The notes under the pieces: model-generated
What the model was told of the DNA's origin: nothing
The model's input: only the letters and a program-made list of their open reading frames with translations
Databases searched by the model: none
Made by a program: the position numbers and the translations under genes
Source of the DNA: an uncultured Oscillospiraceae bacterium
Lineage (GTDB): Bacteria; Bacillota; Clostridia; Oscillospirales; Oscillospiraceae
Direction: 5' to 3'
Assembly: GCA_947599925.1 (NCBI GenBank)
Contig: CANQFT010000002.1
Span: 124,001 to 188,000 of the forward strand
DNA length: 64,000 bases
Shown: one piece after another, positions 1 to 64,000 of the stretch
How positions within the stretch are numbered: position 1 is the stretch's first letter
Layout: every line of letters begins with the position of its first letter

Positions 1-47
1 ATCTCCACGTCCTGGGTGGCCTGGGGCACAAGTTGGGTCAGCTTCAT
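1..47 (-). CDS. murE: UDP-MurNAc-tripeptide synthetase MurE, N-terminal fragment (runs off window)
   Basis: Reverse complement from position 47 reads ATG.. MKLTQLVPQATQDVE; position directly downstream of the PBP in a dcw cluster. Confidence 0.55.
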   Translation of the reverse strand, partial: MKLTQLVPQATQDVE

Positions 48-88
48 GGGACAAACAGCCTCCTTCCGCGCTCTCGCGGTCGTTTCAT

Positions 89-2461
89 TCAATCCTGGGT
101 GAAATCGGTGACGTTCTCGGCGAAGGTCACGTCCACCACCGTCCCCGGCTCCACCAGCGTGCCCGGGGCGATGGACTGATAGGCGCACAGGGTGGAGGAG
201 GTGAAGAACTGGGCCGAGCCCGTGCCCCGCATAAAGAGCTTCAGATTGCCCAGCGCCTGCTTCACCGTATCTGGGTCCTTGCCCGCCAGATCCGGCATCT
301 CCACCGCCTCAGTGGGCTTCTCCTCGCCCATGTAGAGCAACACCTCGCTGCCGCCGGGGATCACCGAGCCGGAGGTGGGGATCTGCCCCGTCACCTTCTC
401 GCCGGAGCCGATGAGCCGGTAGGTAAAGCCCTTGGCGGCCAGCACCGGCGCGGCCTGGGCCTCGGTGTACCCCACGCACAGGGGCACCGTGGTGTCCGCG
501 CCGGAGATCTCCTCGGCGGAGTACTGCTTCTCCACGCCCATGTACTCCAGGATCTGCCCCATCAGCGGCCCCGCCATGGGCGCGGCCATGTTGCCGCCGG
601 AGATGTAGGTCCCGCCGGCGGTCCAGGAGCTTCCGGGATAGGAGGGCTTGGGCGTGTCATAGGCCAACAGCACCACGATCTTGGGGTCGTTGGCCGGGGC
701 CACGCCCAGGAAGGACACGATGTAATCGTCCTCGTTCTGGTCCGCGCCGATCTTCTCCGACGTCCCCGTCTTGCCGCCGATGCGGTAGCCCGCCTGGTAG
801 GCGTTCTTCCCCGTGCCCTGCTTGGCGGCCACCACGCCCTCCAGCAGTTCCCGCACCGTCTCGGAGGTCTCCTCGCTGATGACCTGCCGGACCTCGGTGA
901 CGGGGAAGGTGTCCACGATGTCCCCTTGCTCGTCGGTGGTGTAGTCCAGCACATGGGGCACCATCAAATGCCCGCCGTTGACCACGGCGCTGGCGGCGGT
1001 GATGAGCTGGATGGGGGTGATGCGGAAGGTCTGGCCGAAGGAGGCGCTGGCCAGGGAGGTGAGCCCCTCCTTGCTCTCAAAGAATTTCCGGGACCAGATA
1101 TAGCCCTTGTTCTCGCCGTTCAGATCCACATTGGTGGTGGAGAGGAATCCAAAGTCCTCCATGTAGTCGTAAAACTTCTCCGCCCCCAGCTTTTGGCCGA
1201 TCTCGATGAAGGCCGGGTTGCAGGAGTTCCGCACCGCGTCGGCCAGGTTTTGCGCCCCGTGGCCCTCCCGCTTGGAGCAGTGGATGGTCCTGTCGGCCAC
1301 CTGTTTGGCCCCGTTGCAGTAGAAGCTGGTGTTCAGATCCACCACGCCCTCCTCCAGCGCCGAGGCCACCACGATGGACTTGAAGGTAGACCCGGGCTCG
1401 TAGCCGTCGTTGACGCAGCGGTTGGTCCACTGCTTCAAAAGCGCCTCGTTCCGTGCCTTGGTATAGGCCGCCTCGTCCCCGCTGTCCCGCACCGCCTGCA
1501 GCTCCGCCGCGGCCTCCGGGTCGCTGATGGCGAACGGATCGTTCAGGTCATAGTCCGGCGCCGAGGCCATGGCTAAAATGGCCCCGGTGTTGGGCTCCAT
1601 GACGATGCAGAAGCCGCCGTTTTGCACATCGTACTTCTCAATGCCCTCTTTCAGCGCCTTCTCCGCGAAGCCCTGGATGGTGGCGTCGATGGTCAGGTGA
1701 TGGTCCCGTCCGTCCTGGGCGTCGATGAAGTTCTCGTATTTGGACAGCATCTCCGTGCCCTTGGCGTTTTTGGCCGTGACCACGCGGCCCGAAGCGCCGG
1801 AGAGGGCCTGGTCGTAGATCAGCTCCGTGCCATACAGCCCCTGGTTGTCCGTGCCCACAAAGCCCACCACATGGGACGCCAGCGAGCCATAGGGGTAGTA
1901 GCGCTTGCTGTCGGGCTCCAGATAGACCCCGTTGCCCAGCTTGTTTTCCGCGATAAACGCCCGGATGGGCTCGGACTGCTCGCTCTCCAGCTTCCGGGCC
2001 AGCACCTCATACTGGGAGTTGGTCTTCTCCATGCGCTCCAGAATGTCGCCGGCGTCCAGCCCGGTGAGTTCGGCCAACCCCTGGGCGATGTAATTCTTGT
2101 TCAGGTTTGGTTCCGCGTCCTTGCCCTGGGCGATCTTCTCGTCGTTGGCGGCGATGGCGGCGGCCAGATCCTTGGGGGAGAGGACCAAATTCTGCACCGT
2201 GGCGGAGATGGAGAGGATGTTGCCCTCGGCGTCGTAGATCCGGCCCCGCTCGGCGCTGACGGCCAGGTCCCTTGTCTGCTGGTCCACCGCCCTGCGCTGG
2301 AGCTCCTCGTGCTGGTCGATCTGCAGCTCCCAAAGCCGCGCCGCCAGCGGCACGAACACCAGCGCGCCGAACACCACCATCAGCACCACCGTGCGCCAAA
2401 AGACCCGCTGTTTGTTGTGCCGGTCATCCACCCGCTCCTTGCGCGCCCTCTCCCGCTCCAC
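89..2461 (-). CDS. Penicillin-binding transpeptidase with C-terminal PASTA domains (SpoVD/PBP2-like)
   Basis: ORF 790 aa; N-terminal TM, transpeptidase motifs (GSTFKS, KTGTS), PASTA-like tail; dcw neighbourhood. Confidence 0.9.
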   Translation of the reverse strand: MERERARKERVDDRHNKQRVFWRTVVLMVVFGALVFVPLAARLWELQIDQHEELQRRAVDQQTRDLAVSAERGRIYDAEGNILSISATVQNLVLSPKDLAAAIAANDEKIAQGKDAEPNLNKNYIAQGLAELTGLDAGDILERMEKTNSQYEVLARKLESEQSEPIRAFIAENKLGNGVYLEPDSKRYYPYGSLASHVVGFVGTDNQGLYGTELIYDQALSGASGRVVTAKNAKGTEMLSKYENFIDAQDGRDHHLTIDATIQGFAEKALKEGIEKYDVQNGGFCIVMEPNTGAILAMASAPDYDLNDPFAISDPEAAAELQAVRDSGDEAAYTKARNEALLKQWTNRCVNDGYEPGSTFKSIVVASALEEGVVDLNTSFYCNGAKQVADRTIHCSKREGHGAQNLADAVRNSCNPAFIEIGQKLGAEKFYDYMEDFGFLSTTNVDLNGENKGYIWSRKFFESKEGLTSLASASFGQTFRITPIQLITAASAVVNGGHLMVPHVLDYTTDEQGDIVDTFPVTEVRQVISEETSETVRELLEGVVAAKQGTGKNAYQAGYRIGGKTGTSEKIGADQNEDDYIVSFLGVAPANDPKIVVLLAYDTPKPSYPGSSWTAGGTYISGGNMAAPMAGPLMGQILEYMGVEKQYSAEEISGADTTVPLCVGYTEAQAAPVLAAKGFTYRLIGSGEKVTGQIPTSGSVIPGGSEVLLYMGEEKPTEAVEMPDLAGKDPDTVKQALGNLKLFMRGTGSAQFFTSSTLCAYQSIAPGTLVEPGTVVDVTFAENVTDFTQD

Positions 2462-2569
2462 GAAAAGCCCCCTCCTTTCTCTCCGGCTGTAAAACTGGAA
2501 AATGGGCGCAAGAAAAGGTTATTTTCTTACGCCCGTCTCTGTATGGTTCGTCCCAACTATATGGTCCGG

Positions 2570-3118
2570 TCACTGGAAAAATTCCACCAGATTGTCCACC
2601 GTCTGTCCCACCTCGCCCCACAGGTCCTCGCCCTGGTCCACATCGGCGTAGAACTTGGCGCTGTCCGGCTCGGAGAGGTTCAGGGTCACGATCTGCCCCG
2701 GCTGGGGCTGGACCATCAGCCCGGAGGCCGCCACCTGCTCCTCCACGGTCTTCAGATCGAAGCACAGCTCGTACTCCGTGCGGAGCTTGGCGTTTTCCTC
2801 GCTGAGCGTCTCCCCCTCGCCCCGCAGATGGACAATCTGGTCGGAGACCTGGGCGACCTGGGCATAGCCCGACAGCAGCAGGACCGCCATCACCGCCACC
2901 AGCACGAAGCCGATGACCGCCGTGGGGGCCACGTAGCCCGCGGCCCGGACCCTGGCCCGCTCCCGCGCCGCGTGGCGCTCTCTGGTGCGGATGCGGGGCT
3001 GGTCCTCTTCCCGCTCCAGACCGCCGGGGGCGTAGGCCGGGTCATAGGCCACGTTGCCATAGGTCTTGGGATAGGGGATCGCGCGCCGTGCGCTTGCACT
3101 TGCCGCCATATCGCTCAC
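2570..3118 (-). CDS. ftsL: FtsL-like septum/cell division protein
   Basis: Single TM followed by coiled coil (QVAQVSDQIVHLRGEGETLSEENAKLRTEYEL) between rsmH and PBP. Confidence 0.65.
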   Translation of the reverse strand: MSDMAASASARRAIPYPKTYGNVAYDPAYAPGGLEREEDQPRIRTRERHAARERARVRAAGYVAPTAVIGFVLVAVMAVLLLSGYAQVAQVSDQIVHLRGEGETLSEENAKLRTEYELCFDLKTVEEQVAASGLMVQPQPGQIVTLNLSEPDSAKFYADVDQGEDLWGEVGQTVDNLVEFFQ

Positions 3119-3152
3119 ATCTCCTTCGTAAAAAACCGCCCGTTCTCTGTTT

Positions 3153-4109
3153 TCATCGTTTTTCCGCCACGCGCAGCTTGGCGCTGCGGGCCCTGGGGTT
3201 GCGCGCCAACTCCTCCGGCCCCGGCGCGATGGGCTTGCGGCCCACCAGCGTCAGACTGGGCTTTTTGCCGCAGACGCACACCGGGAACTCCGGCGGACAG
3301 GTACAGCCCTTGCAGTGTTTCTGAAAGCCCGTTTTCACAAGCCGGTCCTCCAGAGAGTGAAAGCTGATCACCGCCAGCCGTCCGCCGGGGGCCAGCCGCT
3401 CCACCGCCTGGTCGATCATCTCAGGAATGGCCTCCAGCTCGCCGTTGACGGCGCATCGGATGGCCTGAAAGCTCCGCTTGGCCGGGTGCTGTTTCTCCCG
3501 CAGGGCCGCCGGAGGCATCGCGGCGCGGATCAGCTCCACCAGCTCCAGGGTGGTCTCGATGGGCCCGCTCTCCCGCGCCTTGACGATCCGCCGGGCGATG
3601 GCGGGGGCGTATCTCTCCTCGCCGTAGCGGTACAAAATGTCCCGCAGGGCCTCCTGGGACCAGGTGTTCACCACCTGCCAGGCCGTCAACGCCTGGCTGG
3701 TGTCCATCCGCATATCCAGCGGCGCGTCGTGGGTGTAGGAAAAGCCCCGGCTGGGGTCGTCCAGCTGCGGGGAGGACACCCCCAGATCAAAGAGCATCCC
3801 ATCCGCTTTGTCCACACCGGCCCGGTCCAGCAGATCCCCCAGGTCGGCAAAGTTGCCCCGGACCAGCGTCACCTTGTCCATGTGCCCCGCCAGACGCTCC
3901 GGCGCGGCCTCCAGGGCGGCGGCGTCCCTGTCGATGCCCACGAGCCGCCCGGTGGTCAGGGCCTTGACGATCTCCAGCGCGTGCCCCGCCCGGCCCAGGG
4001 TCCCGTCTACATATACCCCGTCGGGCCGGATGTTCAGCGCGGCCACAGCCTCGTGGAGCAGCACGCTCTCGTGCCCAAAGTTCCCCGCCGGGCCTCCTCT
4101 GCCCTCCAT
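3153..4109 (-). CDS. rsmH: 16S rRNA (cytosine1402-N4)-methyltransferase RsmH
   Basis: FGHESVLLHEAV...VDGTLGRAGHA...ISFHSLEDRLVK; ATG overlaps mraZ stop (TGATG). Confidence 0.95.
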   Translation of the reverse strand: MEGRGGPAGNFGHESVLLHEAVAALNIRPDGVYVDGTLGRAGHALEIVKALTTGRLVGIDRDAAALEAAPERLAGHMDKVTLVRGNFADLGDLLDRAGVDKADGMLFDLGVSSPQLDDPSRGFSYTHDAPLDMRMDTSQALTAWQVVNTWSQEALRDILYRYGEERYAPAIARRIVKARESGPIETTLELVELIRAAMPPAALREKQHPAKRSFQAIRCAVNGELEAIPEMIDQAVERLAPGGRLAVISFHSLEDRLVKTGFQKHCKGCTCPPEFPVCVCGKKPSLTLVGRKPIAPGPEELARNPRARSAKLRVAEKR

Positions 4110-4531
4110 CAGTAGTCCAGGGCCTCCATCAGCTGGGCCATCTTCTCCGGGGTCATCTCCTCGTCGCTGGCCCGCCAGCTGGCCAGGTCCCATATCTCGG
4201 CGCGGTTGTGGACCCCGATGATGGCCACGTCCTTGCCGATGCCCGCGTAGGTCTTCAGCCGGGCCGGGATGCTGATGCGGCCCTGGGAGTCCGGGCGGCA
4301 CTTGACGGCGTTGGCGAACAGAGGCCGCATCTTTCGGCCCTGGCTCACCGGCAGGCTGGCGAATTTCTCGGTAAACACCTGCCAGCTCGCCTCCGGGTAG
4401 AGGGCCAGACAGCGGTCCACCCCCATGGTGAGGTAGCACTCCGCGCCCAGATCGTCCTGGAGCCTGGCGGGGAGCATGAGCCGGTCCTTGGCGTCCAGAC
4501 TGCGCTCGAACGTGCCGGTGATGCTGCCCAT
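4109..4531 (-). CDS. mraZ: Transcriptional regulator MraZ
   Basis: MGSITGTFERSLDAKDRLMLPARLQDDLG...; first gene of dcw cluster. Confidence 0.95.
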   Translation of the reverse strand: MGSITGTFERSLDAKDRLMLPARLQDDLGAECYLTMGVDRCLALYPEASWQVFTEKFASLPVSQGRKMRPLFANAVKCRPDSQGRISIPARLKTYAGIGKDVAIIGVHNRAEIWDLASWRASDEEMTPEKMAQLMEALDY

Positions 4532-4577
4532 GCCTCCCCCTCCTTTGCTCCACTTTTCTCCAAAAGGGGATACTTAT

Positions 4578-4633
4578 CCCCCACTTTGTCCCACTACCAT
4601 CCCTAGTATAGCCTGTCCCCAGTGGAATTGCAA
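4578..4633 (-). promoter_or_regulatory. mraZ promoter with GTGGG MraZ boxes
   Basis: Minus strand TTGCAA(4628-4633)-17-TATACT(4605-4610), then GTGGGacaaaGTGGG (4580-4594), two boxes at 10-nt period. Confidence 0.75.
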
Positions 4634-4816
4634 GGACTTTTTGGAATTTTTTTCACGGCTCTTGAAAATATTTTTCATCATTTCCGGGGTTTTTCTATAT
4701 TTTGTGCAAAGATTTGTGTTTGACTACAAGATATAGGGTCTCCCTCCGTTTGACGGCGGCACAGGGCCGTGGTATACTCCTATATACAAACGCGTGCCCG
4801 GAGGGAGGGGAAGTCG

Positions 4817-5842
4817 GTGGAGCCGCTGAAACAGCTGGTCATTCCTCTTTTGTCGTGGTACAATGACGCCAAGCGGGACCTCCCCTGGCGCCGGGACCGG
4901 GACCCCTACCACATCTGGGTCAGCGAGATCATGCTCCAGCAGACCAGAGTGGCCGCCGCGGTGGACCACTACATCCGCTTTCTGGAGCGCTTCCCCACCG
5001 TCCAGGCCTTGGCCCAGGCGGAGGAGGACGCGCTGATGAAGTGCTGGCAGGGCCTGGGGTACTACTCCCGCGCCCGCAACCTCCAAAGAGCCGCCCAGGT
5101 CATCCTGTCCGACCACGGCGGCGTCTTTCCCCGTGACTACGCCGCTGTCCGGGCCCTGCCCGGCGTGGGGGACTACACCGCCGGCGCCATCTGCTCCATC
5201 GCCTTCGGCCTCCCCAGAGCCGCCGTGGACGGCAACGTCCTGCGGGTGGTGGCCCGCCTCACCGCCGACGGTCGGGACGTCTCCCAGCCCCAGGTGAGGC
5301 GCCAGGTGGCCGCCGCGCTGGAGCAGATCATGCCGGTCAAGGCCCCTGGGGAGTTCAACCAGGCCCTGATGGAATTGGGGGCCACGGTGTGTCTGCCAAA
5401 CGGCGCGCCCCTGTGCCAGACCTGTCCCGCCGGGGACTTCTGCCGGGCCCGGCGGGAGGGGCTGACGGCCCTTCTCCCCGTCAAGACCGCCAAACGCCCC
5501 CGCCGGGTAGAGGAGCGGCAAGTCTACCTCCTCTTCCGCCAGGGGCGCGTGGCCCTTCGCAAGCGCCCGGACAAGGGCCTGCTGGCGGGGCTCTGGGAGT
5601 TCCCCAACGCCCTGGAGGGGGAGCCGCCCCCTCTGGCCCTGCCGCCCCTCACCTTTGTGGGCGCGGCCCGGCACATCTTCACCCATCTGGAGTGGCATAT
5701 GCGCGCCTACGCCGGAGCCTTGCCCCAGGCGCGGCTGCCCCAGGGCTGGGTCTGGGCCGGCAGGACGGACCTGACGCGAACATACTCCCTGCCCAGCGCC
5801 TTTGCCCCTTTCCTGGACGGGGTATACCGGCAGCTCAACTAG
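4817..5842 (+). CDS. mutY: A/G-specific adenine glycosylase MutY
   Basis: ILSWYNDAKRDLPWRR...LQQTRV...GVGDYTAGAI...; GTG start at 4817 after GGAGGGG RBS; promoter TTGACG(4750)-17-TATACT(4773). Confidence 0.92.
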   Translation: MEPLKQLVIPLLSWYNDAKRDLPWRRDRDPYHIWVSEIMLQQTRVAAAVDHYIRFLERFPTVQALAQAEEDALMKCWQGLGYYSRARNLQRAAQVILSDHGGVFPRDYAAVRALPGVGDYTAGAICSIAFGLPRAAVDGNVLRVVARLTADGRDVSQPQVRRQVAAALEQIMPVKAPGEFNQALMELGATVCLPNGAPLCQTCPAGDFCRARREGLTALLPVKTAKRPRRVEERQVYLLFRQGRVALRKRPDKGLLAGLWEFPNALEGEPPPLALPPLTFVGAARHIFTHLEWHMRAYAGALPQARLPQGWVWAGRTDLTRTYSLPSAFAPFLDGVYRQLN

Positions 5843-6016
5843 CCCCGGCGGGCCCCGCCCGCCCCCTCTCGGGCCCCACATCTCACGAAAAGGTGGCATC
5901 CCCATGGCAAAGTTCTCCCTTCCCCACAGCGCCACAGGCCCCTCCAAGGCCGCCGGCGGCCCCTGCCCCGTCCCACGCCCCAGGCGCCGGACGCCCGGCC
6001 CGACCCCCAAAACGCC

Positions 6017-6892
6017 GTGAGGTGTACCCTCTGTCCCCGCCGCTGTGACGCCCTGCGCACCCAGACCCGCGGCGACGGCCACTGCCGCCAGCCCAGCCTG
6101 CCCGTGGTGGCCCGCGCGGGACTGCACCGCTGGGAGGAGCCCGTCATTTCCGGCAGCCGCGGCACGGGCGCGGTGTTCTTCTCCGGCTGCCCTCTGGACT
6201 GCGTCTTTTGCCAGAACGACCCCATCAGCCACCAGGGACTTGGCAAGACCGTCCCGGTGGACCGCCTCGCGGAGATCTTCCGGGAGCTGGAGGCCCAGGG
6301 CGCCCACAGCATCGACCTGGTCAGCCCCACCCCCTTCGCCCACATCCTGCCCGCCGCCATCGAGCGAAGCGGCGTGGCCATCCCCTTCGTGTGGAACTCC
6401 GGCGGCTACGACACGGTGGAGACCGTCCGGGCCATGGCGCCCTACATCCAGGTGTGGCTTCCCGACCTGAAATACCTCTCGCCGGACCGCGCCGCGCGGT
6501 ACTCCGGCGCCGCCGACTACCCCGCCGCGGCCACCGCCGCCATCCGGGAGATGTACGCCCTCTCCGGCCCCTGCGTGGTGGAGGGCGGTCTGCTGAGGCG
6601 GGGCCTTCTCATCCGCCACCTTCTCCTGCCCGGCGGCGTGGGGGAGGCCAAGGCGGTCATGGACTGGGTGGCGGAGACCTTCCCCGCCGGCAGCGTGCTC
6701 TTTTCCCTGATGGGACAATACATACCCCTCGCCCGCTCCTCGGACTTTCCGGAGATCCACCGTTTCCCGCGCCCCAGCGAGCGGCGCGCCGCGGCGGAGT
6801 ATATGGCCGCTCTGGACCTTCCCGGCTTTACCCAGGACGCCGCCTCCGCGGACGAGACCTTCATTCCCCCTTTCGATTTGACTGGAGTGTAG
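6017..6892 (+). CDS. Radical SAM protein (PflA-like activating enzyme family)
   Basis: CTLCPRRC...GTGAVFFSGCPLDCVFCQN motif (CxxxxxCxFC-type cluster). Confidence 0.8.
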   Translation: MRCTLCPRRCDALRTQTRGDGHCRQPSLPVVARAGLHRWEEPVISGSRGTGAVFFSGCPLDCVFCQNDPISHQGLGKTVPVDRLAEIFRELEAQGAHSIDLVSPTPFAHILPAAIERSGVAIPFVWNSGGYDTVETVRAMAPYIQVWLPDLKYLSPDRAARYSGAADYPAAATAAIREMYALSGPCVVEGGLLRRGLLIRHLLLPGGVGEAKAVMDWVAETFPAGSVLFSLMGQYIPLARSSDFPEIHRFPRPSERRAAAEYMAALDLPGFTQDAASADETFIPPFDLTGV

Positions 6893-6896
6893 CGCA

Positions 6897-8306
6897 ATGT
6901 CAACTCTCTCGCCCCAGGGCCGCCTCCGGGCCGTGTGGCTCCTGTCCTGGCCCGCCATCATCGAGCAGATCCTTGCCACCATGGTCAGCTATGTGGACAC
7001 GGCCATGGTGGGCGCGCTGGGCATGACCGCCTCCGCCGCCGTCAGCGTCAACGCCGCCCCCATATGGCTCATCGGCGGCATCCTGGCCGGCGTGGGCACC
7101 GGCTACGCCGTGCAGGTGTCCCACGCCGTGGGTGCCGGGGACCACGACCAGGCCAAGGCCGTCATCCGCCAGGGCGTGCTGGCCGCCCTGGCCTGCGGCG
7201 TGTTCTCCTTCGCCCTCTACCGCTGCCTGGCCTGGCACATCCCCTTTTGGCTCGGCGCGGAGGGCCCGGTGCTGACCGAGGCCCGGCGCTACCTCCGGGT
7301 CTACACCTACGCCCTTCTCTTCCAGGGCGGCAGCACCATCTTCTCCGCCGTTCTGCGCTGTATGGGCAACACAAAAACGCCCTTGCTGCTGAACACCGCC
7401 GCCAACCTCCTCAACGTCGTCTTCAACTTCTTCTTCATCTACCCCACCCGTCCGGTCTCCATCCTGGGCCTGCGCTTCACCGTCCCCGGCGCCGGCATGG
7501 GGGTGGCGGGGGCGGCCCTGGGGACGGTGCTGGCCTGGGCCTTCGCCGGCTTCACCATCACCTGGGCCGCGCTGCGCCAGGGCCCGCGGTACACCATCCG
7601 CCGGGGCGAGAGCTTCCGGCCCAGCCGGACCATCATCGCCCAGGCCGTGCGCCTGGGCCTGCCCTCCGCGGCGGAGCGGGCCATGGTGAACATCGGCCAG
7701 GTGGCCATGACGGGCGTCGTGGCCTCCATCGACACCGGCGTGGCCCTGGCCGCCAACCAGATCGCCACCACCGCCGAGGGCCTTTGCTACCTGCCCGCCT
7801 ACGGCATCGCCTCCGCCTCCACCGCCATGGTGGGCCAGAGCGTGGGGGCCGAGGACAAAGAGGGCGCCCGCGCCTTTGGCGCCCTCAGCGCCAAGCTGGG
7901 CTTTCTCCTGTGCGTGGGCACCGCCCTCGCCCTCTTCCTCTTCGCCCGCCCTCTGGCCTCCCTCTTCAATAGCGACCCCGCCGTGGTATCCGAGGCGGCC
8001 CGCGTGCTCCGGGTGGTCTCGGTGGCCGAGCCCTTCTTCGCCCTCTCCATCATCTACACCGGCGCCCTCCGGGGCGCCCGGGACGTGAAAGCCCCCATGT
8101 TCATCAGCCTCATCTGTATGTGGGGCCTCCGCATCCCTCTGGCCCCCGCGCTGGTCTACGGCCTGGGCATGGGGCTCTCCGGCGTCTGGATCGCCATGAG
8201 CTGTGACATTATCCTGCGGGGTCTCCTGTGCGCCTGGCGCTGGCACAGCGCCCGCTGGGAGCGCCGCGCCTTTCCCCAGGTCGATGCGCCCGGCCCGGCG
8301 GCGTGA
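6897..8306 (+). CDS. MATE family efflux transporter
   Basis: 469 aa, 12-TM-like; LSWPAIIEQILATMVSYVDTAMVG. Confidence 0.9.
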   Translation: MSTLSPQGRLRAVWLLSWPAIIEQILATMVSYVDTAMVGALGMTASAAVSVNAAPIWLIGGILAGVGTGYAVQVSHAVGAGDHDQAKAVIRQGVLAALACGVFSFALYRCLAWHIPFWLGAEGPVLTEARRYLRVYTYALLFQGGSTIFSAVLRCMGNTKTPLLLNTAANLLNVVFNFFFIYPTRPVSILGLRFTVPGAGMGVAGAALGTVLAWAFAGFTITWAALRQGPRYTIRRGESFRPSRTIIAQAVRLGLPSAAERAMVNIGQVAMTGVVASIDTGVALAANQIATTAEGLCYLPAYGIASASTAMVGQSVGAEDKEGARAFGALSAKLGFLLCVGTALALFLFARPLASLFNSDPAVVSEAARVLRVVSVAEPFFALSIIYTGALRGARDVKAPMFISLICMWGLRIPLAPALVYGLGMGLSGVWIAMSCDIILRGLLCAWRWHSARWERRAFPQVDAPGPAA

Positions 8307-8378
8307 GACCGCCTGGCCCGGAACTGTCCCCGCGGCCTTGACCAACGCGACCCGTCGCGGTCTGGAGGTGTCCCATCC

Positions 8379-10235
8379 ATGTCTTTTGTTTTGAATGTCG
8401 GCGCGGTGCTGGGGGTGTCTCTCGCCCTCTCCCTGCGCGTTCGGGACAGCCTGGTCCGCACCGTCCCCATCACCCTGTGCTCCACCTTTCTGCTGCTCTA
8501 TGTCCTCGCCTTCTTCCGCGCCATGGCCTGGATCGACGGCCTTTCGGCCCTCTGCCTGTCGGTCCTTCTGGCCCTTTTCATCCGCCAGGCCCGGCGGCGG
8601 GGTCTCCGCCAATGCCTCCGGACCGCCCTGGCCCCGCTCCGGGATGCCCAGGTCTGGATCAACCTGGCGATCCTGGTCGCCATCGTTTTGCTGGTCCACC
8701 ACCGCCAGATCCTGGAGTGGGACGGTTACAGCTTCTGGGGCGCGGACATCAAGAGCCTCTTCTACCGCGGCGGCTTCGCGGAGAAAAACAGCAACGTGGC
8801 CCCTGGGTTCGGGGACTACCCGCCCATGCTCCAGCTGGCGGTGTGGTGGTTTTTGCACCTCTTCGGCAGTTGCCACGAGGGGCTGATGTTCGGCGGCTAC
8901 TACCTCTTCGGGACCGCCCTGCTCCTGAGCCTCACCGCCCACCTCCGCCTCTCCGGGCCCGCGCGAAAGCTGGCGGGCGGCGTCCTCTGCGGCGGGGCGC
9001 TCTTTCTCCTCCCCAGCGTGGCCGACGTCTCCTGGTATCGCGCCCTGTACGCCGACCCCATCATGGGCATCCTCTTCGGCTGTCTGCTGGTGGAGATCTT
9101 CTTCCGCCGAGACCGCGCCCAGGGCTACACCCTCTACCGCCTCTGCGTCCTCACCGCCTCCCTCTGCCTCACCAAGACCATCGGCCCTCTGTGGGCGGCC
9201 TTCGCCCTCTTGTTCCTGCTGGTGTGGCGGGGCTGGAACGCCGGGACCCTCAAGCGGTCCGCCGTCATGCTGGCCGTGGGCGGGGTCAGCTGGGGGTCCT
9301 GGACCGTCTTCTGCCGGCTCCTGGCCCGCGGGTCCTACCTGACCCAGCGGGTAGGCCCCTCCGTGGGCGCCCGGCTGGAGGAGCTTCTCCGGGGCGACTT
9401 CCTCTCCTCCGGGGACAACCTGGCCATCCTCCGCTCCTTTGGCCGGGCCTTTTTGACCGCGCCCGCCCACCGGGAGCACACCTGGGCCCTGGACCTGAGC
9501 CCCTGCCTGGTACTGCTGTCCATCCTGGCGCTGTTTCTGATCTTCTGGCGGGTGGGCTGGCTCACCGGGCGCCAGACGGCCCGGCTCTCCGGCTTCTTCC
9601 TGGCCCTCTGCGCCGTGACCGGCCTCGTCCTCCTCTGGGGCCACCTCACCATCTTCTACGGCGAGAGCCAGTACACCGACCCCCTCAACATGGTCGCCAC
9701 CATGACCCGCTACGGCTGCCCCGCCGCCACGGGCTTCCTCATGCTGGCCTTTGCCGTCGCCGCCCATCACCTGCCCCTCCGCGCCCGGCCCCTGAAGGCC
9801 TCCCTCGCCGCCTGGCTGCCCCTGCTGTTGATCCTCTCCTCCGCCAGCTACCGCGACGCGGCCAACTGCCTCATCCCCGGCGCGGACCCCCTCGACCCCC
9901 AGCGCCTGGCCCTGCGGGCCCAGTACCAGAGCGCCATGTCCGGCTTCCTGGACGACGTGGCCCGGACCGTCCCCTTGGAGGGCCAGGGCCAGCGGGTACT
10001 GCTCCTGATCGACGACAGCCACTATAACCCCATCATCTCCTACTGCGCCTCCCCCGTCTCCGTCCAGAACGTCCCCGCCGCCCAGCTCCAACCCTTCACC
10101 GCCCAAAACCTGGCCGACTTCCTGGCGCGCTCCGGCGCCCGCTGGCTCTACGTCCAGGACGCGCCGGAGGAAGCCCTTTCCGCTCTCGCGGCCCTCGTCC
10201 CCGGCTTCCGCCCCCGCGCCCTCTGCCCGATCTAG
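8379..10235 (+). CDS. Polytopic membrane protein, possible GT-C-type glycosyltransferase
   Basis: 618 aa, many TM segments; WDGYSFWGADIKSLFY. Confidence 0.55.
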   Translation: MSFVLNVGAVLGVSLALSLRVRDSLVRTVPITLCSTFLLLYVLAFFRAMAWIDGLSALCLSVLLALFIRQARRRGLRQCLRTALAPLRDAQVWINLAILVAIVLLVHHRQILEWDGYSFWGADIKSLFYRGGFAEKNSNVAPGFGDYPPMLQLAVWWFLHLFGSCHEGLMFGGYYLFGTALLLSLTAHLRLSGPARKLAGGVLCGGALFLLPSVADVSWYRALYADPIMGILFGCLLVEIFFRRDRAQGYTLYRLCVLTASLCLTKTIGPLWAAFALLFLLVWRGWNAGTLKRSAVMLAVGGVSWGSWTVFCRLLARGSYLTQRVGPSVGARLEELLRGDFLSSGDNLAILRSFGRAFLTAPAHREHTWALDLSPCLVLLSILALFLIFWRVGWLTGRQTARLSGFFLALCAVTGLVLLWGHLTIFYGESQYTDPLNMVATMTRYGCPAATGFLMLAFAVAAHHLPLRARPLKASLAAWLPLLLILSSASYRDAANCLIPGADPLDPQRLALRAQYQSAMSGFLDDVARTVPLEGQGQRVLLLIDDSHYNPIISYCASPVSVQNVPAAQLQPFTAQNLADFLARSGARWLYVQDAPEEALSALAALVPGFRPRALCPI

Positions 10236-10255
10236 CCGCCGCCATGTTTCCCCAT

Positions 10256-10295
10256 AAAAAGAGACCACAGGGCGCACCCCCGTGGTCTCTTTTTT
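10256..10295. terminator. Rho-independent terminator
   Basis: aaaaagagaccac agggcgcaccccc gtggtctcttttttt. Confidence 0.85.
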
Positions 10296-10353
10296 GCCGC
10301 GCAAAACGAAAACCGCCAAAAGGCCCATAAAATCGAACCTTTCAGCGGTTTCC

Positions 10354-10430
10354 TGGTACGCCCGAAGGGACTCGAACCCCCAACATTCAGAACCGGAATC
10401 TGACGCTCTATCCAATTGAACTACGGACGC
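10354..10430 (-). tRNA. tRNA-Arg (CCG), CCA encoded
   Basis: Cloverleaf GCGTCCGTAGTTCAATTGGATAGAGCGTCAGATTCCGGTTCTGAATGTTGGGGGTTCGAGTCCCTTCGGGCGTACCA. Confidence 0.93.
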
Positions 10431-10500
10431 GTACCTGCCGCCGATCCCTCGGCGGCAAGAGGTATTATAGCACGCCTGGAGCAAAGAATCAAGTCTTTTT

Positions 10501-11295
10501 TTACCCCAACAGCAGCTTGTCGTCGGCCTCGTCGCTGCCGCTGACCTGGCTGAATTTCGCCAGCAGCTCCTCCACGGTGAGCTTGCGCTTCTCCTCGCCG
10601 GAGACGTCGATGACCACTCTCCCGTCGTACATCATGACCAGCCTGTTGCCGTGGGCGATGGCGTCGCGCATATTGTGGGTGATCATCAGCGTGGTCAAGC
10701 GGTCCGCGCTGACGATCTTCTCCGTGGTCTCCAGCACCTTCGCCGCCGTCTTGGGGTCCAGCGCCGCCGTGTGCTCGTCCAGCAGGAGCAGTTTGGGCTT
10801 TTGCAGGGTAGCCATCAGCAGGGTCAGCGCCTGGCGCTGCCCGCCGGAGAGCAGCCCCACCTTGCTGGTCAGCCGCTCCTCCAGCCCCAGATCCAGCGTC
10901 GCCAGCAGTTCCCGGTAGCTCCTCCGCTCGGCGGCGGCGATCCCGGCCCGCAGGCCCCGGCCCTTGCCCCGCCGGGCGGCCAGAGCCAGATTCTCGTCGA
11001 TCTGCATGGAGGCGGCGGTGCCCATCATGGGGTCCTGAAACACCCGGCCGATGTACTTGGCCCGCTTGTGCTCGGAGAGCTTCGTCACGTCGGTGCCGTC
11101 GATGGTGATGGTGCCCTGGTCCACCGGCCACACGCCCGCCACGGCGTTGAGCAACGTGGACTTGCCCGCGCCGTTGCCGCCGATGACGGTGACGAAGTCC
11201 CCGTCGTTCAAGGTCAGGTCCACGCCCCGCAAGGCGGTCTTTTCGTTCACCGTGCCCGCGTTGAAGGTTTTCCAAACGCCCTTGACCTCAAGCAT
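10501..11295 (-). CDS. ABC transporter ATP-binding protein
   Basis: Walker A GGNGAGKST, signature LSGGQRQ; operon with permease and SBP. Confidence 0.93.
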   Translation of the reverse strand: MLEVKGVWKTFNAGTVNEKTALRGVDLTLNDGDFVTVIGGNGAGKSTLLNAVAGVWPVDQGTITIDGTDVTKLSEHKRAKYIGRVFQDPMMGTAASMQIDENLALAARRGKGRGLRAGIAAAERRSYRELLATLDLGLEERLTSKVGLLSGGQRQALTLLMATLQKPKLLLLDEHTAALDPKTAAKVLETTEKIVSADRLTTLMITHNMRDAIAHGNRLVMMYDGRVVIDVSGEEKRKLTVEELLAKFSQVSGSDEADDKLLLG

Positions 11296-12214
11296 TTCGG
11301 GCCACCTCCTTCTTGCCGGGCTTGTTGAAGTACTTGCCCTTCCAGTAGGGCACCGCCAGGAAGAGCGCCACGATCAGCGCCGTGACCAGCTTCATGTCGT
11401 CGCCGCTGAGGAGCTTGGAGCCGATGACCAGCTGATAGACCACATAGTAGATGATCGAGCCGATGACCACGCTCAGCAGTTTCAGCGCGAAGTTGCGGAA
11501 CACCCTGCCCAGCAGCACCTCGCCGATGATCACCGCCGCCAGACCGATGACGATGGCCCCGCGGCCCATGGACACGTCCGCGAAGCCCTGATACTGGGCC
11601 AGCAGGGCCGAGCTCAGGGCCACCATGCCGTTGGAGAGCATCAGCCCCAGCACGGTGGTGAAGTTGGTGTTGATGCCCTGGGCCCTTGCCATGGCGCTGT
11701 TGGAGCCCGTGGCCCGCAGGGAGGAGCCCAGCTCCGTGCCAAAGAACCAATAGAGGATCACGATGACCAGGATCACCGTCACGCCCACCACGAACAAGGG
11801 GTTATTCAGCGCCAGGTTCTTCACGTTCCTGGAGGACACCATCAGGTCGTAGTTGCTGGCGTTGATGGGCTGGTTGGACTTGCCCATGACCCGCAGATTC
11901 ACCGAGTACAGCGCCAGCTGGGTCAAAATGCCCGACAGGATGGCCGGGATGCCGCACACGGTGTGGAACACCCCTGTGGCCAGCCCCGCCAGCAGACCGG
12001 ACACAAAGGCCAGCAGCAGGGCCACCGCCGCGGGCATACCGGCCATGGTGGCCATGATAAACACCGCTCCGCCCAGACACATGGTGCCGTCCACCGTCAG
12101 ATCGGCCACGTCCAGGATCTTATAGGTGATATACACCCCAATTGCCATAATGCCCCAGATCAGGCCCTGGGAGATGGCGCCGGGCATGGCGTTCAAAAGC
12201 GCCACGGGATTCAT
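11288..12214 (-). CDS. ABC transporter permease (TrpY-like)
   Basis: Multi-TM permease adjacent to ATPase and SBP. Confidence 0.85.
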   Translation of the reverse strand: MNPVALLNAMPGAISQGLIWGIMAIGVYITYKILDVADLTVDGTMCLGGAVFIMATMAGMPAAVALLLAFVSGLLAGLATGVFHTVCGIPAILSGILTQLALYSVNLRVMGKSNQPINASNYDLMVSSRNVKNLALNNPLFVVGVTVILVIVILYWFFGTELGSSLRATGSNSAMARAQGINTNFTTVLGLMLSNGMVALSSALLAQYQGFADVSMGRGAIVIGLAAVIIGEVLLGRVFRNFALKLLSVVIGSIIYYVVYQLVIGSKLLSGDDMKLVTALIVALFLAVPYWKGKYFNKPGKKEVARNA

Positions 12215-12277
12215 TCGCGTCCCCTTCTTCCTTCACAGAGTGCTGGGATAAAAGTCGATACCCCAAGCTATTATATC

Positions 12278-12320
12278 AAAAAACAGAGGAAAAGGGAAGC
12301 CCCTTTTCCTCTGTTTTTTC
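12278..12320. terminator. Symmetric hairpin between SBP and permease genes
   Basis: aaaaacagaggaaaaggg-aag-ccccttttcctctgtttttt. Confidence 0.8.
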
Positions 12321-12347
12321 TCGCTTTGGGATTTTTTCGCCGGGAAA

Positions 12348-13376
12348 TTACGCCGCGGGCTCGATGGCCTCGTAGCCCTCAGGCGGGGTCAGACCCAGGT
12401 CGGCGCAGATCTCCGCGTTGTACTTGGGGGTGGCGGGGGCGTAGGCGATGGGCATCTCGGAGATGTCGGCCTCGCCGGTGAGGACCTTGGCGGCCATCTC
12501 GCCGGTGGCCACGCCCAGATCATAGTAGCTGATGGACAGGGTGGCCACGCCGCAGCCCTGGGCAATGCCCTCCTCGCCGCAGAAGACGGGCTTCTTGGCG
12601 GGGCGGCAGATGTTGTCGATGATGCCGGTGTTGGCGGCGGCGGTGTTGTCGGTGGGGATGTAGAGCACGTCGCAAGCGGCCACGGCGCTCTCCACCACGG
12701 CGGCCAGGTCGTTGGAGTCAGAGAAGGAGTAGAGCTCGGCGGTGTAGCCCAGCTTCTCCAGCTCCTCCTTCACCACGTCTACCTGATACTGGCTGTTGGG
12801 CTCGGCGGAGCAGTAGACCAGGCCCACGGTCTCGGCGTCGGGGCACCAGGTCTGGATCATCGCGGCCTGCTCGTCCAGGGGCGCCAGGTCGGAGGTGCCG
12901 GAGATGTTGCCGCCCACGGTGCCGGAGAAGTTGTCGATCTCCAGAGCCACGCCGTACTCGGTCACAGAGGTGCCCAGGATGGGGATCTCGGTGGTGGCGG
13001 CGGCGGCAGCCTGGAGGGCGGGGGTGGCGTTGCACATGATGAGGTCCACGTTGTCAGCCACGAACTGGTTGACGATGGTGGAGCACATGGGGATGTCGTT
13101 GGAAGCGTTCTGGTTGTCAAAGGTCACCTGGCCGGGCAGAGCCTCCTCCAAGGCGTCCATAAAGCCCTGGGTAGCCGCGTCCAGCGCCACGTGCTGTACC
13201 AGCTGGCAGATGCCGACGTTGTAGGTCTCGGCGGGCGCCTCGACCTCCGGGGCGTCGCTGGCGGGGGTGTCATCGGCGACAGGGGGCTCGGTGGCGTCGC
13301 TGGCGGTGTCGCCGCCGCAGGCGGCCAGGGCGAAGACCATGACCAGAGCGAGCAGCAGAGCAAGATACTTTTTCAT
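12348..13376 (-). CDS. ABC transporter substrate-binding lipoprotein (TrpX-like)
   Basis: Lipobox LAACGG after MKKYLALLLALVMVFA; periplasmic-binding fold ABC family context. Confidence 0.88.
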   Translation of the reverse strand: MKKYLALLLALVMVFALAACGGDTASDATEPPVADDTPASDAPEVEAPAETYNVGICQLVQHVALDAATQGFMDALEEALPGQVTFDNQNASNDIPMCSTIVNQFVADNVDLIMCNATPALQAAAAATTEIPILGTSVTEYGVALEIDNFSGTVGGNISGTSDLAPLDEQAAMIQTWCPDAETVGLVYCSAEPNSQYQVDVVKEELEKLGYTAELYSFSDSNDLAAVVESAVAACDVLYIPTDNTAAANTGIIDNICRPAKKPVFCGEEGIAQGCGVATLSISYYDLGVATGEMAAKVLTGEADISEMPIAYAPATPKYNAEICADLGLTPPEGYEAIEPAA

Positions 13377-13447
13377 TCTATGTTTCCTCCTTACACGATA
13401 TGCCGTGCGCTTTAGCACGTTGTGGTGCTAAACAAACACCACGCGAT

Positions 13448-13476
13448 ATTATAGCCCCCTCCACGCCTCTTGTCAA
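13448..13476 (-). promoter_or_regulatory. Perfect consensus sigma-A promoter of SBP operon
   Basis: Minus strand TTGACA-17 nt-TATAAT. Confidence 0.85.
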
Positions 13477-13499
13477 GGGGGGCGCGGAAAAAATAGCCC

Positions 13500-14849
13500 C
13501 TACTTGCCCACGCAGAAGCGCTGAAAGATCTCTGTCACCACGTCCTCCCGGACGTTTCTCCCCGTCAGGGAGGCCAGGGACTCCATGGCCTCCTCCACAT
13601 CCAGCAACACCAGATCCGCCGGCGTCCCGGCCTCAAAGGCCCGTCCGGCCCGGTCCAGGGCCTCCAGCGCCCGGCGGGCGCACCCGGCCTGGCGGGCGTT
13701 GGTCAGGGCCTCCCCGTCGGGCTGGGCGCCCTGGGGGAACAGCGCCTCCACCGCCCGCCCCAGGGCCCGTGCCGCCCCCTCCGGGTCGGTCTTGGCGCTG
13801 ACGGCCACCCCCTCTCCCATGGGGCGCGGCCCCAGATCCGCCTTGGCGCGGACCAGAATGGCGGGGGCCATGGCCTGGGCCTGGCGCCAGAGGTCTCTGT
13901 CCTCCCCCTCCAGCTCCCCGGCGGTGTCTGTGACCACCAGGATCAACCCCGCCGCCTCCATGGTCTGCCGGGCCCGCTCCACCCCCAGCCGTTCGGCCTG
14001 GTCGTCCGCCTGGCGCAGTCCGGCGGTGTCCGCCAGACGCAGCAGGAGCCCGCCCAGCACACAGCTCTCCTCCACCGTGTCGCGGGTGGTGCCCGGCGCG
14101 TCGGTGACGATGGCCCTGTCGTAGCCCACAAGGGCGTTCAACAGGGTGGATTTCCCCACGTTGGGGCGGCCCACGATGGCGGCCCGCAAGCCCTCCCGGA
14201 CCAGGCGGCCCCGCCGGTAGCTCTCCAGCAGTCCGGCCAGCTCCCGCCCCGCCCCGTCCAGGGCCCGGCGGATGTCCCCGTCGGCCAGGGGCGCCAGGTC
14301 CTCGTCGGGGTAGTCCACCGCCGCGTGGAAGTGGGCCAGCAGTCCGGTCAGGGTCTGGTAGGCCCCCTCCACCCGCCGCTGGAGCCCTCCGGCGAGCTGT
14401 CCCGCCGCCTGGCGGGCGGCGGCGGGGGTCTGGGCGTCGATGAGATCGGCCACCGCCTCCGCCCTTGTCAGATCCAACTTTCCGTTCAAAAAAGCCCGCT
14501 TGGTGAACTCCCCCGGCTCCGCCTGGCGGACGCCCTGGGCGAACAGCGCCTCCAGCGCCAGGGCCAGCACCGTGGGCGAGCCGTGGCAGTGGAACTCCGC
14601 GGCGTCCTCCCCGGTGTAGCTGCGCGGCCCCCGGAAAAACACCGCCATGGCCTGGTCCAGCGGCCTCCCCTGGCTGTCCAGCAGGGTCCCCAGCACCAGC
14701 TGCCGGGGCTGTCCGGCGCCGAACCCGGAACCGTCCGCCGGGCGAAAAACCCTCGCGGCACAGTCGATACAGCCCTCTCCTGTGAGCCGGATGACGCCGA
14801 TGGCCGTCCGGGCGGCGCCGGTGGCGACGGCGGCGATGGCCTCTGACAC
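13500..14849 (-). CDS. mnmE: tRNA modification GTPase MnmE (start approximate)
   Basis: EAIAAVATGAARTAIGVIRLTGEG...GRPNVGKSTLLNAL...C-terminal CVGK. Confidence 0.93.
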   Translation of the reverse strand: MSEAIAAVATGAARTAIGVIRLTGEGCIDCAARVFRPADGSGFGAGQPRQLVLGTLLDSQGRPLDQAMAVFFRGPRSYTGEDAAEFHCHGSPTVLALALEALFAQGVRQAEPGEFTKRAFLNGKLDLTRAEAVADLIDAQTPAAARQAAGQLAGGLQRRVEGAYQTLTGLLAHFHAAVDYPDEDLAPLADGDIRRALDGAGRELAGLLESYRRGRLVREGLRAAIVGRPNVGKSTLLNALVGYDRAIVTDAPGTTRDTVEESCVLGGLLLRLADTAGLRQADDQAERLGVERARQTMEAAGLILVVTDTAGELEGEDRDLWRQAQAMAPAILVRAKADLGPRPMGEGVAVSAKTDPEGAARALGRAVEALFPQGAQPDGEALTNARQAGCARRALEALDRAGRAFEAGTPADLVLLDVEEAMESLASLTGRNVREDVVTEIFQRFCVGK

Positions 14850-15322
14850 GGCCCCTCCCCCCTTGGTATTTTTTGTGTAACTTTTTGTTTCCAACCGGGT
14901 TGACAAACTTTTATGTCAACCAAATCCCCCACCTTTTTTCCACGCGGGCCCCTGCCCGGATGTGGAAAACTTTGTGGAAATGTGGAAAAACCCCCTCAAC
15001 CATCGGACCTCAAAAAAATGGGGAGGGTTTTTCTGACCCGGCGTTCTCCGTGTCCCGACCCTGTAAAAAATAATTATGGGTAAACCTCTCTGGCTAATTG
15101 CCGTTAGCCGCCCCTTTTTGCCCCAGATCTCGCCGGAGAAACACCACAAAACACATCTGAAACGGGACATATCACCCATTCGCGGCGAAACAAGACCCCT
15201 CTCCGCCGCCGCCTCAGACCTCCAAGATCACGGGCAGAGCGGCGGGCATAGCGCCACGAAACACAGCTAAATGGGGCCTATCCCCCATCCGTTGCGAAAC
15301 ACGGCCCCTCCCAGCCGCCGCC

Positions 15323-16981
15323 TCAGACCTCCAGGATGACGGGCAGGATCATGGGGTCGCGCTTGGTCTTTTTATAGAGGTAGTCGGACAGTTCGTCCTT
15401 GATGGCGGTCTTGATGGCGGCCCAGTCGGTGGCGTAGCGCGTCGCGGTGTGGTCCACGGCCTCCAGGGCGACGCGGCGCAGTTCCTCCATCAAGGCGTCG
15501 GACTCCTTGACGTAGACAAAGCCGCGGGTGAGGATGTCCGGCCCGGAGATGAGCCCGCCGTCCTCGGCGGACATGGACAGGGCCACCACGATCACGCCGT
15601 CCTCCGCCAAGTGCTTGCGGTCCCGGAGGACCACGCTGCCCACATCGCCCACGCCGTAGCCGTCCACAAAGACCCGGCCGGAGGGGACAGAGCCGGTGAT
15701 CCGGGCCGAGCCCGGCGTCAGCTCGATGACCTTGCCGATGTCGGCGATGAGGATGTTCTTGGCCGCCATGCCCATCTCCCGGGCCAGCTTGGCGTGGGTC
15801 TTGAGCATCCGCTGTTCCCCGTGGACGGGGATGAAGAAGCGGGGCTTCACCAGGGCGTGGATGATCTTCAGCTCCTCCTGGCAGGCGTGGCCGGAGACGT
15901 GGAGCTCCCGCTCCCGCTCGTTGATGACCTCGGCGTCCTTGCGGTAGAGCTCGTTGATGACGTTGCCGATGTCGTTTTCGTTGCCGGGGATGGCGGAGGC
16001 GGAGATGATGACCCGGTCGCCGGCCTGGATCTCCAACTGCTTGTGGGTGTTGAAGGCCATGCGGGTCAGGGCGGACATGGTCTCGCCCTGGCTGCCGGTG
16101 GTGATGACGCAGACCTTCTCCTTGGGCAGATTCTTGATGTGGGCCAGGTCCACCAGGGTGTTGGCGGGCACGTTCATATAGCCCAGCTCGGTGGCCACCC
16201 GGATGCCGTTTTCCATGCTCCGGCCGGAGATGGCCACCTTGCGGCCGTATTTGGCGGCCACGGAGATGATCTGCTGGATGCGGTCGATGTTGGAGGCGAA
16301 GGTGGTGACGATGATGCGCTGTTCACAGCCCCGGAAGAGGCCGTCAAAGCTGGCGCCCACGCTCCGCTCGCTCTTGGTGAAGCCGGGGCGCTCCACGTTG
16401 GTGGAGTCGCACAGCAGGGCCAGCACCCCCTCCCGGCCCAGCTGTCCCAGGCGGCCCAGGTCGATCATGCCGCCGGAGATGGGGGTGGCGTCGATCTTGA
16501 AGTCGCCGGTGTGGACCACCACGCCCACGGGGGTGCGGATGGCGAAGGCGGCGGCGTCGGCGATGGAGTGGTTCACATGGATGAACTCCACGCTGAAACG
16601 CCCGGCCCGAACGGTCTGGCCCGCCTCGCAGGTGATGAGCTTGGTCTTGTCCAGCAGCCGGTGCTCCTCCAGCTTGAGCTTCACCAGGCCCGCGGTGAGC
16701 CGCGTGGCGTAGATGGGGGCCTGGAGGCTCCGCAACAGGTAGGGCAGGGCGCCGATGTGGTCCTCGTGGCCGTGGGTGAGAAAGATGCCCCGGATGCGGG
16801 CCTGGTTCTGGATGAGGTAGGTGAAGTCGGGGATCACCACGTCCACGCCGTACATATCCGTGTCCGGGAAGCCCATGCCCACGTCCACCACGATGATGTC
16901 GCTTCCGTACTCGTAGACCGTCAGGTTCTTGCCGATCTCGTTGAGGCCGCCCAAGGGGATGATCTTCAGTTTTTCTGCCAT
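15323..16981 (-). CDS. rnj: Ribonuclease J
   Basis: MAEKLKIIPLGGLNEIGKN...LTHGHEDHIGALPYLL. Confidence 0.95.
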   Translation of the reverse strand: MAEKLKIIPLGGLNEIGKNLTVYEYGSDIIVVDVGMGFPDTDMYGVDVVIPDFTYLIQNQARIRGIFLTHGHEDHIGALPYLLRSLQAPIYATRLTAGLVKLKLEEHRLLDKTKLITCEAGQTVRAGRFSVEFIHVNHSIADAAAFAIRTPVGVVVHTGDFKIDATPISGGMIDLGRLGQLGREGVLALLCDSTNVERPGFTKSERSVGASFDGLFRGCEQRIIVTTFASNIDRIQQIISVAAKYGRKVAISGRSMENGIRVATELGYMNVPANTLVDLAHIKNLPKEKVCVITTGSQGETMSALTRMAFNTHKQLEIQAGDRVIISASAIPGNENDIGNVINELYRKDAEVINERERELHVSGHACQEELKIIHALVKPRFFIPVHGEQRMLKTHAKLAREMGMAAKNILIADIGKVIELTPGSARITGSVPSGRVFVDGYGVGDVGSVVLRDRKHLAEDGVIVVALSMSAEDGGLISGPDILTRGFVYVKESDALMEELRRVALEAVDHTATRYATDWAAIKTAIKDELSDYLYKKTKRDPMILPVILEV

Positions 16982-17265
16982 AAAATTTCTCCTTTTTTCA
17001 CGCGCGGGCACGACAAAACAGGCCGGCGCGGCCCCCGTCCTGTATGCCGGGGCCCACGCTAGTGCGCCGTGTCCATGTCTATGGGGTTTTGGTATGTTCC
17101 GCGTTTCCTGGAAGGGATACCCTTACATATAAACGCCCCGTGGCGAGGCGGGAAAGCCATCCTATCAGATAGAACTAGTATAACACACTTTTTTGGAAAT
17201 GTATACCTAAATTTTTTTCGCCGGGTTTGGCGGCGGTGTTCAAATAATATTTACAAAGAAAGTGG

Positions 17266-17294
17266 TTGACATTTCAGGCGGAAGGTGGTAGCAT
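17266..17294 (+). promoter_or_regulatory. hrcA operon promoter
   Basis: TTGACA-17-TAGCAT immediately upstream of CIRCE. Confidence 0.75.
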
Positions 17295-17320
17295 TAGCAC
17301 TCGGAAGGAATGAGTGCTAA
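17294..17320 (+). promoter_or_regulatory. CIRCE element (HrcA operator)
   Basis: TTAGCACTC-N9-GAGTGCTAA, exact consensus. Confidence 0.97.
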
Positions 17321-17344
17321 ATCCACGGAAAGGGGGACGGGCCT

Positions 17345-18394
17345 TTGGAGCTGACTGCGCGGCAGAAGAGCATTTTGCGGGCGGTGGTGGAGATCTACAT
17401 CGAGACCGCCGAGCCGGTGGGTTCCAAGTCCATCCTGGCCCACTCCGACCTGAACGTCTCCTCGGCCACCATCCGCAACGAGATGGCGGCGCTGACGGAG
17501 ATGGGACTTCTGGAACAGCCCCACACCTCCGCCGGGCGGGTCCCGGCCCCCAAGGGCTACCGCTTCTACGTCAACGCCCTGATGGACGAGCACCGGCTGT
17601 CTCTCCAGGAGACCCAGCGGCTCAACGAGGCCCTGCACCTGAAAATGCGGGAGCTGGACCGGGTGATGGACGAGGCGGGAAAGGTGGTCTCCAAGCTGAC
17701 CCAGTACCCCGCCTTTGCCCTCACCAGCGGCAAGGCCAGGGTGACGGTGAAGCGGTTTGACGTGATGCAGGTGGAGCGCCGGGCGTTCATCGTGGTGGTG
17801 ATGACGGACAACGACCACCTCTCCAACCGGCTGTTCCGTCTGCCCCAGGACATGGACCGGGACCGGCTGCAACTGCTGGCCTCCCTGCTCAACGGCTCCT
17901 TCACCGGGCTGACCCTGGAGGAGTTTACCCCGGAGCTGGTCCGCTCGGCCTCCAACGCCATGGGGGACGGGAGTCTGGTGTCCATGGTGGTCTCTTTCGC
18001 CATGGAGGTGCTGGAGGAACAGCAGAGCAAGCTGGTCCACACCGCCGGGCTGGAGAGCATCTTCACCCATCCGGAGTACCGGGACCTGTCCAGGGCCCAG
18101 CCGCTGATGCGGTATCTGTCCCAGGAGGAGAACGTGGGCGCTCTGAGCGTCCCGGAGGGGCAGACCACCAACATCCTCATCGGCCCGGAGAACGTCCACG
18201 AGGCGCTGAAGGATTCCAGCGTGGTGCTGGCCACCTATGATATGGGGGACGACACCCGCGGGGTCATCGGCGTGGTGGGACCCACCAGAATGGATTACGC
18301 CACGGTGCTGGCCCATTTGGAGTACATGGCCAAGGGGCTGAGCCAGCTGTTTGGACAGCAGCGGCTGCCCACCGCGGGAGAGAAGGAGGAATAG
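17345..18394 (+). CDS. hrcA: Heat-inducible transcription repressor HrcA
   Basis: LTARQKSILRAVVEIYIETAEPVGSKSI; downstream of CIRCE. Confidence 0.95.
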   Translation: MELTARQKSILRAVVEIYIETAEPVGSKSILAHSDLNVSSATIRNEMAALTEMGLLEQPHTSAGRVPAPKGYRFYVNALMDEHRLSLQETQRLNEALHLKMRELDRVMDEAGKVVSKLTQYPAFALTSGKARVTVKRFDVMQVERRAFIVVVMTDNDHLSNRLFRLPQDMDRDRLQLLASLLNGSFTGLTLEEFTPELVRSASNAMGDGSLVSMVVSFAMEVLEEQQSKLVHTAGLESIFTHPEYRDLSRAQPLMRYLSQEENVGALSVPEGQTTNILIGPENVHEALKDSSVVLATYDMGDDTRGVIGVVGPTRMDYATVLAHLEYMAKGLSQLFGQQRLPTAGEKEE

Positions 18395-18400
18395 GCGCCT

Positions 18401-19009
18401 ATGAGCGACAAGAAAAAGAGCAAAAAGACCGCCCAGGCCGGGCAGACGCCGGCTGGACAGGCCCCGGAGGAGCCGGTCCGGAAGGAGCCCATCCAGGAAG
18501 AGCCGGTCCAGGAGGCGGCCGCGCCGGAGGAGCCGGTCCAGGAGGCGTCCGCGCCGGAGGAGCGGGCCCCGGCGGAGGAGGAGCTCCAGCAGGCCGAGCT
18601 GGCCCGGCAGGAGGAGAAATATCTGAGGCTGTGCGCGGAATATGATAACTACCGAAAGCGCACCGCCAAGGAGAAGGAGGCGGCCTGGTCCGCCGCCAAG
18701 GGCGAGACGGTGAAGTCCTTTCTCCCGGTGTATGACAACCTGGAGCGGGCCTTGCGGCAGAACACCGGAGACGAGGCCTACCGCAAGGGCGTGGAGCTGA
18801 CCATGCAGCAGCTCAAAAAGGTGCTGGAGGAGCTGGGCGTGGCGGAGATCCCCGCCTTGGGCCAGGTCTTCGACGCCAATCTCCACTGCGCGGTCATGCA
18901 CGTAGAGGACCCGGAACTGGGAGAGAATACAGTCAAGGAAGTGTTCCAGACCGGCTTCAAGTTGGGCGACACGGTCATACGGTACGCCATGGTCGCGGTG
19001 GCCAACTGA
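18401..19009 (+). CDS. grpE: Nucleotide exchange factor GrpE
   Basis: [13 protein letters not shown]...DNLERAL; between hrcA and dnaK. Confidence 0.95.
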
Positions 19010-19047
19010 GGCGTTTGAATCTAAAATCATTATGGAGGGAATCTATT

Positions 19048-20880
<1,833 letters not shown>

Positions 20881-20894
20881 ATCGACCCCACGGG

Positions 20895-20925
20895 AAGGGG
20901 CGGGCCACATTCTGCGCCCGCCCGT
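20895..20925 (+). terminator. Hairpin in dnaK-dnaJ intergenic gap
   Basis: gggcgggc-N10-gcccgccc followed by gtttt. Confidence 0.5.
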
Positions 20926-20952
20926 TTTCCCTGTCTAGCGAGGTGAATCAAC

Positions 20953-22104
20953 TTGCCCGGACAAAAACGTGATTATTATGAGGTCCTGGGACTGTCCAAA
21001 GGGGCCAGCGACGACGAGATCAAAAAAGCCTACCGCAAAAAGGCCAAGGAGTTCCACCCCGACCTCCACCCCGGCGACAAGCAGGCCGAGGCCAACTTCA
21101 AAGAGGTCAACGAGGCCTACGAGGTGCTCTCCGACAGCGAAAAGAAGGCCCGCTATGACCAGTTCGGCCACGCGGGCGTGGACCCCAACTTCAACCCCGG
21201 CGGCGGGGGCTTCGGCGGCTTTGGGGGCGGGTTCGGCGGCTTTGAGGACCTGGGCGACCTGTTCGGCTCCTTCTTCGGCGGGGGCTTCGGCGGCGGCAGC
21301 GCCCGGCGGTCCAGCGGCCCCCAGCCCGGCGAGTCCCTGCGGCTGCAGCTGGAGCTGACCTTCGAGGAGGCGGCCTTTGGCTGTGAGCGGGAGATCTCCC
21401 TGAACCGCGTCGAGCCCTGCGAGGTCTGCAAGGGCTCCGGCTGCGCGCCGGGGACCACCGCCGAGATATGCCCCGACTGCAAGGGCGCGGGCCAGGTCCG
21501 CGTCCAACAGCGCATGGGCGGCATGGCCTTTTCCTCCACGGCGCCCTGCCAGAAGTGCCACGGCACGGGCAAGATCGTCCACTCCCCCTGCTCCGCCTGC
21601 TCCGGCACGGGACAGGTCCGCAAGTCCAAGCGCCTCACCGTGTCCATCCCGGCGGGCATCGACGACGGCCAGACGGTCTCTCTGCGGGGCCAGGGCAACG
21701 CGGGGAAAAACGGCGGGCCCAGCGGGGATCTGCTGGTGACGGTCTCCATCAAGCCCCATCCCAAGTTCCGCCGGGACGGTACCACCGTTTACATGGAGCA
21801 GAGCGTCTCCTTCACCCAGGCGGCGCTGGGGGCGGAGTTGGAGATCGACACCCTGGACGGCAAGGTGAAGTGGACCCTGCCCGCCGGGACCCAGCCGGGC
21901 ACCACCTTCCGCCTGCGGGACAAGGGCATCCCCCAACTGCGGGGACGGGGGCGGGGCGACCAGCTGATCACCGTGCGGGTAGAGGTGCCCAAAAAGCTCT
22001 CCAGCGGGCAGAGAGAGGCCCTGGAAGCCTACGCCGCCGCCATGGGCGAGGACGTGGACACAGAGGGCAAGAGTTTTTTTGACAAACGCAAGAAAAAAAA
22101 GTAA
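20953..22104 (+). CDS. dnaJ: Chaperone DnaJ
   Basis: J domain with Gly-rich region and CxxCxGxG zinc repeats. Confidence 0.97.
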
Positions 22105-22161
22105 AATAGGTGACGGGCCCCGACTGCGGGTCCGCCACCTGTCTTTCTGGAGGGATGGCCC

Positions 22162-24336
22162 ATGGCCTTCGCCTATTTCCCGGCTGTGGCTGTGCTGGCC
22201 GGGGTACTCTGGTTCGCGGTCTACTATATCTCCATCCTCCGGCCCCGGAGGGGGACGCTGGACTGGATCGCCCTGCAGGAGCGCCAGCCCTTTGCCTTCG
22301 CGGTCAAACGGCACAGGATGGACCGGGCCGACGCCCTGTCCGCGCTGGTCATCACCGCCGCCTACGCCGCGACCGCCTTTTTCTCCCTGGGGTCCACGGT
22401 GGCCCCGGACTACCAAAGGGCCGCCGACCTCGCCGGGCAGAGCTATACCCTGGAGATCCAGGGCGAGGCGGTGTATGTCGCCAAGATATGGCACTACGCC
22501 CTGCTGGGCACCGGGGGCTACGATCTGGCGGTGAGCGAGAACGGGGAGGACTATTACACCCTGTGGACCACCGTCCAGACCGACCAGCAGGGCCGGGCCC
22601 AGACGTCGTATTACTGGGCGGTGGCCGGGGACCTTGGGCCCAGCTACGCCCTGCCCCAGAGCAACGACCACATCCTCAAGTGGAACGAGACCGTCCCCAC
22701 AAACCCCCAGCGGGTGAAGTATCTGCGCCTCTCCGGCAGGGCGGACAAGGGGCTTTTGCAGCTGGGCAAGCTGATATTGCTGGACGAAAACGGCGCGCCC
22801 ATCCGGGCCCACTGGACCCTGGCCGGAGGCGGGCCGCTCCCCCAGGAGCTGGACTACGCCCTCACGGTGGACGACACGGTGCCAGAGGCCATCTCCTGGC
22901 GCAACAGCGGGTACTTTGACGAGATCTACCACCCCCGCACCGCCCTGGAGCACATCGAGGGGGTCTATCCCTTTGAGAACACCCATCCGCCCCTGGGCAA
23001 GCTCATCATCGCCCTGGGCATCCGGCTGTTTGGCGCGACGCCCTTTGGCTGGCGGTTCATGGGGACCCTCTTTGGGGTGCTCATGGTGCCCCTGTTCTAC
23101 CTCTTTTTGAAGAACATCTTCGGCAAGCGGGCTGTGGCGGTGTGCGGCACGGTCCTGCTGGCCACGGAGTTTATGCACCTGACCCAGACCCGCATCGCCA
23201 CCATCGACACCTACGGGGTGTTCTTCATCCTGCTGGCCTATCTGTTCTTCTACCGCTGGCTCACCGCCCCCGCCACCCCAGACAGGAGGGGCAGGGTCCA
23301 CCAGGGCTACGGCCAGCTGGCCCTCAGCGGGCTCTTCTGGGGCGTGGGCTGCGCGTGCAAGTGGACGGTGGTCTACGCCGGTGTGGGGCTGGCGGCGCTG
23401 TACCTCATCCACATGGTCCTGCGCATCCGCGCCTGGCCCAAGGACCAGCGGGGCCGGAAGGCGGGGCTGGGGCGCTGGCTGTGGGCCACGCTGGGGGTGA
23501 GCGCGGCGTTCTTTCTGGCAGTCCCCGCGGCGGTCTACACCCTGTCCTACCTCCCCTACGCCCAGGCCGCGGGGGATCCCACCCTCCAAGGCGTGCTGGA
23601 CGAGATGTGGCGCAACCAGGTCCATATGCTCACCTATCACAGCGGCGTCCACTCCTACCACCCCTACGCCTCGCGCTGGTATCAGTGGTTGGTGGACGCC
23701 AGGCCCATCCTCTACTACAACAAGGGGCTGGCCGGCGGCATGGTGGAGAAGTTCTCCGCTTTGACCAACCCGCTGACCACCTGGCTGGGGCTCTTTGCCG
23801 TGACGGTATGTCTGGCGCGGTGCGTGGAGCGGCGCTGGGCCAGGCTGGCGCTGGTCTGGGGCGTGGGGTTCGGATGCTGCGGGGCGTGCCTCTTGGTGGG
23901 CCGCGTGGAGAACGGGCCCTTCGACCCCGCCCTCTCCGCCGGAGAGCTGGGGACCCGGCTGCTGGTCATGGGGCTGTGTCTGGCGGTCTGGCTGGCGGCG
24001 GCCAGCGCCGTGGCGCTGCTGGCGGACGCCAGGCCCTCGGCGCGGGCGGTGTTTCTGTCCGTGGGGTTTGGGGCCCAGTTTTTGCCCTGGGTGTTCATTG
24101 GGCGGGTCACGTTCGCCTACCACTACTTCCCCTCCATGCTGTTCGCCCTCCTGGCCATCTGCGCGCTCTTTGACGATCTGATGGAGTGCCCCAGGGCCCG
24201 GTGGCGGTGGCCGGTGTACGGCGTGACGGCGGCGTCGGCGGGGCTGTACGCCATGTTTTACCCCTATCTCACGGGGCTTCCCATGCCCACGTGGTATTTT
24301 ACCAGCTTCCTGCGGTTTTTGCCCAGCTGGGTCTGA
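22162..24336 (+). CDS. Phospholipid-carrier dependent glycosyltransferase (PMT family-like)
   Basis: 724 aa multi-TM; YFDEIYHPRTALEHIEG...THPPLGKLIIALGI typical PMT motif. Confidence 0.8.
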   Translation: MAFAYFPAVAVLAGVLWFAVYYISILRPRRGTLDWIALQERQPFAFAVKRHRMDRADALSALVITAAYAATAFFSLGSTVAPDYQRAADLAGQSYTLEIQGEAVYVAKIWHYALLGTGGYDLAVSENGEDYYTLWTTVQTDQQGRAQTSYYWAVAGDLGPSYALPQSNDHILKWNETVPTNPQRVKYLRLSGRADKGLLQLGKLILLDENGAPIRAHWTLAGGGPLPQELDYALTVDDTVPEAISWRNSGYFDEIYHPRTALEHIEGVYPFENTHPPLGKLIIALGIRLFGATPFGWRFMGTLFGVLMVPLFYLFLKNIFGKRAVAVCGTVLLATEFMHLTQTRIATIDTYGVFFILLAYLFFYRWLTAPATPDRRGRVHQGYGQLALSGLFWGVGCACKWTVVYAGVGLAALYLIHMVLRIRAWPKDQRGRKAGLGRWLWATLGVSAAFFLAVPAAVYTLSYLPYAQAAGDPTLQGVLDEMWRNQVHMLTYHSGVHSYHPYASRWYQWLVDARPILYYNKGLAGGMVEKFSALTNPLTTWLGLFAVTVCLARCVERRWARLALVWGVGFGCCGACLLVGRVENGPFDPALSAGELGTRLLVMGLCLAVWLAAASAVALLADARPSARAVFLSVGFGAQFLPWVFIGRVTFAYHYFPSMLFALLAICALFDDLMECPRARWRWPVYGVTAASAGLYAMFYPYLTGLPMPTWYFTSFLRFLPSWV

Positions 24337-24365
24337 GCGGGGACGCGGAAAGGAGCGATGAGGCT

Positions 24366-25178
24366 GTGTTTTTGGGCGATACGCACACCCACTCCCGCTG
24401 TTCGCCGGACGGGCGCTTCTCCATGGCGGAGATGGCGCGGGCGGCGGCGGAGAACGGGGTGAGCGATCTCTGGCTCACCGACCACTGCGATCTGCTGGAC
24501 CTGAACGGCGTGTTTACCCCGCGCTACGACTGGGCGCCCTGCCGGGCAGATCACGAGGAGGCGCGGCGCGGGGCTCCGCCGGGGCTCGCCCTCCACAGGG
24601 GCGTGGAGCTGGGCGAGGCCTACGAGGACCCCGCCGCCGCCAGAGCCATTCTGGCCGCCGAGCCGGAGTTGGACTTCGTGATCGGCTCGGTCCACAACTT
24701 CCGGGTCATCATGGGCAAGCGGGACTTCTACAACGCCGATTACGGCGATCTGGACGCCTGCCACCGGGCGCTGGAGGACTATCTGGGCTCGCTGGAGGCG
24801 CTGGCCGGTCTGCCCGACTGCTACGACACCCTGGCCCACATCCTCTATCCCCTGCGGTACATGGAGCGGGCCGGGCACCGGGTCTCCCTGTTCACCGGGG
24901 ACTATCCCCAGCGGCTGGAGGGGATACTGCGGACGGTGGCCCAGCAGGGCAAGGCCCTGGAGGTGAACACCTGGCGGGGCAGGACGGTGGCGGAGTGGGA
25001 GCCGATCCTGCGGCTGTTCAAGGCCGTGGGCGGGGAGTACGTCACCGTGGGCTCCGACTCCCACGACCTGGAACACATCGGCGCCGGCGTCCGGGAGAGC
25101 TATGAACTGCTGCGGGTCTGCGGCTACCGCTACACCGCGGTCTATGAGGGGCGAGAGCCCAAAATGGAGGCGATCTGA
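24366..25178 (+). CDS. PHP-domain histidinol-phosphatase-like protein (start approximate)
   Basis: FLGDTHTHSRCSPDG...LTDHCD. Confidence 0.82.
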   Translation: MFLGDTHTHSRCSPDGRFSMAEMARAAAENGVSDLWLTDHCDLLDLNGVFTPRYDWAPCRADHEEARRGAPPGLALHRGVELGEAYEDPAAARAILAAEPELDFVIGSVHNFRVIMGKRDFYNADYGDLDACHRALEDYLGSLEALAGLPDCYDTLAHILYPLRYMERAGHRVSLFTGDYPQRLEGILRTVAQQGKALEVNTWRGRTVAEWEPILRLFKAVGGEYVTVGSDSHDLEHIGAGVRESYELLRVCGYRYTAVYEGREPKMEAI

Positions 25179-25179
25179 C

Positions 25180-25638
25180 ATGGAAAACAACAACGTCACC
25201 GTGGCTCTGGGCTGTGACCACGGGGGCTTCCCCTTGAAGGAGCGGCTGAAGGCCCATCTGCTCCAGCGGGGCATCCCCTGCCAGGACTTCGGCTGCCACA
25301 GCACGGACAGCTGCGACTACCCCATCTTTGGCGAACAGGCCGCCAGAGCGGTGGCCTCCGGGCAGTGCCGGTTCGGTGTGGTGGTGTGTACCACGGGCAT
25401 CGGCATCTCCATCACCGCCAACAAGGTCCGCGGGATCCGCTGTGCCCTGTGCCACGAGCCCTGGAGCGCCAAGATGACCCGCCGCCACAACGACGCCAAT
25501 ATGCTGGCCCTGGGCGCGGAGGTCACGGGGCCCAGTCTGGCCGTGGAGATCCTGGACGCCTTTTTGGACACGTCCTTCGAGGGCGGACGGCACCAGAGGC
25601 GGGTGGATCTGATCGCCGATGTGGAGGCCAGGGAGTGA
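25180..25638 (+). CDS. rpiB: Ribose-5-phosphate isomerase B
   Basis: VALGCDHGGFPLKE...CTTGIGISITANKVRGIRCALC. Confidence 0.93.
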   Translation: MENNNVTVALGCDHGGFPLKERLKAHLLQRGIPCQDFGCHSTDSCDYPIFGEQAARAVASGQCRFGVVVCTTGIGISITANKVRGIRCALCHEPWSAKMTRRHNDANMLALGAEVTGPSLAVEILDAFLDTSFEGGRHQRRVDLIADVEARE

Positions 25639-25723
25639 CCCCGCCCGGAACGTGGGGCGGAACTTTTTTCACGCGGCCTACGTCTAAAAAGACGCGGCAG
25701 GATACAACCATACCAAAGGAGAG

Positions 25724-26698
25724 ATGACGATGAAAAAAGCCCTTGCGCTGACCCTGGCCCTGGCCCTGGCGGTCTGTCTGACCGCGCCTGTGCTGGCGGC
25801 GGACACAGAGGAGACCCAGGCCCCGCCCCTCGTCCTGGTGCCCAACCCGCCGGCGGACTGGCCCGACGGCGTTCAGACCGACAGCGGCATCGCCCTGATC
25901 GACGCTCTGCCCCAGCCGGAGGACGCCATGTACATCCCCATTCCGCACCACTTTGTGGGGGAGGTCACGGTGAACGGCACGGCCCTGGACCTGTCCGGCA
26001 TCCCCGGCGCCCCCAGCGGCTATCTGCCCATGCGGGCCATCTGCGAGGCCATGGACGCCTATGTGAGTTGGGAGAATGAGATCGGCACCGCGGTGTTCCT
26101 GGTGGACGGGCACGACATCGAGGTGGATCTGACCGATCTGACGGTCCGGCTGGACTTTGAGCCGGTGGAGGATACGACGGCCTATTTTGACCCGGCGGGT
26201 TACACCTATCTGCCCGCCGCCTTCCTGGACTCCTTCCAGCACGTCCGGGTAGACGTTCTCCCCGAGCTCTCCTCCGTCCACTATGACATCGACTCCAACG
26301 TCTTTTCCGACGAAGAGCGCGTGGCCAACGCCATCTTGGAGGCCGCCCAGGCCAGCGCCATGCTCCAGCTGGACGAGGCCACGCTGGCCGACCACTACGG
26401 CTTCCACATGGACATCTATGACGCCCTGGCCGCCTATCAGCCCATGATGAGCGCCCAGCCCACCACCGTGATCATCGCCGCGGTGAAGGAGGGGCAGATG
26501 GACGCCGCCAAAGCGGATATGCAGGCCTATCTGGACGCCGTTAAGCCCACCCTGGGCTTCTACCCCGCCACCGCCGAGGCCATTGAGCGGGCCCAAGTGG
26601 TGGAGGGCGGCGACGGCGTACACCTGATGCTGGTGGCCACCTGGGAGAGCAACGACCAGGCCGTGGAGCTCTTCCAGCAGGCCTTCCCCGCCCAGTAA
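25724..26698 (+). CDS. Secreted stalk-domain (copper amine oxidase N-like) protein
   Basis: Signal peptide; YLPMRAICEAMDAYVSWENE. Confidence 0.7.
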   Translation: MTMKKALALTLALALAVCLTAPVLAADTEETQAPPLVLVPNPPADWPDGVQTDSGIALIDALPQPEDAMYIPIPHHFVGEVTVNGTALDLSGIPGAPSGYLPMRAICEAMDAYVSWENEIGTAVFLVDGHDIEVDLTDLTVRLDFEPVEDTTAYFDPAGYTYLPAAFLDSFQHVRVDVLPELSSVHYDIDSNVFSDEERVANAILEAAQASAMLQLDEATLADHYGFHMDIYDALAAYQPMMSAQPTTVIIAAVKEGQMDAAKADMQAYLDAVKPTLGFYPATAEAIERAQVVEGGDGVHLMLVATWESNDQAVELFQQAFPAQ

Positions 26699-26712
26699 GA
26701 GACCCACTGCGA

Positions 26713-26750
26713 AAAGAGGCGGCGGGGGCAAGAGGCCCCGCCGCCTTTTT
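26713..26750 (+). terminator. Rho-independent terminator
   Basis: aggcggcgggg-caagag-gccccgccgccttttt. Confidence 0.85.
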
Positions 26751-26831
26751 GTGCAAGTTTTCTATTGACTTTGGACCTGGGCGTGGTATACTTCCTTTGA
26801 ATCGTGGAAACGAATACCAAAAAAGGGGTGT

Positions 26832-27350
26832 GTGATCATGGAAAAGAAGGTATTTGAACTGCTCAACGACCAGATCAACAAGGAGTTCTACTCCGCCTAC
26901 CTCTACCTGGACATGGCCAACTTCTACTCCAAGCGGGGTCTGGACGGCTTTGCCAACTGGTATGAGATCCAGGCCAAGGAGGAACAGGACCACGCCTTGC
27001 TGATCTATCAGTATCTGCACAACAACGGCCAGGACGTGACCCTGGGCGCCATCGCGAAGCCCGACAAGGTGTTCCAGACGCTGATGGACCCGCTGAAGGC
27101 CGCCCATGAGCACGAGCAGTATGTCACCAGCCTCATCAACGCCATCTACGCCGCCGCCATGGCCGTCAACGACTACCGCACCACCCAGTTCCTGGACTGG
27201 TTCATCAAGGAACAGGGCGAGGAGGAGAAGAACTCCGGCGATATGATCACCAAGATGGAGCTCTTCGGGGACGACGCCAAGGCCCTCTATATGCTCAACT
27301 CCGAGCTGGCCGGGCGGGTCTACTCCGCCCCCTCCCTGGTGCTGGACTGA
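26832..27350 (+). CDS. Ferritin
   Basis: LLNDQINKEFYSAYLYLDMANFY; promoter TTGACT(26765)-16-TATACT(26787). Confidence 0.93.
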   Translation: MIMEKKVFELLNDQINKEFYSAYLYLDMANFYSKRGLDGFANWYEIQAKEEQDHALLIYQYLHNNGQDVTLGAIAKPDKVFQTLMDPLKAAHEHEQYVTSLINAIYAAAMAVNDYRTTQFLDWFIKEQGEEEKNSGDMITKMELFGDDAKALYMLNSELAGRVYSAPSLVLD

Positions 27351-27374
27351 CCGCTCCGCCAAAGAAATACGCGC

Positions 27375-27410
27375 AAAAAGAGACTGGCCGTTGGGCCAGT
27401 CTCTTTTTGC
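27375..27410 (+). terminator. Rho-independent terminator
   Basis: aaaaagagactggcc-gttg-ggccagtctcttttt. Confidence 0.9.
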
Positions 27411-27498
27411 ATCTGTCAAAGAGGCGGCGAGGCCGCTTCTTTGGCGATTTTTTGTGGCCCGCCGCGGCGCGGAACTCTGCGGGGTTTTTTGACAAGGC

Positions 27499-28314
27499 TC
27501 ACAGTCCCAGGAGCCGCCGGGCGTTGCCGCCCAGCACCAGGCGTTTTTCCGCCGGGGAGAGCAACGGGTCCAGGGTCACGCCGCCCACATACATATAGGG
27601 GTTGCAGACGGGGTAGTCGGTGCCAAAGAGGATCTTCTCCGGCCCCACCTCGTCCAACAGGGCCCGGAGGACGCCGTGGCGAAAGAGGCCGGTGCCCGCC
27701 AGGTCCAGGCAGAAGCGGGGGCTCCGCTTCAGGCGGCGGATGTGCCGGGCCACCTCCGGGGCCTCCCCCGGATGGGCAAAGACGATGGTGACGCCCGTGT
27801 GGGCCTGGGCCATGGCGTCCATGGCGTCCTCCCCCATGGAGTGGATGCTCACCACCATGCCCAGCTCCGCCGCCCCGTCCAGCAACTTGCCAAAGCCGGG
27901 GCAGGCGTAGTCCTCCCAGCCGTGGTAGTAGGGCACCAGTTCCCCGATGAGGGTCACGCCCTGGGCCCGGAGGCGCTCCATCTCGGCCAGGGACTGGGGC
28001 ACAAAGTCCGGGTGGACCATCATGCCGGGAATGTAGGCCCCGCCGTAGCGCTGCCGGAGGGCGAGCATATCCTGGTTGCAGGCGTGGATCACGTCCCACC
28101 AGGAGAGGTCCTGGGGCTTGACCCCCTGCTCCTCCGCCACGGACTCGCGGGTGCGGATGACCGAGCCGCAAAAGCGGCCGATGCCCACGCCGGCCAGATC
28201 GGAGACCACGCCGTCCACGCTCATGGCGCAGTGGTCCTTGTAGCGGCAGATGTTGTCCCCGTCCCGCAGAAAGGGATGGGTGTGAAAGTCAATGATCTCG
28301 TAGTCCACGCGCAA
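27499..28314 (-). CDS. Amidohydrolase family protein
   Basis: YEIIDFHTHPF...LFGTDYPVCNPYMY. Confidence 0.85.
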   Translation of the reverse strand: MRVDYEIIDFHTHPFLRDGDNICRYKDHCAMSVDGVVSDLAGVGIGRFCGSVIRTRESVAEEQGVKPQDLSWWDVIHACNQDMLALRQRYGGAYIPGMMVHPDFVPQSLAEMERLRAQGVTLIGELVPYYHGWEDYACPGFGKLLDGAAELGMVVSIHSMGEDAMDAMAQAHTGVTIVFAHPGEAPEVARHIRRLKRSPRFCLDLAGTGLFRHGVLRALLDEVGPEKILFGTDYPVCNPYMYVGGVTLDPLLSPAEKRLVLGGNARRLLGL

Positions 28315-28348
28315 CCCTCCAGATCCGTCCGCCGGGGCCTGTCGGCGA

Positions 28349-28379
28349 CAAAAAGACGCGCCCCGGCGCGTCTTTTTAT
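28349..28379. terminator. Terminator hairpin
   Basis: aaaaagacgcgcc-ccggcgcgtcttttt. Confidence 0.75.
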
Positions 28380-29533
28380 CGCACTTCCCAGCCCCGCTCC
28401 TTGTGGTATGCCTCTTTTTCCGTATACATCCTGCCGTCGGCCAGGACGATCAGCTCAGGCAGGTCGTATTTCTTGCCAAAGGACTTGCCCACCGACATAT
28501 GGCAGACCAGGCCCTTGTGACGGGTGCGGTTTTCGATGTTGATGAGCTCGATGGCCTTTTGCCACTGTTCCAGCTTGACGTCCAGCACGGCGGGGTCATC
28601 GGTGTCCACCACCAGCAAAAATTCGTCCCCGCCGATGCGGAAGCCGTGGCAGTTGTCGTCCAGCAGGCCATGGAGACTCTCCGCGCAACGGCGCAACAGC
28701 AGATCCCCCTGCTCGTGGCCGCCGTCGTCGTTGACCCGCTTCAGGCCGTCCACGTCGAAGAAGAGCACGCCCACGGTCTCATCGCCCTGGACGGGGGTTT
28801 TCAGGTACTGGTTGTAGATGTTTTGGTTGTAGAGGTTGGTGAGAGCGTCCATCTGGCTCATCTGCATGACCTTGACCTGGGTGTCGATGTTCTCTTCGCC
28901 CTTGCGGGTCACGGTGAGGATCAGCCGACCCAACAGCGCGGTGATCAACAGCCACGGGACGGACACGAACATGATCACCCCAAAGACCCCTGTGGTCATC
29001 ACGCCGGGGCTGTTTTCCACGGCGGGGACGAGCAGCATCTCCCGGCCCCAGGCGCTGGAGATCAGAAAGCGCAGGAACTCGCTGTCCCAGAGGCCCATGG
29101 CACAGCCCAGCGGCGGCGTCACCGCCACGCACAGGCACGAGCCCACGATGGCCAGGCAGGACAGGCGGCGGGAGTTATACTGCGCGGCCAACAGCATGGG
29201 CAGCACGCACAGCGGCGCCGAGAACAAAAACAGGCACAGGGACATGATGAAAGTCATGGCGCAGACACAGAAGAGGATGGCGTACTTGCTGCGGGGGTCG
29301 CCCGACAGCTTGCTGCTCCCCGCCAGCACCTGGGGCACGGCGCTGCACACGGTGCTGATCACCGCGCAGAAGCGCATGACGTTCTTTTCCAGGTGAAAGA
29401 CGTTGATCTCGTTGAGGACCAGGCAGAGGAACATACCCGCCAGGCCAATTTGCAGAGCGGCGGCCACATAGCGGTTGGGCCGGCGGTCGTTTTGCTCGGT
29501 ACGCAGGGCGTTGATGTCGTCAAAGGCGAACAC
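28376..29533 (-). CDS. Membrane GGDEF-domain diguanylate cyclase-like protein
   Basis: GVLFFDVDGLKRVND...GFRIGGDEFLLVV (GGDEF). Confidence 0.88.
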   Translation of the reverse strand: MFAFDDINALRTEQNDRRPNRYVAAALQIGLAGMFLCLVLNEINVFHLEKNVMRFCAVISTVCSAVPQVLAGSSKLSGDPRSKYAILFCVCAMTFIMSLCLFLFSAPLCVLPMLLAAQYNSRRLSCLAIVGSCLCVAVTPPLGCAMGLWDSEFLRFLISSAWGREMLLVPAVENSPGVMTTGVFGVIMFVSVPWLLITALLGRLILTVTRKGEENIDTQVKVMQMSQMDALTNLYNQNIYNQYLKTPVQGDETVGVLFFDVDGLKRVNDDGGHEQGDLLLRRCAESLHGLLDDNCHGFRIGGDEFLLVVDTDDPAVLDVKLEQWQKAIELINIENRTRHKGLVCHMSVGKSFGKKYDLPELIVLADGRMYTEKEAYHKERGWEVR

Positions 29534-29647
29534 GGGCCATTCCTCCTTTCCCCTATATTACCTCAATTTTATAGTTTATCACACTTTTTCTCCTTTGGCA
29601 AGAGAAACCTTCGCCGCGGGGCGGCGAGGGAAGCGGGGGCGGATCAC

Positions 29648-29680
29648 AAAAAAGGAGCACCCCCCAGGCGCTCCTTTTTG
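29648..29680. terminator. Terminator hairpin
   Basis: aaaaaaggagc-accccccag-gcgctccttttt. Confidence 0.65.
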
Positions 29681-29697
29681 TGGCGTAAAAATAAAAG

Positions 29698-29952
29698 TCA
29701 ATGCCGCGGCCGCTGTTCCCGGAGTTCTCGTTCCATCGCCTCAACAACAACGGACATCGGGACCCCCATGGCGGTGCTGAGCCGGTACAGGGTCTCCAGC
29801 GTGGGCTTGCGCTCGCCGCGCTCGATGGCGCTCAGATGGGTGCGCCCAATGGCGGCCAGGCCGCTTAAGACCTCCTGGGAAAGACCCTTGCTCTGTCGAA
29901 ATTGCGCGATCACACGTCCCACCAAAACGGGGTCAAGCTGCTGCTCGCTCAT
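29698..29952 (-). CDS. XRE-family HTH regulator
   Basis: MSEQQLDPVLVGRVIAQFRQSKGLSQEVLSGLAAIGRTHLSAIERGERKPTLETLYRLS. Confidence 0.88.
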   Translation of the reverse strand: MSEQQLDPVLVGRVIAQFRQSKGLSQEVLSGLAAIGRTHLSAIERGERKPTLETLYRLSTAMGVPMSVVVEAMERELREQRPRH

Positions 29953-30009
29953 ATGCCGCACCCCCCAGGAAAGTGTAGCGCACCTTTTGCCAATATATGA
30001 ATACATATG

Positions 30010-30038
30010 TTGACAATAGAACACAAATGTGTTATCCT
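30010..30038 (+). promoter_or_regulatory. Promoter divergent from XRE gene
   Basis: TTGACA-17-TATCCT; AACACAaaTGTGTT inverted repeat in spacer. Confidence 0.65.
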
Positions 30039-30070
30039 TATCCCTGTAAAGCGGCTGAAAGGTGGTGAGC

Positions 30071-30160
30071 ATGATGAACGGCAAAAGCGGTGGCGGCGGC
30101 CTTGGAACCATCATCATCGGCGTTTTTCTCGCCCTTGTCCTGTTTGCTTTCATTGGCTGA
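30071..30160 (+). CDS. 29-aa single-TM microprotein
   Basis: MMNGKSGGGGLGTIIIGVFLALVLFAFIG; stop overlaps next start (TGATG). Confidence 0.6.
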   Translation: MMNGKSGGGGLGTIIIGVFLALVLFAFIG

Positions 30161-30546
30161 TGGGGAGAAAATTTGGTCCTGACCTCCCCATCGCCCTCAT
30201 CGCCCTGGCGTTATACGGCATAAACCGCTTTACCGCCTGTTTTTCCTCTCTGGCTTGGGTCGGCCCTGTCTTCCGCTTTCACTTCAACGACTATCTCGGG
30301 GCCATCGTGTTTCTGTGCTACGTCAACATCCTGTTTGCGTCATGCCGACGGCCCAAGCTGGTAAAGCTGCCGCCGCTCATGGCTCTCGGCGGGCTCTGCT
30401 CTCTGTTCTGGGAAGGTCTGGCCCCACGGGTATTTCCGCGCTCCACCGGGGACTGGCTGGACTGCGCCGCGTATCTCCTAGGCTGTGTGACCTACTGGGC
30501 TCTGGTTCGAACGTTCAATCAAAAAACAAGGGGAAATTTTACATGA
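30160..30546 (+). CDS. Small polytopic membrane protein
   Basis: MGRKFGPDLPIALIALALYGINRFT...; coupled starts on both sides. Confidence 0.65.
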   Translation: MGRKFGPDLPIALIALALYGINRFTACFSSLAWVGPVFRFHFNDYLGAIVFLCYVNILFASCRRPKLVKLPPLMALGGLCSLFWEGLAPRVFPRSTGDWLDCAAYLLGCVTYWALVRTFNQKTRGNFT

Positions 30547-30701
30547 AAACAACGCTCAAGCGGCTCGTCGCCATCGCGCTCTCTCTGTCACTTTTGGCGT
30601 GTCTGGCCGGGTGTTCATCCAACTCCTACGACGGCGTCCACGACCCCGACGGCTACCTGGGGTACAGCGATGAATTTTGGGAGTGGTCGTGGAACAACTG
30701 A
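30543..30701 (+). CDS. Small lipoprotein
   Basis: MKTTLKRLVAIALSLSLLACLAGCSSNSYDG..WEWSWNN; lipobox LAGC; ATGA overlap. Confidence 0.65.
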   Translation: MKTTLKRLVAIALSLSLLACLAGCSSNSYDGVHDPDGYLGYSDEFWEWSWNN

Positions 30702-30715
30702 TCCTCTTTCGGATA

Positions 30716-30760
30716 TGAAAAAGCACGGCAACTCTACCATGAGAGTTGCCGTGCTTTTTT
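30716..30760. terminator. Rho-independent terminator
   Basis: aaaaagcacggcaactct-accatg-agagttgccgtgctttttt. Confidence 0.9.
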
Positions 30761-30835
30761 GGTGACCCAGCAGGGACTCGAACCCTGGACACCCGCCTTA
30801 AAAGGGCGATGCTCTACCAACTGAGCTACTGGGTC
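30760..30835 (-). tRNA. tRNA-Lys (TTT)
   Basis: GACCCAGTAGCTCAGTTGGTAGAGCATCGCCCTTTTAAGGCGG... CCA encoded. Confidence 0.93.
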
Positions 30836-30838
30836 ATA

Positions 30839-30913
30839 TGGCAGGAGTGGGTGGGATCGAACCACCGGTGCGGGAGTCAAAGTCCCGTGCCTTAACCGCT
30901 TGGCTACACCCCC
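30839..30913 (-). tRNA. tRNA-Gln (TTG)
   Basis: GGGGGTGTAGCCAAGCGGTTAAGGCACGGGACTTTGACTCCCG... CCA. Confidence 0.92.
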
Positions 30914-30967
30914 GTGCGGTGGAAAACGGGAGGCCGGAGCGGAATCTCGCCCCGGCCATCCGCGTTA

Positions 30968-31044
30968 TGGGGTGGGTAATGGGACTCGAACCCACAACAC
31001 CCGGAACCACAATCCGGTGCTCTGCCAGTTGAACTATACCCACC
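30968..31044 (-). tRNA. tRNA-His (GTG)
   Basis: GGTGGGTATAGTTCAACTGGCAGAGCACCGGATTGTGGTTCCGG... with G-1:C73. Confidence 0.93.
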
Positions 31045-31101
31045 ATATTCCGTTTTTACGCCCCCAGGGGCATTGCGCCGGGCACACCTGTCTGGAAAAC
31101 G

Positions 31102-31178
<77 letters not shown>

Positions 31179-31181
31179 ATA

Positions 31182-31255
31182 TGGAGCGGGTGATGGGAAT
31201 CGAACCCACGCGACCAGCTTGGAAGGCTGGGATTCTACCATTGAACTACACCCGC
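31182..31255 (-). tRNA. tRNA-Gly (TCC)
   Basis: GCGGGTGTAGTTCAATGGTAGAATCCCAGCCTTCCAAGCTGG... CCA. Confidence 0.93.
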
Positions 31256-31312
31256 GTCAGGCTGCCCAACACGATGTCAGCCTTGGTATGATACCACACG
31301 CGCCAGGGTTTG

Positions 31313-31723
31313 TCAATATTTTTTGAAAATCAACCGCTTGCTGAAAACGTAGTTCAGCACGATGACCAGGGCGTTGCTGGCCAGCTTGACCGCCGGGCCC
31401 GGTCCCCCCAGCACGTCCACGCACACGAACATCACCGCCAGGTCCAGGAGCCCGGTGAGCCCTCTGGCCGCGGCGAATTTGCCCAGTTCCGGCCAGAGGA
31501 CCGCCGGGCGAAAGCTCCTGGAGCGAAAGACCCAGAGCTTGTTGGTCAGGTAGGCCACCGCCACGGAGAGGACCCAGGCCAGGACGGTGGCGGGCACGTT
31601 GGGCACCGCCAGGAACTGGTAGCAGACCGTGTAGACGATCTGGTTCACCGCCGTGGTGACAACGCCGAATACCACGTAGAGGACGACGCCGCGGTACCGC
31701 TCCCACAGTTCCCTCATCCGCAC
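31313..31723 (-). CDS. GtrA family membrane protein
   Basis: 4-TM, LYVVFGVVTTAVNQIVYTVCY...LTNKLWVF. Confidence 0.85.
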   Translation of the reverse strand: MRMRELWERYRGVVLYVVFGVVTTAVNQIVYTVCYQFLAVPNVPATVLAWVLSVAVAYLTNKLWVFRSRSFRPAVLWPELGKFAAARGLTGLLDLAVMFVCVDVLGGPGPAVKLASNALVIVLNYVFSKRLIFKKY

Positions 31724-33078
31724 AGGCTCTTGCCCACGGTGACGACGTCCCCGGCGCCCACCAGCAGGATGAGGTCGCCGGGCCGGGCCAGCTCCCGCAG
31801 TTTGGCGGCCAGGTCCGACAGGCTGGGACAGTAGAGACTGCCCGGAACGGCGGCGCTGAGCTGGGCGGAACTGACGCCCAGGGTGTCGGTCTCCCGGGCG
31901 GGGTAGATGTCGGTGAGCACCGCCAGGTCGGCCAGCTTCAGGGCCTCCACGAAGCCGTCAAAGAGGCTCTTGGTGCGGGTGTAGGTGTGGGGCTGGAAGG
32001 CGCAGATCACCCGCTCGTAGCCCAGGGGCCGGACGGCGGTGAGCAGGGCTTGGATCTCGCCGGGGTGATGGGCGTAGTCATCGTAGACGGCGGCGCCGTT
32101 GACCTCGCCCAGCCGCTCAAAGCGCCGGCCCGCGCCGGTGAAGGCGGCGAGGCCCTGGCTGACGGCGGCGGCGTCCCAGCGCATGGCGATGGCGGCGGCC
32201 GCGGCGGCCAGGGCGTTTTTTACGTTATGGAGGCCGGGGACGGCCAGGTCCACATGGCAAAAGGTCTCGCCCCGGAAGCGCACGTCGAAGCCGGCAAGTC
32301 CGTTCCGCCACCGGAGGCCGGCGGCGGTGACGTCCCCGGCGGCCAGGCCGAAGGTGAGCATGGGGCGGTCCAGCCCCGCCAGCGCCGCCATGGTGTTGGG
32401 GTCCTCGGCGTTGGCCACCACCGCGCCGTCCTCTGGCGTCAGCTCCGCGAAAGCCCGGAAAGAGCGCTGGATCTGGGGCAGGCCGCCGGTGAAGTAGTCC
32501 AGATGGTCGGCCTCGATGTTCAGGATCACCGCCACGGTGGGGAAGAAGGACAAAAACGAGTCGCAGTATTCGCAGGCCTCCACGACCATGGCGGACCCGG
32601 CCCCAACCCGCCAGCCCTTGCCCAAGGCGGGCAGAGAGCCGCCGATCATAACGGTGGGGTCGGCCTGGGCCGCCAGAGCGATGTGGGTACACATGGAGGT
32701 GGTGGTGGTCTTGCCGTGGGTACCGGCCACGCACAGGGCGCTTTGATACTCCCGCATCAGGGCCCCCCACGCCTGGGCCCGCTCGAACACCGGGACGCCC
32801 GCGGCTCTGGCGGCGACGATCTCCGGGTTATCGTCGTGGACGGCGGCGGTGCGGATGACCAGCGCCGCGCCGGAGATATTCTCAGGGGCGTGGCCGATGT
32901 GGACCGGCACGCCAAGGGCCTGGAGCTCCTCCACCGCGGGGCCGGGCCGCACATCGGAGCCCGACACCGCCAGGCCCCGGCCAAGCAGGACATGGGCCAG
33001 CGGCGCCATGGACACCCCGCCGATGCCCATGAGGTGGGCCCGGACGCCGGGCTTGAGATAGGGTCGGATGTCCTCCAT
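31714..33078 (-). CDS. murC: UDP-N-acetylmuramate--L-alanine ligase MurC
   Basis: HLMGIGGVSMAPLA...CVAGTHGKTTTTSM. Confidence 0.95.
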   Translation of the reverse strand: MEDIRPYLKPGVRAHLMGIGGVSMAPLAHVLLGRGLAVSGSDVRPGPAVEELQALGVPVHIGHAPENISGAALVIRTAAVHDDNPEIVAARAAGVPVFERAQAWGALMREYQSALCVAGTHGKTTTTSMCTHIALAAQADPTVMIGGSLPALGKGWRVGAGSAMVVEACEYCDSFLSFFPTVAVILNIEADHLDYFTGGLPQIQRSFRAFAELTPEDGAVVANAEDPNTMAALAGLDRPMLTFGLAAGDVTAAGLRWRNGLAGFDVRFRGETFCHVDLAVPGLHNVKNALAAAAAAIAMRWDAAAVSQGLAAFTGAGRRFERLGEVNGAAVYDDYAHHPGEIQALLTAVRPLGYERVICAFQPHTYTRTKSLFDGFVEALKLADLAVLTDIYPARETDTLGVSSAQLSAAVPGSLYCPSLSDLAAKLRELARPGDLILLVGAGDVVTVGKSLCG

Positions 33079-33188
33079 GGTCAACGCACCTCGCAACCAG
33101 ATCTTGTTCTCTTTCAGTGTACTCCAATTATCCCGGTTTTTCAAGAAAAACATACCGGGGAAAGAGAGCCGCCCGGCGCGCGGGCCGT

Positions 33189-34256
33189 TCAGGGCTGAAA
33201 GATCTCGTCCGCCAGGGCTTGGGCGGTGCGCTCCACCCGGTCGAAGTCCACGTGGGGATTGTAGACCGCCTCCAGCTCGTCGTGGAGCGCCTTGGCCTGG
33301 GCCAAGGTCTCCATGCCCTCGTCCAGCAGGGCCCCGGCCACCTTTTTGGTGAAGCGGACCCGCGCCCGGTTGCGCCGCAGGAGGACCTGGTCAGCCATGG
33401 CGTCCAGCCGGATGCGGCGGTAGGGGCTGCCGGGGTAGGGCAGGCGGGGCGAGCCGGTGACAAAGCCCACCCCCAGGTCGGGCAGCAGCAAGTGCTGGAT
33501 GCGCCGCGGGGCCATGGGGTCGGCGCACACCACCGCCCGGTGCCCCCGCTCCACCGCCGCCCCCAGCAGTTCTTCCAGCATACCGTGGGCCAGACCGTAG
33601 GAGTCGGACAGCTCGTAGATTCGTTTACATAATGCATCCGCCGTCTCGAACAGGCACACGGCGCCCTGGCAGCTGATGGCGCTCAGGAACCGCTCCGTGA
33701 CCTCGCCGCCGGGTCCCCGCTTGGGGAGCTCGCGGGCCACGATGCCGCGGGTCCGCCGGCGGAGTTTTTCCCGCAGTTCCGGGGTCTCCAGCAGGTCGCG
33801 GTTGTCCTCCAACAGCTGCCCCGCCCCCTTGAGGCAGCGGTAGGCACGGCGGTACTGGGCCTGGTAAGCCGCCGTCAGCTCCATCACCTGGTCCCGGTGC
33901 CCGGCCATGGCCTGGCGGTCATAGCACTCGCCGAGGTTGACATAACACTCCACCGCCGCGGGGTATTTCGGCTCGATGACGTGGGGTGCGGTGCCGTCGG
34001 CGATGGCCACGGACAAATCGGGAAAGATGACGCCGTCCAGGGAGTCCGGGTCGCCGGAACACCAGATGTATTCCGGCGTGTGGCCCAGCTCCTCGGCCCA
34101 GGCGCCCAGGCGCTTCATCAGCGTGGATTTGCCGCAGCCGGGGCCGCCTTTCAGGATGTAAATGGCCCTGGCCTTGGCCGGGTCCATGAGCTTATCCATC
34201 AGCGAGTAAAAACCGCTGGGCGTGTTCGCGCCCAGAAAGTAGGAAATTCGCGCCAT
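33189..34256 (-). CDS. P-loop ATPase of unknown function
   Basis: YILKGGPGCGKSTLMKRLGAWAEELG (Walker A). Confidence 0.65.
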   Translation of the reverse strand: MARISYFLGANTPSGFYSLMDKLMDPAKARAIYILKGGPGCGKSTLMKRLGAWAEELGHTPEYIWCSGDPDSLDGVIFPDLSVAIADGTAPHVIEPKYPAAVECYVNLGECYDRQAMAGHRDQVMELTAAYQAQYRRAYRCLKGAGQLLEDNRDLLETPELREKLRRRTRGIVARELPKRGPGGEVTERFLSAISCQGAVCLFETADALCKRIYELSDSYGLAHGMLEELLGAAVERGHRAVVCADPMAPRRIQHLLLPDLGVGFVTGSPRLPYPGSPYRRIRLDAMADQVLLRRNRARVRFTKKVAGALLDEGMETLAQAKALHDELEAVYNPHVDFDRVERTAQALADEIFQP

Positions 34257-34410
34257 AAACGCACCTCCAATTCAAAACTCTGTTTTACTCTATGCGGCGG
34301 AGGGGCCGGCGGTGCTTTTTGTGTATGTCGTACAAATTTTCCTTGCATATGGCGCCGCGCTATGGTAAAATGGTGGATACCAAATTTTGTGGTAAAGGAG
34401 CGAACGCGCT

Positions 34411-35742
34411 ATGCTGCATCTCGACCTCTCCCCTGCCCAGAGTTTTCTGGCCCCCGGCTATCACGACCAGTGCAAGGACAAGCTGGCCCAGGCCCACCAG
34501 TGGCTCCAGACGGCCACCGGCCTCGGCAACGACTTCGTGGGCTGGGTCCATCTGCCGGTGGAGTACGACAAGGAGGAGTTTGCCCGCATCCAGGCCGCGG
34601 CCAAGAAGATCCAGGCCCAGTCCAAGGCCCTGGTGGTCATTGGCATCGGCGGGTCCTATCTGGGCGCCAGGGCCGTCATCGAGGTTTTGAAGAGCCCCAA
34701 CTACAACGCCCTGCCCAAAGATACGCCGGACATCTACTTCGCCGGAAACGGCCTCAGCTCCGACGCGCTGCAGGAGATCGTCACTATGATCGGCGACCGG
34801 GATTTCTCGGTGAACATCATCTCCAAGTCGGGCACCACCACCGAGCCCGCCGTGGCTTTCCGGGTCTTTAAGGATATGCTGGAGAAGAAGTACGGCAAGG
34901 ACGGCGCCCGCGAGCGCATCTACGCCACCACCGACGCCGCCCGCGGCGCGCTGAAGGGTCTGGCGGACAAGGAGGGCTACGAGGAGTTCGTGGTGCCCGA
35001 TGACGTGGGCGGGCGGTTCAGCGTGCTCACCGCCGTGGGGCTGCTGCCCATCGCCGTGGCGGGCATCGACATCGAAGCACTCATGGCCGGGGCCGCCGCC
35101 CAGCGGCAAGAGTGCATCGACCAGCCCGACGCCTCCGCCTCCGCCCAGTACGCCGCCGCCCGCCACGCCCTCTTTGAGAGCGGCAAGAGCGTGGAGATCC
35201 TGGCGGGCTTTGAGCCCTCCTTCCGGTTCTTCGGCGAGTGGTGGAAACAGCTCTTTGGCGAGAGCGAGGGCAAGGAGGGCAAGGGCCTGTTCCCCGCCAG
35301 CGTGGACTTCACCGCCGACCTCCACTCCATGGGCCAGTACATCCAGCAGGGCCAGCGGCTGATGCTGGAGACGGTGGTGCGCTTTGAAAAGCCGCTGACG
35401 GAGGTGGCCATCCCCAACGACCCGGACAACGTGGACGGGCTGAACTTCCTCACGGGCAAGACCCTCTCCTACGTCAACGAGCAGGCCATCCGGGGCACCC
35501 GGCTGGCCCATGTGGACGGCGGCGTGCCCAACATCGTCATCACCCTGCCCCGCCGGGACGAGGACTCCATCGGACGGCTCATCTACTTCTTTGAGTACGC
35601 CTGTGGCCTGTCGGGTCATCTGCTGGGAGTCAACCCCTTTGACCAGCCCGGCGTGGAGGCCTATAAGAAGAATATGTTCGCCCTGCTGGGCAAGCCCGGC
35701 TACGAGGACCAGAAAGCCGCGCTGGAAGCAAGGCTGAAGTAA
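34411..35742 (+). CDS. pgi: Glucose-6-phosphate isomerase
   Basis: [15 protein letters not shown]...[15 protein letters not shown]. Confidence 0.95.
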
Positions 35743-35743
35743 A

Positions 35744-35783
35744 TAAAAGGCCCGCCGTTCCAAAAACGGCGGGCCTTTTAGTT
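35744..35783 (+). terminator. Rho-independent terminator
   Basis: aaaaggcccgccgtt-ccaaa-aacggcgggcctttta. Confidence 0.9.
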
Positions 35784-35787
35784 TTTG

Positions 35788-35885
35788 CGGCCCGCTGCAG
35801 CGCACGACCCGGCCACCGAGGTGGCCGGGTCGTGCGTTTGCGGGCCGAGATGTATTTTTTGCCAGGCGCGTGTCCTGGCAAAAAA
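35788..35885. repeat. Nested long inverted repeats (intergenic)
   Basis: cgcacgacccggccacc-ga-ggtggccgggtcgtgcg (35801-35836) inside cggcccgc/gcgggccg, then ttttttgccagg/cctggcaaaaaa (35855-35885). Confidence 0.8.
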
Positions 35886-35966
35886 TTTTTATGTGTCTTT
35901 CGCGCCTGGCGGCGCGAAACTCTGCGAGGCTTTTTTGACAAACGGAAAGTCCCCGGCGGATGGGGT

Positions 35967-37487
35967 TCAGGCCTTTTCCTGGCGGGAGAGTTTGACGGCG
36001 GCGGCGATGACCCCAAAGAGGAACCAGAAGAGGAACATATTTCGGGGGTAGAACCAGGTGTACTCCACCAGGCCGATGGCCAGGATGCCCACAAAGGCGC
36101 CAAGGGCGGCGGCGAGGATCCGGCGGAGCTCCTTGTCGGTCCGGGCAAAGGCCCGCAGGCCCTCTTTGATCTGGCTCAGGAGCAGGCCCAAAAAGGCCAA
36201 CAGGCCAAAGAAGCCCACCTCGCCCCACATCTGGAGGTAGTTGTTGTGGGTGTGGATGGGGTAGTTGCCGTCGTAGAGGGTGGGGTAGTGGCGAAAGACC
36301 CGGCCCATCACGTCGCTGCCCAGGCCCACGCCGGTGACGCCGTAGTCTTTCAGCAGACGCCCGGTGTCCTCGTAAATGGCGATGCGGTAGCGGGCGGAGG
36401 AGTCCTGCATATTGCCGATGGTGAGGATGCGGTTCAAGATGCTCTCCGGCAGGAAGGGGACGGCGCACAGCCCCAGCACCACCATGGCGGGCAGGAAGCG
36501 CCAGTCCATCAGGCACAGGAACACCACCGCCGCCAGCGCCAGGCCCAGCCAGCTGGAGCGGGAGTAGGTCATGCCCATGGCGGCCAGGCAGAGGGCCAGG
36601 GTCCCAAGGCCCAACAAACGGCCCCGCCAGCCCTTGGCGTTGAGGGTCAGAGCGCCCACCAGGGGCGTGAGCATCACCAGCACCTCGGCGAAGTTGTTGG
36701 GGTTGTCGAAGAAGGCGTAGATCCGGCCGGGCATCCCCTCGTTCAAGGTCAAGTCCTGCTGGGAGGCCACCACCTCCACCCCCACGTAGCCTTGGTAACA
36801 GCCGTAGAGCGCGGCCACGGCCACCCCCACAGCGGCGCAGACCAGCACGGTGTTCAGCTGGCGGCGGGTGTCGATGGCGCTGACCGCCACCAGCACCACG
36901 AAGAAGCCGGTCAGGTGGAAGAGGTAGAACCGCAGGGACATGGAGGGGCTCAGAGAGGTGATCAGGCCCAGGGTGATAAAGAGCGCGTAGAGGGCGAACC
37001 ACGGGCCCACGCGGGCCGTCTCCATGGCCTTCTGGCGGTTGGCGCAGCCCACGGCGTACACCGCCATCAAAGCCGCGGCCCCCAGGAAGGCGTACAGGTT
37101 GTCCCACCGCTCGTGGGGCGCCACCAGCATCACCAGCGCGAAGAGGCCCAGCAGCAGCCAGCTGGCCCGGCCCAGGGCCGTGGCCCAGCGGAAGCACACG
37201 CTGCCGTCCCAGAAGCGGCGGCCCAGCCGATAGAGCCCCTTGGCCACCGCCACGGGGAGGTCGAACAGCCAGGCCACGGCCCGGCCAAAGACGCTGTCGC
37301 TCCAGCCGCGCCAGAGGCTGCCGTCCCGGACGGCCAGGGCGCGCAGACGGCTGTTTTGCCCCGCCGCCGCCAGGGTCAGACGGCGGCGATGGCACCAGCC
37401 GCCCAGGGCGCTCCGGCCCCAGAGGTCCTGAAAGCCGCGCCAGAGGCTGAAAAGCCACCGGCACAGAACGCTGTTTGCCGCCGTCAT
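35967..37487 (-). CDS. O-antigen ligase / polymerase family membrane protein
   Basis: Multi-TM; GVTGVGLGSDVMGRVFRHYPTLYDGNYPIHTHNNYLQMWGEVGFFGLLAF. Confidence 0.82.
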   Translation of the reverse strand: MTAANSVLCRWLFSLWRGFQDLWGRSALGGWCHRRRLTLAAAGQNSRLRALAVRDGSLWRGWSDSVFGRAVAWLFDLPVAVAKGLYRLGRRFWDGSVCFRWATALGRASWLLLGLFALVMLVAPHERWDNLYAFLGAAALMAVYAVGCANRQKAMETARVGPWFALYALFITLGLITSLSPSMSLRFYLFHLTGFFVVLVAVSAIDTRRQLNTVLVCAAVGVAVAALYGCYQGYVGVEVVASQQDLTLNEGMPGRIYAFFDNPNNFAEVLVMLTPLVGALTLNAKGWRGRLLGLGTLALCLAAMGMTYSRSSWLGLALAAVVFLCLMDWRFLPAMVVLGLCAVPFLPESILNRILTIGNMQDSSARYRIAIYEDTGRLLKDYGVTGVGLGSDVMGRVFRHYPTLYDGNYPIHTHNNYLQMWGEVGFFGLLAFLGLLLSQIKEGLRAFARTDKELRRILAAALGAFVGILAIGLVEYTWFYPRNMFLFWFLFGVIAAAVKLSRQEKA

Positions 37488-38581
37488 CTCGCCACCGCCT
37501 TTTCGTAGACTTGGTAGGTGTCCTGGGCCAGCTTGTGGATCTCGAACCGCTCCCGGATGTTTTTCCGGGCGTTCTCCCGGCACCGCGCCAGCAGTTCCGG
37601 CTCCTCCAGGAAACGCCTCAGGCACCCGGCCATGGACGCCGGGTCGTCGTACACCGCCAGCAGACCGCCCTGCTCCGGGCCCTGCAGGATGTCCCGGTTG
37701 CCGCCCATGTCGGTGATCACGCAGGGCAGGCCCGCGGCCTGGGCCTCGATGATGAGAAAGCTGAGGGCCTCGTGCTGGGAGGAGTTGACGTAGAGATCGG
37801 CGCCCTTGTAGAGATTTTTGACGTCCTTGCGGAAACCGATGAACTTCACCTGCTCGTCGGTGAGGCCCAGCTCCGCCGCCAGGGTACGGGTGGGCTCCAG
37901 CAGTTCCCCGTCCCCGGCCAGGACCATGGTGAAGGGGGTCGCGGTCATCTGGCTGAGTTGGGCCAGGGCCCGCATGAGGTAGGCGTGGCCCTTGTCAGGG
38001 GCGAAGCGGGAGGCGCAGAGCATGACGAAGCGGCTCTCCGGGATGCCCAGCTCGGCGCGGAGGGTGGAGCCCTCCCCCGCCCAGGCGTCCAGGTCCACGC
38101 CGTTGAACACCACCTGGATGCGCTCCCCGCTCCAGCCGTTTTTCATCAGCTGCTCCCGGCCCCGGTTGCACACGGCGATCATCTGGTCCTGCCGCCGGTC
38201 CAGGAGACGGTTGGTGAGGCGGGTGGGGAGGTCGTTGGGGAGGATGAAGTGGTTGGTGTAGACCACACGGATCTTCTTGTTGTACCGCTTGGCCAGCAGG
38301 GCGATGTAGTGCTCCCGGAGATAGTGGCAGTGGATCAGGTCGATGTCCCACTCCCGGCAGAACTCCGCCAGGGCCTTGGCCGCCTTGCGGTCAAAGCGGC
38401 TTTTCATGTCGATCTGGCGGGTCGGCACCCCCAGGGCCTCCAACCGCTCCACCAAAAGGCCGCTTTCGTTGTAGGCGAAGTAGGGCTCCACCTTCGTGCC
38501 GCCCAGATACTTCACCAGGGTCTCCACATACCGCTCCGTTCCCGCCTTTCCAGCGTGGTTGAGCAGATAAAGGACTTTCAC
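37484..38581 (-). CDS. Glycosyltransferase family 4 protein
   Basis: MKVLYLLNHAGKAGTERYVETLVKYL...FKGADLYVNSSQHEALSFLIIEAQAAGLPCV-type motif. Confidence 0.88.
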   Translation of the reverse strand: MKVLYLLNHAGKAGTERYVETLVKYLGGTKVEPYFAYNESGLLVERLEALGVPTRQIDMKSRFDRKAAKALAEFCREWDIDLIHCHYLREHYIALLAKRYNKKIRVVYTNHFILPNDLPTRLTNRLLDRRQDQMIAVCNRGREQLMKNGWSGERIQVVFNGVDLDAWAGEGSTLRAELGIPESRFVMLCASRFAPDKGHAYLMRALAQLSQMTATPFTMVLAGDGELLEPTRTLAAELGLTDEQVKFIGFRKDVKNLYKGADLYVNSSQHEALSFLIIEAQAAGLPCVITDMGGNRDILQGPEQGGLLAVYDDPASMAGCLRRFLEEPELLARCRENARKNIRERFEIHKLAQDTYQVYEKAVAR

Positions 38582-38611
38582 GCTAAGACCTCCCTAACTG
38601 TCTGCCGCCTG

Positions 38612-39175
38612 TCACAGCCCCAGGCCCTGGTTCAGCATCCGGCCCACCTGCTGGGCGAACTGCTCCTGGTCCAAGTCCAGGTCGCCCCGGAGCCAGACCA
38701 GGTAAGCCCGCATGATGCCGGCGGCGTAGACCTCGCTGCTCATGCGGATGTGGGTCTCGTTGGTGACGCCCCGGCGCCGCAGGGCGTCCTCCACCTCGGC
38801 GCGCAGAATGGCCCGCAGACGCTCCATGAAATAGATGTAGCCCGTGCCCTTGACCAGACGGCGGTAGAGGGACATCTTTTCGGCCATGATGCTGTTCAGC
38901 GCCCGGAAAAACCGGGCCATGTCCACTTCCTCCCCGTGGGCCTCCTCCCGCTTCAGCTCCTCCTGGAAGCGCTGGATGGCGCTCTCGTAGAACTCCTCCA
39001 GGATCTCCTCCACCGAGCGGTAGTGGAGGTAGAAGGTCTTGCGGTCCACGTCGGCCCGCTGGGCAAGTTCTGTGACGGAGATCTTCTGGAACTCCTTCTC
39101 CCCCAAAAGCTCGAACAGGGCACGGGTCAAGGCTGCTTTGGTACGGGTCACGCGTCTGTCCTGCGCCATTGCCAT
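38612..39175 (-). CDS. TetR family regulator
   Basis: TRTKAALTRALFELLGEKEFQKISVTELAQRADVDRKTFYLHYRS. Confidence 0.88.
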   Translation of the reverse strand: MAMAQDRRVTRTKAALTRALFELLGEKEFQKISVTELAQRADVDRKTFYLHYRSVEEILEEFYESAIQRFQEELKREEAHGEEVDMARFFRALNSIMAEKMSLYRRLVKGTGYIYFMERLRAILRAEVEDALRRRGVTNETHIRMSSEVYAAGIMRAYLVWLRGDLDLDQEQFAQQVGRMLNQGLGL

Positions 39176-39355
39176 CCCTCTTTTTCTATGGGCGACCCCA
39201 TTTTTGTAACGTATATCATTATAACGGACAAAATGGAAAAAATCAACACTTGCCCGCCGGTTTGTCTTGTTATTTTTGGCAATAAAATTGGGGTTGCATT
39301 TTTCCTCCAAATAAGTTACAATTTAGTAACAACAAATTTCAAAGGAGGAACACCC

Positions 39356-40300
39356 GTGAAGAAGCGTTTGCTGTGTCTGGCCCTGGCTCTGGCGGCGGTC
39401 TGGCCCCTGGGCGCTTGGTCGGCGGAGCCCGATCCGGCTGAGCCCGCCGCCGCGGAGGAAGCCGGGCAGATCCCGGCGGAGGTCCCCCCAGAGGCCGTGG
39501 CCCCGGAGGAGGCCCCCGCGGAAGAGGTCCCCGCGGAGGAAGCTCCCGCGGAGGAGGCGCCGGCTGTGGCCAACCAGTTTGAGATCTTTGTGAACGGGCA
39601 GGCGGTGCCTGGCGCCCACTCCCTGCTGGAAGCGGGCGTCACCTATGTGGCCATCGAGCCTGTGACCCGGGCCCTGTTCCCGGAGATGGAGAGCGCCTGG
39701 GCCGGCGGCTACGCCGACGTGGAGGTCACCGGGCCGGGCTTTGAGATGTCCTACAACTTCCAGCGGCCCTATCTCATCTGCAACGGCCGGTATCTCTACT
39801 ACTCAAAGGGCGTGCGGCTCCACCCCCAGGACAACACCTTCCTGGTGCCCGTCCGGGTGCTGGCCAAGGCCCTGGGCGCCCAGGTGGATTGGGACGGGGC
39901 GGGGGTGTACCTCACCTCCGGCACGCCCATCGCGCCGGGCGACACGTTCTATGACGCCGGCGAGCTGGACCTGCTGGCCCGCGTGGTCCAGCACGAGAGC
40001 GGCAGCCAGCCGCTGGAGGGCAAGATCGCCGTGGCCCAGGTGATCCTGAACCGGGTCAAGGCGGGCTCCAGAGCGGGCTTTGCCGACAGCGTCAGCGGCG
40101 TGATCTACCAGAAGAACCAGTTCAACGGCGCCACCAACGCCACTCCCAAGGCGGAGGCCATTCTGGCCGCCAAGCTGGCCCTGGACGGCGCGGACGTGGT
40201 GCCTGGGGCGTACTGGTTCAACGGCGTGGGCAAGTCCTTCTGGGCCAGCCGGAACAAGAGCCTGTTGTACGTCATCGGCAGCCACGCCTTCTACGGCTGA
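39356..40300 (+). CDS. Secreted SleB-like cell wall hydrolase with stalk domain
   Basis: Signal peptide, (P/E)AEE linker, LLARVVQHESGSQPLEGKIAVAQVILNRVKAG. Confidence 0.82.
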   Translation: MKKRLLCLALALAAVWPLGAWSAEPDPAEPAAAEEAGQIPAEVPPEAVAPEEAPAEEVPAEEAPAEEAPAVANQFEIFVNGQAVPGAHSLLEAGVTYVAIEPVTRALFPEMESAWAGGYADVEVTGPGFEMSYNFQRPYLICNGRYLYYSKGVRLHPQDNTFLVPVRVLAKALGAQVDWDGAGVYLTSGTPIAPGDTFYDAGELDLLARVVQHESGSQPLEGKIAVAQVILNRVKAGSRAGFADSVSGVIYQKNQFNGATNATPKAEAILAAKLALDGADVVPGAYWFNGVGKSFWASRNKSLLYVIGSHAFYG

Positions 40301-40360
40301 GCGGCAAAAAGCAAGAGCCATTGGCAGCAAGTCTGCTGCCAATGGCTCTTTTTTCGCGCT
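40281..40360 (+). repeat. Direct repeat L flanking CRISPR-Cas island
   Basis: gccacgccttctacggctgagcggcaaaaagcaagagccattggcagca...ccaatggctcttttttcgcgct; 77/80 identical to 54033-54112. Confidence 0.95.
40309..40356 (+). terminator. Terminator of SleB-like gene
   Basis: agagccattggcagca-agtc-tgctgccaatggctcttttttt. Confidence 0.9.
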
Positions 40361-40643
40361 TCGCTGTTGATACAAGCGGGCGATGCAGGGGCGCGAGACC
40401 GCGCGTTTGCCGGTCGGTCATTTTGTCCCTTTGACCCGCTCGGTCAAAGAAATCGAGCTGAGATCTTGCTTGCTGTTTTCATTGCATCGGCTATAATGAA
40501 AGCAAGGTATGGGCGATTTGCATGAGAACCCGTATAACGGAAGAATTGAGCAAGATGGCGCTGAAACGCGGGAATCAGTCCTGTTTATGGGACTGATGTT
40601 CTGGTAGACTTTACACATCATCAAAGTTGAAGGAGGGGGAAAC

Positions 40644-42809
40644 GTGTATCTTGCACATCGCGCGGAGGATGGCCGGGAACAGAGCATCCTGGAACATGGC
40701 CGGAACGTAGCCAAACTCTGCGCCGGCTTCGCCGCGCCCTTTGGAGCGGAAAAACTGGCGGAGCTGGCGGGGCTGCTTCACGACATTGGGAAGTATTCCG
40801 GCGCCTTCCAGCGGCGCATCCGCGGGGAGAACATCCAGGTGGACCACGCCACGGCGGGGGCTTGGGAGTGCTTTCAACTGCGACAGGCCGCGGCGGCTTT
40901 TTGCATAGCGGGACACCACGGGCGGTTACCGGAGTTGGGAACCTCTGATGACGGGCCGGAACTGCCGTCTTTGTGCGGGCGGATGAACCGGGCCAAGCAG
41001 GGACGGTTGGAGCCCTATGGCGCGTGGCAAGGGGAAATCACGCCGCCGGAAGCGCCGCCTCGGATGCCGTCGGACCCACTGGATGACTTCTTTTTCATAC
41101 GAATGCTCTACTCCTGCCTGGTGGATGCCGATCATCTGGACACGGAGTGGTTCATGCAGGGAAAGGTGGAACGGGGCGGTGGACTGGACATGGCCGCTTT
41201 GGACCAATGTTTTCAGCAGAAGATACAAAAGTGGTTTCCGCCCAAAGGAGCGCTGAATGAGCGCCGCTGTACTATCCTGGAACGATGTACCGACCAGGGA
41301 GAGCGGCAACCTCCTGGGCTGTTTACATTGACAGTTCCCACCGGCGGCGGAAAAACAACGGCATCTCTGGCTTTTGCCCTGCGCCATGCCAAGACCCACG
41401 GGTTAAAAAGGGTCGTCTATGTGATCCCCTACACCAGCATCATCGAGCAGACGGCAGACACTTTCCGCAAGGTCCTGGGAGATGACGCGGTGCTGGAGCA
41501 TCATTCCAACGTGGACTTCGGCGACGATGAGAGCGGCTCGCCCGACCCGGAAAAGACGCGCAAGAAGCTGGCCGCCGAGAACTGGGACCTGCCGGTGGTG
41601 GTGACCACCGCCGTGCAGTTCTTCGAGTCCCTGTTCGCGAACAAGCCGTCCCGGTGCCGGAAGCTCCACAATTTGGCGGACAGCGTCATCATCTTCGACG
41701 AGGCCCAGACCATCCCCCTGCCCTACCTGCTGCCCTGCGTCCGGGCCATCGCGGAGCTCACCGTGAACTACGGCGCGTCCTGCGTCCTCTGCACCGCCAC
41801 CCAGCCCGCCCTGGGGCCCATGTTCACCGACATTGCGCCGGAGCTGGCTCTCCGGGAGATCGCCCCGGAAATTCCCGCCCAGGTTTTCCAGCGGGTGCGC
41901 TACGAGCACCTGGGCCAGCTGTCCGACGAGGCCCTGGCCCAACGGCTGGGCGGCCATGAACAAGCCCTGTGCATCGTATCCACCCGCAAACAGGCCCAGG
42001 CGGTCTACGACTTGCTGGATCCCGCGGACAGCTTCCACCTGTCCACCCTCATGACGCCGGAGCACCGGCGGGAAGTCCTGGCGGAGATCCGGCGGAGGCT
42101 GGACCCCAGACACCCCCGCCCCTGCCGAGTGGTGTCCACCAGTCTCATCGAGGCCGGAGTGGATGTGGACTTCCCCGCCGTCTACCGGGCTGAGGCGGGG
42201 CTGGACTCCATCGTCCAGGCCGCCGGACGGTGCAACCGAGAGGGAAAGCGTCCCCTGGACGAGAGCCGCGTCTACATCTTCCAGCCCGACAGCAAATACA
42301 TCGCCACCCTGCCCTATTCTATCCTGCGGCCCATAGATGTTATGCACTCCGTCATCCGGGACTGCCCCGCCCTGGACGCGCCGGAGGCCATCGAGCGCTA
42401 TTTCACCGGTCTACATCTGTTTACCGGAGAGGGACTCGACAGCAAACAGATCGTCTCCTTGTTCGAGGCAGGGATGCAGGATCCGTACCATCCCTCTTTC
42501 CCCTTTGCCGAGGCAGCTCAGGCGTTCCATCTCATCGATCGGAACACCCGCGCCGTCCTCATTCCCCGCACGGAGGAGGCCAGGGCGCTGGCCGCCCGCC
42601 TGCGGCGCGGCGAGCGCAGCCGGGCCCTGCTCCGCAAGGCCGGGCAGTTCTCGGTGAACGTGTACGAGGACCACTTCGATGCCCTCAATGCAAAAGGCGC
42701 CCTGGATATTCTGGAGCCGGACCTGGCTGTGTTGACCGACCCGTCTCTGTACAGCGAAACCACCGGCCTTGAACTGTTGGCCGACGACGGGGTGGGAATC
42801 TTCCTGTAA
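40644..42809 (+). CDS. cas3: CRISPR-associated helicase/nuclease Cas3 (type I-C)
   Basis: HD domain (LAGLLHDIGKYSGAF...HATAG), TVPTGGGKTTASLAFALRHA, DEAQ; GTG start after aggaggggg. Confidence 0.95.
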   Translation: MYLAHRAEDGREQSILEHGRNVAKLCAGFAAPFGAEKLAELAGLLHDIGKYSGAFQRRIRGENIQVDHATAGAWECFQLRQAAAAFCIAGHHGRLPELGTSDDGPELPSLCGRMNRAKQGRLEPYGAWQGEITPPEAPPRMPSDPLDDFFFIRMLYSCLVDADHLDTEWFMQGKVERGGGLDMAALDQCFQQKIQKWFPPKGALNERRCTILERCTDQGERQPPGLFTLTVPTGGGKTTASLAFALRHAKTHGLKRVVYVIPYTSIIEQTADTFRKVLGDDAVLEHHSNVDFGDDESGSPDPEKTRKKLAAENWDLPVVVTTAVQFFESLFANKPSRCRKLHNLADSVIIFDEAQTIPLPYLLPCVRAIAELTVNYGASCVLCTATQPALGPMFTDIAPELALREIAPEIPAQVFQRVRYEHLGQLSDEALAQRLGGHEQALCIVSTRKQAQAVYDLLDPADSFHLSTLMTPEHRREVLAEIRRRLDPRHPRPCRVVSTSLIEAGVDVDFPAVYRAEAGLDSIVQAAGRCNREGKRPLDESRVYIFQPDSKYIATLPYSILRPIDVMHSVIRDCPALDAPEAIERYFTGLHLFTGEGLDSKQIVSLFEAGMQDPYHPSFPFAEAAQAFHLIDRNTRAVLIPRTEEARALAARLRRGERSRALLRKAGQFSVNVYEDHFDALNAKGALDILEPDLAVLTDPSLYSETTGLELLADDGVGIFL

Positions 42810-42817
42810 ACAGCCGT

Positions 42818-42843
42818 GGGGCAGATGCCCCAGCATCTGCCCC
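42818..42843. terminator. Hairpin downstream of cas3 / end of crRNA-like RNA
   Basis: ggggcagatgc-ccca-gcatctgcccc, perfect 11-bp arms. Confidence 0.7.
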
Positions 42844-42874
42844 GCGACCAGTTCGCCATACTGTCAATCTCTCA

Positions 42875-42904
42875 ATTTCAACCCACATTCCCAACGGGAA
42901 CGAC
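42875..42904 (-). repeat. Solitary degenerate CRISPR repeat
   Basis: Same 11-nt 3' end TGGGTTGAAAT and 7-bp stem as array repeat GTCGCGCCCCGTGCGGGCGCGTGGGTTGAAAT. Confidence 0.85.
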
Positions 42905-42916
42905 CGTAACGATGTT

Positions 42917-42945
42917 ACTATATCTGTTTCTCATCAAAAAATCAA
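42917..42945 (-). promoter_or_regulatory. Promoter of crRNA-like RNA
   Basis: Minus strand TTGATT (42945-42940)-17-TATAGT (42922-42917). Confidence 0.65.
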
Positions 42946-42965
42946 GAAAATTTTGGCATAGCCTG

Positions 42966-42994
42966 TTGACAAGCAGCGAAGAATATGTTATACT
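42966..42994 (+). promoter_or_regulatory. Promoter of cas5c-8c-7c-4-1-2 operon
   Basis: TTGACA-17-TATACT. Confidence 0.85.
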
Positions 42995-43031
42995 TTCAAT
43001 GTCTCATAAATTTGAAAGAGGTGAGCGAATT

Positions 43032-43685
43032 GTGAGCCAAGGGATCCAAGTGGAGGTGTGGGGGGACTATGCGCTTATCACGCGTCCGGAGCTCAAAGTG
43101 GAGCGGGTCAGCTACGATGTGATGACCCCCTCCGCCGCACGGGGGCTGATCGAGGCAATCTACTGGCACCCCGGCCTGCGGTGGCACATCGACCGCATCC
43201 ACGTGATGAACCCCATCGCCTTCACCAACATCCGGCGCAACGAGGTCAAAGACAAGGTTTTGGCCTCCAACGTGCGCTCTGTGATGACCGGCGGGGACAG
43301 GCCTTTGGCCATCTACACCGGCGAGAGCATCCAACAGCGGGCCTCCATGGTGCTGACCGATGTGCGGTATGTGATCGACGCGCACTTCACCATGACCGAC
43401 AAGGCCGCGCCCACGGACAACGAGGGCAAGTTCATCGACATCGCCCGGCGGCGGCTGGCGAGGGGACAGTGTTATCACCAGCCCTGCTTCGGCTGCCGGG
43501 AGTTCCCCGCCCACTTCCGGGCATGGCCCGGCGGGCCGGTGCCCACCATTCCGGAGACCCGCTCCCTGGGGCTGATGCTCTACGACATGGACTACTCCGA
43601 CCCCCGGAACATCCAGCCCATGTTCTTCATGGCGGAATTGACAAACGGCGTGCTGGAGGTGGCGGGAAAGGAGGCGCTGCGATGA
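43032..43685 (+). CDS. cas5c: Cas5c (Cas5d), pre-crRNA endonuclease of type I-C
   Basis: GIQVEVWGDYALITRPELKVERVSYDVMTPSAARGLIEAIYWHPG; GTG start after gaggtgagcg. Confidence 0.95.
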   Translation: MSQGIQVEVWGDYALITRPELKVERVSYDVMTPSAARGLIEAIYWHPGLRWHIDRIHVMNPIAFTNIRRNEVKDKVLASNVRSVMTGGDRPLAIYTGESIQQRASMVLTDVRYVIDAHFTMTDKAAPTDNEGKFIDIARRRLARGQCYHQPCFGCREFPAHFRAWPGGPVPTIPETRSLGLMLYDMDYSDPRNIQPMFFMAELTNGVLEVAGKEALR

Positions 43686-45448
43686 TCTTACAGGCTTTGT
43701 GCGGCTATTATGACGCCCTTGCCCGACGGGGCCAGGTCACGCCTCCCGGCTGGAGCGTGGCCAAGGTGTCTTTCGCCCTGAACATCGACGAGCAGGGGGA
43801 ACTTCGCGAGGTCATCCCGCTGAAAATCACACCGGAGGGAAGCAAAAAGGAGGTCCCCCAGTCCCTCCAGGTGCCGGAGCAGGTCAAAAAGACCTCCGGC
43901 GTATCCGCAAACTTCCTGTGCGAGAACAGCGCCTACTTTTTGGGCGTGGACAACAAGGGAAAGCCCGACAGAACGCTGCAATGCTTCGAGGCGGCCAAGG
44001 AGCTGCACCAGTCGCTCCTGGCTCCGGTGGACAGCCCCGCGGCCCGGTCAATACTCGCCTTTTTTGACGGGTGGCGGCCAGAGGAGGCGGCGGAGCACCC
44101 GGCCCTTCGCCTCTGTCTGGACGAGATCCTGAAGGGCGCAAACCTGGTTTTCTCGGTAAACGGCCTGTACGCCCAGGAGGACCCCGCCATCCAGGCCGCA
44201 TGGCGGGACCACCGCGCCGCCCAGTCCGCCGACGCGGCATCCGGCCGGTGCCTGGTGACGGGGGAACTCGGCCCCATCGCCCGGCTCCACCCCGCCATCA
44301 AGGGCGTTCGGGACGCCCAGTCCACCGGTGCGTCCCTGGTGTCCTTCAACGCCTCAGCCTTTGAGTCCTACGGCCACGAGATGGCTGACGAGACCGGACA
44401 GGGGCTCAACTCCCCCGTCTCCGAGGAGGCCGCCTTCCGGTACGGCGCGGCGCTGAACCGGCTCATCGCCGACAGGTCCCACCTCCAGTACATCGGGGAC
44501 ACCGCCGTGGTCTACTGGGCGGAGGACGCCGAGCCGCTGTATCAGGATGTGTTCAGCTGCGCCACACTCGGCGGCACATCGGAGGTCATCACCGATCTGG
44601 ACCTGCAGGACGCGGTGAAAAAGCTGGCCCGCGGCGACCCGGTGGACGTGAACGGCGTTCCGCTCCACCCAGACAACCGGTTCTATGTGCTGGGCCTGGC
44701 TCCCAACGCCGCGCGGCTCAGCGTGCGGTTCTTCCTGCGGGACACATTCGGCCAGATGCTGGCCAATGTGCAGGCCCACTATGACCGGCTCTCTATCGTC
44801 AGGCCCGCCTATGAGACAAACGGGGCCCTGCCCCTGTGGAGACTGCTGGGGGAGACGGTCAACCCCAACAGCCGGGACAAAAAGGCGTCCCCACCTATGG
44901 CGGGCGCGGTGGTCCGGGCCATCCTGTCCGGCGGGCCCTACCCCGTCTCCCTGCTGGAACAGACCATGCTGCGCATCCGGGCGGAGCAAAACGTCACCTA
45001 TGGCCGGGCGGCCATTTTGAAAGCGGTCTTTCTGAAAAACAGAGAATTCAATGTGCCAGAGGAGGTATTACGCGTGGAACTCAACGACCAGAGCAACCAT
45101 CTTCCCTATGTGCTGGGGCGGCTGTTCGCCGTGTTGGAGCGGGTCCAGTCCGCCGCCAATCCCGGCCTCAACGCCACCATCAAGGACAAGTATTTCAACA
45201 GCGCCTGCGCCACCCCCGCCACCATCTTCCCCCTGCTGACCAAGCTGTCCCAGAGCCATCTGCGCAAGCTGGAGGGCGGGCTGAAAACCTATTATGAGAA
45301 GTTGATCGGCGATTTGGAAAACCGCATCCACGAGACCCTGCCCGTCCGTCTCTCCCTGGCCGACCAGGGAACGTTCCACCTGGGCTACTACCATCAGGTA
45401 CAGAAATTCTATGAGAAGAAGGACAAAGGAGGAAACGAAAATGTCTGA
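43682..45448 (+). CDS. cas8c: Cas8c (Csd1)
   Basis: 588 aa, between cas5c and cas7c; ATGA overlap; MILQALCGYYDALARRGQ. Confidence 0.93.
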   Translation: MILQALCGYYDALARRGQVTPPGWSVAKVSFALNIDEQGELREVIPLKITPEGSKKEVPQSLQVPEQVKKTSGVSANFLCENSAYFLGVDNKGKPDRTLQCFEAAKELHQSLLAPVDSPAARSILAFFDGWRPEEAAEHPALRLCLDEILKGANLVFSVNGLYAQEDPAIQAAWRDHRAAQSADAASGRCLVTGELGPIARLHPAIKGVRDAQSTGASLVSFNASAFESYGHEMADETGQGLNSPVSEEAAFRYGAALNRLIADRSHLQYIGDTAVVYWAEDAEPLYQDVFSCATLGGTSEVITDLDLQDAVKKLARGDPVDVNGVPLHPDNRFYVLGLAPNAARLSVRFFLRDTFGQMLANVQAHYDRLSIVRPAYETNGALPLWRLLGETVNPNSRDKKASPPMAGAVVRAILSGGPYPVSLLEQTMLRIRAEQNVTYGRAAILKAVFLKNREFNVPEEVLRVELNDQSNHLPYVLGRLFAVLERVQSAANPGLNATIKDKYFNSACATPATIFPLLTKLSQSHLRKLEGGLKTYYEKLIGDLENRIHETLPVRLSLADQGTFHLGYYHQVQKFYEKKDKGGNENV

Positions 45449-46331
45449 ACCCATCAAGAACCGTTACGAGTTCGTCATCCTGTTCGATGTGGAGAACGGC
45501 AATCCCAACGGCGACCCCGACGCGGGCAATATGCCCCGTGTGGACCCGGAGACCGGCTACGGCCTGGTCACAGACGTGTGCCTGAAGCGGAAGATCCGCG
45601 ACTATGTGGAGACGGTCAAGGAGGACGCGGCGGGCTGGCGGATCTACATCAAGGACGGCGTGCCCCTGAACCGCTCCGATGCGGAGGCGTTCGCCCACTG
45701 GAACATCGATGAGAAGACCGTCAAGGAGGCCAAAAAGAAGGACGACACGCTGGACGAGAAGGTCCGGGATTTCATGTGCCAGAACTTTTTTGACATCCGT
45801 ACCTTCGGCGCCGTCATGACCACTTTCGTGAAGAACAACCTCAACTGCGGCCAGATCCGGGGACCGGTGCAGCTGGGCTTCGCCCGGAGCGTGGATCCCA
45901 TCGTGCCCCAGGAGGTCACCATCACCCGCGTGGCCATCACCACCGAGGCCGACGCGGAGAAAAAGGGCACCGAGATGGGGCGGAAGTACATCGTCCCCTA
46001 TGCCCTCTACCGCTGCGAGGGCTATGTCTCGGCCAACCTGGCCCGGAAGGTCACCGGCTTTTCCGAGGACGACCTGGCGCTGCTGTGGGATGCCATCCAG
46101 AATATGTTCGAGTATGACCGCTCCGCCGCAAGGGGCAAGATGGCCGTTCGGGAACTCATCGTATTCAAGCACGACTCCGAGCTGGGCTGCGCCCCCGCCT
46201 GGAAGCTGTTCGACGCCGTCTCCGTCACCCGGAAGGCGGACGTCATCAGCCCCAGGGCCTACGGCGATTATACCGTCGCCGTGGACGAGGCGGCCCTGCC
46301 CGCCGGCGTCACCTGCACCCGCAAGGGGTGA
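45441..46331 (+). CDS. cas7c: Cas7c (Csd2)
   Basis: NRYEFVILFDVENGNPNGDPDAGNMPRVDPETGYGLVTDVCLKRKIRDY. Confidence 0.96.
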   Translation: MSEPIKNRYEFVILFDVENGNPNGDPDAGNMPRVDPETGYGLVTDVCLKRKIRDYVETVKEDAAGWRIYIKDGVPLNRSDAEAFAHWNIDEKTVKEAKKKDDTLDEKVRDFMCQNFFDIRTFGAVMTTFVKNNLNCGQIRGPVQLGFARSVDPIVPQEVTITRVAITTEADAEKKGTEMGRKYIVPYALYRCEGYVSANLARKVTGFSEDDLALLWDAIQNMFEYDRSAARGKMAVRELIVFKHDSELGCAPAWKLFDAVSVTRKADVISPRAYGDYTVAVDEAALPAGVTCTRKG

Positions 46332-47002
46332 GCGCCTTGCCGGAGGAGGACTACCTCGCCCTGTCCGGATTACAGCACTTCGCCTTCTGCCGCCGCCAGT
46401 GGGCCCTGATCCACATCGAGCGGCAGTGGGCGGAAAATCTCCGCACCGTGGAGGGGGACCTGCTCCACCGGCGGGCCCACGACGAACAGCAGACCGAGAG
46501 CCGCGGCGACGTTTTGATCGTCCGCGGCCTTCGGGTCATCTCCCGCCGTCTCCAGGTCCAAGGGGTGTGCGACGTGGTGGAGTTCCGCCGGGACCCCGCC
46601 GGGGTGTCCCTGGCGGGACGGGAGGGGACGTGGCAGCCCTATCCCGTGGAGTACAAGCGGGGCAAACCAAAGGCCTTTGACGCCGACGAGCTCCAGCTCT
46701 GCGCCCAGGCCATGTGCCTGGAGGAGATGCTGCTGTGTTCCATTCCAGAGGGCAGCCTGTTCTACGGCGAGCCCCGGCGGCGCACCAGGGTGATGCTGGA
46801 CGCGGCCCTGCGGGAGCGGGTGGAGGCGCTGGCGGCGGAGATGCGCGCCCTCTACCTCCGGGGGCACACCCCCAGGGCCAAGCCCGGCAAGGGCTGCGCC
46901 GCCTGCTCGCTGAAGGAACTGTGCCTGCCCCAGCTGGCGAAAAGCCAGTCCCCCGCCGCCTGGCTCCGCGCCCACCTGCCCGGAAAGGAGGACGAGCCGT
47001 GA
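46328..47002 (+). CDS. cas4: Cas4
   Basis: YLALSGLQHFAFCRRQWALIHIE...GCAACSLKELCLP. Confidence 0.95.
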   Translation: MSALPEEDYLALSGLQHFAFCRRQWALIHIERQWAENLRTVEGDLLHRRAHDEQQTESRGDVLIVRGLRVISRRLQVQGVCDVVEFRRDPAGVSLAGREGTWQPYPVEYKRGKPKAFDADELQLCAQAMCLEEMLLCSIPEGSLFYGEPRRRTRVMLDAALRERVEALAAEMRALYLRGHTPRAKPGKGCAACSLKELCLPQLAKSQSPAAWLRAHLPGKEDEP

Positions 47003-48030
47003 GGAAATTTCTCAACACCCTGTTCGTCCTCAGCGAGAACAGCTATCTGGCCCTGGAGGGCGAGACGGTGGTGGTGCTCGCTGAGGAGGAGAAGCGGGGC
47101 CAGTTCCCCCTCCACACCCTGGAGAACATCCTCTGCTTCTCCTACAAAGGGGCCAGTCCCGCCCTGATGGGCAAGTGCGCCCGTGAGGGTGTGAACCTGT
47201 GCTTTCTGACCCCACGGGGACGGTTCCTGGCCAGAGTCTGCGGGGAAAATCCGGGCAACGTCCTGCTCCGCCGGACCCAGTACCGTGCGGCGGACGACCC
47301 CGCCCAGAGCTGCCGCGTCGCCCGGTGCTTCCTCTTTGGCAAGGTCTACAACAGCCGCTGGAGCATCGAGCGCACCCGCCGGGATCACGCCCTGCGTGTG
47401 GACGACGAAAAGCTTGGGCGGGCCTCCTCCCTGCTGGCGGACAGCTTGCCCGCCTTTCTGGAGGAGAGCGATCTGGACTCCCTCCGGGGACTGGAGGGCC
47501 AGACCGCCGCCGTCTACTTCGACGCCTTTGACGCCCTCATTCTGAACCAGCGGGAGACCTTCTCTTTCACCGGTCGCTCCCGCCGTCCGCCTCTGGACCC
47601 GGTGAACGCCCTGCTGTCCTTCGCCTACACCCTGCTGGCCAACGCCTGCGCCGGGGCGCTGGAGAGTGTGGGGCTGGACGCCTATGTGGGCTTCCTCCAC
47701 CGGGACCGGCCCGGACGGACCTCTCTGGCGCTGGACATGATGGAGGAACTGCGCCCCCTGTTCGCCGACCGGTTCGTGCTGACCCTCATCAACAACCGGG
47801 TGCTGCGGGAGGAGCACTTCGACCGGCAGCCCGGCGGGGCAGTGTGGCTCAACGACGAGGGCCGGAGGCTCTTTCTCTCCGCGTGGCAGAAGCGGCTGGC
47901 GGAGCCCATCACCCATCCGTATCTGAAGGAAAAGCTGGCCTGGGGACTGGCGCCCTATGTTCAGGCCCTGCTGCTGGCCCGGTATCTCCGGGGCGACCTG
48001 GATGATTACCCGCCATTTTTGTGGAAGTGA
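46999..48030 (+). CDS. cas1: Cas1 (I-C)
   Basis: MRKFLNTLFVLSENSYLALEGETVVV; GTG start overlapping cas4 stop. Confidence 0.96.
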   Translation: MRKFLNTLFVLSENSYLALEGETVVVLAEEEKRGQFPLHTLENILCFSYKGASPALMGKCAREGVNLCFLTPRGRFLARVCGENPGNVLLRRTQYRAADDPAQSCRVARCFLFGKVYNSRWSIERTRRDHALRVDDEKLGRASSLLADSLPAFLEESDLDSLRGLEGQTAAVYFDAFDALILNQRETFSFTGRSRRPPLDPVNALLSFAYTLLANACAGALESVGLDAYVGFLHRDRPGRTSLALDMMEELRPLFADRFVLTLINNRVLREEHFDRQPGGAVWLNDEGRRLFLSAWQKRLAEPITHPYLKEKLAWGLAPYVQALLLARYLRGDLDDYPPFLWK

Positions 48031-48039
48031 GGCGGTCCT

Positions 48040-48330
48040 ATGCTGGTGCTCATCACCTATGACGTAAATACAGAGGACGCCGCCGGCCGGAAGCGTCTGC
48101 GGCAGGTGGCAAAACAGTGTGTCAATTACGGCCAGCGGGTGCAAAATTCTGTGTTCGAGTGCCTGCTGGACCCGGCGCAGTACAAACTGCTCCAGGCCAA
48201 ATTGCTGGAGATCATCGACCGGGAAAAGGACAGTCTGCGGTTCTATCAGCTTGGGGACAAGTATCAAAATAAGATCGAGCACTTCGGCGCGAAGGCGTCC
48301 TACGAGCCGGAGGGGGTGTTGCTGGTATAG
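48040..48330 (+). CDS. cas2: Cas2
   Basis: MLVLITYDVNTEDAAGRKRLRQVAKQCVNYGQRVQNSVFECLLD. Confidence 0.97.
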   Translation: MLVLITYDVNTEDAAGRKRLRQVAKQCVNYGQRVQNSVFECLLDPAQYKLLQAKLLEIIDREKDSLRFYQLGDKYQNKIEHFGAKASYEPEGVLLV

Positions 48331-48505
48331 CCGGTGCGAGGGGCAAGCGAACAGGGATGTGCCATGCGGTTCGCACCCTCTTCTCCGGCAAAAAAGGGCC
48401 GTCAGCCGCGGGAAAGAGCGGCTGGCACGGCCCAAAATCTTCTCAAAGCAACTGTTTTTTCGCAGATCGCACAAAATTGTTTCAAGAATTTTGTACAGGT
48501 TTGCT
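48331..48505 (+). promoter_or_regulatory. CRISPR leader
   Basis: Between cas2 and first repeat; AT-rich just before the array. Confidence 0.75.
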
Positions 48506-50110
48506 GTCGCGCCCCGTGCGGGCGCGTGGGTTGAAATCAGATCCACCACGGTCAAATAGTAGCCCGTGTAACGTCGCGCCCCGTGCGGGCGCGTGGGTTG
48601 AAATTGCCCCGGCGGACTCCAAAAGCGGGTCGGCTCCGTCGCGCCCCGTGCGGGCGCGTGGGTTGAAATCGCGAAGCTGATGCGTCCGGCCTCCTCTGCC
48701 TCGGTCGCGCCCCGTGCGGGCGCGTGGGTTGAAATGAGGTCATAGCCCTCGATGTCCAGGTCGGCGATGGTCGCGCCCCGTGCGGGCGCGTGGGTTGAAA
48801 TCGTACAGAGGAGAGGCGCGGAGCGGCTCCCAGTGTCGCGCCCCGTGCGGGCGCGTGGGTTGAAATTCGATGGCGGGCACCTCAAAATGAAGGAGGAGGT
48901 CGCGCCCCGTGCGGGCGCGTGGGTTGAAATCTTGGTCGGCCAGGGTGGTGATGCTCCGGCTCTGTCGCGCCCCGTGCGGGCGCGTGGGTTGAAATTGGCG
49001 CATGACCTCAGCAAAGTAATACTGGAACTGCAGTCGCGCCCCGTGCGGGCGCGTGGGTTGAAATAAACCACTTTGAAAAATTAGAACAAACCGTTCCGTC
49101 GCGCCCCGTGCGGGCGCGTGGGTTGAAATATATAGGCGCTCGGTCAGCTCCTCCGGTGTGACGCGTCGCGCCCCGTGCGGGCGCGTGGGTTGAAATTTTG
49201 TTGCTCTCTGTTAGAGGGGCGCCGAAACAGGTCGCGCCCCGTGCGGGCGCGTGGGTTGAAATTACCCGTGGGGGGTGTGGGTGACGGCTTATGCAGTCGC
49301 GCCCCGTGCGGGCGCGTGGGTTGAAATTGGCAGGGTAGCGGCCCGGACTTTGGGTTTGCCGTCGCGCCCCGTGCGGGCGCGTGGGTTGAAATATAGGAAT
49401 GCACAAAAAAAATGTTTACCTGGGAGTCGCGCCCCGTGCGGGCGCGTGGGTTGAAATGAACGTATCACCGCTGATAGCGTCCATGCACAACGTCGCGCCC
49501 CGTGCGGGCGCGTGGGTTGAAATAGCAGGATGTCCTCTCGAGCAAGCACCACGGCAGTCGCGCCCCGTGCGGGCGCGTGGGTTGAAATTGGATTTGCTAG
49601 AATAGCATTGTCGGGAGGGCAAGGTCGCGCCCCGTGCGGGCGCGTGGGTTGAAATAAGGTTTTTGTTCACCTTGCACAAAAACAGCTTGGTCGCGCCCCG
49701 TGCGGGCGCGTGGGTTGAAATGAGCCCGGCGACCACCACCGCTTGCCGGGCAAGGTCGCGCCCCGTGCGGGCGCGTGGGTTGAAATAGTTAGAAAGGAGG
49801 GATATATATGGACTGGCAAACGTCGCGCCCCGTGCGGGCGCGTGGGTTGAAATCTACATCCCCGTTGGGAGCCGCGGGGATTTCACCGGTCGCGCCCCGT
49901 GCGGGCGCGTGGGTTGAAATGATGATTTACACCGCCGTGGAAAACGCTATGACTATGTCGCGCCCCGTGCGGGCGCGTGGGTTGAAATATGAGTTCCTGG
50001 GGCACACCGATGATCTCCACCTCGTCGCGCCCCGTGCGGGCGCGTGGGTTGAAATGACCTGGGGGCGGAGTGCCAGGACAAGACCTTCGTCGCGCCCCGT
50101 GCGGGCGCGG
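48506..50110 (+). CRISPR. CRISPR array 1, 25 repeats (last truncated), 24 spacers of about 32-37 nt
   Basis: Repeat GTCGCGCCCCGTGCGGGCGCGTGGGTTGAAAT (32 nt); starts 48506, 48573, 48638, 48704, 48770 ... 50024, 50089(truncated). Confidence 0.98.
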
Positions 50111-51147
50111 GGATCAGTTACACCCTCAACGCGGACGGGACCACTCTTGTCCCCAGTTTCGTGGACGGGGACGGGGTGAAGCTGGACGATGACGGGATGC
50201 CGGAGAACGCTATGTTCTACCTGGACATCCGCAACGGGAAGGCGTACTTCCGCGGGAATATTTACGCGGAGAACGGATACTTTGCCGGTGTAGTCAAGGC
50301 CACGGACTTCCTGACGCAAGGCGGCGAGAGTATGCTGACCGGCGGGAAGTTCAACTCGAAGTACCTGGACCTGGGCAAGATCCAGATTGACGGCGAGACC
50401 GGGAACATCACCATGACCGGGGACATCAACATGGGCGGCGCCAGCCGGATCGACCTGGGGAGCATCGTGATAGACGGGGCAAATCGGACCATTCGGTTCA
50501 CCGGCAAGGCCGGGTCGATCCTCTGGGGCGAGAGCGCGCCGGTGAAATACCAGTTTGGTGCGTCCGCGGCGGGGCCGTGGCACGACACGATGGAGGCGGG
50601 GGACAAGTACCGGCGGGACAGTCTGGACGGCGGGGCAAGCTGGGGCGAGCCCTATCAGTTCCGAGGGACGGACGGGAGGAACGGAAGTCCAGGGCGGGAC
50701 GGGACGGTGGACTATTCGGAGGTCAACCGGATCCTGAAGGAGACCTACGGCATCACCACCACCTACATCACCGAGGGGACCATCGGCTCACCGGTCATCC
50801 GGGGCGCGGAGATCTACGGGTGCAACATCTACGCCGGGGATGGACAGGGCATGGTCGCCAGCATGATGGGCGACGGGTTCTACATCCACGACGCGGACAT
50901 CGACACGCCAAAGATCGCGCTGGAAAGCATGAGCAACGGCAATATCCTCCGCCTGGTGTTGGGGGCCGGACCGAGAGGAGACAGTTCAATGTTGGGGCGA
51001 GGTCAAATCAATAAAACAAAATCGGGAATGGCAGTTGTATATATTGACGACAATGCAAAACCAAGCGGGTTCGAGTTTCACGACGACGGGAAAATAGTAG
51101 TGCGCGGTGATATTGTCAACCTGACGGTCCCAGCGGTATTTGGATAG
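50111..51147 (+). pseudogene. C-terminal part of a phage tail/minor structural protein
   Basis: ISYTLNADGTTLVPSFVDGDGVKLDDDGMPENAMFYLDIRNGKAYFRGNIYAENGYFAGVV...; reading frame enters from the truncated repeat with no native start. Confidence 0.7.
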
Positions 51148-51148
51148 T

Positions 51149-51889
51149 TTACTGTGACAACTTATTCATTATAGTGTCCTTAAAAGCGACAACGGTAGCT
51201 GGGACCATCACTCCACCTGTGAGCCCGTAGGCACCATAATACTCTACTTGACCTAGGCTACTCCCATCCTGCAAATCGTAAAATCCATATGCAAAGAAGT
51301 CCTCTCCGGCATATTTAGCGTCAATCGTGTCAGCGGCGTGCGCGCCAAAAAGCCGCTCGACCCGCTCCTGGCTCATATCTGAAATCAAAGAGAGCAGTCC
51401 GGCCTCATCTATACAGATTGCTTCAAAATTGTGTTCATTATCAAAGAAGCTCACTTCCCACATTCCCTTAAACTTCTGATACGCCGCTTCGTCCTGGGCA
51501 TCCCAATCCCAGTAGACGGAGTTGTAGGGGTTAGAGGAACGGTCCACCCTGTCCCCCATCGAAGGCTGCTTCGCGCCGGGGGCAGGGGCAGGAGGCGCCT
51601 TGGGGTCGGTGACGGTGGCCAGGTTGGTCTCGGCGTCGTAGCCCACGGTGAGGCCGTAGGCTTCGGCCAGGGCGCGGAGGGGAGCGTAGGTGGTGCCGTT
51701 ATAGGCAAAAACGGGGACCTCGGCCCCGGTGACGTCCCTGGGAACGAAGGTCTCGCCGTTGACCTGGATGTTGATGGGGTAGACGTCGATGGTCATGTGG
51801 TCGGAGATGGCGAGGGCGGAGATGGCCGCGCCAACGAGCAGGGCGCCCGCGAGGAGACCGGAGAGGAAAGTAGGAAAGCGGCGTTTCAT
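51149..51889 (-). CDS. Secreted stalk-domain (copper amine oxidase N-like) protein, probable prophage cargo
   Basis: Signal peptide; VFAYNGTTYAPLRALAEAYGLTVGYDAETNLATVTD. Confidence 0.75.
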   Translation of the reverse strand: MKRRFPTFLSGLLAGALLVGAAISALAISDHMTIDVYPINIQVNGETFVPRDVTGAEVPVFAYNGTTYAPLRALAEAYGLTVGYDAETNLATVTDPKAPPAPAPGAKQPSMGDRVDRSSNPYNSVYWDWDAQDEAAYQKFKGMWEVSFFDNEHNFEAICIDEAGLLSLISDMSQERVERLFGAHAADTIDAKYAGEDFFAYGFYDLQDGSSLGQVEYYGAYGLTGGVMVPATVVAFKDTIMNKLSQ

Positions 51890-52033
51890 GGGAATTACCT
51901 CCTTGAATATGGGATGGATACATTTTACCACTTTTCGGGAGAAAAGACAATGCCCGGAAATTGCGCGATATGTCCGGGTGAGATGGCACGCAAGGAAGGG
52001 GGAATAGAAGCGGGTTCAATATTTGGCATTTGC

Positions 52034-52732
52034 CCAGACCGAGCAGGGCGCCGCCCAGCAGACGGGGCCGCCACAGGAGGCCAGGTACTCCCAGGACGAC
52101 AAGGAGGACAGGGAGACCCAGCGGAAGCTTGCCGGGAAAGGGTTGCAGAAAGCTGGGCGGCGTGGTATGATAAAGACCACACGGCAGGAATGGCGGCAGA
52201 TCCAAAGCGCACAGATGCAGAAGTATGCCGGGATGGAGGAGAGCGACATCCCGGAGCAGGACTACGTGTTCGCCCATGATCTTTTCTACGTTATCCGCAA
52301 CTATGGACTGGATACATTTACCGTAATGAAGCGCCTGGATCCTGCCACCAATCAGCAGGACGTCAACCAAATCATTAGGGGGAAAAAATATGAAGATCAC
52401 GGACAATTCGGCGTTGACGATTGGGAAATTGATGGGTCGGATCCAAGCGACGGACGCAGACGCCGTAGTCGTGGGCTTGACACTGGAGACGGAGGAGAAC
52501 GCCCAGGAGTTCTTCACATGGTACAAGAGTCTGACGGAGGACCCGACGCCCCAGGCGTGCTTCGAGAAAGCAGTAGAGATTTGGGAGGCCAACGGCCCGT
52601 GGCCGGAGGAGACGAACGGGGAAGCCTGACCGAGCGGGAGACCGGCGGCGGAGAGGAGTTTTCGCGGGAGCCCGATGAAGCCTACGTCCGGGAGCTGCGG
52701 GTCGCGCCCTACGCGGGCGCGTGGGTTGAAAT
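52034..52732 (+). repeat. 699-bp module copy 1, ends in variant CRISPR repeat
   Basis: Roughly 90% identical by eye and the same length as 53301-53999. Confidence 0.9.
52390..52629 (+). CDS. 79-aa protein of unknown function (module copy 1)
   Basis: MKITDNSALTIGKLMGRIQATDADAVVVGLTLETEENAQEFFTWYKSL...; agggggaaaaaat RBS region; paralog at 53657. Confidence 0.7.
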   Translation: MKITDNSALTIGKLMGRIQATDADAVVVGLTLETEENAQEFFTWYKSLTEDPTPQACFEKAVEIWEANGPWPEETNGEA

Positions 52733-53188
52733 TCCGGGGGTGCGGGCGTGTAGACCTTCGCCACCGTCGCGCCCCGTGCGGGCGCGTGGGTTGAAATTTG
52801 TTGCTCTCCAGCACCTTGTAGACGGCTATGGTCGCGCCCCGTGCGGGCGCGTGGGTTGAAATAGATGATGGTACAATTAAGTGCTATTCCAACCCGTCGC
52901 GCCCCGTGCGGGCGCGGGGGTTGAAATCGGAGCCCTGCACCCCCGCCACCGCGCTGTCCAGTCGCGCCCCGTGCGGGCGCGTGGGTTGAAATAGCCCGCT
53001 GTGTACTTACATCAGACTGTCCCCAAGTCGCGCCCCGTGCGGGCGCGTGGGTTGAAATGATTTGTAGGCTATGACTACCGCAAACTCACGTGTCGCGCCC
53101 CGTGCGGGCGCGTGGGTTGAAATCCTCATATCGTTCGCGGACTCCGGTATACCGGAGTCGCGCCCCGTGCGGGCGCGTGGGTTGAAAT
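52701..53188 (+). CRISPR. CRISPR array 2, 8 repeats, 7 spacers
   Basis: Starts 52701 (variant loop TAC), 52766, 52831, 52896 (1 mismatch), 52961, 53027, 53092, 53157. Confidence 0.97.
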
Positions 53189-53196
53189 TGGCCGAT

Positions 53197-53656
53197 ATGT
53201 ACGGCGGGATGAATATCTTTGCCGGGACGGACTGGGAGGGGGAGATGGAGGCCCTGGGTCTGCTGGTGGGGCCCATGACCGATGAGCAGATCGTCAAAAG
53301 CCAGACCGAGCAGGGCGCCGCCCAGCAGACGGGGCCGCCACAGGAGGCAAGGTACTCCCAGGACGACAAGGAGGACAGGGAGACCCAGCGAAAGCTTGCC
53401 GGGAAAGGGTTGCAGAAAGCTGGGCGGCGTGGTATGATAAAGACCACACGGCAGGAATGGCGGCAGATCCAAATCGCCCAGATGCAGAAGTATGCCGGGA
53501 TGGAGGAGAGCGACATCCCGGAGCGAGATTATGTGTTCGCCCATGATCAGTTCTACCTTATCCGCAACCATGGACTGGGTACATTTGATGTTACACTGCG
53601 GCTCGACCCGGCGACAGAACAAATGGCTGTCAATCGAATCATTAGGGGGAATACAA
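53197..53656 (+). pseudogene. Phage-like protein fragment upstream of 79-aa ORF
   Basis: MYGGMNIFAGTDWEGEMEALGLLVGPMTDEQIVKSQTEQGAAQQ...RLDPATEQMAVNRIIRG; frame enters from last array-2 repeat; paralogous segment in copy 1. Confidence 0.45.
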
Positions 53657-53999
53657 ATGAAGATCACGGACAATTCGGCGTTGACGATCGGGAGACTGAT
53701 GGGCAGGATCAAAGCGACGAACGAGGAAGCCGTGGCCGTGGGCCTGACGCTGGGGACGGAGGAGAACACCCAGGAGTTCTTCGCATGGTACAAGAGTCTG
53801 ACGGAGGCCCCGACACCGAGGGCGTGCTTCGAGAAAGCAGTAGAGATTTGGGAGGCCAACGGCCCGTGGCCGGAGGAGACGAACGGGGAAGCCTGACCGA
53901 GCGGGAGACCGGCGGCGGGGAGGAGTTTTCGCGGGAGCCCGATGAAGCCTACGTCCGGGAGCTGCGGGTCGCGCCCTACGCGGGCGTGGGGGTTGAAAT
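53301..53999 (+). repeat. 699-bp module copy 2, ends in variant CRISPR repeat (53968-53999)
   Basis: Same length as copy 1, substitutions only. Confidence 0.9.
53657..53896 (+). CDS. 79-aa protein of unknown function (module copy 2)
   Basis: MKITDNSALTIGRLMGRIKATNEEAVAVGLTLGTEENTQEFFAWYKSL... Confidence 0.7.
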   Translation: MKITDNSALTIGRLMGRIKATNEEAVAVGLTLGTEENTQEFFAWYKSLTEAPTPRACFEKAVEIWEANGPWPEETNGEA

Positions 54000-54032
54000 T
54001 GGATGGCGACGGCCTGGGCGCTGTCCGAGCGG

Positions 54033-54112
54033 GCCACGCCTTCTACGGCTGAGCGGCAAAAAGCAAGAGCCATTGGCAGCAGATCTGCTCCCAATGGCTC
54101 TTTTTTCGCGCT
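54033..54112 (+). repeat. Direct repeat R flanking CRISPR-Cas island
   Basis: Copy of 40281-40360 including last codons (HAFYG stop) and terminator of the SleB-like gene. Confidence 0.95.
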
Positions 54113-54131
54113 GTTTCAGCTGGAGGGCAGC

Positions 54132-55880
54132 TTACTTCAGGCCGTTCTCGTAGGCCTCGATCATCTTCTTGAACGTGTGACCCGTAGGATTTGAGGGGGC
54201 TGGAACCCCTGCGGCCACTAGGTTTTCGTCTGGTCGCGGGTCAGGGGGCGTGATGTGTCCCGTGCGGCGCGCGAGCTTCTGGAGGAATTTTTGAGTGCTC
54301 TCGCCGGTGAGGATGCGGATGTCCAGACGGAGGGAGCCGTCCTCCTCCGGGGTGACGAAGATCTTGTCGATATACCGATCCACGAACTCCTTGGTGACGA
54401 TCCCCTGGGCGGCGTCCCGCTGGGCCTCCCGGAGCACCCGGCGGATGGCGTCGATGTGCTGTTTGAACTCCTGGTCGGAGTGTTGGCTCTCCTCCAGCTC
54501 GTAGATCTCCCGCTCGGCTTCCGCGATCTCCGCGTCGCAGTCCCGGTTCATGGAGAGGAAGTCCCGGTCGGTGATCTTCCCCTCGATGTTGTAGGTGAGT
54601 AGCTTGCCCTTTTTCCGCTGGGCCAGGTCGATCTGCCCCCGCAGGGCCTCGATCCGCGGCCCCACATCCTCCTCCCTCGCCTGGGCGGTGTAGAGCGCCA
54701 CATACTCCTCCAGGTAGGTCTCCGCGTCCCCCTTTGTCTCGCGGAACACGTCCAGCAGGAGCGGCTTCAGCTCCTCCTCGTAGATGGCGAAGGAGGGGCA
54801 GGACTCCGCCCCGTTCTTGATTTTCCCGGAGCAGACCCACTTGCTGTTCTTGCGGCCCAGCCGGTCTACGCTGTCCCGCCGGTAGTAGGCGGCGCCGCAG
54901 TGGGTGCAGTAGAGCTTGCCGGTGAGCAGATTGCCGTGGTTGCAGATGCCCTGGCGGGCCTTCACATCCTCGCTGCGCTTCTTCAGGACCTTGTTGGCCT
55001 TGTCCCAAAGCTCCTCGGTGACGATGGCGGGGACGATCTGCCCCGTCTCGTCCTTAAACATCACCCACTCCTCCGGAGGGAGGAACTTCTGCTTCTTGGT
55101 GAAGAAGTCCATGACCTTGACCTTGTTGCCCACGTAGTAGCCCTTGTATTTGGGGTTGCTGATCATCCCGGACATGGTGGTGTGGGCGATCTTCTTGCCG
55201 TTGTGGTTGTGGTAGCCCTTCTCCCAGAACAGCGTCTCGATCTGCTTCATGGAGTACCGCCCGGTGGCGTAGAGCTCAAACAGCTCCCGCACCATGGGGG
55301 CCTCCGCCTCGTCGATGATCAGCCGCCCACCGTCCTTGCGGTAGCCAAAGATGCGGCTGTTGCCCAACACCACTCCCTTCTTGATGGCCTGGGCGTGGCC
55401 GAACTTCACCCGGCTGGACAGCTTCCGCAGCTCATCTTGGGCGATGCCCGACATGATGGTGAGGCGAAGCTCGCTGTCCTCGTCCAGGGTGTTGATGACG
55501 TCGTTCTGAAAGAGGACGCCCACCCCGGCGTTCAACAGCTCCCGGGTGTACTGGATGGAGTCCAGGGTGTTCCGGGCGAACCGGGTGATCTCCTTGGTAA
55601 TAATGAAGTCGAACTTCCCCGCCTTGCCGTCCTCCACCATGCGGTGGAAGCTCTCCCGCTTCTTCGTGGTGGCGGCGGACAGCCCCTCGTCGATGTACCC
55701 CTCCACATAGGTCCAGTGGGGGTTCTTCTTGATGAAGTCGCTGTAATAGCTGATCTGATTTTCCAGGGAGTTGAGTTGCTCGTCCTTCTCGCTGGACACC
55801 CGGGCGTAAAAGGTCACCCGCATGGGCAAATCGTAGACCGAGCGCGTCCGCAGTTGCTGCCTGGCAGTGTGAATGTCCAT
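54132..55880 (-). CDS. Large serine recombinase
   Basis: RVTFYARVSSEKDEQLNSLENQ...; recombinase Zn ribbon (YCTHCGAAYYRR...WVCSGKIKNGAESCPS), coiled coil. Confidence 0.93.
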   Translation of the reverse strand: MDIHTARQQLRTRSVYDLPMRVTFYARVSSEKDEQLNSLENQISYYSDFIKKNPHWTYVEGYIDEGLSAATTKKRESFHRMVEDGKAGKFDFIITKEITRFARNTLDSIQYTRELLNAGVGVLFQNDVINTLDEDSELRLTIMSGIAQDELRKLSSRVKFGHAQAIKKGVVLGNSRIFGYRKDGGRLIIDEAEAPMVRELFELYATGRYSMKQIETLFWEKGYHNHNGKKIAHTTMSGMISNPKYKGYYVGNKVKVMDFFTKKQKFLPPEEWVMFKDETGQIVPAIVTEELWDKANKVLKKRSEDVKARQGICNHGNLLTGKLYCTHCGAAYYRRDSVDRLGRKNSKWVCSGKIKNGAESCPSFAIYEEELKPLLLDVFRETKGDAETYLEEYVALYTAQAREEDVGPRIEALRGQIDLAQRKKGKLLTYNIEGKITDRDFLSMNRDCDAEIAEAEREIYELEESQHSDQEFKQHIDAIRRVLREAQRDAAQGIVTKEFVDRYIDKIFVTPEEDGSLRLDIRILTGESTQKFLQKLARRTGHITPPDPRPDENLVAAGVPAPSNPTGHTFKKMIEAYENGLK

Positions 55881-55920
55881 GGCATTTCCTCCAAAAGTTC
55901 GTTGTATCATGTTTATATTG

Positions 55921-55948
55921 ATTATATCAAGACGATGCGAAAAGTCAA
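55921..55948 (-). promoter_or_regulatory. Serine recombinase promoter
   Basis: Minus strand TTGACT-16-TATAAT; TTGATtatATCAA palindrome at 55918-55930 overlaps -10. Confidence 0.65.
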
Positions 55949-56020
55949 GACAAACCGGCCCGGACAAGCGATGCAAAAAATGTCGAAAAAAGTAGAATTT
56001 TTGCACTCAAATGCAAAAAC

Positions 56021-56049
56021 TTGATTTTTGAACTTGCCTGTGCTATACT
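56021..56049 (+). promoter_or_regulatory. Promoter of DUF4143-type ATPase gene
   Basis: TTGATT-17-TATACT. Confidence 0.65.
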
Positions 56050-56072
56050 CCCCTGTAAGGGAGGGGATGACG

Positions 56073-57392
56073 ATGGCAGAAGATCGGCCGCTCAAGCGGC
56101 GGGATCAATATCTCAATAAGCTGATCGCTTTTCAGGATACCGAGCCGGTGAAGGTCGTGACCGGGATCCGCCGGTGCGGAAAGTCCAGCCTGCTTAAGCT
56201 GATGGAGGCCCATCTGCGGACCGAGGGCGTCCCGGAGGAGCAGATCCTTGCCATGAATTTTGAGTCTCACGACTTTAAGGACATGACGGCGGATGATTTC
56301 TATTCCTATGTGAAAGAGCGGGTCATTCCCGGCCGGCGGATGTATCTCTTTTTTGACGAGGTACAGCGCGTCCCCCGGTGGGAGGACACGGTCAATTCCT
56401 TCCGGGTAGACTTCAACTGCGACATCTATATTACCGGCTCCAACGCCTACCTGCTCTCCTCGGAGTATTCCACCTATCTGTCCGGCCGGTGCGTGGAGAT
56501 CAAGATGCTCCCTCTCTCCTTTCGGGAATTCCTCTATTTCCACGGCTTCCGGCTGGAGGAGAGCAAAAGCGCCCTGGGCGGCACCCGATGGCAGGGAGTA
56601 GATGAAGCGGGAACGCGCTACGACCTACGGGATCTGTTTGATGCCTATATGCGCTTTGGCGGTATGCCGGGGATCGCCGACGTGGGGCTTGACCAGGAAA
56701 AGGCGCTGGTCCTGCTGGACGGCATCTATTCCACCGTCATTGTCCGGGATATTCTGGAACGGGAGAACCGCCGGGGACAGAAACGGATCACCGACCCTCT
56801 GCTCCTTCGGAAAATCGTCCTCTTTCTGGCGGATAACATCGGGAACAATGTCTCGGTGTCCTCCATCGGGAATACCTTGGTCAACGAGGGGCTCCTGGAG
56901 CACGGAGGCCGAAAAAACGCCCCCAGCGCCCACACGGTCCAGGCCTATGTGAACGCCTTGTTGGAGGCATTTTTCTTCTACGACATCCGGCGCTTTGACA
57001 TCAAGGGGAAGGAGTATCTCCGCACCCTTGGCAAATACTATATCGTGGATATTGGCCTGCGTAATTACCTGCTGGGTTTTCGTGACCGGGACAGCGGCCA
57101 CGCCTTGGAAAATGTGGTCTACTTTGAACTGCTGCGCCGGGGCTATGACGTGGCCATCGGCAAGGTGGACAACTCCGAGGTGGATTTTATCGCCACCAGG
57201 GCGGAGGGCAAGCTCTATGTTCAGGTGACCGAGTCCATGCTGGGAGAGGATACCCGCCGCCGGGAGCTGGCCCCCCTGCAAAAAATCGGCGACAACTACG
57301 AGAAGATCATCCTGTCTCTGGACAGAGGCTTAGAGGAGTCCTACGAGGGGATCCGGGTCCTCTCCCTCGTGGACTGGCTTCTGCGGGAGTAA
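56073..57392 (+). CDS. AAA ATPase with C-terminal DUF4143-type nuclease-like domain
   Basis: KVVTGIRRCGKSSLLKLM...YITGSNAYLLSSEYSTYLSGRCVEIKMLPLSFREFL. Confidence 0.9.
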   Translation: MAEDRPLKRRDQYLNKLIAFQDTEPVKVVTGIRRCGKSSLLKLMEAHLRTEGVPEEQILAMNFESHDFKDMTADDFYSYVKERVIPGRRMYLFFDEVQRVPRWEDTVNSFRVDFNCDIYITGSNAYLLSSEYSTYLSGRCVEIKMLPLSFREFLYFHGFRLEESKSALGGTRWQGVDEAGTRYDLRDLFDAYMRFGGMPGIADVGLDQEKALVLLDGIYSTVIVRDILERENRRGQKRITDPLLLRKIVLFLADNIGNNVSVSSIGNTLVNEGLLEHGGRKNAPSAHTVQAYVNALLEAFFFYDIRRFDIKGKEYLRTLGKYYIVDIGLRNYLLGFRDRDSGHALENVVYFELLRRGYDVAIGKVDNSEVDFIATRAEGKLYVQVTESMLGEDTRRRELAPLQKIGDNYEKIILSLDRGLEESYEGIRVLSLVDWLLRE

Positions 57393-57441
57393 GCAAAAAG
57401 GCGGGGGGAGCCGCAAGTGCGACTCCCCCCGCCTGTCCCTC

Positions 57442-57603
57442 TCACAACATCCCGCGCCTGTCGATCGCCAGTCGCATCCTGCGCCACTCCTTCTCGGTAA
57501 TGACGCCTCGCTTCCGTAGGTAGTCGTTATAATAATGCAGCCAAACCTCCCGGGCAAGACGCTCCGGCGCAGGCTTGGCTGTTTCCGCTTTTGGCAAAGG
57601 CAT
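57442..57603 (-). CDS. Small conserved protein of mobile elements (53 aa)
   Basis: MPLPKAETAKPAPERLAREVWLHYYNDYLRKRGVITEKEWRRMRLAIDRRGML. Confidence 0.6.
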   Translation of the reverse strand: MPLPKAETAKPAPERLAREVWLHYYNDYLRKRGVITEKEWRRMRLAIDRRGML

Positions 57604-57664
57604 TCCCTCCTTTGCTGTAGTTATTCCCAGTTTTCCGGGTCCATAGTCAATAAGGCATCCCCCC

Positions 57665-58972
57665 TTACATGATCTGCCGGTTGTAAACGACTTCCTCATG
57701 GTCGTCCGGCCTGTGGCCTTGGGCGATTTTCTTGGATCGTTCTTTGGCGAGGGTTTTGCGGTCGCTGTGGCCGGTCACGGGAGCAGGACCAGGAGCGGCT
57801 TCAGCAGATCGTTCCAGACGGTGACCGAGGCGTATAAGAGGATCCCCGACACCGCTAAGACCATCAGCGTGAGGGCTGCTCCTTTGCGTGTGACCGTGGG
57901 CAGCTCCGGCAGATGGATCCTGGGCAGACGCAAACGCCGCCGCTCTTTCTTGCTCCCAGCCTGTTCGATACTCGCCTGTATCCTGGAGAGCTGTCTCGTC
58001 ATCTCCGCCGCCTGTTCCTTCGTGGCATAGATGATCGGCGTTGACAGGATTTGTTCCAGCAGGTGGTTCTGCGCCGCTGTCGCACGGTACAGGGCGTTGA
58101 GCTTGCTCAGTAACTCCGCCCACTGTTCCTCTGTCGGACAGGCCGCCAGGGACGGCGGCTCTGTGGGCAAGTTCCTCCGCTTCAACTCCTCGTTGGATAA
58201 TTTGTTCTCGGATGCGGAACTCACGTTCCATGACCTCCTTTCGGTATTTGTTCTCGTGCAGTCGGTCGTCCCGGCACTTTTTTCCCTTGGGCGTGGTGTA
58301 GGTGATGTGCTTCCGCGCGTCCTCCCACCGCACCTGGTAGCCCCGCCGCTCCATCTCTCGGAGGAACTCGGCCCGTGTTCTGGCCGTCCTCATGCACAGG
58401 TCGATGGTATTGATGAGCCGAAACTTCCAACTCTCGCCACGGACCGCAGAGCGGTATTCGCCGGGACGCATCTTCTTTTCCTGGGCGTACTTCTTGGGTG
58501 GCTCCAGCACCGTCAGGCCGTGGGCGGCGCAGATCTCGTCGCTGATCTGCCGTTGCCGCGGGAGGTCTGCGGCGTTCTGGTGGAGCTTGCGGCCTGTGGC
58601 GTAGCTCACGCTGTTGACGATGAGGTGGCTGTGGAGGTGGTCGGCGTCCACATGAGTGGCGACCACCACCTCGAAGTCGGGGAACAGACGCCGGGCCAGT
58701 TCCAGCCCGATGGCGTGGACTTCCTCCGAGGTCACGTCCTCCTCCGGGTGAAAGGACTGGACGAACTGGTAGAACATTCTGCCGTCGGTTTTGTTGTGCC
58801 GCCGCTTGGTGGTTATCATCTCGTCATAGGCAGACTGGGCCACGCAGTTCCAGCCGGTGACCAGCCGGCGGCCCTCCCACAGGGTCTTGCCCTTTCGCTT
58901 AATGTAGTTCAGGACGCCGCGCATAGCCCCGCCGGACTGTGTGGCGTTTTTGATCGCGGTGAAGGTCGCCAT
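57665..58972 (-). CDS. Relaxase / mobilization protein (MobA/VirD2-like)
   Basis: HVDADHLHSHLIVNSVSY (relaxase HxDxxHxHxxxN motif); start adjacent to MobC stop. Confidence 0.92.
   Translation of the reverse strand: MATFTAIKNATQSGGAMRGVLNYIKRKGKTLWEGRRLVTGWNCVAQSAYDEMITTKRRHNKTDGRMFYQFVQSFHPEEDVTSEEVHAIGLELARRLFPDFEVVVATHVDADHLHSHLIVNSVSYATGRKLHQNAADLPRQRQISDEICAAHGLTVLEPPKKYAQEKKMRPGEYRSAVRGESWKFRLINTIDLCMRTARTRAEFLREMERRGYQVRWEDARKHITYTTPKGKKCRDDRLHENKYRKEVMEREFRIREQIIQRGVEAEELAHRAAVPGGLSDRGTVGGVTEQAQRPVPCDSGAEPPAGTNPVNADHLCHEGTGGGDDETALQDTGEYRTGWEQERAAAFASAQDPSAGAAHGHTQRSSPHADGLSGVGDPLIRLGHRLERSAEAAPGPAPVTGHSDRKTLAKERSKKIAQGHRPDDHEEVVYNRQIM
57775..58224 (-). CDS. Membrane protein nested out-of-frame in relaxase 3' half (MobB-like arrangement)
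   Basis: AGGAGG-N9-GTG; 149 aa coiled coil plus C-terminal TM (ALTLMVLAVSGILLYASVTVWNDLL). Confidence 0.7.
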   Translation of the reverse strand: MSSASENKLSNEELKRRNLPTEPPSLAACPTEEQWAELLSKLNALYRATAAQNHLLEQILSTPIIYATKEQAAEMTRQLSRIQASIEQAGSKKERRRLRLPRIHLPELPTVTRKGAALTLMVLAVSGILLYASVTVWNDLLKPLLVLLP

Positions 58973-59293
58973 CTACGTCACCGCCTTAGTGATCTGACCG
59001 ACCTGCTCACAGAGTTTGGCGTAGCCCTCCACCAAGTCATCCCCGCGGAGGACTTTGAGCTTGCCCATGTTGGCCAGGGTGGTGAGCTGGTTCAGGCTGC
59101 GGCCCTGGGCCTTTAGCTCATGGAGCACCGCGTCCAGGCCATCCACTCGGACGATTTGTTTGCCCAGGCCGCAGATGCAGAGGTACATGGTGAGGGTCAT
59201 CCGCGCGGCGGCGGCCATCTCCCGGAGCGTCTCTTTGGTGCGGGGCGGCATCCGCAGGGTGACGATAGCGGTCTTGATTTTTGCTCTTGGCAT
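58973..59293 (-). CDS. Plasmid mobilization protein MobC-like
   Basis: IVTLRMPPRTKETLREMAAAARMTLTMYLCICGLGKQIV. Confidence 0.85.
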   Translation of the reverse strand: MPRAKIKTAIVTLRMPPRTKETLREMAAAARMTLTMYLCICGLGKQIVRVDGLDAVLHELKAQGRSLNQLTTLANMGKLKVLRGDDLVEGYAKLCEQVGQITKAVT

Positions 59294-59299
59294 ATTTCT

Positions 59300-59500
59300 T
59301 CCTCCTGTTCTGTTCTCCCCCCCCGCAGGGGCTGGGGCACGGGGCAGCGCCCCGAAACTGCCTCGGCGTATAGCCAGAGGCTATGCTTGCCCTCGTCAGA
59401 AGAAACCCGCTCCATTCCGTTTCCGCCTTGCGGCGAAAACTCCATATCCGCGAGTTCCTTCTTCCTCTCCCCACAAAGCCTCACGGCTTTGCGGGGGCCC
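59300..59500 (-). other. Putative oriT region
   Basis: Non-coding gap upstream of mobC with three short hairpins (atagcc/ggctat; ttccgcc/ggcgaaa; caaagcc/ggctttg). Confidence 0.5.
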
Positions 59501-59539
59501 CGTTGGAGCTTTTCTAAAGGGGGCAACCGGGCAAGGCCT

Positions 59540-60520
59540 TTAAGACATTACCCCCTTACCCTCTTGCGGCAGCCGCGCGTACCAGCGGTCGCCCTGGCGA
59601 AAGGCCGTCACGCCCAGGTTCTGCTTGGCGAGTTTCAGCGTCCGCTCCGAGACGCCCAGGGCGGAGGAGCGGGACAGCAGCTCCTCGGAGGGGATCGGTC
59701 CGCCCTCCAGCGCGTCCCGCAGCAGTATCTCCGCCTGCCTTGTTTTGGAGAGGGAGCCGTCCCTGCCGGACAGCAACTCGTCCGCGCTGGTGTCACAGAA
59801 GCCGTCCCAGGCGAAGCCGCGGTCGGGAGTGAGACGGAACAGGATGGAGGGGCCCTCCGGAGCGAGACTGCTCTTGTCGTGAACGACCACGCGCCGCTCC
59901 GGGTCGTCTCTGGAGCGGCCCACCAGAAGAACGCTCCGGGCCGCCGCCCGGAAGTCGATGGAGCCAAGCCCACGGTACGCGGACTTGGCTCCCTGCATTT
60001 TGTTCATGTGTCCGATGAGGATGACGGCGCAGCCGGTGGCCTCCGCCATCTGTCCCAACCGCTTGAAGATGGGCCGCACCTCGTTGGCCCGGTGCATATC
60101 CACCCCATCGCCCAGATACGCCTGGAGCGGGTCCAGGACGACGAGGCCAGCGCCTGTTTCGCGGATAGCCCGCTCCAGCCGCCGGTCGCCCATGGTCAGC
60201 CCCTTTTCGCTCTCGTCGATGACCAGCACCCTGCCGCAGTCGGCACCGAGCGCGGCGAGCCGGGGCTTGATGGTGTCGGCCAGCCCGTCCTCCGCCGTCT
60301 GGTAGATGACGTTCCCGGGCGGCAGGGGAGCGCCGCCGCCCGGCATGGGTCGCCCCGTGGTGAGCAGGGCGACCACCGCCAGGGCGAAGGTGGTCTTGCC
60401 CTCGCCGGGGTCCCCCTGGACCATGGTGATCTTCCCCCGGGGGAGGTAGGGATACCACAGCCAGCGGACCTCCTCCGCCTGGATGTCCCCCATGGAGATC
60501 AGTTTTAGTTCGTGCTTCAT
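59540..60520 (-). CDS. RepA/AAA_25-like ATPase
   Basis: GKITMVQGDPGEGKTTFALAVVALLTTGRPMPGG. Confidence 0.85.
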   Translation of the reverse strand: MKHELKLISMGDIQAEEVRWLWYPYLPRGKITMVQGDPGEGKTTFALAVVALLTTGRPMPGGGAPLPPGNVIYQTAEDGLADTIKPRLAALGADCGRVLVIDESEKGLTMGDRRLERAIRETGAGLVVLDPLQAYLGDGVDMHRANEVRPIFKRLGQMAEATGCAVILIGHMNKMQGAKSAYRGLGSIDFRAAARSVLLVGRSRDDPERRVVVHDKSSLAPEGPSILFRLTPDRGFAWDGFCDTSADELLSGRDGSLSKTRQAEILLRDALEGGPIPSEELLSRSSALGVSERTLKLAKQNLGVTAFRQGDRWYARLPQEGKGVMS

Positions 60521-60589
60521 GTCTTGTCCCTCCAAATTTCAAGATGAGGTTTTACCCTCTCACTTGAACTTTCTCTCATTTGGTATAAA

Positions 60590-61750
60590 ATGAGAGTGTC
60601 GCAAGACAGAGGAAAAATAGTCACGGGACAGGGGGACACGAGTATGCCCATGGGCACATTTCAAAACAACAATCTGCTCCACCTGACGGTGGACACCTGG
60701 CAGGACGAGGTGTTTTTCAACGGCGTTTCCTATCCCGCCGGGTACTTTGCCGCACAGGTGCTGAACACGGAGCTTGAGACCATGCGCTCGCTCGTTGAGA
60801 AGGCCGGGGCGATCTCCTATCTGGCCGAGGCGTTTGGCAAGGCGGACCGCGAAAATTTTAGCGCCCTGCTGCCCCAGGCCCGGAGCCAGATCGCCGCTCT
60901 GCTGGACGACCTCTGGCACTTTCCGCCCTACTCTCTCCTGGACAGGGAGGCGGAGGACGAGGTGCTCGGGACGATCTTCCACGAGAAGGCCCTGGATCAG
61001 CTGATGGACAGCGCGGCGGAGGCGCGGCGGTTTTTCTTCCGCTACCTCACCGCCTGCTTCAGTATTCCGCTGGGCATTTTCCACTACGGCTGGGCCTGCG
61101 ATTACTTCGTCAGCCACTACCTGACCAGACTAAAAAAGCGGAAGGAGGACAGCTTTGCCGTGGCCGCCCACGACTGCTTCAACAGCCAGGATTTTTGGGA
61201 GGAGATGGCGGGTCTGCCTCTGGCGGACCTGGAAACCTTCACCGTCTCGCCCCGGCTGTTCTCCACCTATGTGTTCGCGCGGCATCCGAAGCGGGAGCGG
61301 GACTTGCTATTTGTGAGCCGCGGCCGCTTTGAGACCGCCATCGAGTTTTATTGCTTTGACCTCCTCAATGGGCTTCACCACGGCCACGCGCCCAGCCGGT
61401 GCCTGAACTGCGGGAGGTTTTTCCTCACCGTCAACGGCCACAGGCCGAAGTATTGCGACGGCAGGGACCCGGAGCGCCCGGAGTTGACCTGCCGGGAGAA
61501 GGGGGCCCTGCGCCACCTGAGTGAGAGCAACGAGGAGCACCCGATCTACCAGCTTTTCCGCACCAGGACCAACACCATCCGCAAGCACGAGCAGAGGGGG
61601 AAGATCTCCCACGAGGTGCGGGAGGCGGCGATCCTCCAGGCGGGAAAATACCGGGACCGGGCACTGCTGGACAAGCGGTACGCCCAGGAGCGATACGCGA
61701 AGGACATGGAGACGGGCCACCTCTACGCGGTGGTCCGGAAGAGGCCGTAA
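60590..61750 (+). CDS. DUF6076-like protein with C-terminal Zn-binding motif
   Basis: PSRCLNCGRFFLTVNGHRPKYCDGRDPERPELTCREKGA. Confidence 0.65.
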   Translation: MRVSQDRGKIVTGQGDTSMPMGTFQNNNLLHLTVDTWQDEVFFNGVSYPAGYFAAQVLNTELETMRSLVEKAGAISYLAEAFGKADRENFSALLPQARSQIAALLDDLWHFPPYSLLDREAEDEVLGTIFHEKALDQLMDSAAEARRFFFRYLTACFSIPLGIFHYGWACDYFVSHYLTRLKKRKEDSFAVAAHDCFNSQDFWEEMAGLPLADLETFTVSPRLFSTYVFARHPKRERDLLFVSRGRFETAIEFYCFDLLNGLHHGHAPSRCLNCGRFFLTVNGHRPKYCDGRDPERPELTCREKGALRHLSESNEEHPIYQLFRTRTNTIRKHEQRGKISHEVREAAILQAGKYRDRALLDKRYAQERYAKDMETGHLYAVVRKRP

Positions 61751-61764
61751 GGAGGTGGCGGCGG

Positions 61765-62565
61765 ATGCCCAGGAGCAACGAGGAATTGGCGGCGGCCCTT
61801 CAGCGGGGCGACCGGGATGCGTCCGCGGAACTTCTCGCCCAGAATCAGGGCTTATTGACCCGGTGGGCCGGGGCGATCCAAGCGCGATACGGTCTTTCCA
61901 ATCTGCTGGACGACCTGGTGCAGGAGGGGAGCATCGCCCTACTGCAAGCGGCCGCCAGATTTGACGCAGGGCGGAATGTGAAGCTGATGAGCTTCGCGGG
62001 TCACGCCGTCCGGCAGGCCATGGGGAACTGCGCGGCAAGCCTGGGGACCGTTGTATCCGTGCCGGTTTCCCGGCTTCGGCAGATTCGGGCGGCGCGGTAT
62101 TGGGCCGCACGGGCGCCCGCGGAGTGGAGCCGGGAACAGGCGGAAGCCCTGGCGGCGGCGAAGTTGGGCCTCTCTCCCTCTGTGGTCCGCGCGCTGTTGG
62201 CCCAGGGGGAGGCGCTGCTCACATACGCGCCGCTGGAGGAACAAAAAAAGACGCCCTCCGAGTACGGCGACCCGGAGAGCGTCTACGAAAAGCGGCTGTT
62301 GTCTGAGCATATCGCCTGGCTGGTCGAGACCGTGCTGACAGTCAGGGAGCAGACCCTGGTGCGGCACTATTTCGGCCTGGGAGCGGATACGGCGGGCGGT
62401 ATGACCTTGGAGGAGCTGGCCCTCCACCTGAACTACAACGGCCCCAGCGGAGCCCAAAAAGCCCTGACCACCGCCCTCCGCAAACTGCGCCAACACTTCG
62501 ACAGCGGCACCTGGGGCAAATGGAACGCCGCAAAGCGGCTGGTGGAGTGGCAAAAGAAACATTGA
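61765..62565 (+). CDS. Sigma-70-like RNA polymerase sigma factor
   Basis: ELLAQNQGLLTRWAG...LVQEGSIALLQAAARFDAGRNVKLMSFAGHAVRQAM (region 2), C-terminal region 4-like. Confidence 0.85.
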   Translation: MPRSNEELAAALQRGDRDASAELLAQNQGLLTRWAGAIQARYGLSNLLDDLVQEGSIALLQAAARFDAGRNVKLMSFAGHAVRQAMGNCAASLGTVVSVPVSRLRQIRAARYWAARAPAEWSREQAEALAAAKLGLSPSVVRALLAQGEALLTYAPLEEQKKTPSEYGDPESVYEKRLLSEHIAWLVETVLTVREQTLVRHYFGLGADTAGGMTLEELALHLNYNGPSGAQKALTTALRKLRQHFDSGTWGKWNAAKRLVEWQKKH

Positions 62566-62671
62566 GAGCCGCGGAAAGTTAACCAGGAAAAATGTTGAAT
62601 TTTACAGCTAGTTCCACTATAATAATGTAAAATATAATGGTACTGTTCGACTGCTGAGGGGAGATATTTAC

Positions 62672-64000
62672 ATGGCTAAAGAGACTTCGACCGCACAAAT
62701 CGGTTTTGAAAAGCAAATCTGGGACGCCGCCTGCGTGTTGCGGGGCAACATGGATGCTTCCGAATATAAAACTGTCGTATTAGGCCTGATTTTTCTAAAG
62801 TATATCTCGGATCGTTTTGAGGAGAAATATCAGGCATTGGTAGATGAAGGCGATGGTTTCGAGGAGGATGTGGACGAGTACACCTCCGAGGGTATTTTCT
62901 TTGTCCCCGCAAATGCTCGGTGGAAAGTGATTGCCGAGGCTGCCCATACGCCCGAGATCGGCACCGTCATAGACGATGCCATGCGGAGCATTGAAAAGGA
63001 AAACAAGCGCCTGAAGGATATTCTCCCTAAGAACTTTGCCCGACCCGAACTGGACAAACGGCGACTGGGTGAAGTTGTGGATCTGTTCACCAATGTTCAA
63101 ATGATTGAGCACGGAAATGAAAAGGATATTTTGGGCCGCACTTATGAGTACTGTCTATCCAAATTTGCCGAGCAAGAGGGAAAACTGGCTGGCGAATTCT
63201 ATACTCCCTCCTGTGTGGTCCGCACCCTGGTTTCTGTTCTACAGCCCTACCGTGGACGGGTCTATGATCCTTGCTGCGGAAGCGGTGGTATGTTTGTCCA
63301 ATCCGCCAAGTTTGTTGAGAGCCACGCCGGAAATATCAACGACATTTCAGTTTATGGTCAGGACTCCAACCCCACTACCTGGAAGATGGCACAGATGAAT
63401 CTTGCCATTCGGGGAATTGACGCGGATCTGGGGCACTATAACGCTGATACTTTTTTTAATGATTGTCACCCCACTCTGCGAGCAGATTTCATCTTGGCAA
63501 ATCCTCCATTCAATCTCTCGGATTGGGGTGCGGATAAGTTGGCGGATGATGTCCGCTGGCAGTATGGGTTGCCCCCAGCCGGAAACGCTAACTTTGCCTG
63601 GCTTCAACACATGATTTACCATTTGGCCCCTGCCGGACGTATCGGCATGGTGTTGGCCAATGGTTCGCTTTCGTCCCAGTCTGGCGGCGAGGGTGAGATC
63701 CGCAGAAACATCATCAACGCCGATTTGGTCGACTGTATCGTCGCTATGCCCACACAGCTTTTCTATACGACGCAGATCCCGGTTTCGCTGTGGTTCCTCT
63801 CCAAAGACAAGAAGCAAGCAGGAAAAACTTTGTTCATTGACGCCCGGAAGATGGGAACCATGGTCACCCGAAAGTTGCGAGAGCTGACGGATGAGGATAT
63901 TCAAAAGATTGCGGATACCTACAATGCCTTTGCGGATGGAGCGCTGGAAAATGTGAAAGGCTTTTGTGCTGTTGTTTCCACAGAGGAGATCGCCAAGCAG
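62672..64000 (+). CDS. hsdM: Type I restriction-modification N6-adenine methylase HsdM (partial, runs off window)
   Basis: Not in ORF track (no stop in window); [49 protein letters not shown]...[11 protein letters not shown]...NPPFN. Confidence 0.95.

Follow-up and report, generated by a model that had tools for sequence, protein, structure and literature searches.

The window (the whole stretch of DNA analysed, 64,000 nucleotides from an uncultured Oscillospiraceae bacterium) carries a complete type I-C CRISPR-Cas system on its plus strand, in the order cas3, cas5c, cas8c, cas7, cas4, cas1, cas2 and array. The system is recognised as type I-C by the presence of cas3, cas5c, cas8c, cas7c, cas4, cas1c and cas2 together with an array repeat that forms a hairpin and ends in GAAAT. 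Type I-C is a compact subtype in which crRNAs are processed by Cas5c and not by Cas6. The cas3 gene (40644..42809, plus strand) is apparently its own transcription unit, while cas5c (43032..43685, plus strand; GTG start, TIGR01876) is the first gene of the cas5c operon. The main CRISPR array (48506..50112, plus strand) has spacers of 32-37 nt and is the source of competing crRNAs. Its repeat, GTCGCGCCCCGTGCGGGCGCGTGGGTTGAAAT, is present in 30 exact copies from 48506 to 53157. A further array, short and built from an identical repeat, lies on the plus strand like the main array, about 2.7 kb after it (52700-53190), and one 98-nt interval in this array suggests a degenerate repeat within. A large ORF before cas3 (37475-40300) has SleB-like cell wall hydrolase and copper amine oxidase N-terminal-like domains.

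The gap between cas3 and cas5c contains, on the minus strand, a degenerate solitary repeat (psi-R, GTCGTTCCCGTTGGGAATGTGGGTTGAAAT, 42875..42904) made up of GT, a stem, a 3-nt loop and an 11-nt handle. Like the repeats of CreR genes, psi-R is degenerate and lies outside the array but within the cas locus. The handle (TGGGTTGAAAT, 42885-42875) agrees exactly with the array repeat, whereas the predicted stem (CGTTCCC/GGGAATG, 7 pairs including one G-U) differs from the array-repeat stem in sequence. An earlier note on this DNA had described the minus-strand repeat at 42904-42875 in the same way (exact handle, 7-bp stem of different bases, 3-nt loop), and the description holds. Of the 32 copies of the handle in the 1.86-Mb genome, 31 lie on the plus strand, spaced as in arrays, and the sole minus-strand copy is that of psi-R. 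Upstream of psi-R, where the earlier note had placed it, is a predicted promoter (TTGATT-17-TATAGT, 42917..42945, minus strand) with a start expected near 42910, and similar TATAAT-like boxes are found just upstream of psi-R in many relatives.

The handle is followed by a 26-nt guide, or pseudo-spacer (TGAGAGATTGACAGTATGGCGAACTG, 42849..42874, minus strand), and then by a 3' hairpin (GTCGCGGGGCAGATGC-TGGG-GCATCTGCCCCACGGC, 42813..42848, minus strand); the TGTTTA that comes after the hairpin overlaps the cas3 stop codon. The earlier note gave 31 nt as the distance to an 11-bp hairpin (42843-42818), which is correct, but those 11 bp form the core of a longer hairpin (42848-42813) with one mismatch and the guide is thus about 26 nt. 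The longer hairpin is probably the terminator and the 3' end of the RNA; the T-tract after it is weak in the window and longer in many relatives. No second repeat was found after the guide in the window or in relatives. The GTCGC at the start of the 3' hairpin was considered as a second repeat and rejected, as this position in relatives is occupied by a terminator-like hairpin of varied sequence. The likely gene structure is a single repeat plus a terminator-like hairpin. A search of Rfam returned only one miRNA match, at chance level, and no copies of the handle with the window guide were found in phage or viral contigs or in metagenomes.

The same gap holds two diverging promoters, both recognised as consensus predictions, one toward psi-R and one toward cas5c. 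The predicted promoter of the cas5c-cas8c-cas7-cas4-cas1-cas2 operon (TTGACA-17-TATACT, 42966..42994, plus strand) has 11 of 12 consensus letters and a TG before the second hexamer, and its predicted start is about 30 nt upstream of cas5c. Positions 1-17 of the guide (TGAGAGATTGACAGTAT, 42874-42858) match a target in this promoter (TGAGACATTGAAAGTAT, 42990..43006, minus strand) at 15 of 17 positions, with mismatches solely at positions 6 and 12. A partial match to a cas promoter of this kind is a feature of CreR RNAs. The target extends from about -11 to +5, over the -10 element and the predicted start, is about 130 nt from the guide, and adjoins a PAM (5'-TTA, 43007..43009, minus strand) that in most relatives is TTC or TTT. 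The runner-up site for the guide within the 64 kb matches at 12 of 17 positions, and a scan of the 1.86-Mb genome that ignored positions 6 and 12 and tolerated two mismatches returned only the guide and its target. No guide match was found near the cas3 start in the window, and cas3 should thus escape repression. Class 1 complexes flip out each sixth base of the guide, so that pairing is confined to 5-nt stretches (PMC11127173), and the I-C system of Xanthomonas albilineans prefers the PAM TTC (PMC10810201).

Recurrence was assessed in 80 cas5c loci from public genomes, many of which are metagenome assemblies. To be called, an element had to show the handle, TT in the PAM and 13 or more matches among 15 guide positions. 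By these rules, 33 of the 80 other I-C loci, in addition to the window, have an element whose target is in the cas promoter of the same locus, and an element with handle, hairpin and guide was found in none of 89 shuffled regions. The element is on the strand opposite cas5c in all 33 loci and in the window. Cultured carriers of the element include Pseudoflavonifractor capillosus ATCC 29799 (L085) and Desulfosporosinus (L096 and L102). One further locus (L079) was left out for its poor handle (7 of 11 letters). Additional loci, for which no PAM was required, gave 18 positives among 79 (about 15 distinct, as three pairs share one site) and none among 79 shuffles; the PAM in these 18 is TTC in 15 and TTT in 3. 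Altogether there are 55 elements in 29 guide families, the families being counted because the elements are related. Candidates in L041, L050 and L073, and the second units of L032 and L102, were rejected as false or non-guide repeats because they lack a target. Upstream of cas5c, L032 and L102 have two or three consecutive repeat-like units, and only one guide in each matches the cas promoter.

The guide-target match has a regular period. In 28 loci chosen without regard to PAM, positions 1-5 match in 27-28 loci, positions 7-11 in 26-28 and positions 13-17 in 24-27, while positions 6, 12 and 18 match in 7, 4 and 3; these three positions and positions 19-30 are at or near background. The PAMs of the 28 loci are TTC (17), TTT (10) and TTA (1). 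When sites were selected without masking, the same site was obtained in 34 of 34 loci, and with one phase masked, the remaining positions match perfectly in 17 of 34 loci if that phase is 6, against 0-1 loci for any other phase; therefore, masking did not create the periodicity. Guides match their own locus at 13-15 of 15 positions and other loci mostly at 8-11, near relatives excepted. Comparison of L033 with L034 shows coordinated changes in guide and target at positions 1 and 5, and position 12 differs. Perfect stems of at least 4 bp are present in 25 of 34 elements, compared with 16% at random positions. The stem sequence varies among elements with pairing kept, although this variety alone is weak evidence since pairing was the criterion by which stems were scored. 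In nearly all relatives a long hairpin begins 20-29 nt past the handle, and in many it has a T-rich tail.

Presence of the element goes with a long cas3-cas5c gap. Of the 46 loci in which this gap is 100 bp or more, 33 have the element, and of the 37 with a shorter gap none does; the other 13 long-gap loci have no detectable element, L036, L047 and L098 being near-misses. Three small-gap loci (L071, L075 and L103, the last from Megasphaera NM10) have an element with its target upstream of cas3. In these loci cas3 heads the operon, and the element of L103 is on the cas3 strand. The gap dependence and the elements before cas3 in these three loci suggest that the element follows the operon promoter. 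The earlier note named absence from close relatives with intact cas operons as evidence against its reading. Such absence is seen in part: L026-L028, with a cas5c that is 94% identical, have no element, but their cas3-cas5c gap is 31-94 bp, too short, or nearly so, for a separate cas5c promoter.

Relative to the predicted start, the 32 targets examined fall into two ranges, -70..-39 and -11..+51, and 31 of them are within -70..+35 where 17.4 are expected. Overlap with the core promoter elements was considered as a rule and rejected, as none of the 32 overlaps -38..-12 (8.4 expected). Instead, targets sit just upstream of the -35 element or downstream from about -11. The predicted cas leaders of L033, L034, L037, L038, L039 and L045 are 150-400 nt long with no clear small ORF. 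Eight plasmid-borne I-C loci, including those of Desulfovibrio vulgaris pDV and Zymomonas, were searched for the element and none was found.

Four other explanations have to be weighed against a regulatory gene. The repeat is solitary and diverged and is absent from some relatives, as would be expected of an array remnant, that is, a leftover degenerate CRISPR repeat without function. However, a remnant would not track the presence of a separate cas5c promoter, nor would it keep the handle, hairpin, promoter-matching guide, PAM and 5+1 periodicity in 29 guide families. The match of guide to target refutes it as a general explanation, and it is extremely unlikely; the claim of the earlier note that psi-R is not an array remnant is borne out by this match and by the recurrence. 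It is also very unlikely that the resemblance simply stems from a promoter fragment that was duplicated or taken up as a spacer, a self-targeting accident with no regulatory role. Such an event is a plausible origin for the guide, and the two sites are about 130 nt apart, but a recent copy would match through positions 6 and 12 and past 17, all of which are at or near background, whereas positions 1-5, 7-11 and 13-17 are conserved and guide and target have changed together between L033 and L034.

CreA antitoxins of CreTA addiction modules have a similar anatomy and act via Cascade (PMC9458426), and the guide could in principle repress a toxin and not the cas genes. About 30 nt separate the predicted start from cas5c in the window, too little to accommodate a toxin, and a search of ORFs in eight relatives with longer leaders gave no convincing small toxin ORF, making a CreA-type antitoxin highly improbable. 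The solitary I-C repeat RacrIC1, encoded in a Bifidobacterium prophage, inhibits I-C systems (PMC10651486), which provides a precedent for an RNA anti-CRISPR-like decoy occupying Cas proteins without a DNA target. Since psi-R is found within a cas locus and not on a phage, and its cognate DNA target is conserved, a decoy of this type is exceedingly improbable.

The reading that we consider very probable is that psi-R belongs to a single-repeat, CreR-type crRNA-like gene that would allow the I-C Cascade to repress its own cas5c operon. This explanation rests on the anatomy, the guide-target match, the PAM, the periodicity, the recurrence and the coupling to a separate cas5c promoter. A CreR-type reading had been made in the earlier note from the repeat alone; the target match, found in the present analysis, supports it, as do the side on which the PAM lies, the 5+1 periodicity and the 29 guide families. 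Several features are against it: the PAM in the window is TTA, not TTC, the guide has 26 nt before the hairpin compared with 32-37 nt for the array spacers, the T-tract of the terminator is weak in the window, and 13 long-gap loci and the eight plasmid-borne loci gave no element. Assembly of Cascade on the RNA is not certain because the guide is short and there is no second repeat.

For the regulatory circuit, we infer transcription, processing by Cas5c, loading into Cascade, repression, and sensing of crRNA and anti-CRISPRs. The minus-strand promoter would give an RNA of about 100 nt comprising the repeat hairpin, the handle, the 26-nt guide and the terminator-like hairpin at the cas3 stop codon. 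The presumed processing nuclease, Cas5c, would cleave the RNA at the base of the repeat hairpin, after which the processed form would be loaded into the I-C Cascade. Three 5-nt segments (1-5, 7-11 and 13-17) would then guide Cascade to the cas5c-cas8c-cas7-cas4-cas1-cas2 promoter and block it. Pairing would end at position 17, which is probably too short for cleavage by Cas3. In type I-B, an 11-bp seed match suffices for repression by CreA, and with spacers no longer than 24 nt there is repression but no interference (PMC10989794); by analogy, a 17-nt match may repress without cleavage in type I-C. When free Cascade is plentiful, Cas production would decrease, and when Cascade is occupied by crRNAs or disabled by anti-CRISPRs, the operon would be released. 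Competition by crRNAs and release by anti-CRISPRs are described for CreR in reviews (PMC12737573, PMC13131331).

A broader proposal, for which we see the chances as evenly balanced, concerns a so far undescribed class of CreR with a single repeat and a terminator at its end, which type I-C systems of Oscillospirales, and of some other Bacillota, would carry. Its guide would be held to exactly three Cascade segments (17 nt, flipped bases free), and it would repress the Cascade and adaptation operon, spare cas3 and be unable to trigger cleavage. CreR-type RNAs are already known as a kind, to which the I-C case, as predicted from sequence, would add. If true, a CreR in type I-C would mean that RNA-guided autorepression applies more broadly, as a rule, among type I systems. 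With their 29 guide families, the 55 elements would be a natural record of how the I-C Cascade reads DNA, in three 5-nt segments with the sixth bases free and TTC or TTT adjoining, and this record suggests where binding stops short of Cas3 cleavage. Additionally, sensing of crRNA supply and of anti-CRISPRs by a I-C system becomes testable.

Shmakov et al. 2023 (NAR) reportedly described standalone repeats beside cas genes, mostly of type I, with spacers partly matching cas promoters, and psi-R resembles these crRNA-like elements and mini-arrays in being a standalone cas-side repeat with a partial promoter match. RacrIC1 and other RNA anti-CRISPRs (PMC10651486) are likewise solitary repeat units that would engage I-C Cas proteins, but they are encoded by phages away from cas genes and have no cognate DNA target, whereas psi-R lies between cas3 and cas5c. 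CreA RNAs have degenerate repeats, one or mostly two, and guide Cascade to a promoter by a short match (PMC8501985, PMC9458426). The CreA of CreTA represses an adjacent toxin, while the target here is the cas5c-operon promoter. CreR (Liu et al. 2023 Cell Host Microbe) is closest. In the accessible literature, which covers CreR through reviews, no description of a CreR-like arrangement in type I-C was found, and the reviews name I-B, I-E and V-A as shown cases (PMC12737573, PMC13131331). One review terms CreR a mini-CRISPR RNA, a two-repeat architecture that is not necessarily defining and that psi-R, with its one repeat, does not have; the missing second repeat is not treated as excluding CreR, because one-repeat CreA elements are known (PMC9458426). 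As far as CreR is described in these sources, the likeness lies in a crRNA-like RNA that has a degenerate repeat, is encoded within the cas locus and partly matches a cas promoter, and CreR autorepresses as is proposed here. The differences from CreR as described there are that the system is type I-C, with Cas5c replacing Cas6, and that the gene has one repeat plus a terminator-like hairpin and a match made up of three 5-nt segments.

Follow-up and report, generated by a model that had tools for sequence, protein, structure and literature searches.

A single-repeat guide gene predicted to direct type I-C Cascade to the promoter of its own operon in an uncultured Oscillospiraceae bacterium and other Clostridia

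In 2023, Shmakov et al. (NAR 51:8150, a study cited in PMC10651486) reportedly predicted by computation solitary repeats whose spacers are in part complementary to cas promoters, chiefly in type I systems. The element described here, located beside a type I-C cas operon of an uncultured Oscillospiraceae bacterium, resembles those elements in being crRNA-like, in having a stand-alone repeat and in being directed at a cas promoter. Autorepression by a mini-CRISPR, CreR, is described for types I-B, I-E and V-A in two reviews (PMC12737573, PMC13131331), and the CreR logic of crRNA competition and relief by anti-CRISPRs in the same reviews and a third (PMC12948488). The present element is like CreR in that a crRNA-like RNA gene lies beside the cas operon, has a short seed-side match to the cas promoter and would let the effector repress its own operon. 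It differs from CreR by traits that, on sequence comparison, are its own: (i) the system is of type I-C, with Cas5c as the presumed processing nuclease and no Cas6, (ii) the gene consists of a single degenerate repeat and a hairpin instead of a repeat-spacer-repeat mini-CRISPR, and (iii) its targets fall into two placement classes. It is possible that I-C cases were already predicted in the 2023 study of Shmakov et al. or in the CreR work.

Other known systems share part of this design. CreA of the CreTA module is a degenerate repeat RNA that directs Cascade to a promoter by means of a short match; either one or two repeats can be present in a CreA gene (PMC9458426). The degenerate repeat and the short promoter match are common to both, whereas the target here is the cas operon itself and, unlike in CreTA, no toxin gene was noticed between cas3 and cas5c of the window on reading the gap. 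In type II-A, Cas9 is autoregulated by a natural single-guide RNA (Workman 2021, as cited in PMC10651486), which is similar in that an effector represses itself via a natural guide, but Cas9 is a class 2 effector and its RNA is unrelated. Lastly, RacrIC1 is a solitary I-C repeat-like RNA, Racrs being phage-borne inhibitors that engage Cas proteins (PMC10651486); the present element also has a solitary I-C repeat but is chromosomal, lies within the cas locus and carries a matched guide.

The window (the whole stretch of DNA analysed, 64,000 nucleotides) contains an intact type I-C locus, cas3-cas5c-cas8c-cas7c-cas4-cas1-cas2, identified with NCBIfam models over cut-off, together with an array of 32-nt repeats whose canonical sequence is GTCGCGCCCCGTGCGGGCGCGTGGGTTGAAAT. 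The gap between cas3 and cas5c measures 222 nt, and the putative guide gene, made up of a promoter, a degenerate I-C repeat, a short guide and a hairpin, occupies its minus strand at 42945-42812. By position, the features are as follows.

40644..42809, plus strand: cas3 (HD nuclease and helicase; NCBIfam cas3_core and cas3_HD over cut-off), convergent with the guide gene
42812..42849, minus strand: strong hairpin closing the guide gene, also just past the cas3 stop; terminator-like, with a weak T run in this genome
42858..42874, minus strand: guide of 17 nt matching the cas5c promoter (15 pairing positions; 6 and 12 free)
42875..42906, minus strand: solitary degenerate I-C repeat, with a 7-bp stem CGTTCCC-GTT-GGGAATG followed immediately by the 11-nt handle TGGGTTGAAAT
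42917..42945, minus strand: predicted guide-gene promoter TTGATT-17-TATAGT (consensus search), ending about 10 nt before the repeat
42966..42994, plus strand: predicted cas5c operon promoter TTGACA-17-TATACT (consensus search, 11/12, extended -10)
42990..43006, minus strand: guide target (protospacer-like), from -11 to +5 of the predicted transcription start, overlapping the -10 box
43007..43009, minus strand: PAM-position triplet TTA, 5' of the target (direct reading; relatives have mostly TTC, some TTT)
43032..43685, plus strand: cas5c, GTG start, first gene of the targeted operon (NCBIfam TIGR01876, E 1e-45)
43691..48330, plus strand: cas8c, cas7c, cas4, cas1c and cas2, the remainder of the I-C operon (NCBIfam models over cut-off)
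48506..50055, plus strand: main CRISPR array with 24 identical repeats (repeat reading), the source of competing crRNAs

The guide and the hairpin are separated by about 8 nt, and the whole guide element folds with a z-score of -3.2. The hairpin 3' of the guide has no handle, i.e. there is no second repeat as in a mini-CRISPR. A terminator consensus search of the window returned no match, and an Rfam search of the element gave a microRNA match that was below the gathering score and was judged spurious. In sequence, the window Cas5c comes nearest to I-C Cas5 proteins with solved structures (PDB 8dex, 7kha, 3vzi), which are annotated as pre-crRNA processing endonuclease or Cas5, and it is presumed to be the pre-crRNA nuclease of this system; the contacts of the I-C Cascade with the handle have been described (PMC7684278). 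Elsewhere in the window, the main array is interrupted within a repeat (...GTGCGGGCGCG followed by GGGATCAG) and runs directly into a long ORF at 50161-51147 (region 50086-51147), and a second array stretch with the main-array repeats restarts at about 52700. The segments 52023-52730 and 53290-53999 are near-duplicates, both ending in a variant repeat (GTCGCGCCCTACGCGGGC...) unlike the array consensus.

The original prediction held that the segment following the solitary repeat matches the cas5c promoter at 15 of 17 positions, and a direct re-reading confirmed the match at the same coordinates. The guide (minus strand 42874-42858) reads TGAGAGATTGACAGTAT and its target (minus strand 43006-42990) reads TGAGACATTGAAAGTAT; within the 17 nt they differ at positions 6 and 12 only, after which mismatches follow at 18, 19, 21 and 22 and the similarity fades. 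Likewise, the target does cover the predicted start and the -10 box of the cas5c operon, as had been proposed. This match is far beyond chance. Over the 128,000 positions of both strands of the window, the next best 17-nt match reaches 12/17, and when positions 6 and 12 are left out every other position has at most 11/15. In the 1.86-Mb genome, the only site within 2 mismatches over the 15 pairing positions, besides the target, is the guide itself, and sites at 3 mismatches are no more frequent than with a reversed-pattern control. Furthermore, none of the 31 canonical array spacers reaches 13/15 against the same promoter region, the maximum being 12/15.

Relatives of Cas5c were gathered from species genomes (80 loci), from the family (30 loci) and from metagenomes (80 loci), and the stretch upstream of cas5c was scanned for solitary repeat 3' ends and then for matches to the next 17 nt. 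In a first scan, in which all 17 positions (6 and 12 included) had equal weight and neither a PAM nor a register was required, a local match of 13/17 or better was obtained for 33 of the 42 distinct repeat-guide candidates, against 12 of 252 shuffled guides. Pooling with the metagenome loci gave 45 distinct elements in 28 unrelated guide families from Clostridia and their relatives; in each of them an individual guide matches the cas promoter of the same locus. TT at the PAM position was a condition of inclusion for the first 38, and positions 6 and 12 were left out of the scoring of all 45, so that the counts of the first scan (33 elements) are the unbiased ones. Since 44 other distinct elements show such a promoter match, with guides that differ, it represents a conserved element and not a coincidence. 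In almost all elements a sigma-70-like guide promoter ends near the repeat and a strong hairpin, often with a T run, follows the guide. The repeat stems are unrelated in sequence, yet in most elements they are paired and end exactly at the 11-nt handle, which would be consistent, by analogy with I-C biology, with structure-guided processing by Cas5c.

The carriers include the cultured strains Pseudoflavonifractor capillosus ATCC 29799 and Desulfosporosinus fructosivorans (L098 and L109, respectively). A phylum-wide sample of 40 further Cas5c loci, examined with a stricter filter, yielded one element (L170), so that the element seems to be concentrated in Oscillospirales-like Clostridia and Desulfosporosinus. 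The Nitratidesulfovibrio vulgaris, Thermus, Tistrella, Rhizobium and Treponema plasmid I-C loci had no convincing element. Several loci have peculiarities of their own. Consecutive solitary repeats stand upstream of cas5c in L045 (two) and L115 (three), with one promoter-matching guide each. In L024, L025, L031, L102, L103 and L105, the nucleotides that follow guide position 17 reverse-complement positions ~4-13 of the guide, so that self-folding of the guide could compete with target pairing, a feature absent from the window element. In L042, L045, L046 and L049-L052, a short conserved leader-ORF-like stretch that contains a strong GC hairpin (GGCGGCCGG...CCGGCCGCC) precedes cas5c in place of a short 5' UTR, with guide and target further upstream; this leader is a possible second layer of control.

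The mismatches of the window guide recur in a six-nucleotide register. In the first scan, they fell at position 6 in 24, at position 12 in 28 and at position 18 in 27 of the 33 elements, with 0-5 mismatches at each remaining position of 1-17 and a random level beyond 18. The pooled set gave 34/45, 36/45 and 36/45 at the same three positions, which is compatible with the 75% mismatch that a base under no constraint should show (p 1.0, 0.50 and 0.50, respectively), and positions 6 and 12 therefore seem to be disregarded and not under selection for a mismatch. Counting one element per guide family leaves the register unchanged (23, 21 and 22 mismatches of 28), and all 15 pairing positions are matched in 24 of the 45 elements. 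In type I Cascades, bases are flipped out in the Cas7 filament, and free sixth and twelfth bases are what this arrangement would predict.

Related guides were also compared with one another. At the pairing positions, 43 changes were paired (guide and target together) versus 13 one-sided, a count that is descriptive, as the 25 element pairs overlap. For example, L016 and L046 have their repeat in common but not guide positions 1 and 5, and their two targets show the very same differences; on the other hand, the guides of L029, L090, L099 and L114 differ at position 6 only, and do so freely in guide and target alike. These data bear on the possibility that the element is a relic, i.e. a self-derived spacer or a copied promoter fragment that is now functionless. 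The TTC next to most targets fits a spacer acquired from the cell's own promoter, as does the match of L042 and L045 up to about position 23. Nevertheless, the element is found in 28 guide families, and the paired changes, which keep the pairing positions while positions 6, 12 and 18 onward drift randomly, require ongoing selection; moreover, an origin by self-acquisition is compatible with a present function. A functionless relic is thus very unlikely, and a guide kept in use by Cascade is the reading retained here.

The triplet at the PAM position was TTC in 21, TTT in 9, TTA in 2 and TCG in 1 of the 33 elements of the first scan, the single TCG element (L069) being probably false. The reservation attached to the original prediction, namely that TTA is not the canonical I-C TTC, stands in so far as TTA is confirmed and rare (2 of the 45 pooled elements, the window and L061), and is softened by the conserved sites taken together (TTC 30, TTT 13, TTA 2). 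It could be argued that Cascade does bind, with working TTC or TTT elements in the relatives, and that the window copy is weak or inactive owing to its TTA: TTC is the I-C PAM reported for Xanthomonas oryzae (PMC8406640), and TTA occurs in these two sites only. Against this, perfect 15/15 pairing would have decayed under long inactivity, and L061 also has TTA with 14/15 pairing positions matched. We consider this improbable for the window; as its 15/15 pairing is intact, the guide there appears to be still used, perhaps as a weaker brake. Array spacers compared with a phage collection gave one relative, the terminase of Faecalibacterium phage Mushu (33/37, flank CGC), too diverged to indicate a PAM. 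Scans of viral contigs with the seed patterns returned a single hit, L282; this hit was produced by a pattern shifted by one base from the register and loses similarity past about 25 nt. In neither comparison did a protospacer yield the PAM of this strain. In the phage collection, two short fecal 'Bacteriophage sp.' records (MT838203.1 and MT839601.1) contain a similar I-C repeat many times over (12 places and 9 pieces), and are either phage-borne arrays or mis-assigned bacterial contigs.

The position of the element follows that of the promoter. Where the cas3-cas5c gap is at least 110 nt, it is present in 32 of 44 loci, the other 12 having no matching element; where the gap is shorter than 110 nt, it is present in 3 of 33 loci (L084, L088, L116), about 2.3 kb upstream of cas5c and before cas3, and in these three the operon must begin before cas3. 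The element tracks the promoter rather than any given neighbour gene. Two classes of target were distinguished relative to the predicted start: start-proximal targets, at -11 to +35 (21 elements, including the window, all on the minus strand), and upstream targets, at about -70 to -39 (24 elements, 14 on the minus and 10 on the plus strand). These placement figures, uncorrected for the ancestry shared among loci, depend on consensus predictions of -10 boxes and starts, the promoter search having been centred on each target. The strand bias (21/21 vs 14/10; Fisher p 0.0007, likewise uncorrected for ancestry) would be the orientation that a polymerase roadblock close to the start calls for, while occlusion further upstream would tolerate either strand.

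Placement also bears on two readings in which Cascade does not repress at the DNA. In one, the element is an antisense RNA acting on the 5' end of the cas5c mRNA without Cascade, which would suit a guide whose sequence complements the coding strand and, in the window, reaches over the first bases of the transcript. However, only about 6 nt of the window target would be transcribed, 24 of the 45 targets are placed before the predicted start and so outside the transcript, 10 are on the other strand, and such pairing would need neither TTN at the PAM position, nor a six-nucleotide register, nor a Cas5c-type repeat; an antisense role is hardly credible. In the other, promoter-bound Cascade activates rather than represses, at least at sites upstream of -35, and indeed the 24 sites at about -70 to -39 occupy a frequent activator position. 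On the contrary, the window site lies over the -10 box and the start, where a bound complex is incompatible with open complex formation, protein on the PAM side or the guide side would be expected to reach the -35 box in the upstream class, and the demonstrated relatives CreA and CreR repress (PMC12737573, PMC13131331). Activation is accordingly judged highly improbable, and repression by Cascade remains the preferred reading.

Under this reading, a small crRNA-like RNA would be transcribed from the minus strand at 42945-42812 and cut by Cas5c at the stem base of the repeat; the usual 11-nt handle would remain, and the processed RNA would begin with UGGGUUGAAAU and continue with the guide. Cascade (Cas5c-8c-7c) loaded with this RNA would be steered by the first 17 guide nucleotides, with the 6th and 12th bases flipped out, to the -10 box and start of the cas5c-8c-7c-4-1-2 operon. 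A full spacer has ~34 nt, and as pairing ends at position 17, the R-loop would stay short, and Cascade would thus occupy the promoter without efficient call-in of Cas3 and with escape from self-cutting. The operon that encodes Cascade would hence be under negative feedback, lifted once other crRNAs occupy Cascade or an inhibitor disables it; such relief by anti-CRISPRs or crRNA titration is published for other subtypes and is extended to this I-C case by analogy. The proposal that Cascade and this RNA bind and repress their own operon, put forward from the window alone, is supported as the best explanation of the covariation, the register, the PAM-position motif, the hairpin and handle and the promoter placement. 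On this sequence evidence, autorepression of the CreR type, with a short R-loop and relief by competing crRNAs or an inhibitor, is very probable.

Concerning its origin, the guide may have been a spacer taken from the host's own promoter, trimmed by drift at positions 6, 12 and 18 onward with the rest under selection; TTC at most sites and the first-scan match of L042 and L045, which still extends to about position 23, fit such a source. More tentatively, and with rather less than even confidence, these guide genes could form a broad, hitherto undescribed branch of I-C self-regulation: single-repeat, hairpin-ended guide genes of Clostridia with two blocking modes, namely a start-site roadblock, always on one strand, and occlusion of the region immediately upstream of -35, which lies between the divergent promoters of guide and cas genes and where a single bound Cascade could damp both the cas genes and the guide. 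How strongly the brake acts may then depend on the quality of the PAM (TTC, TTT or TTA).

Together, the elements form a natural record of the six-nucleotide register of Cascade, with five bases kept, the sixth ignored and an end at 17, and would provide an evolutionary measure of the pairing sufficient for stable binding without self-destruction. This measure could be of use in the design of I-C CRISPRi and in predicting the responses of I-C systems to anti-CRISPRs. For these Clostridia and their relatives, the finding would extend RNA-guided self-repression to type I-C, among the commonest CRISPR subtypes, with guide-target pairs that are testable in dozens of genomes.
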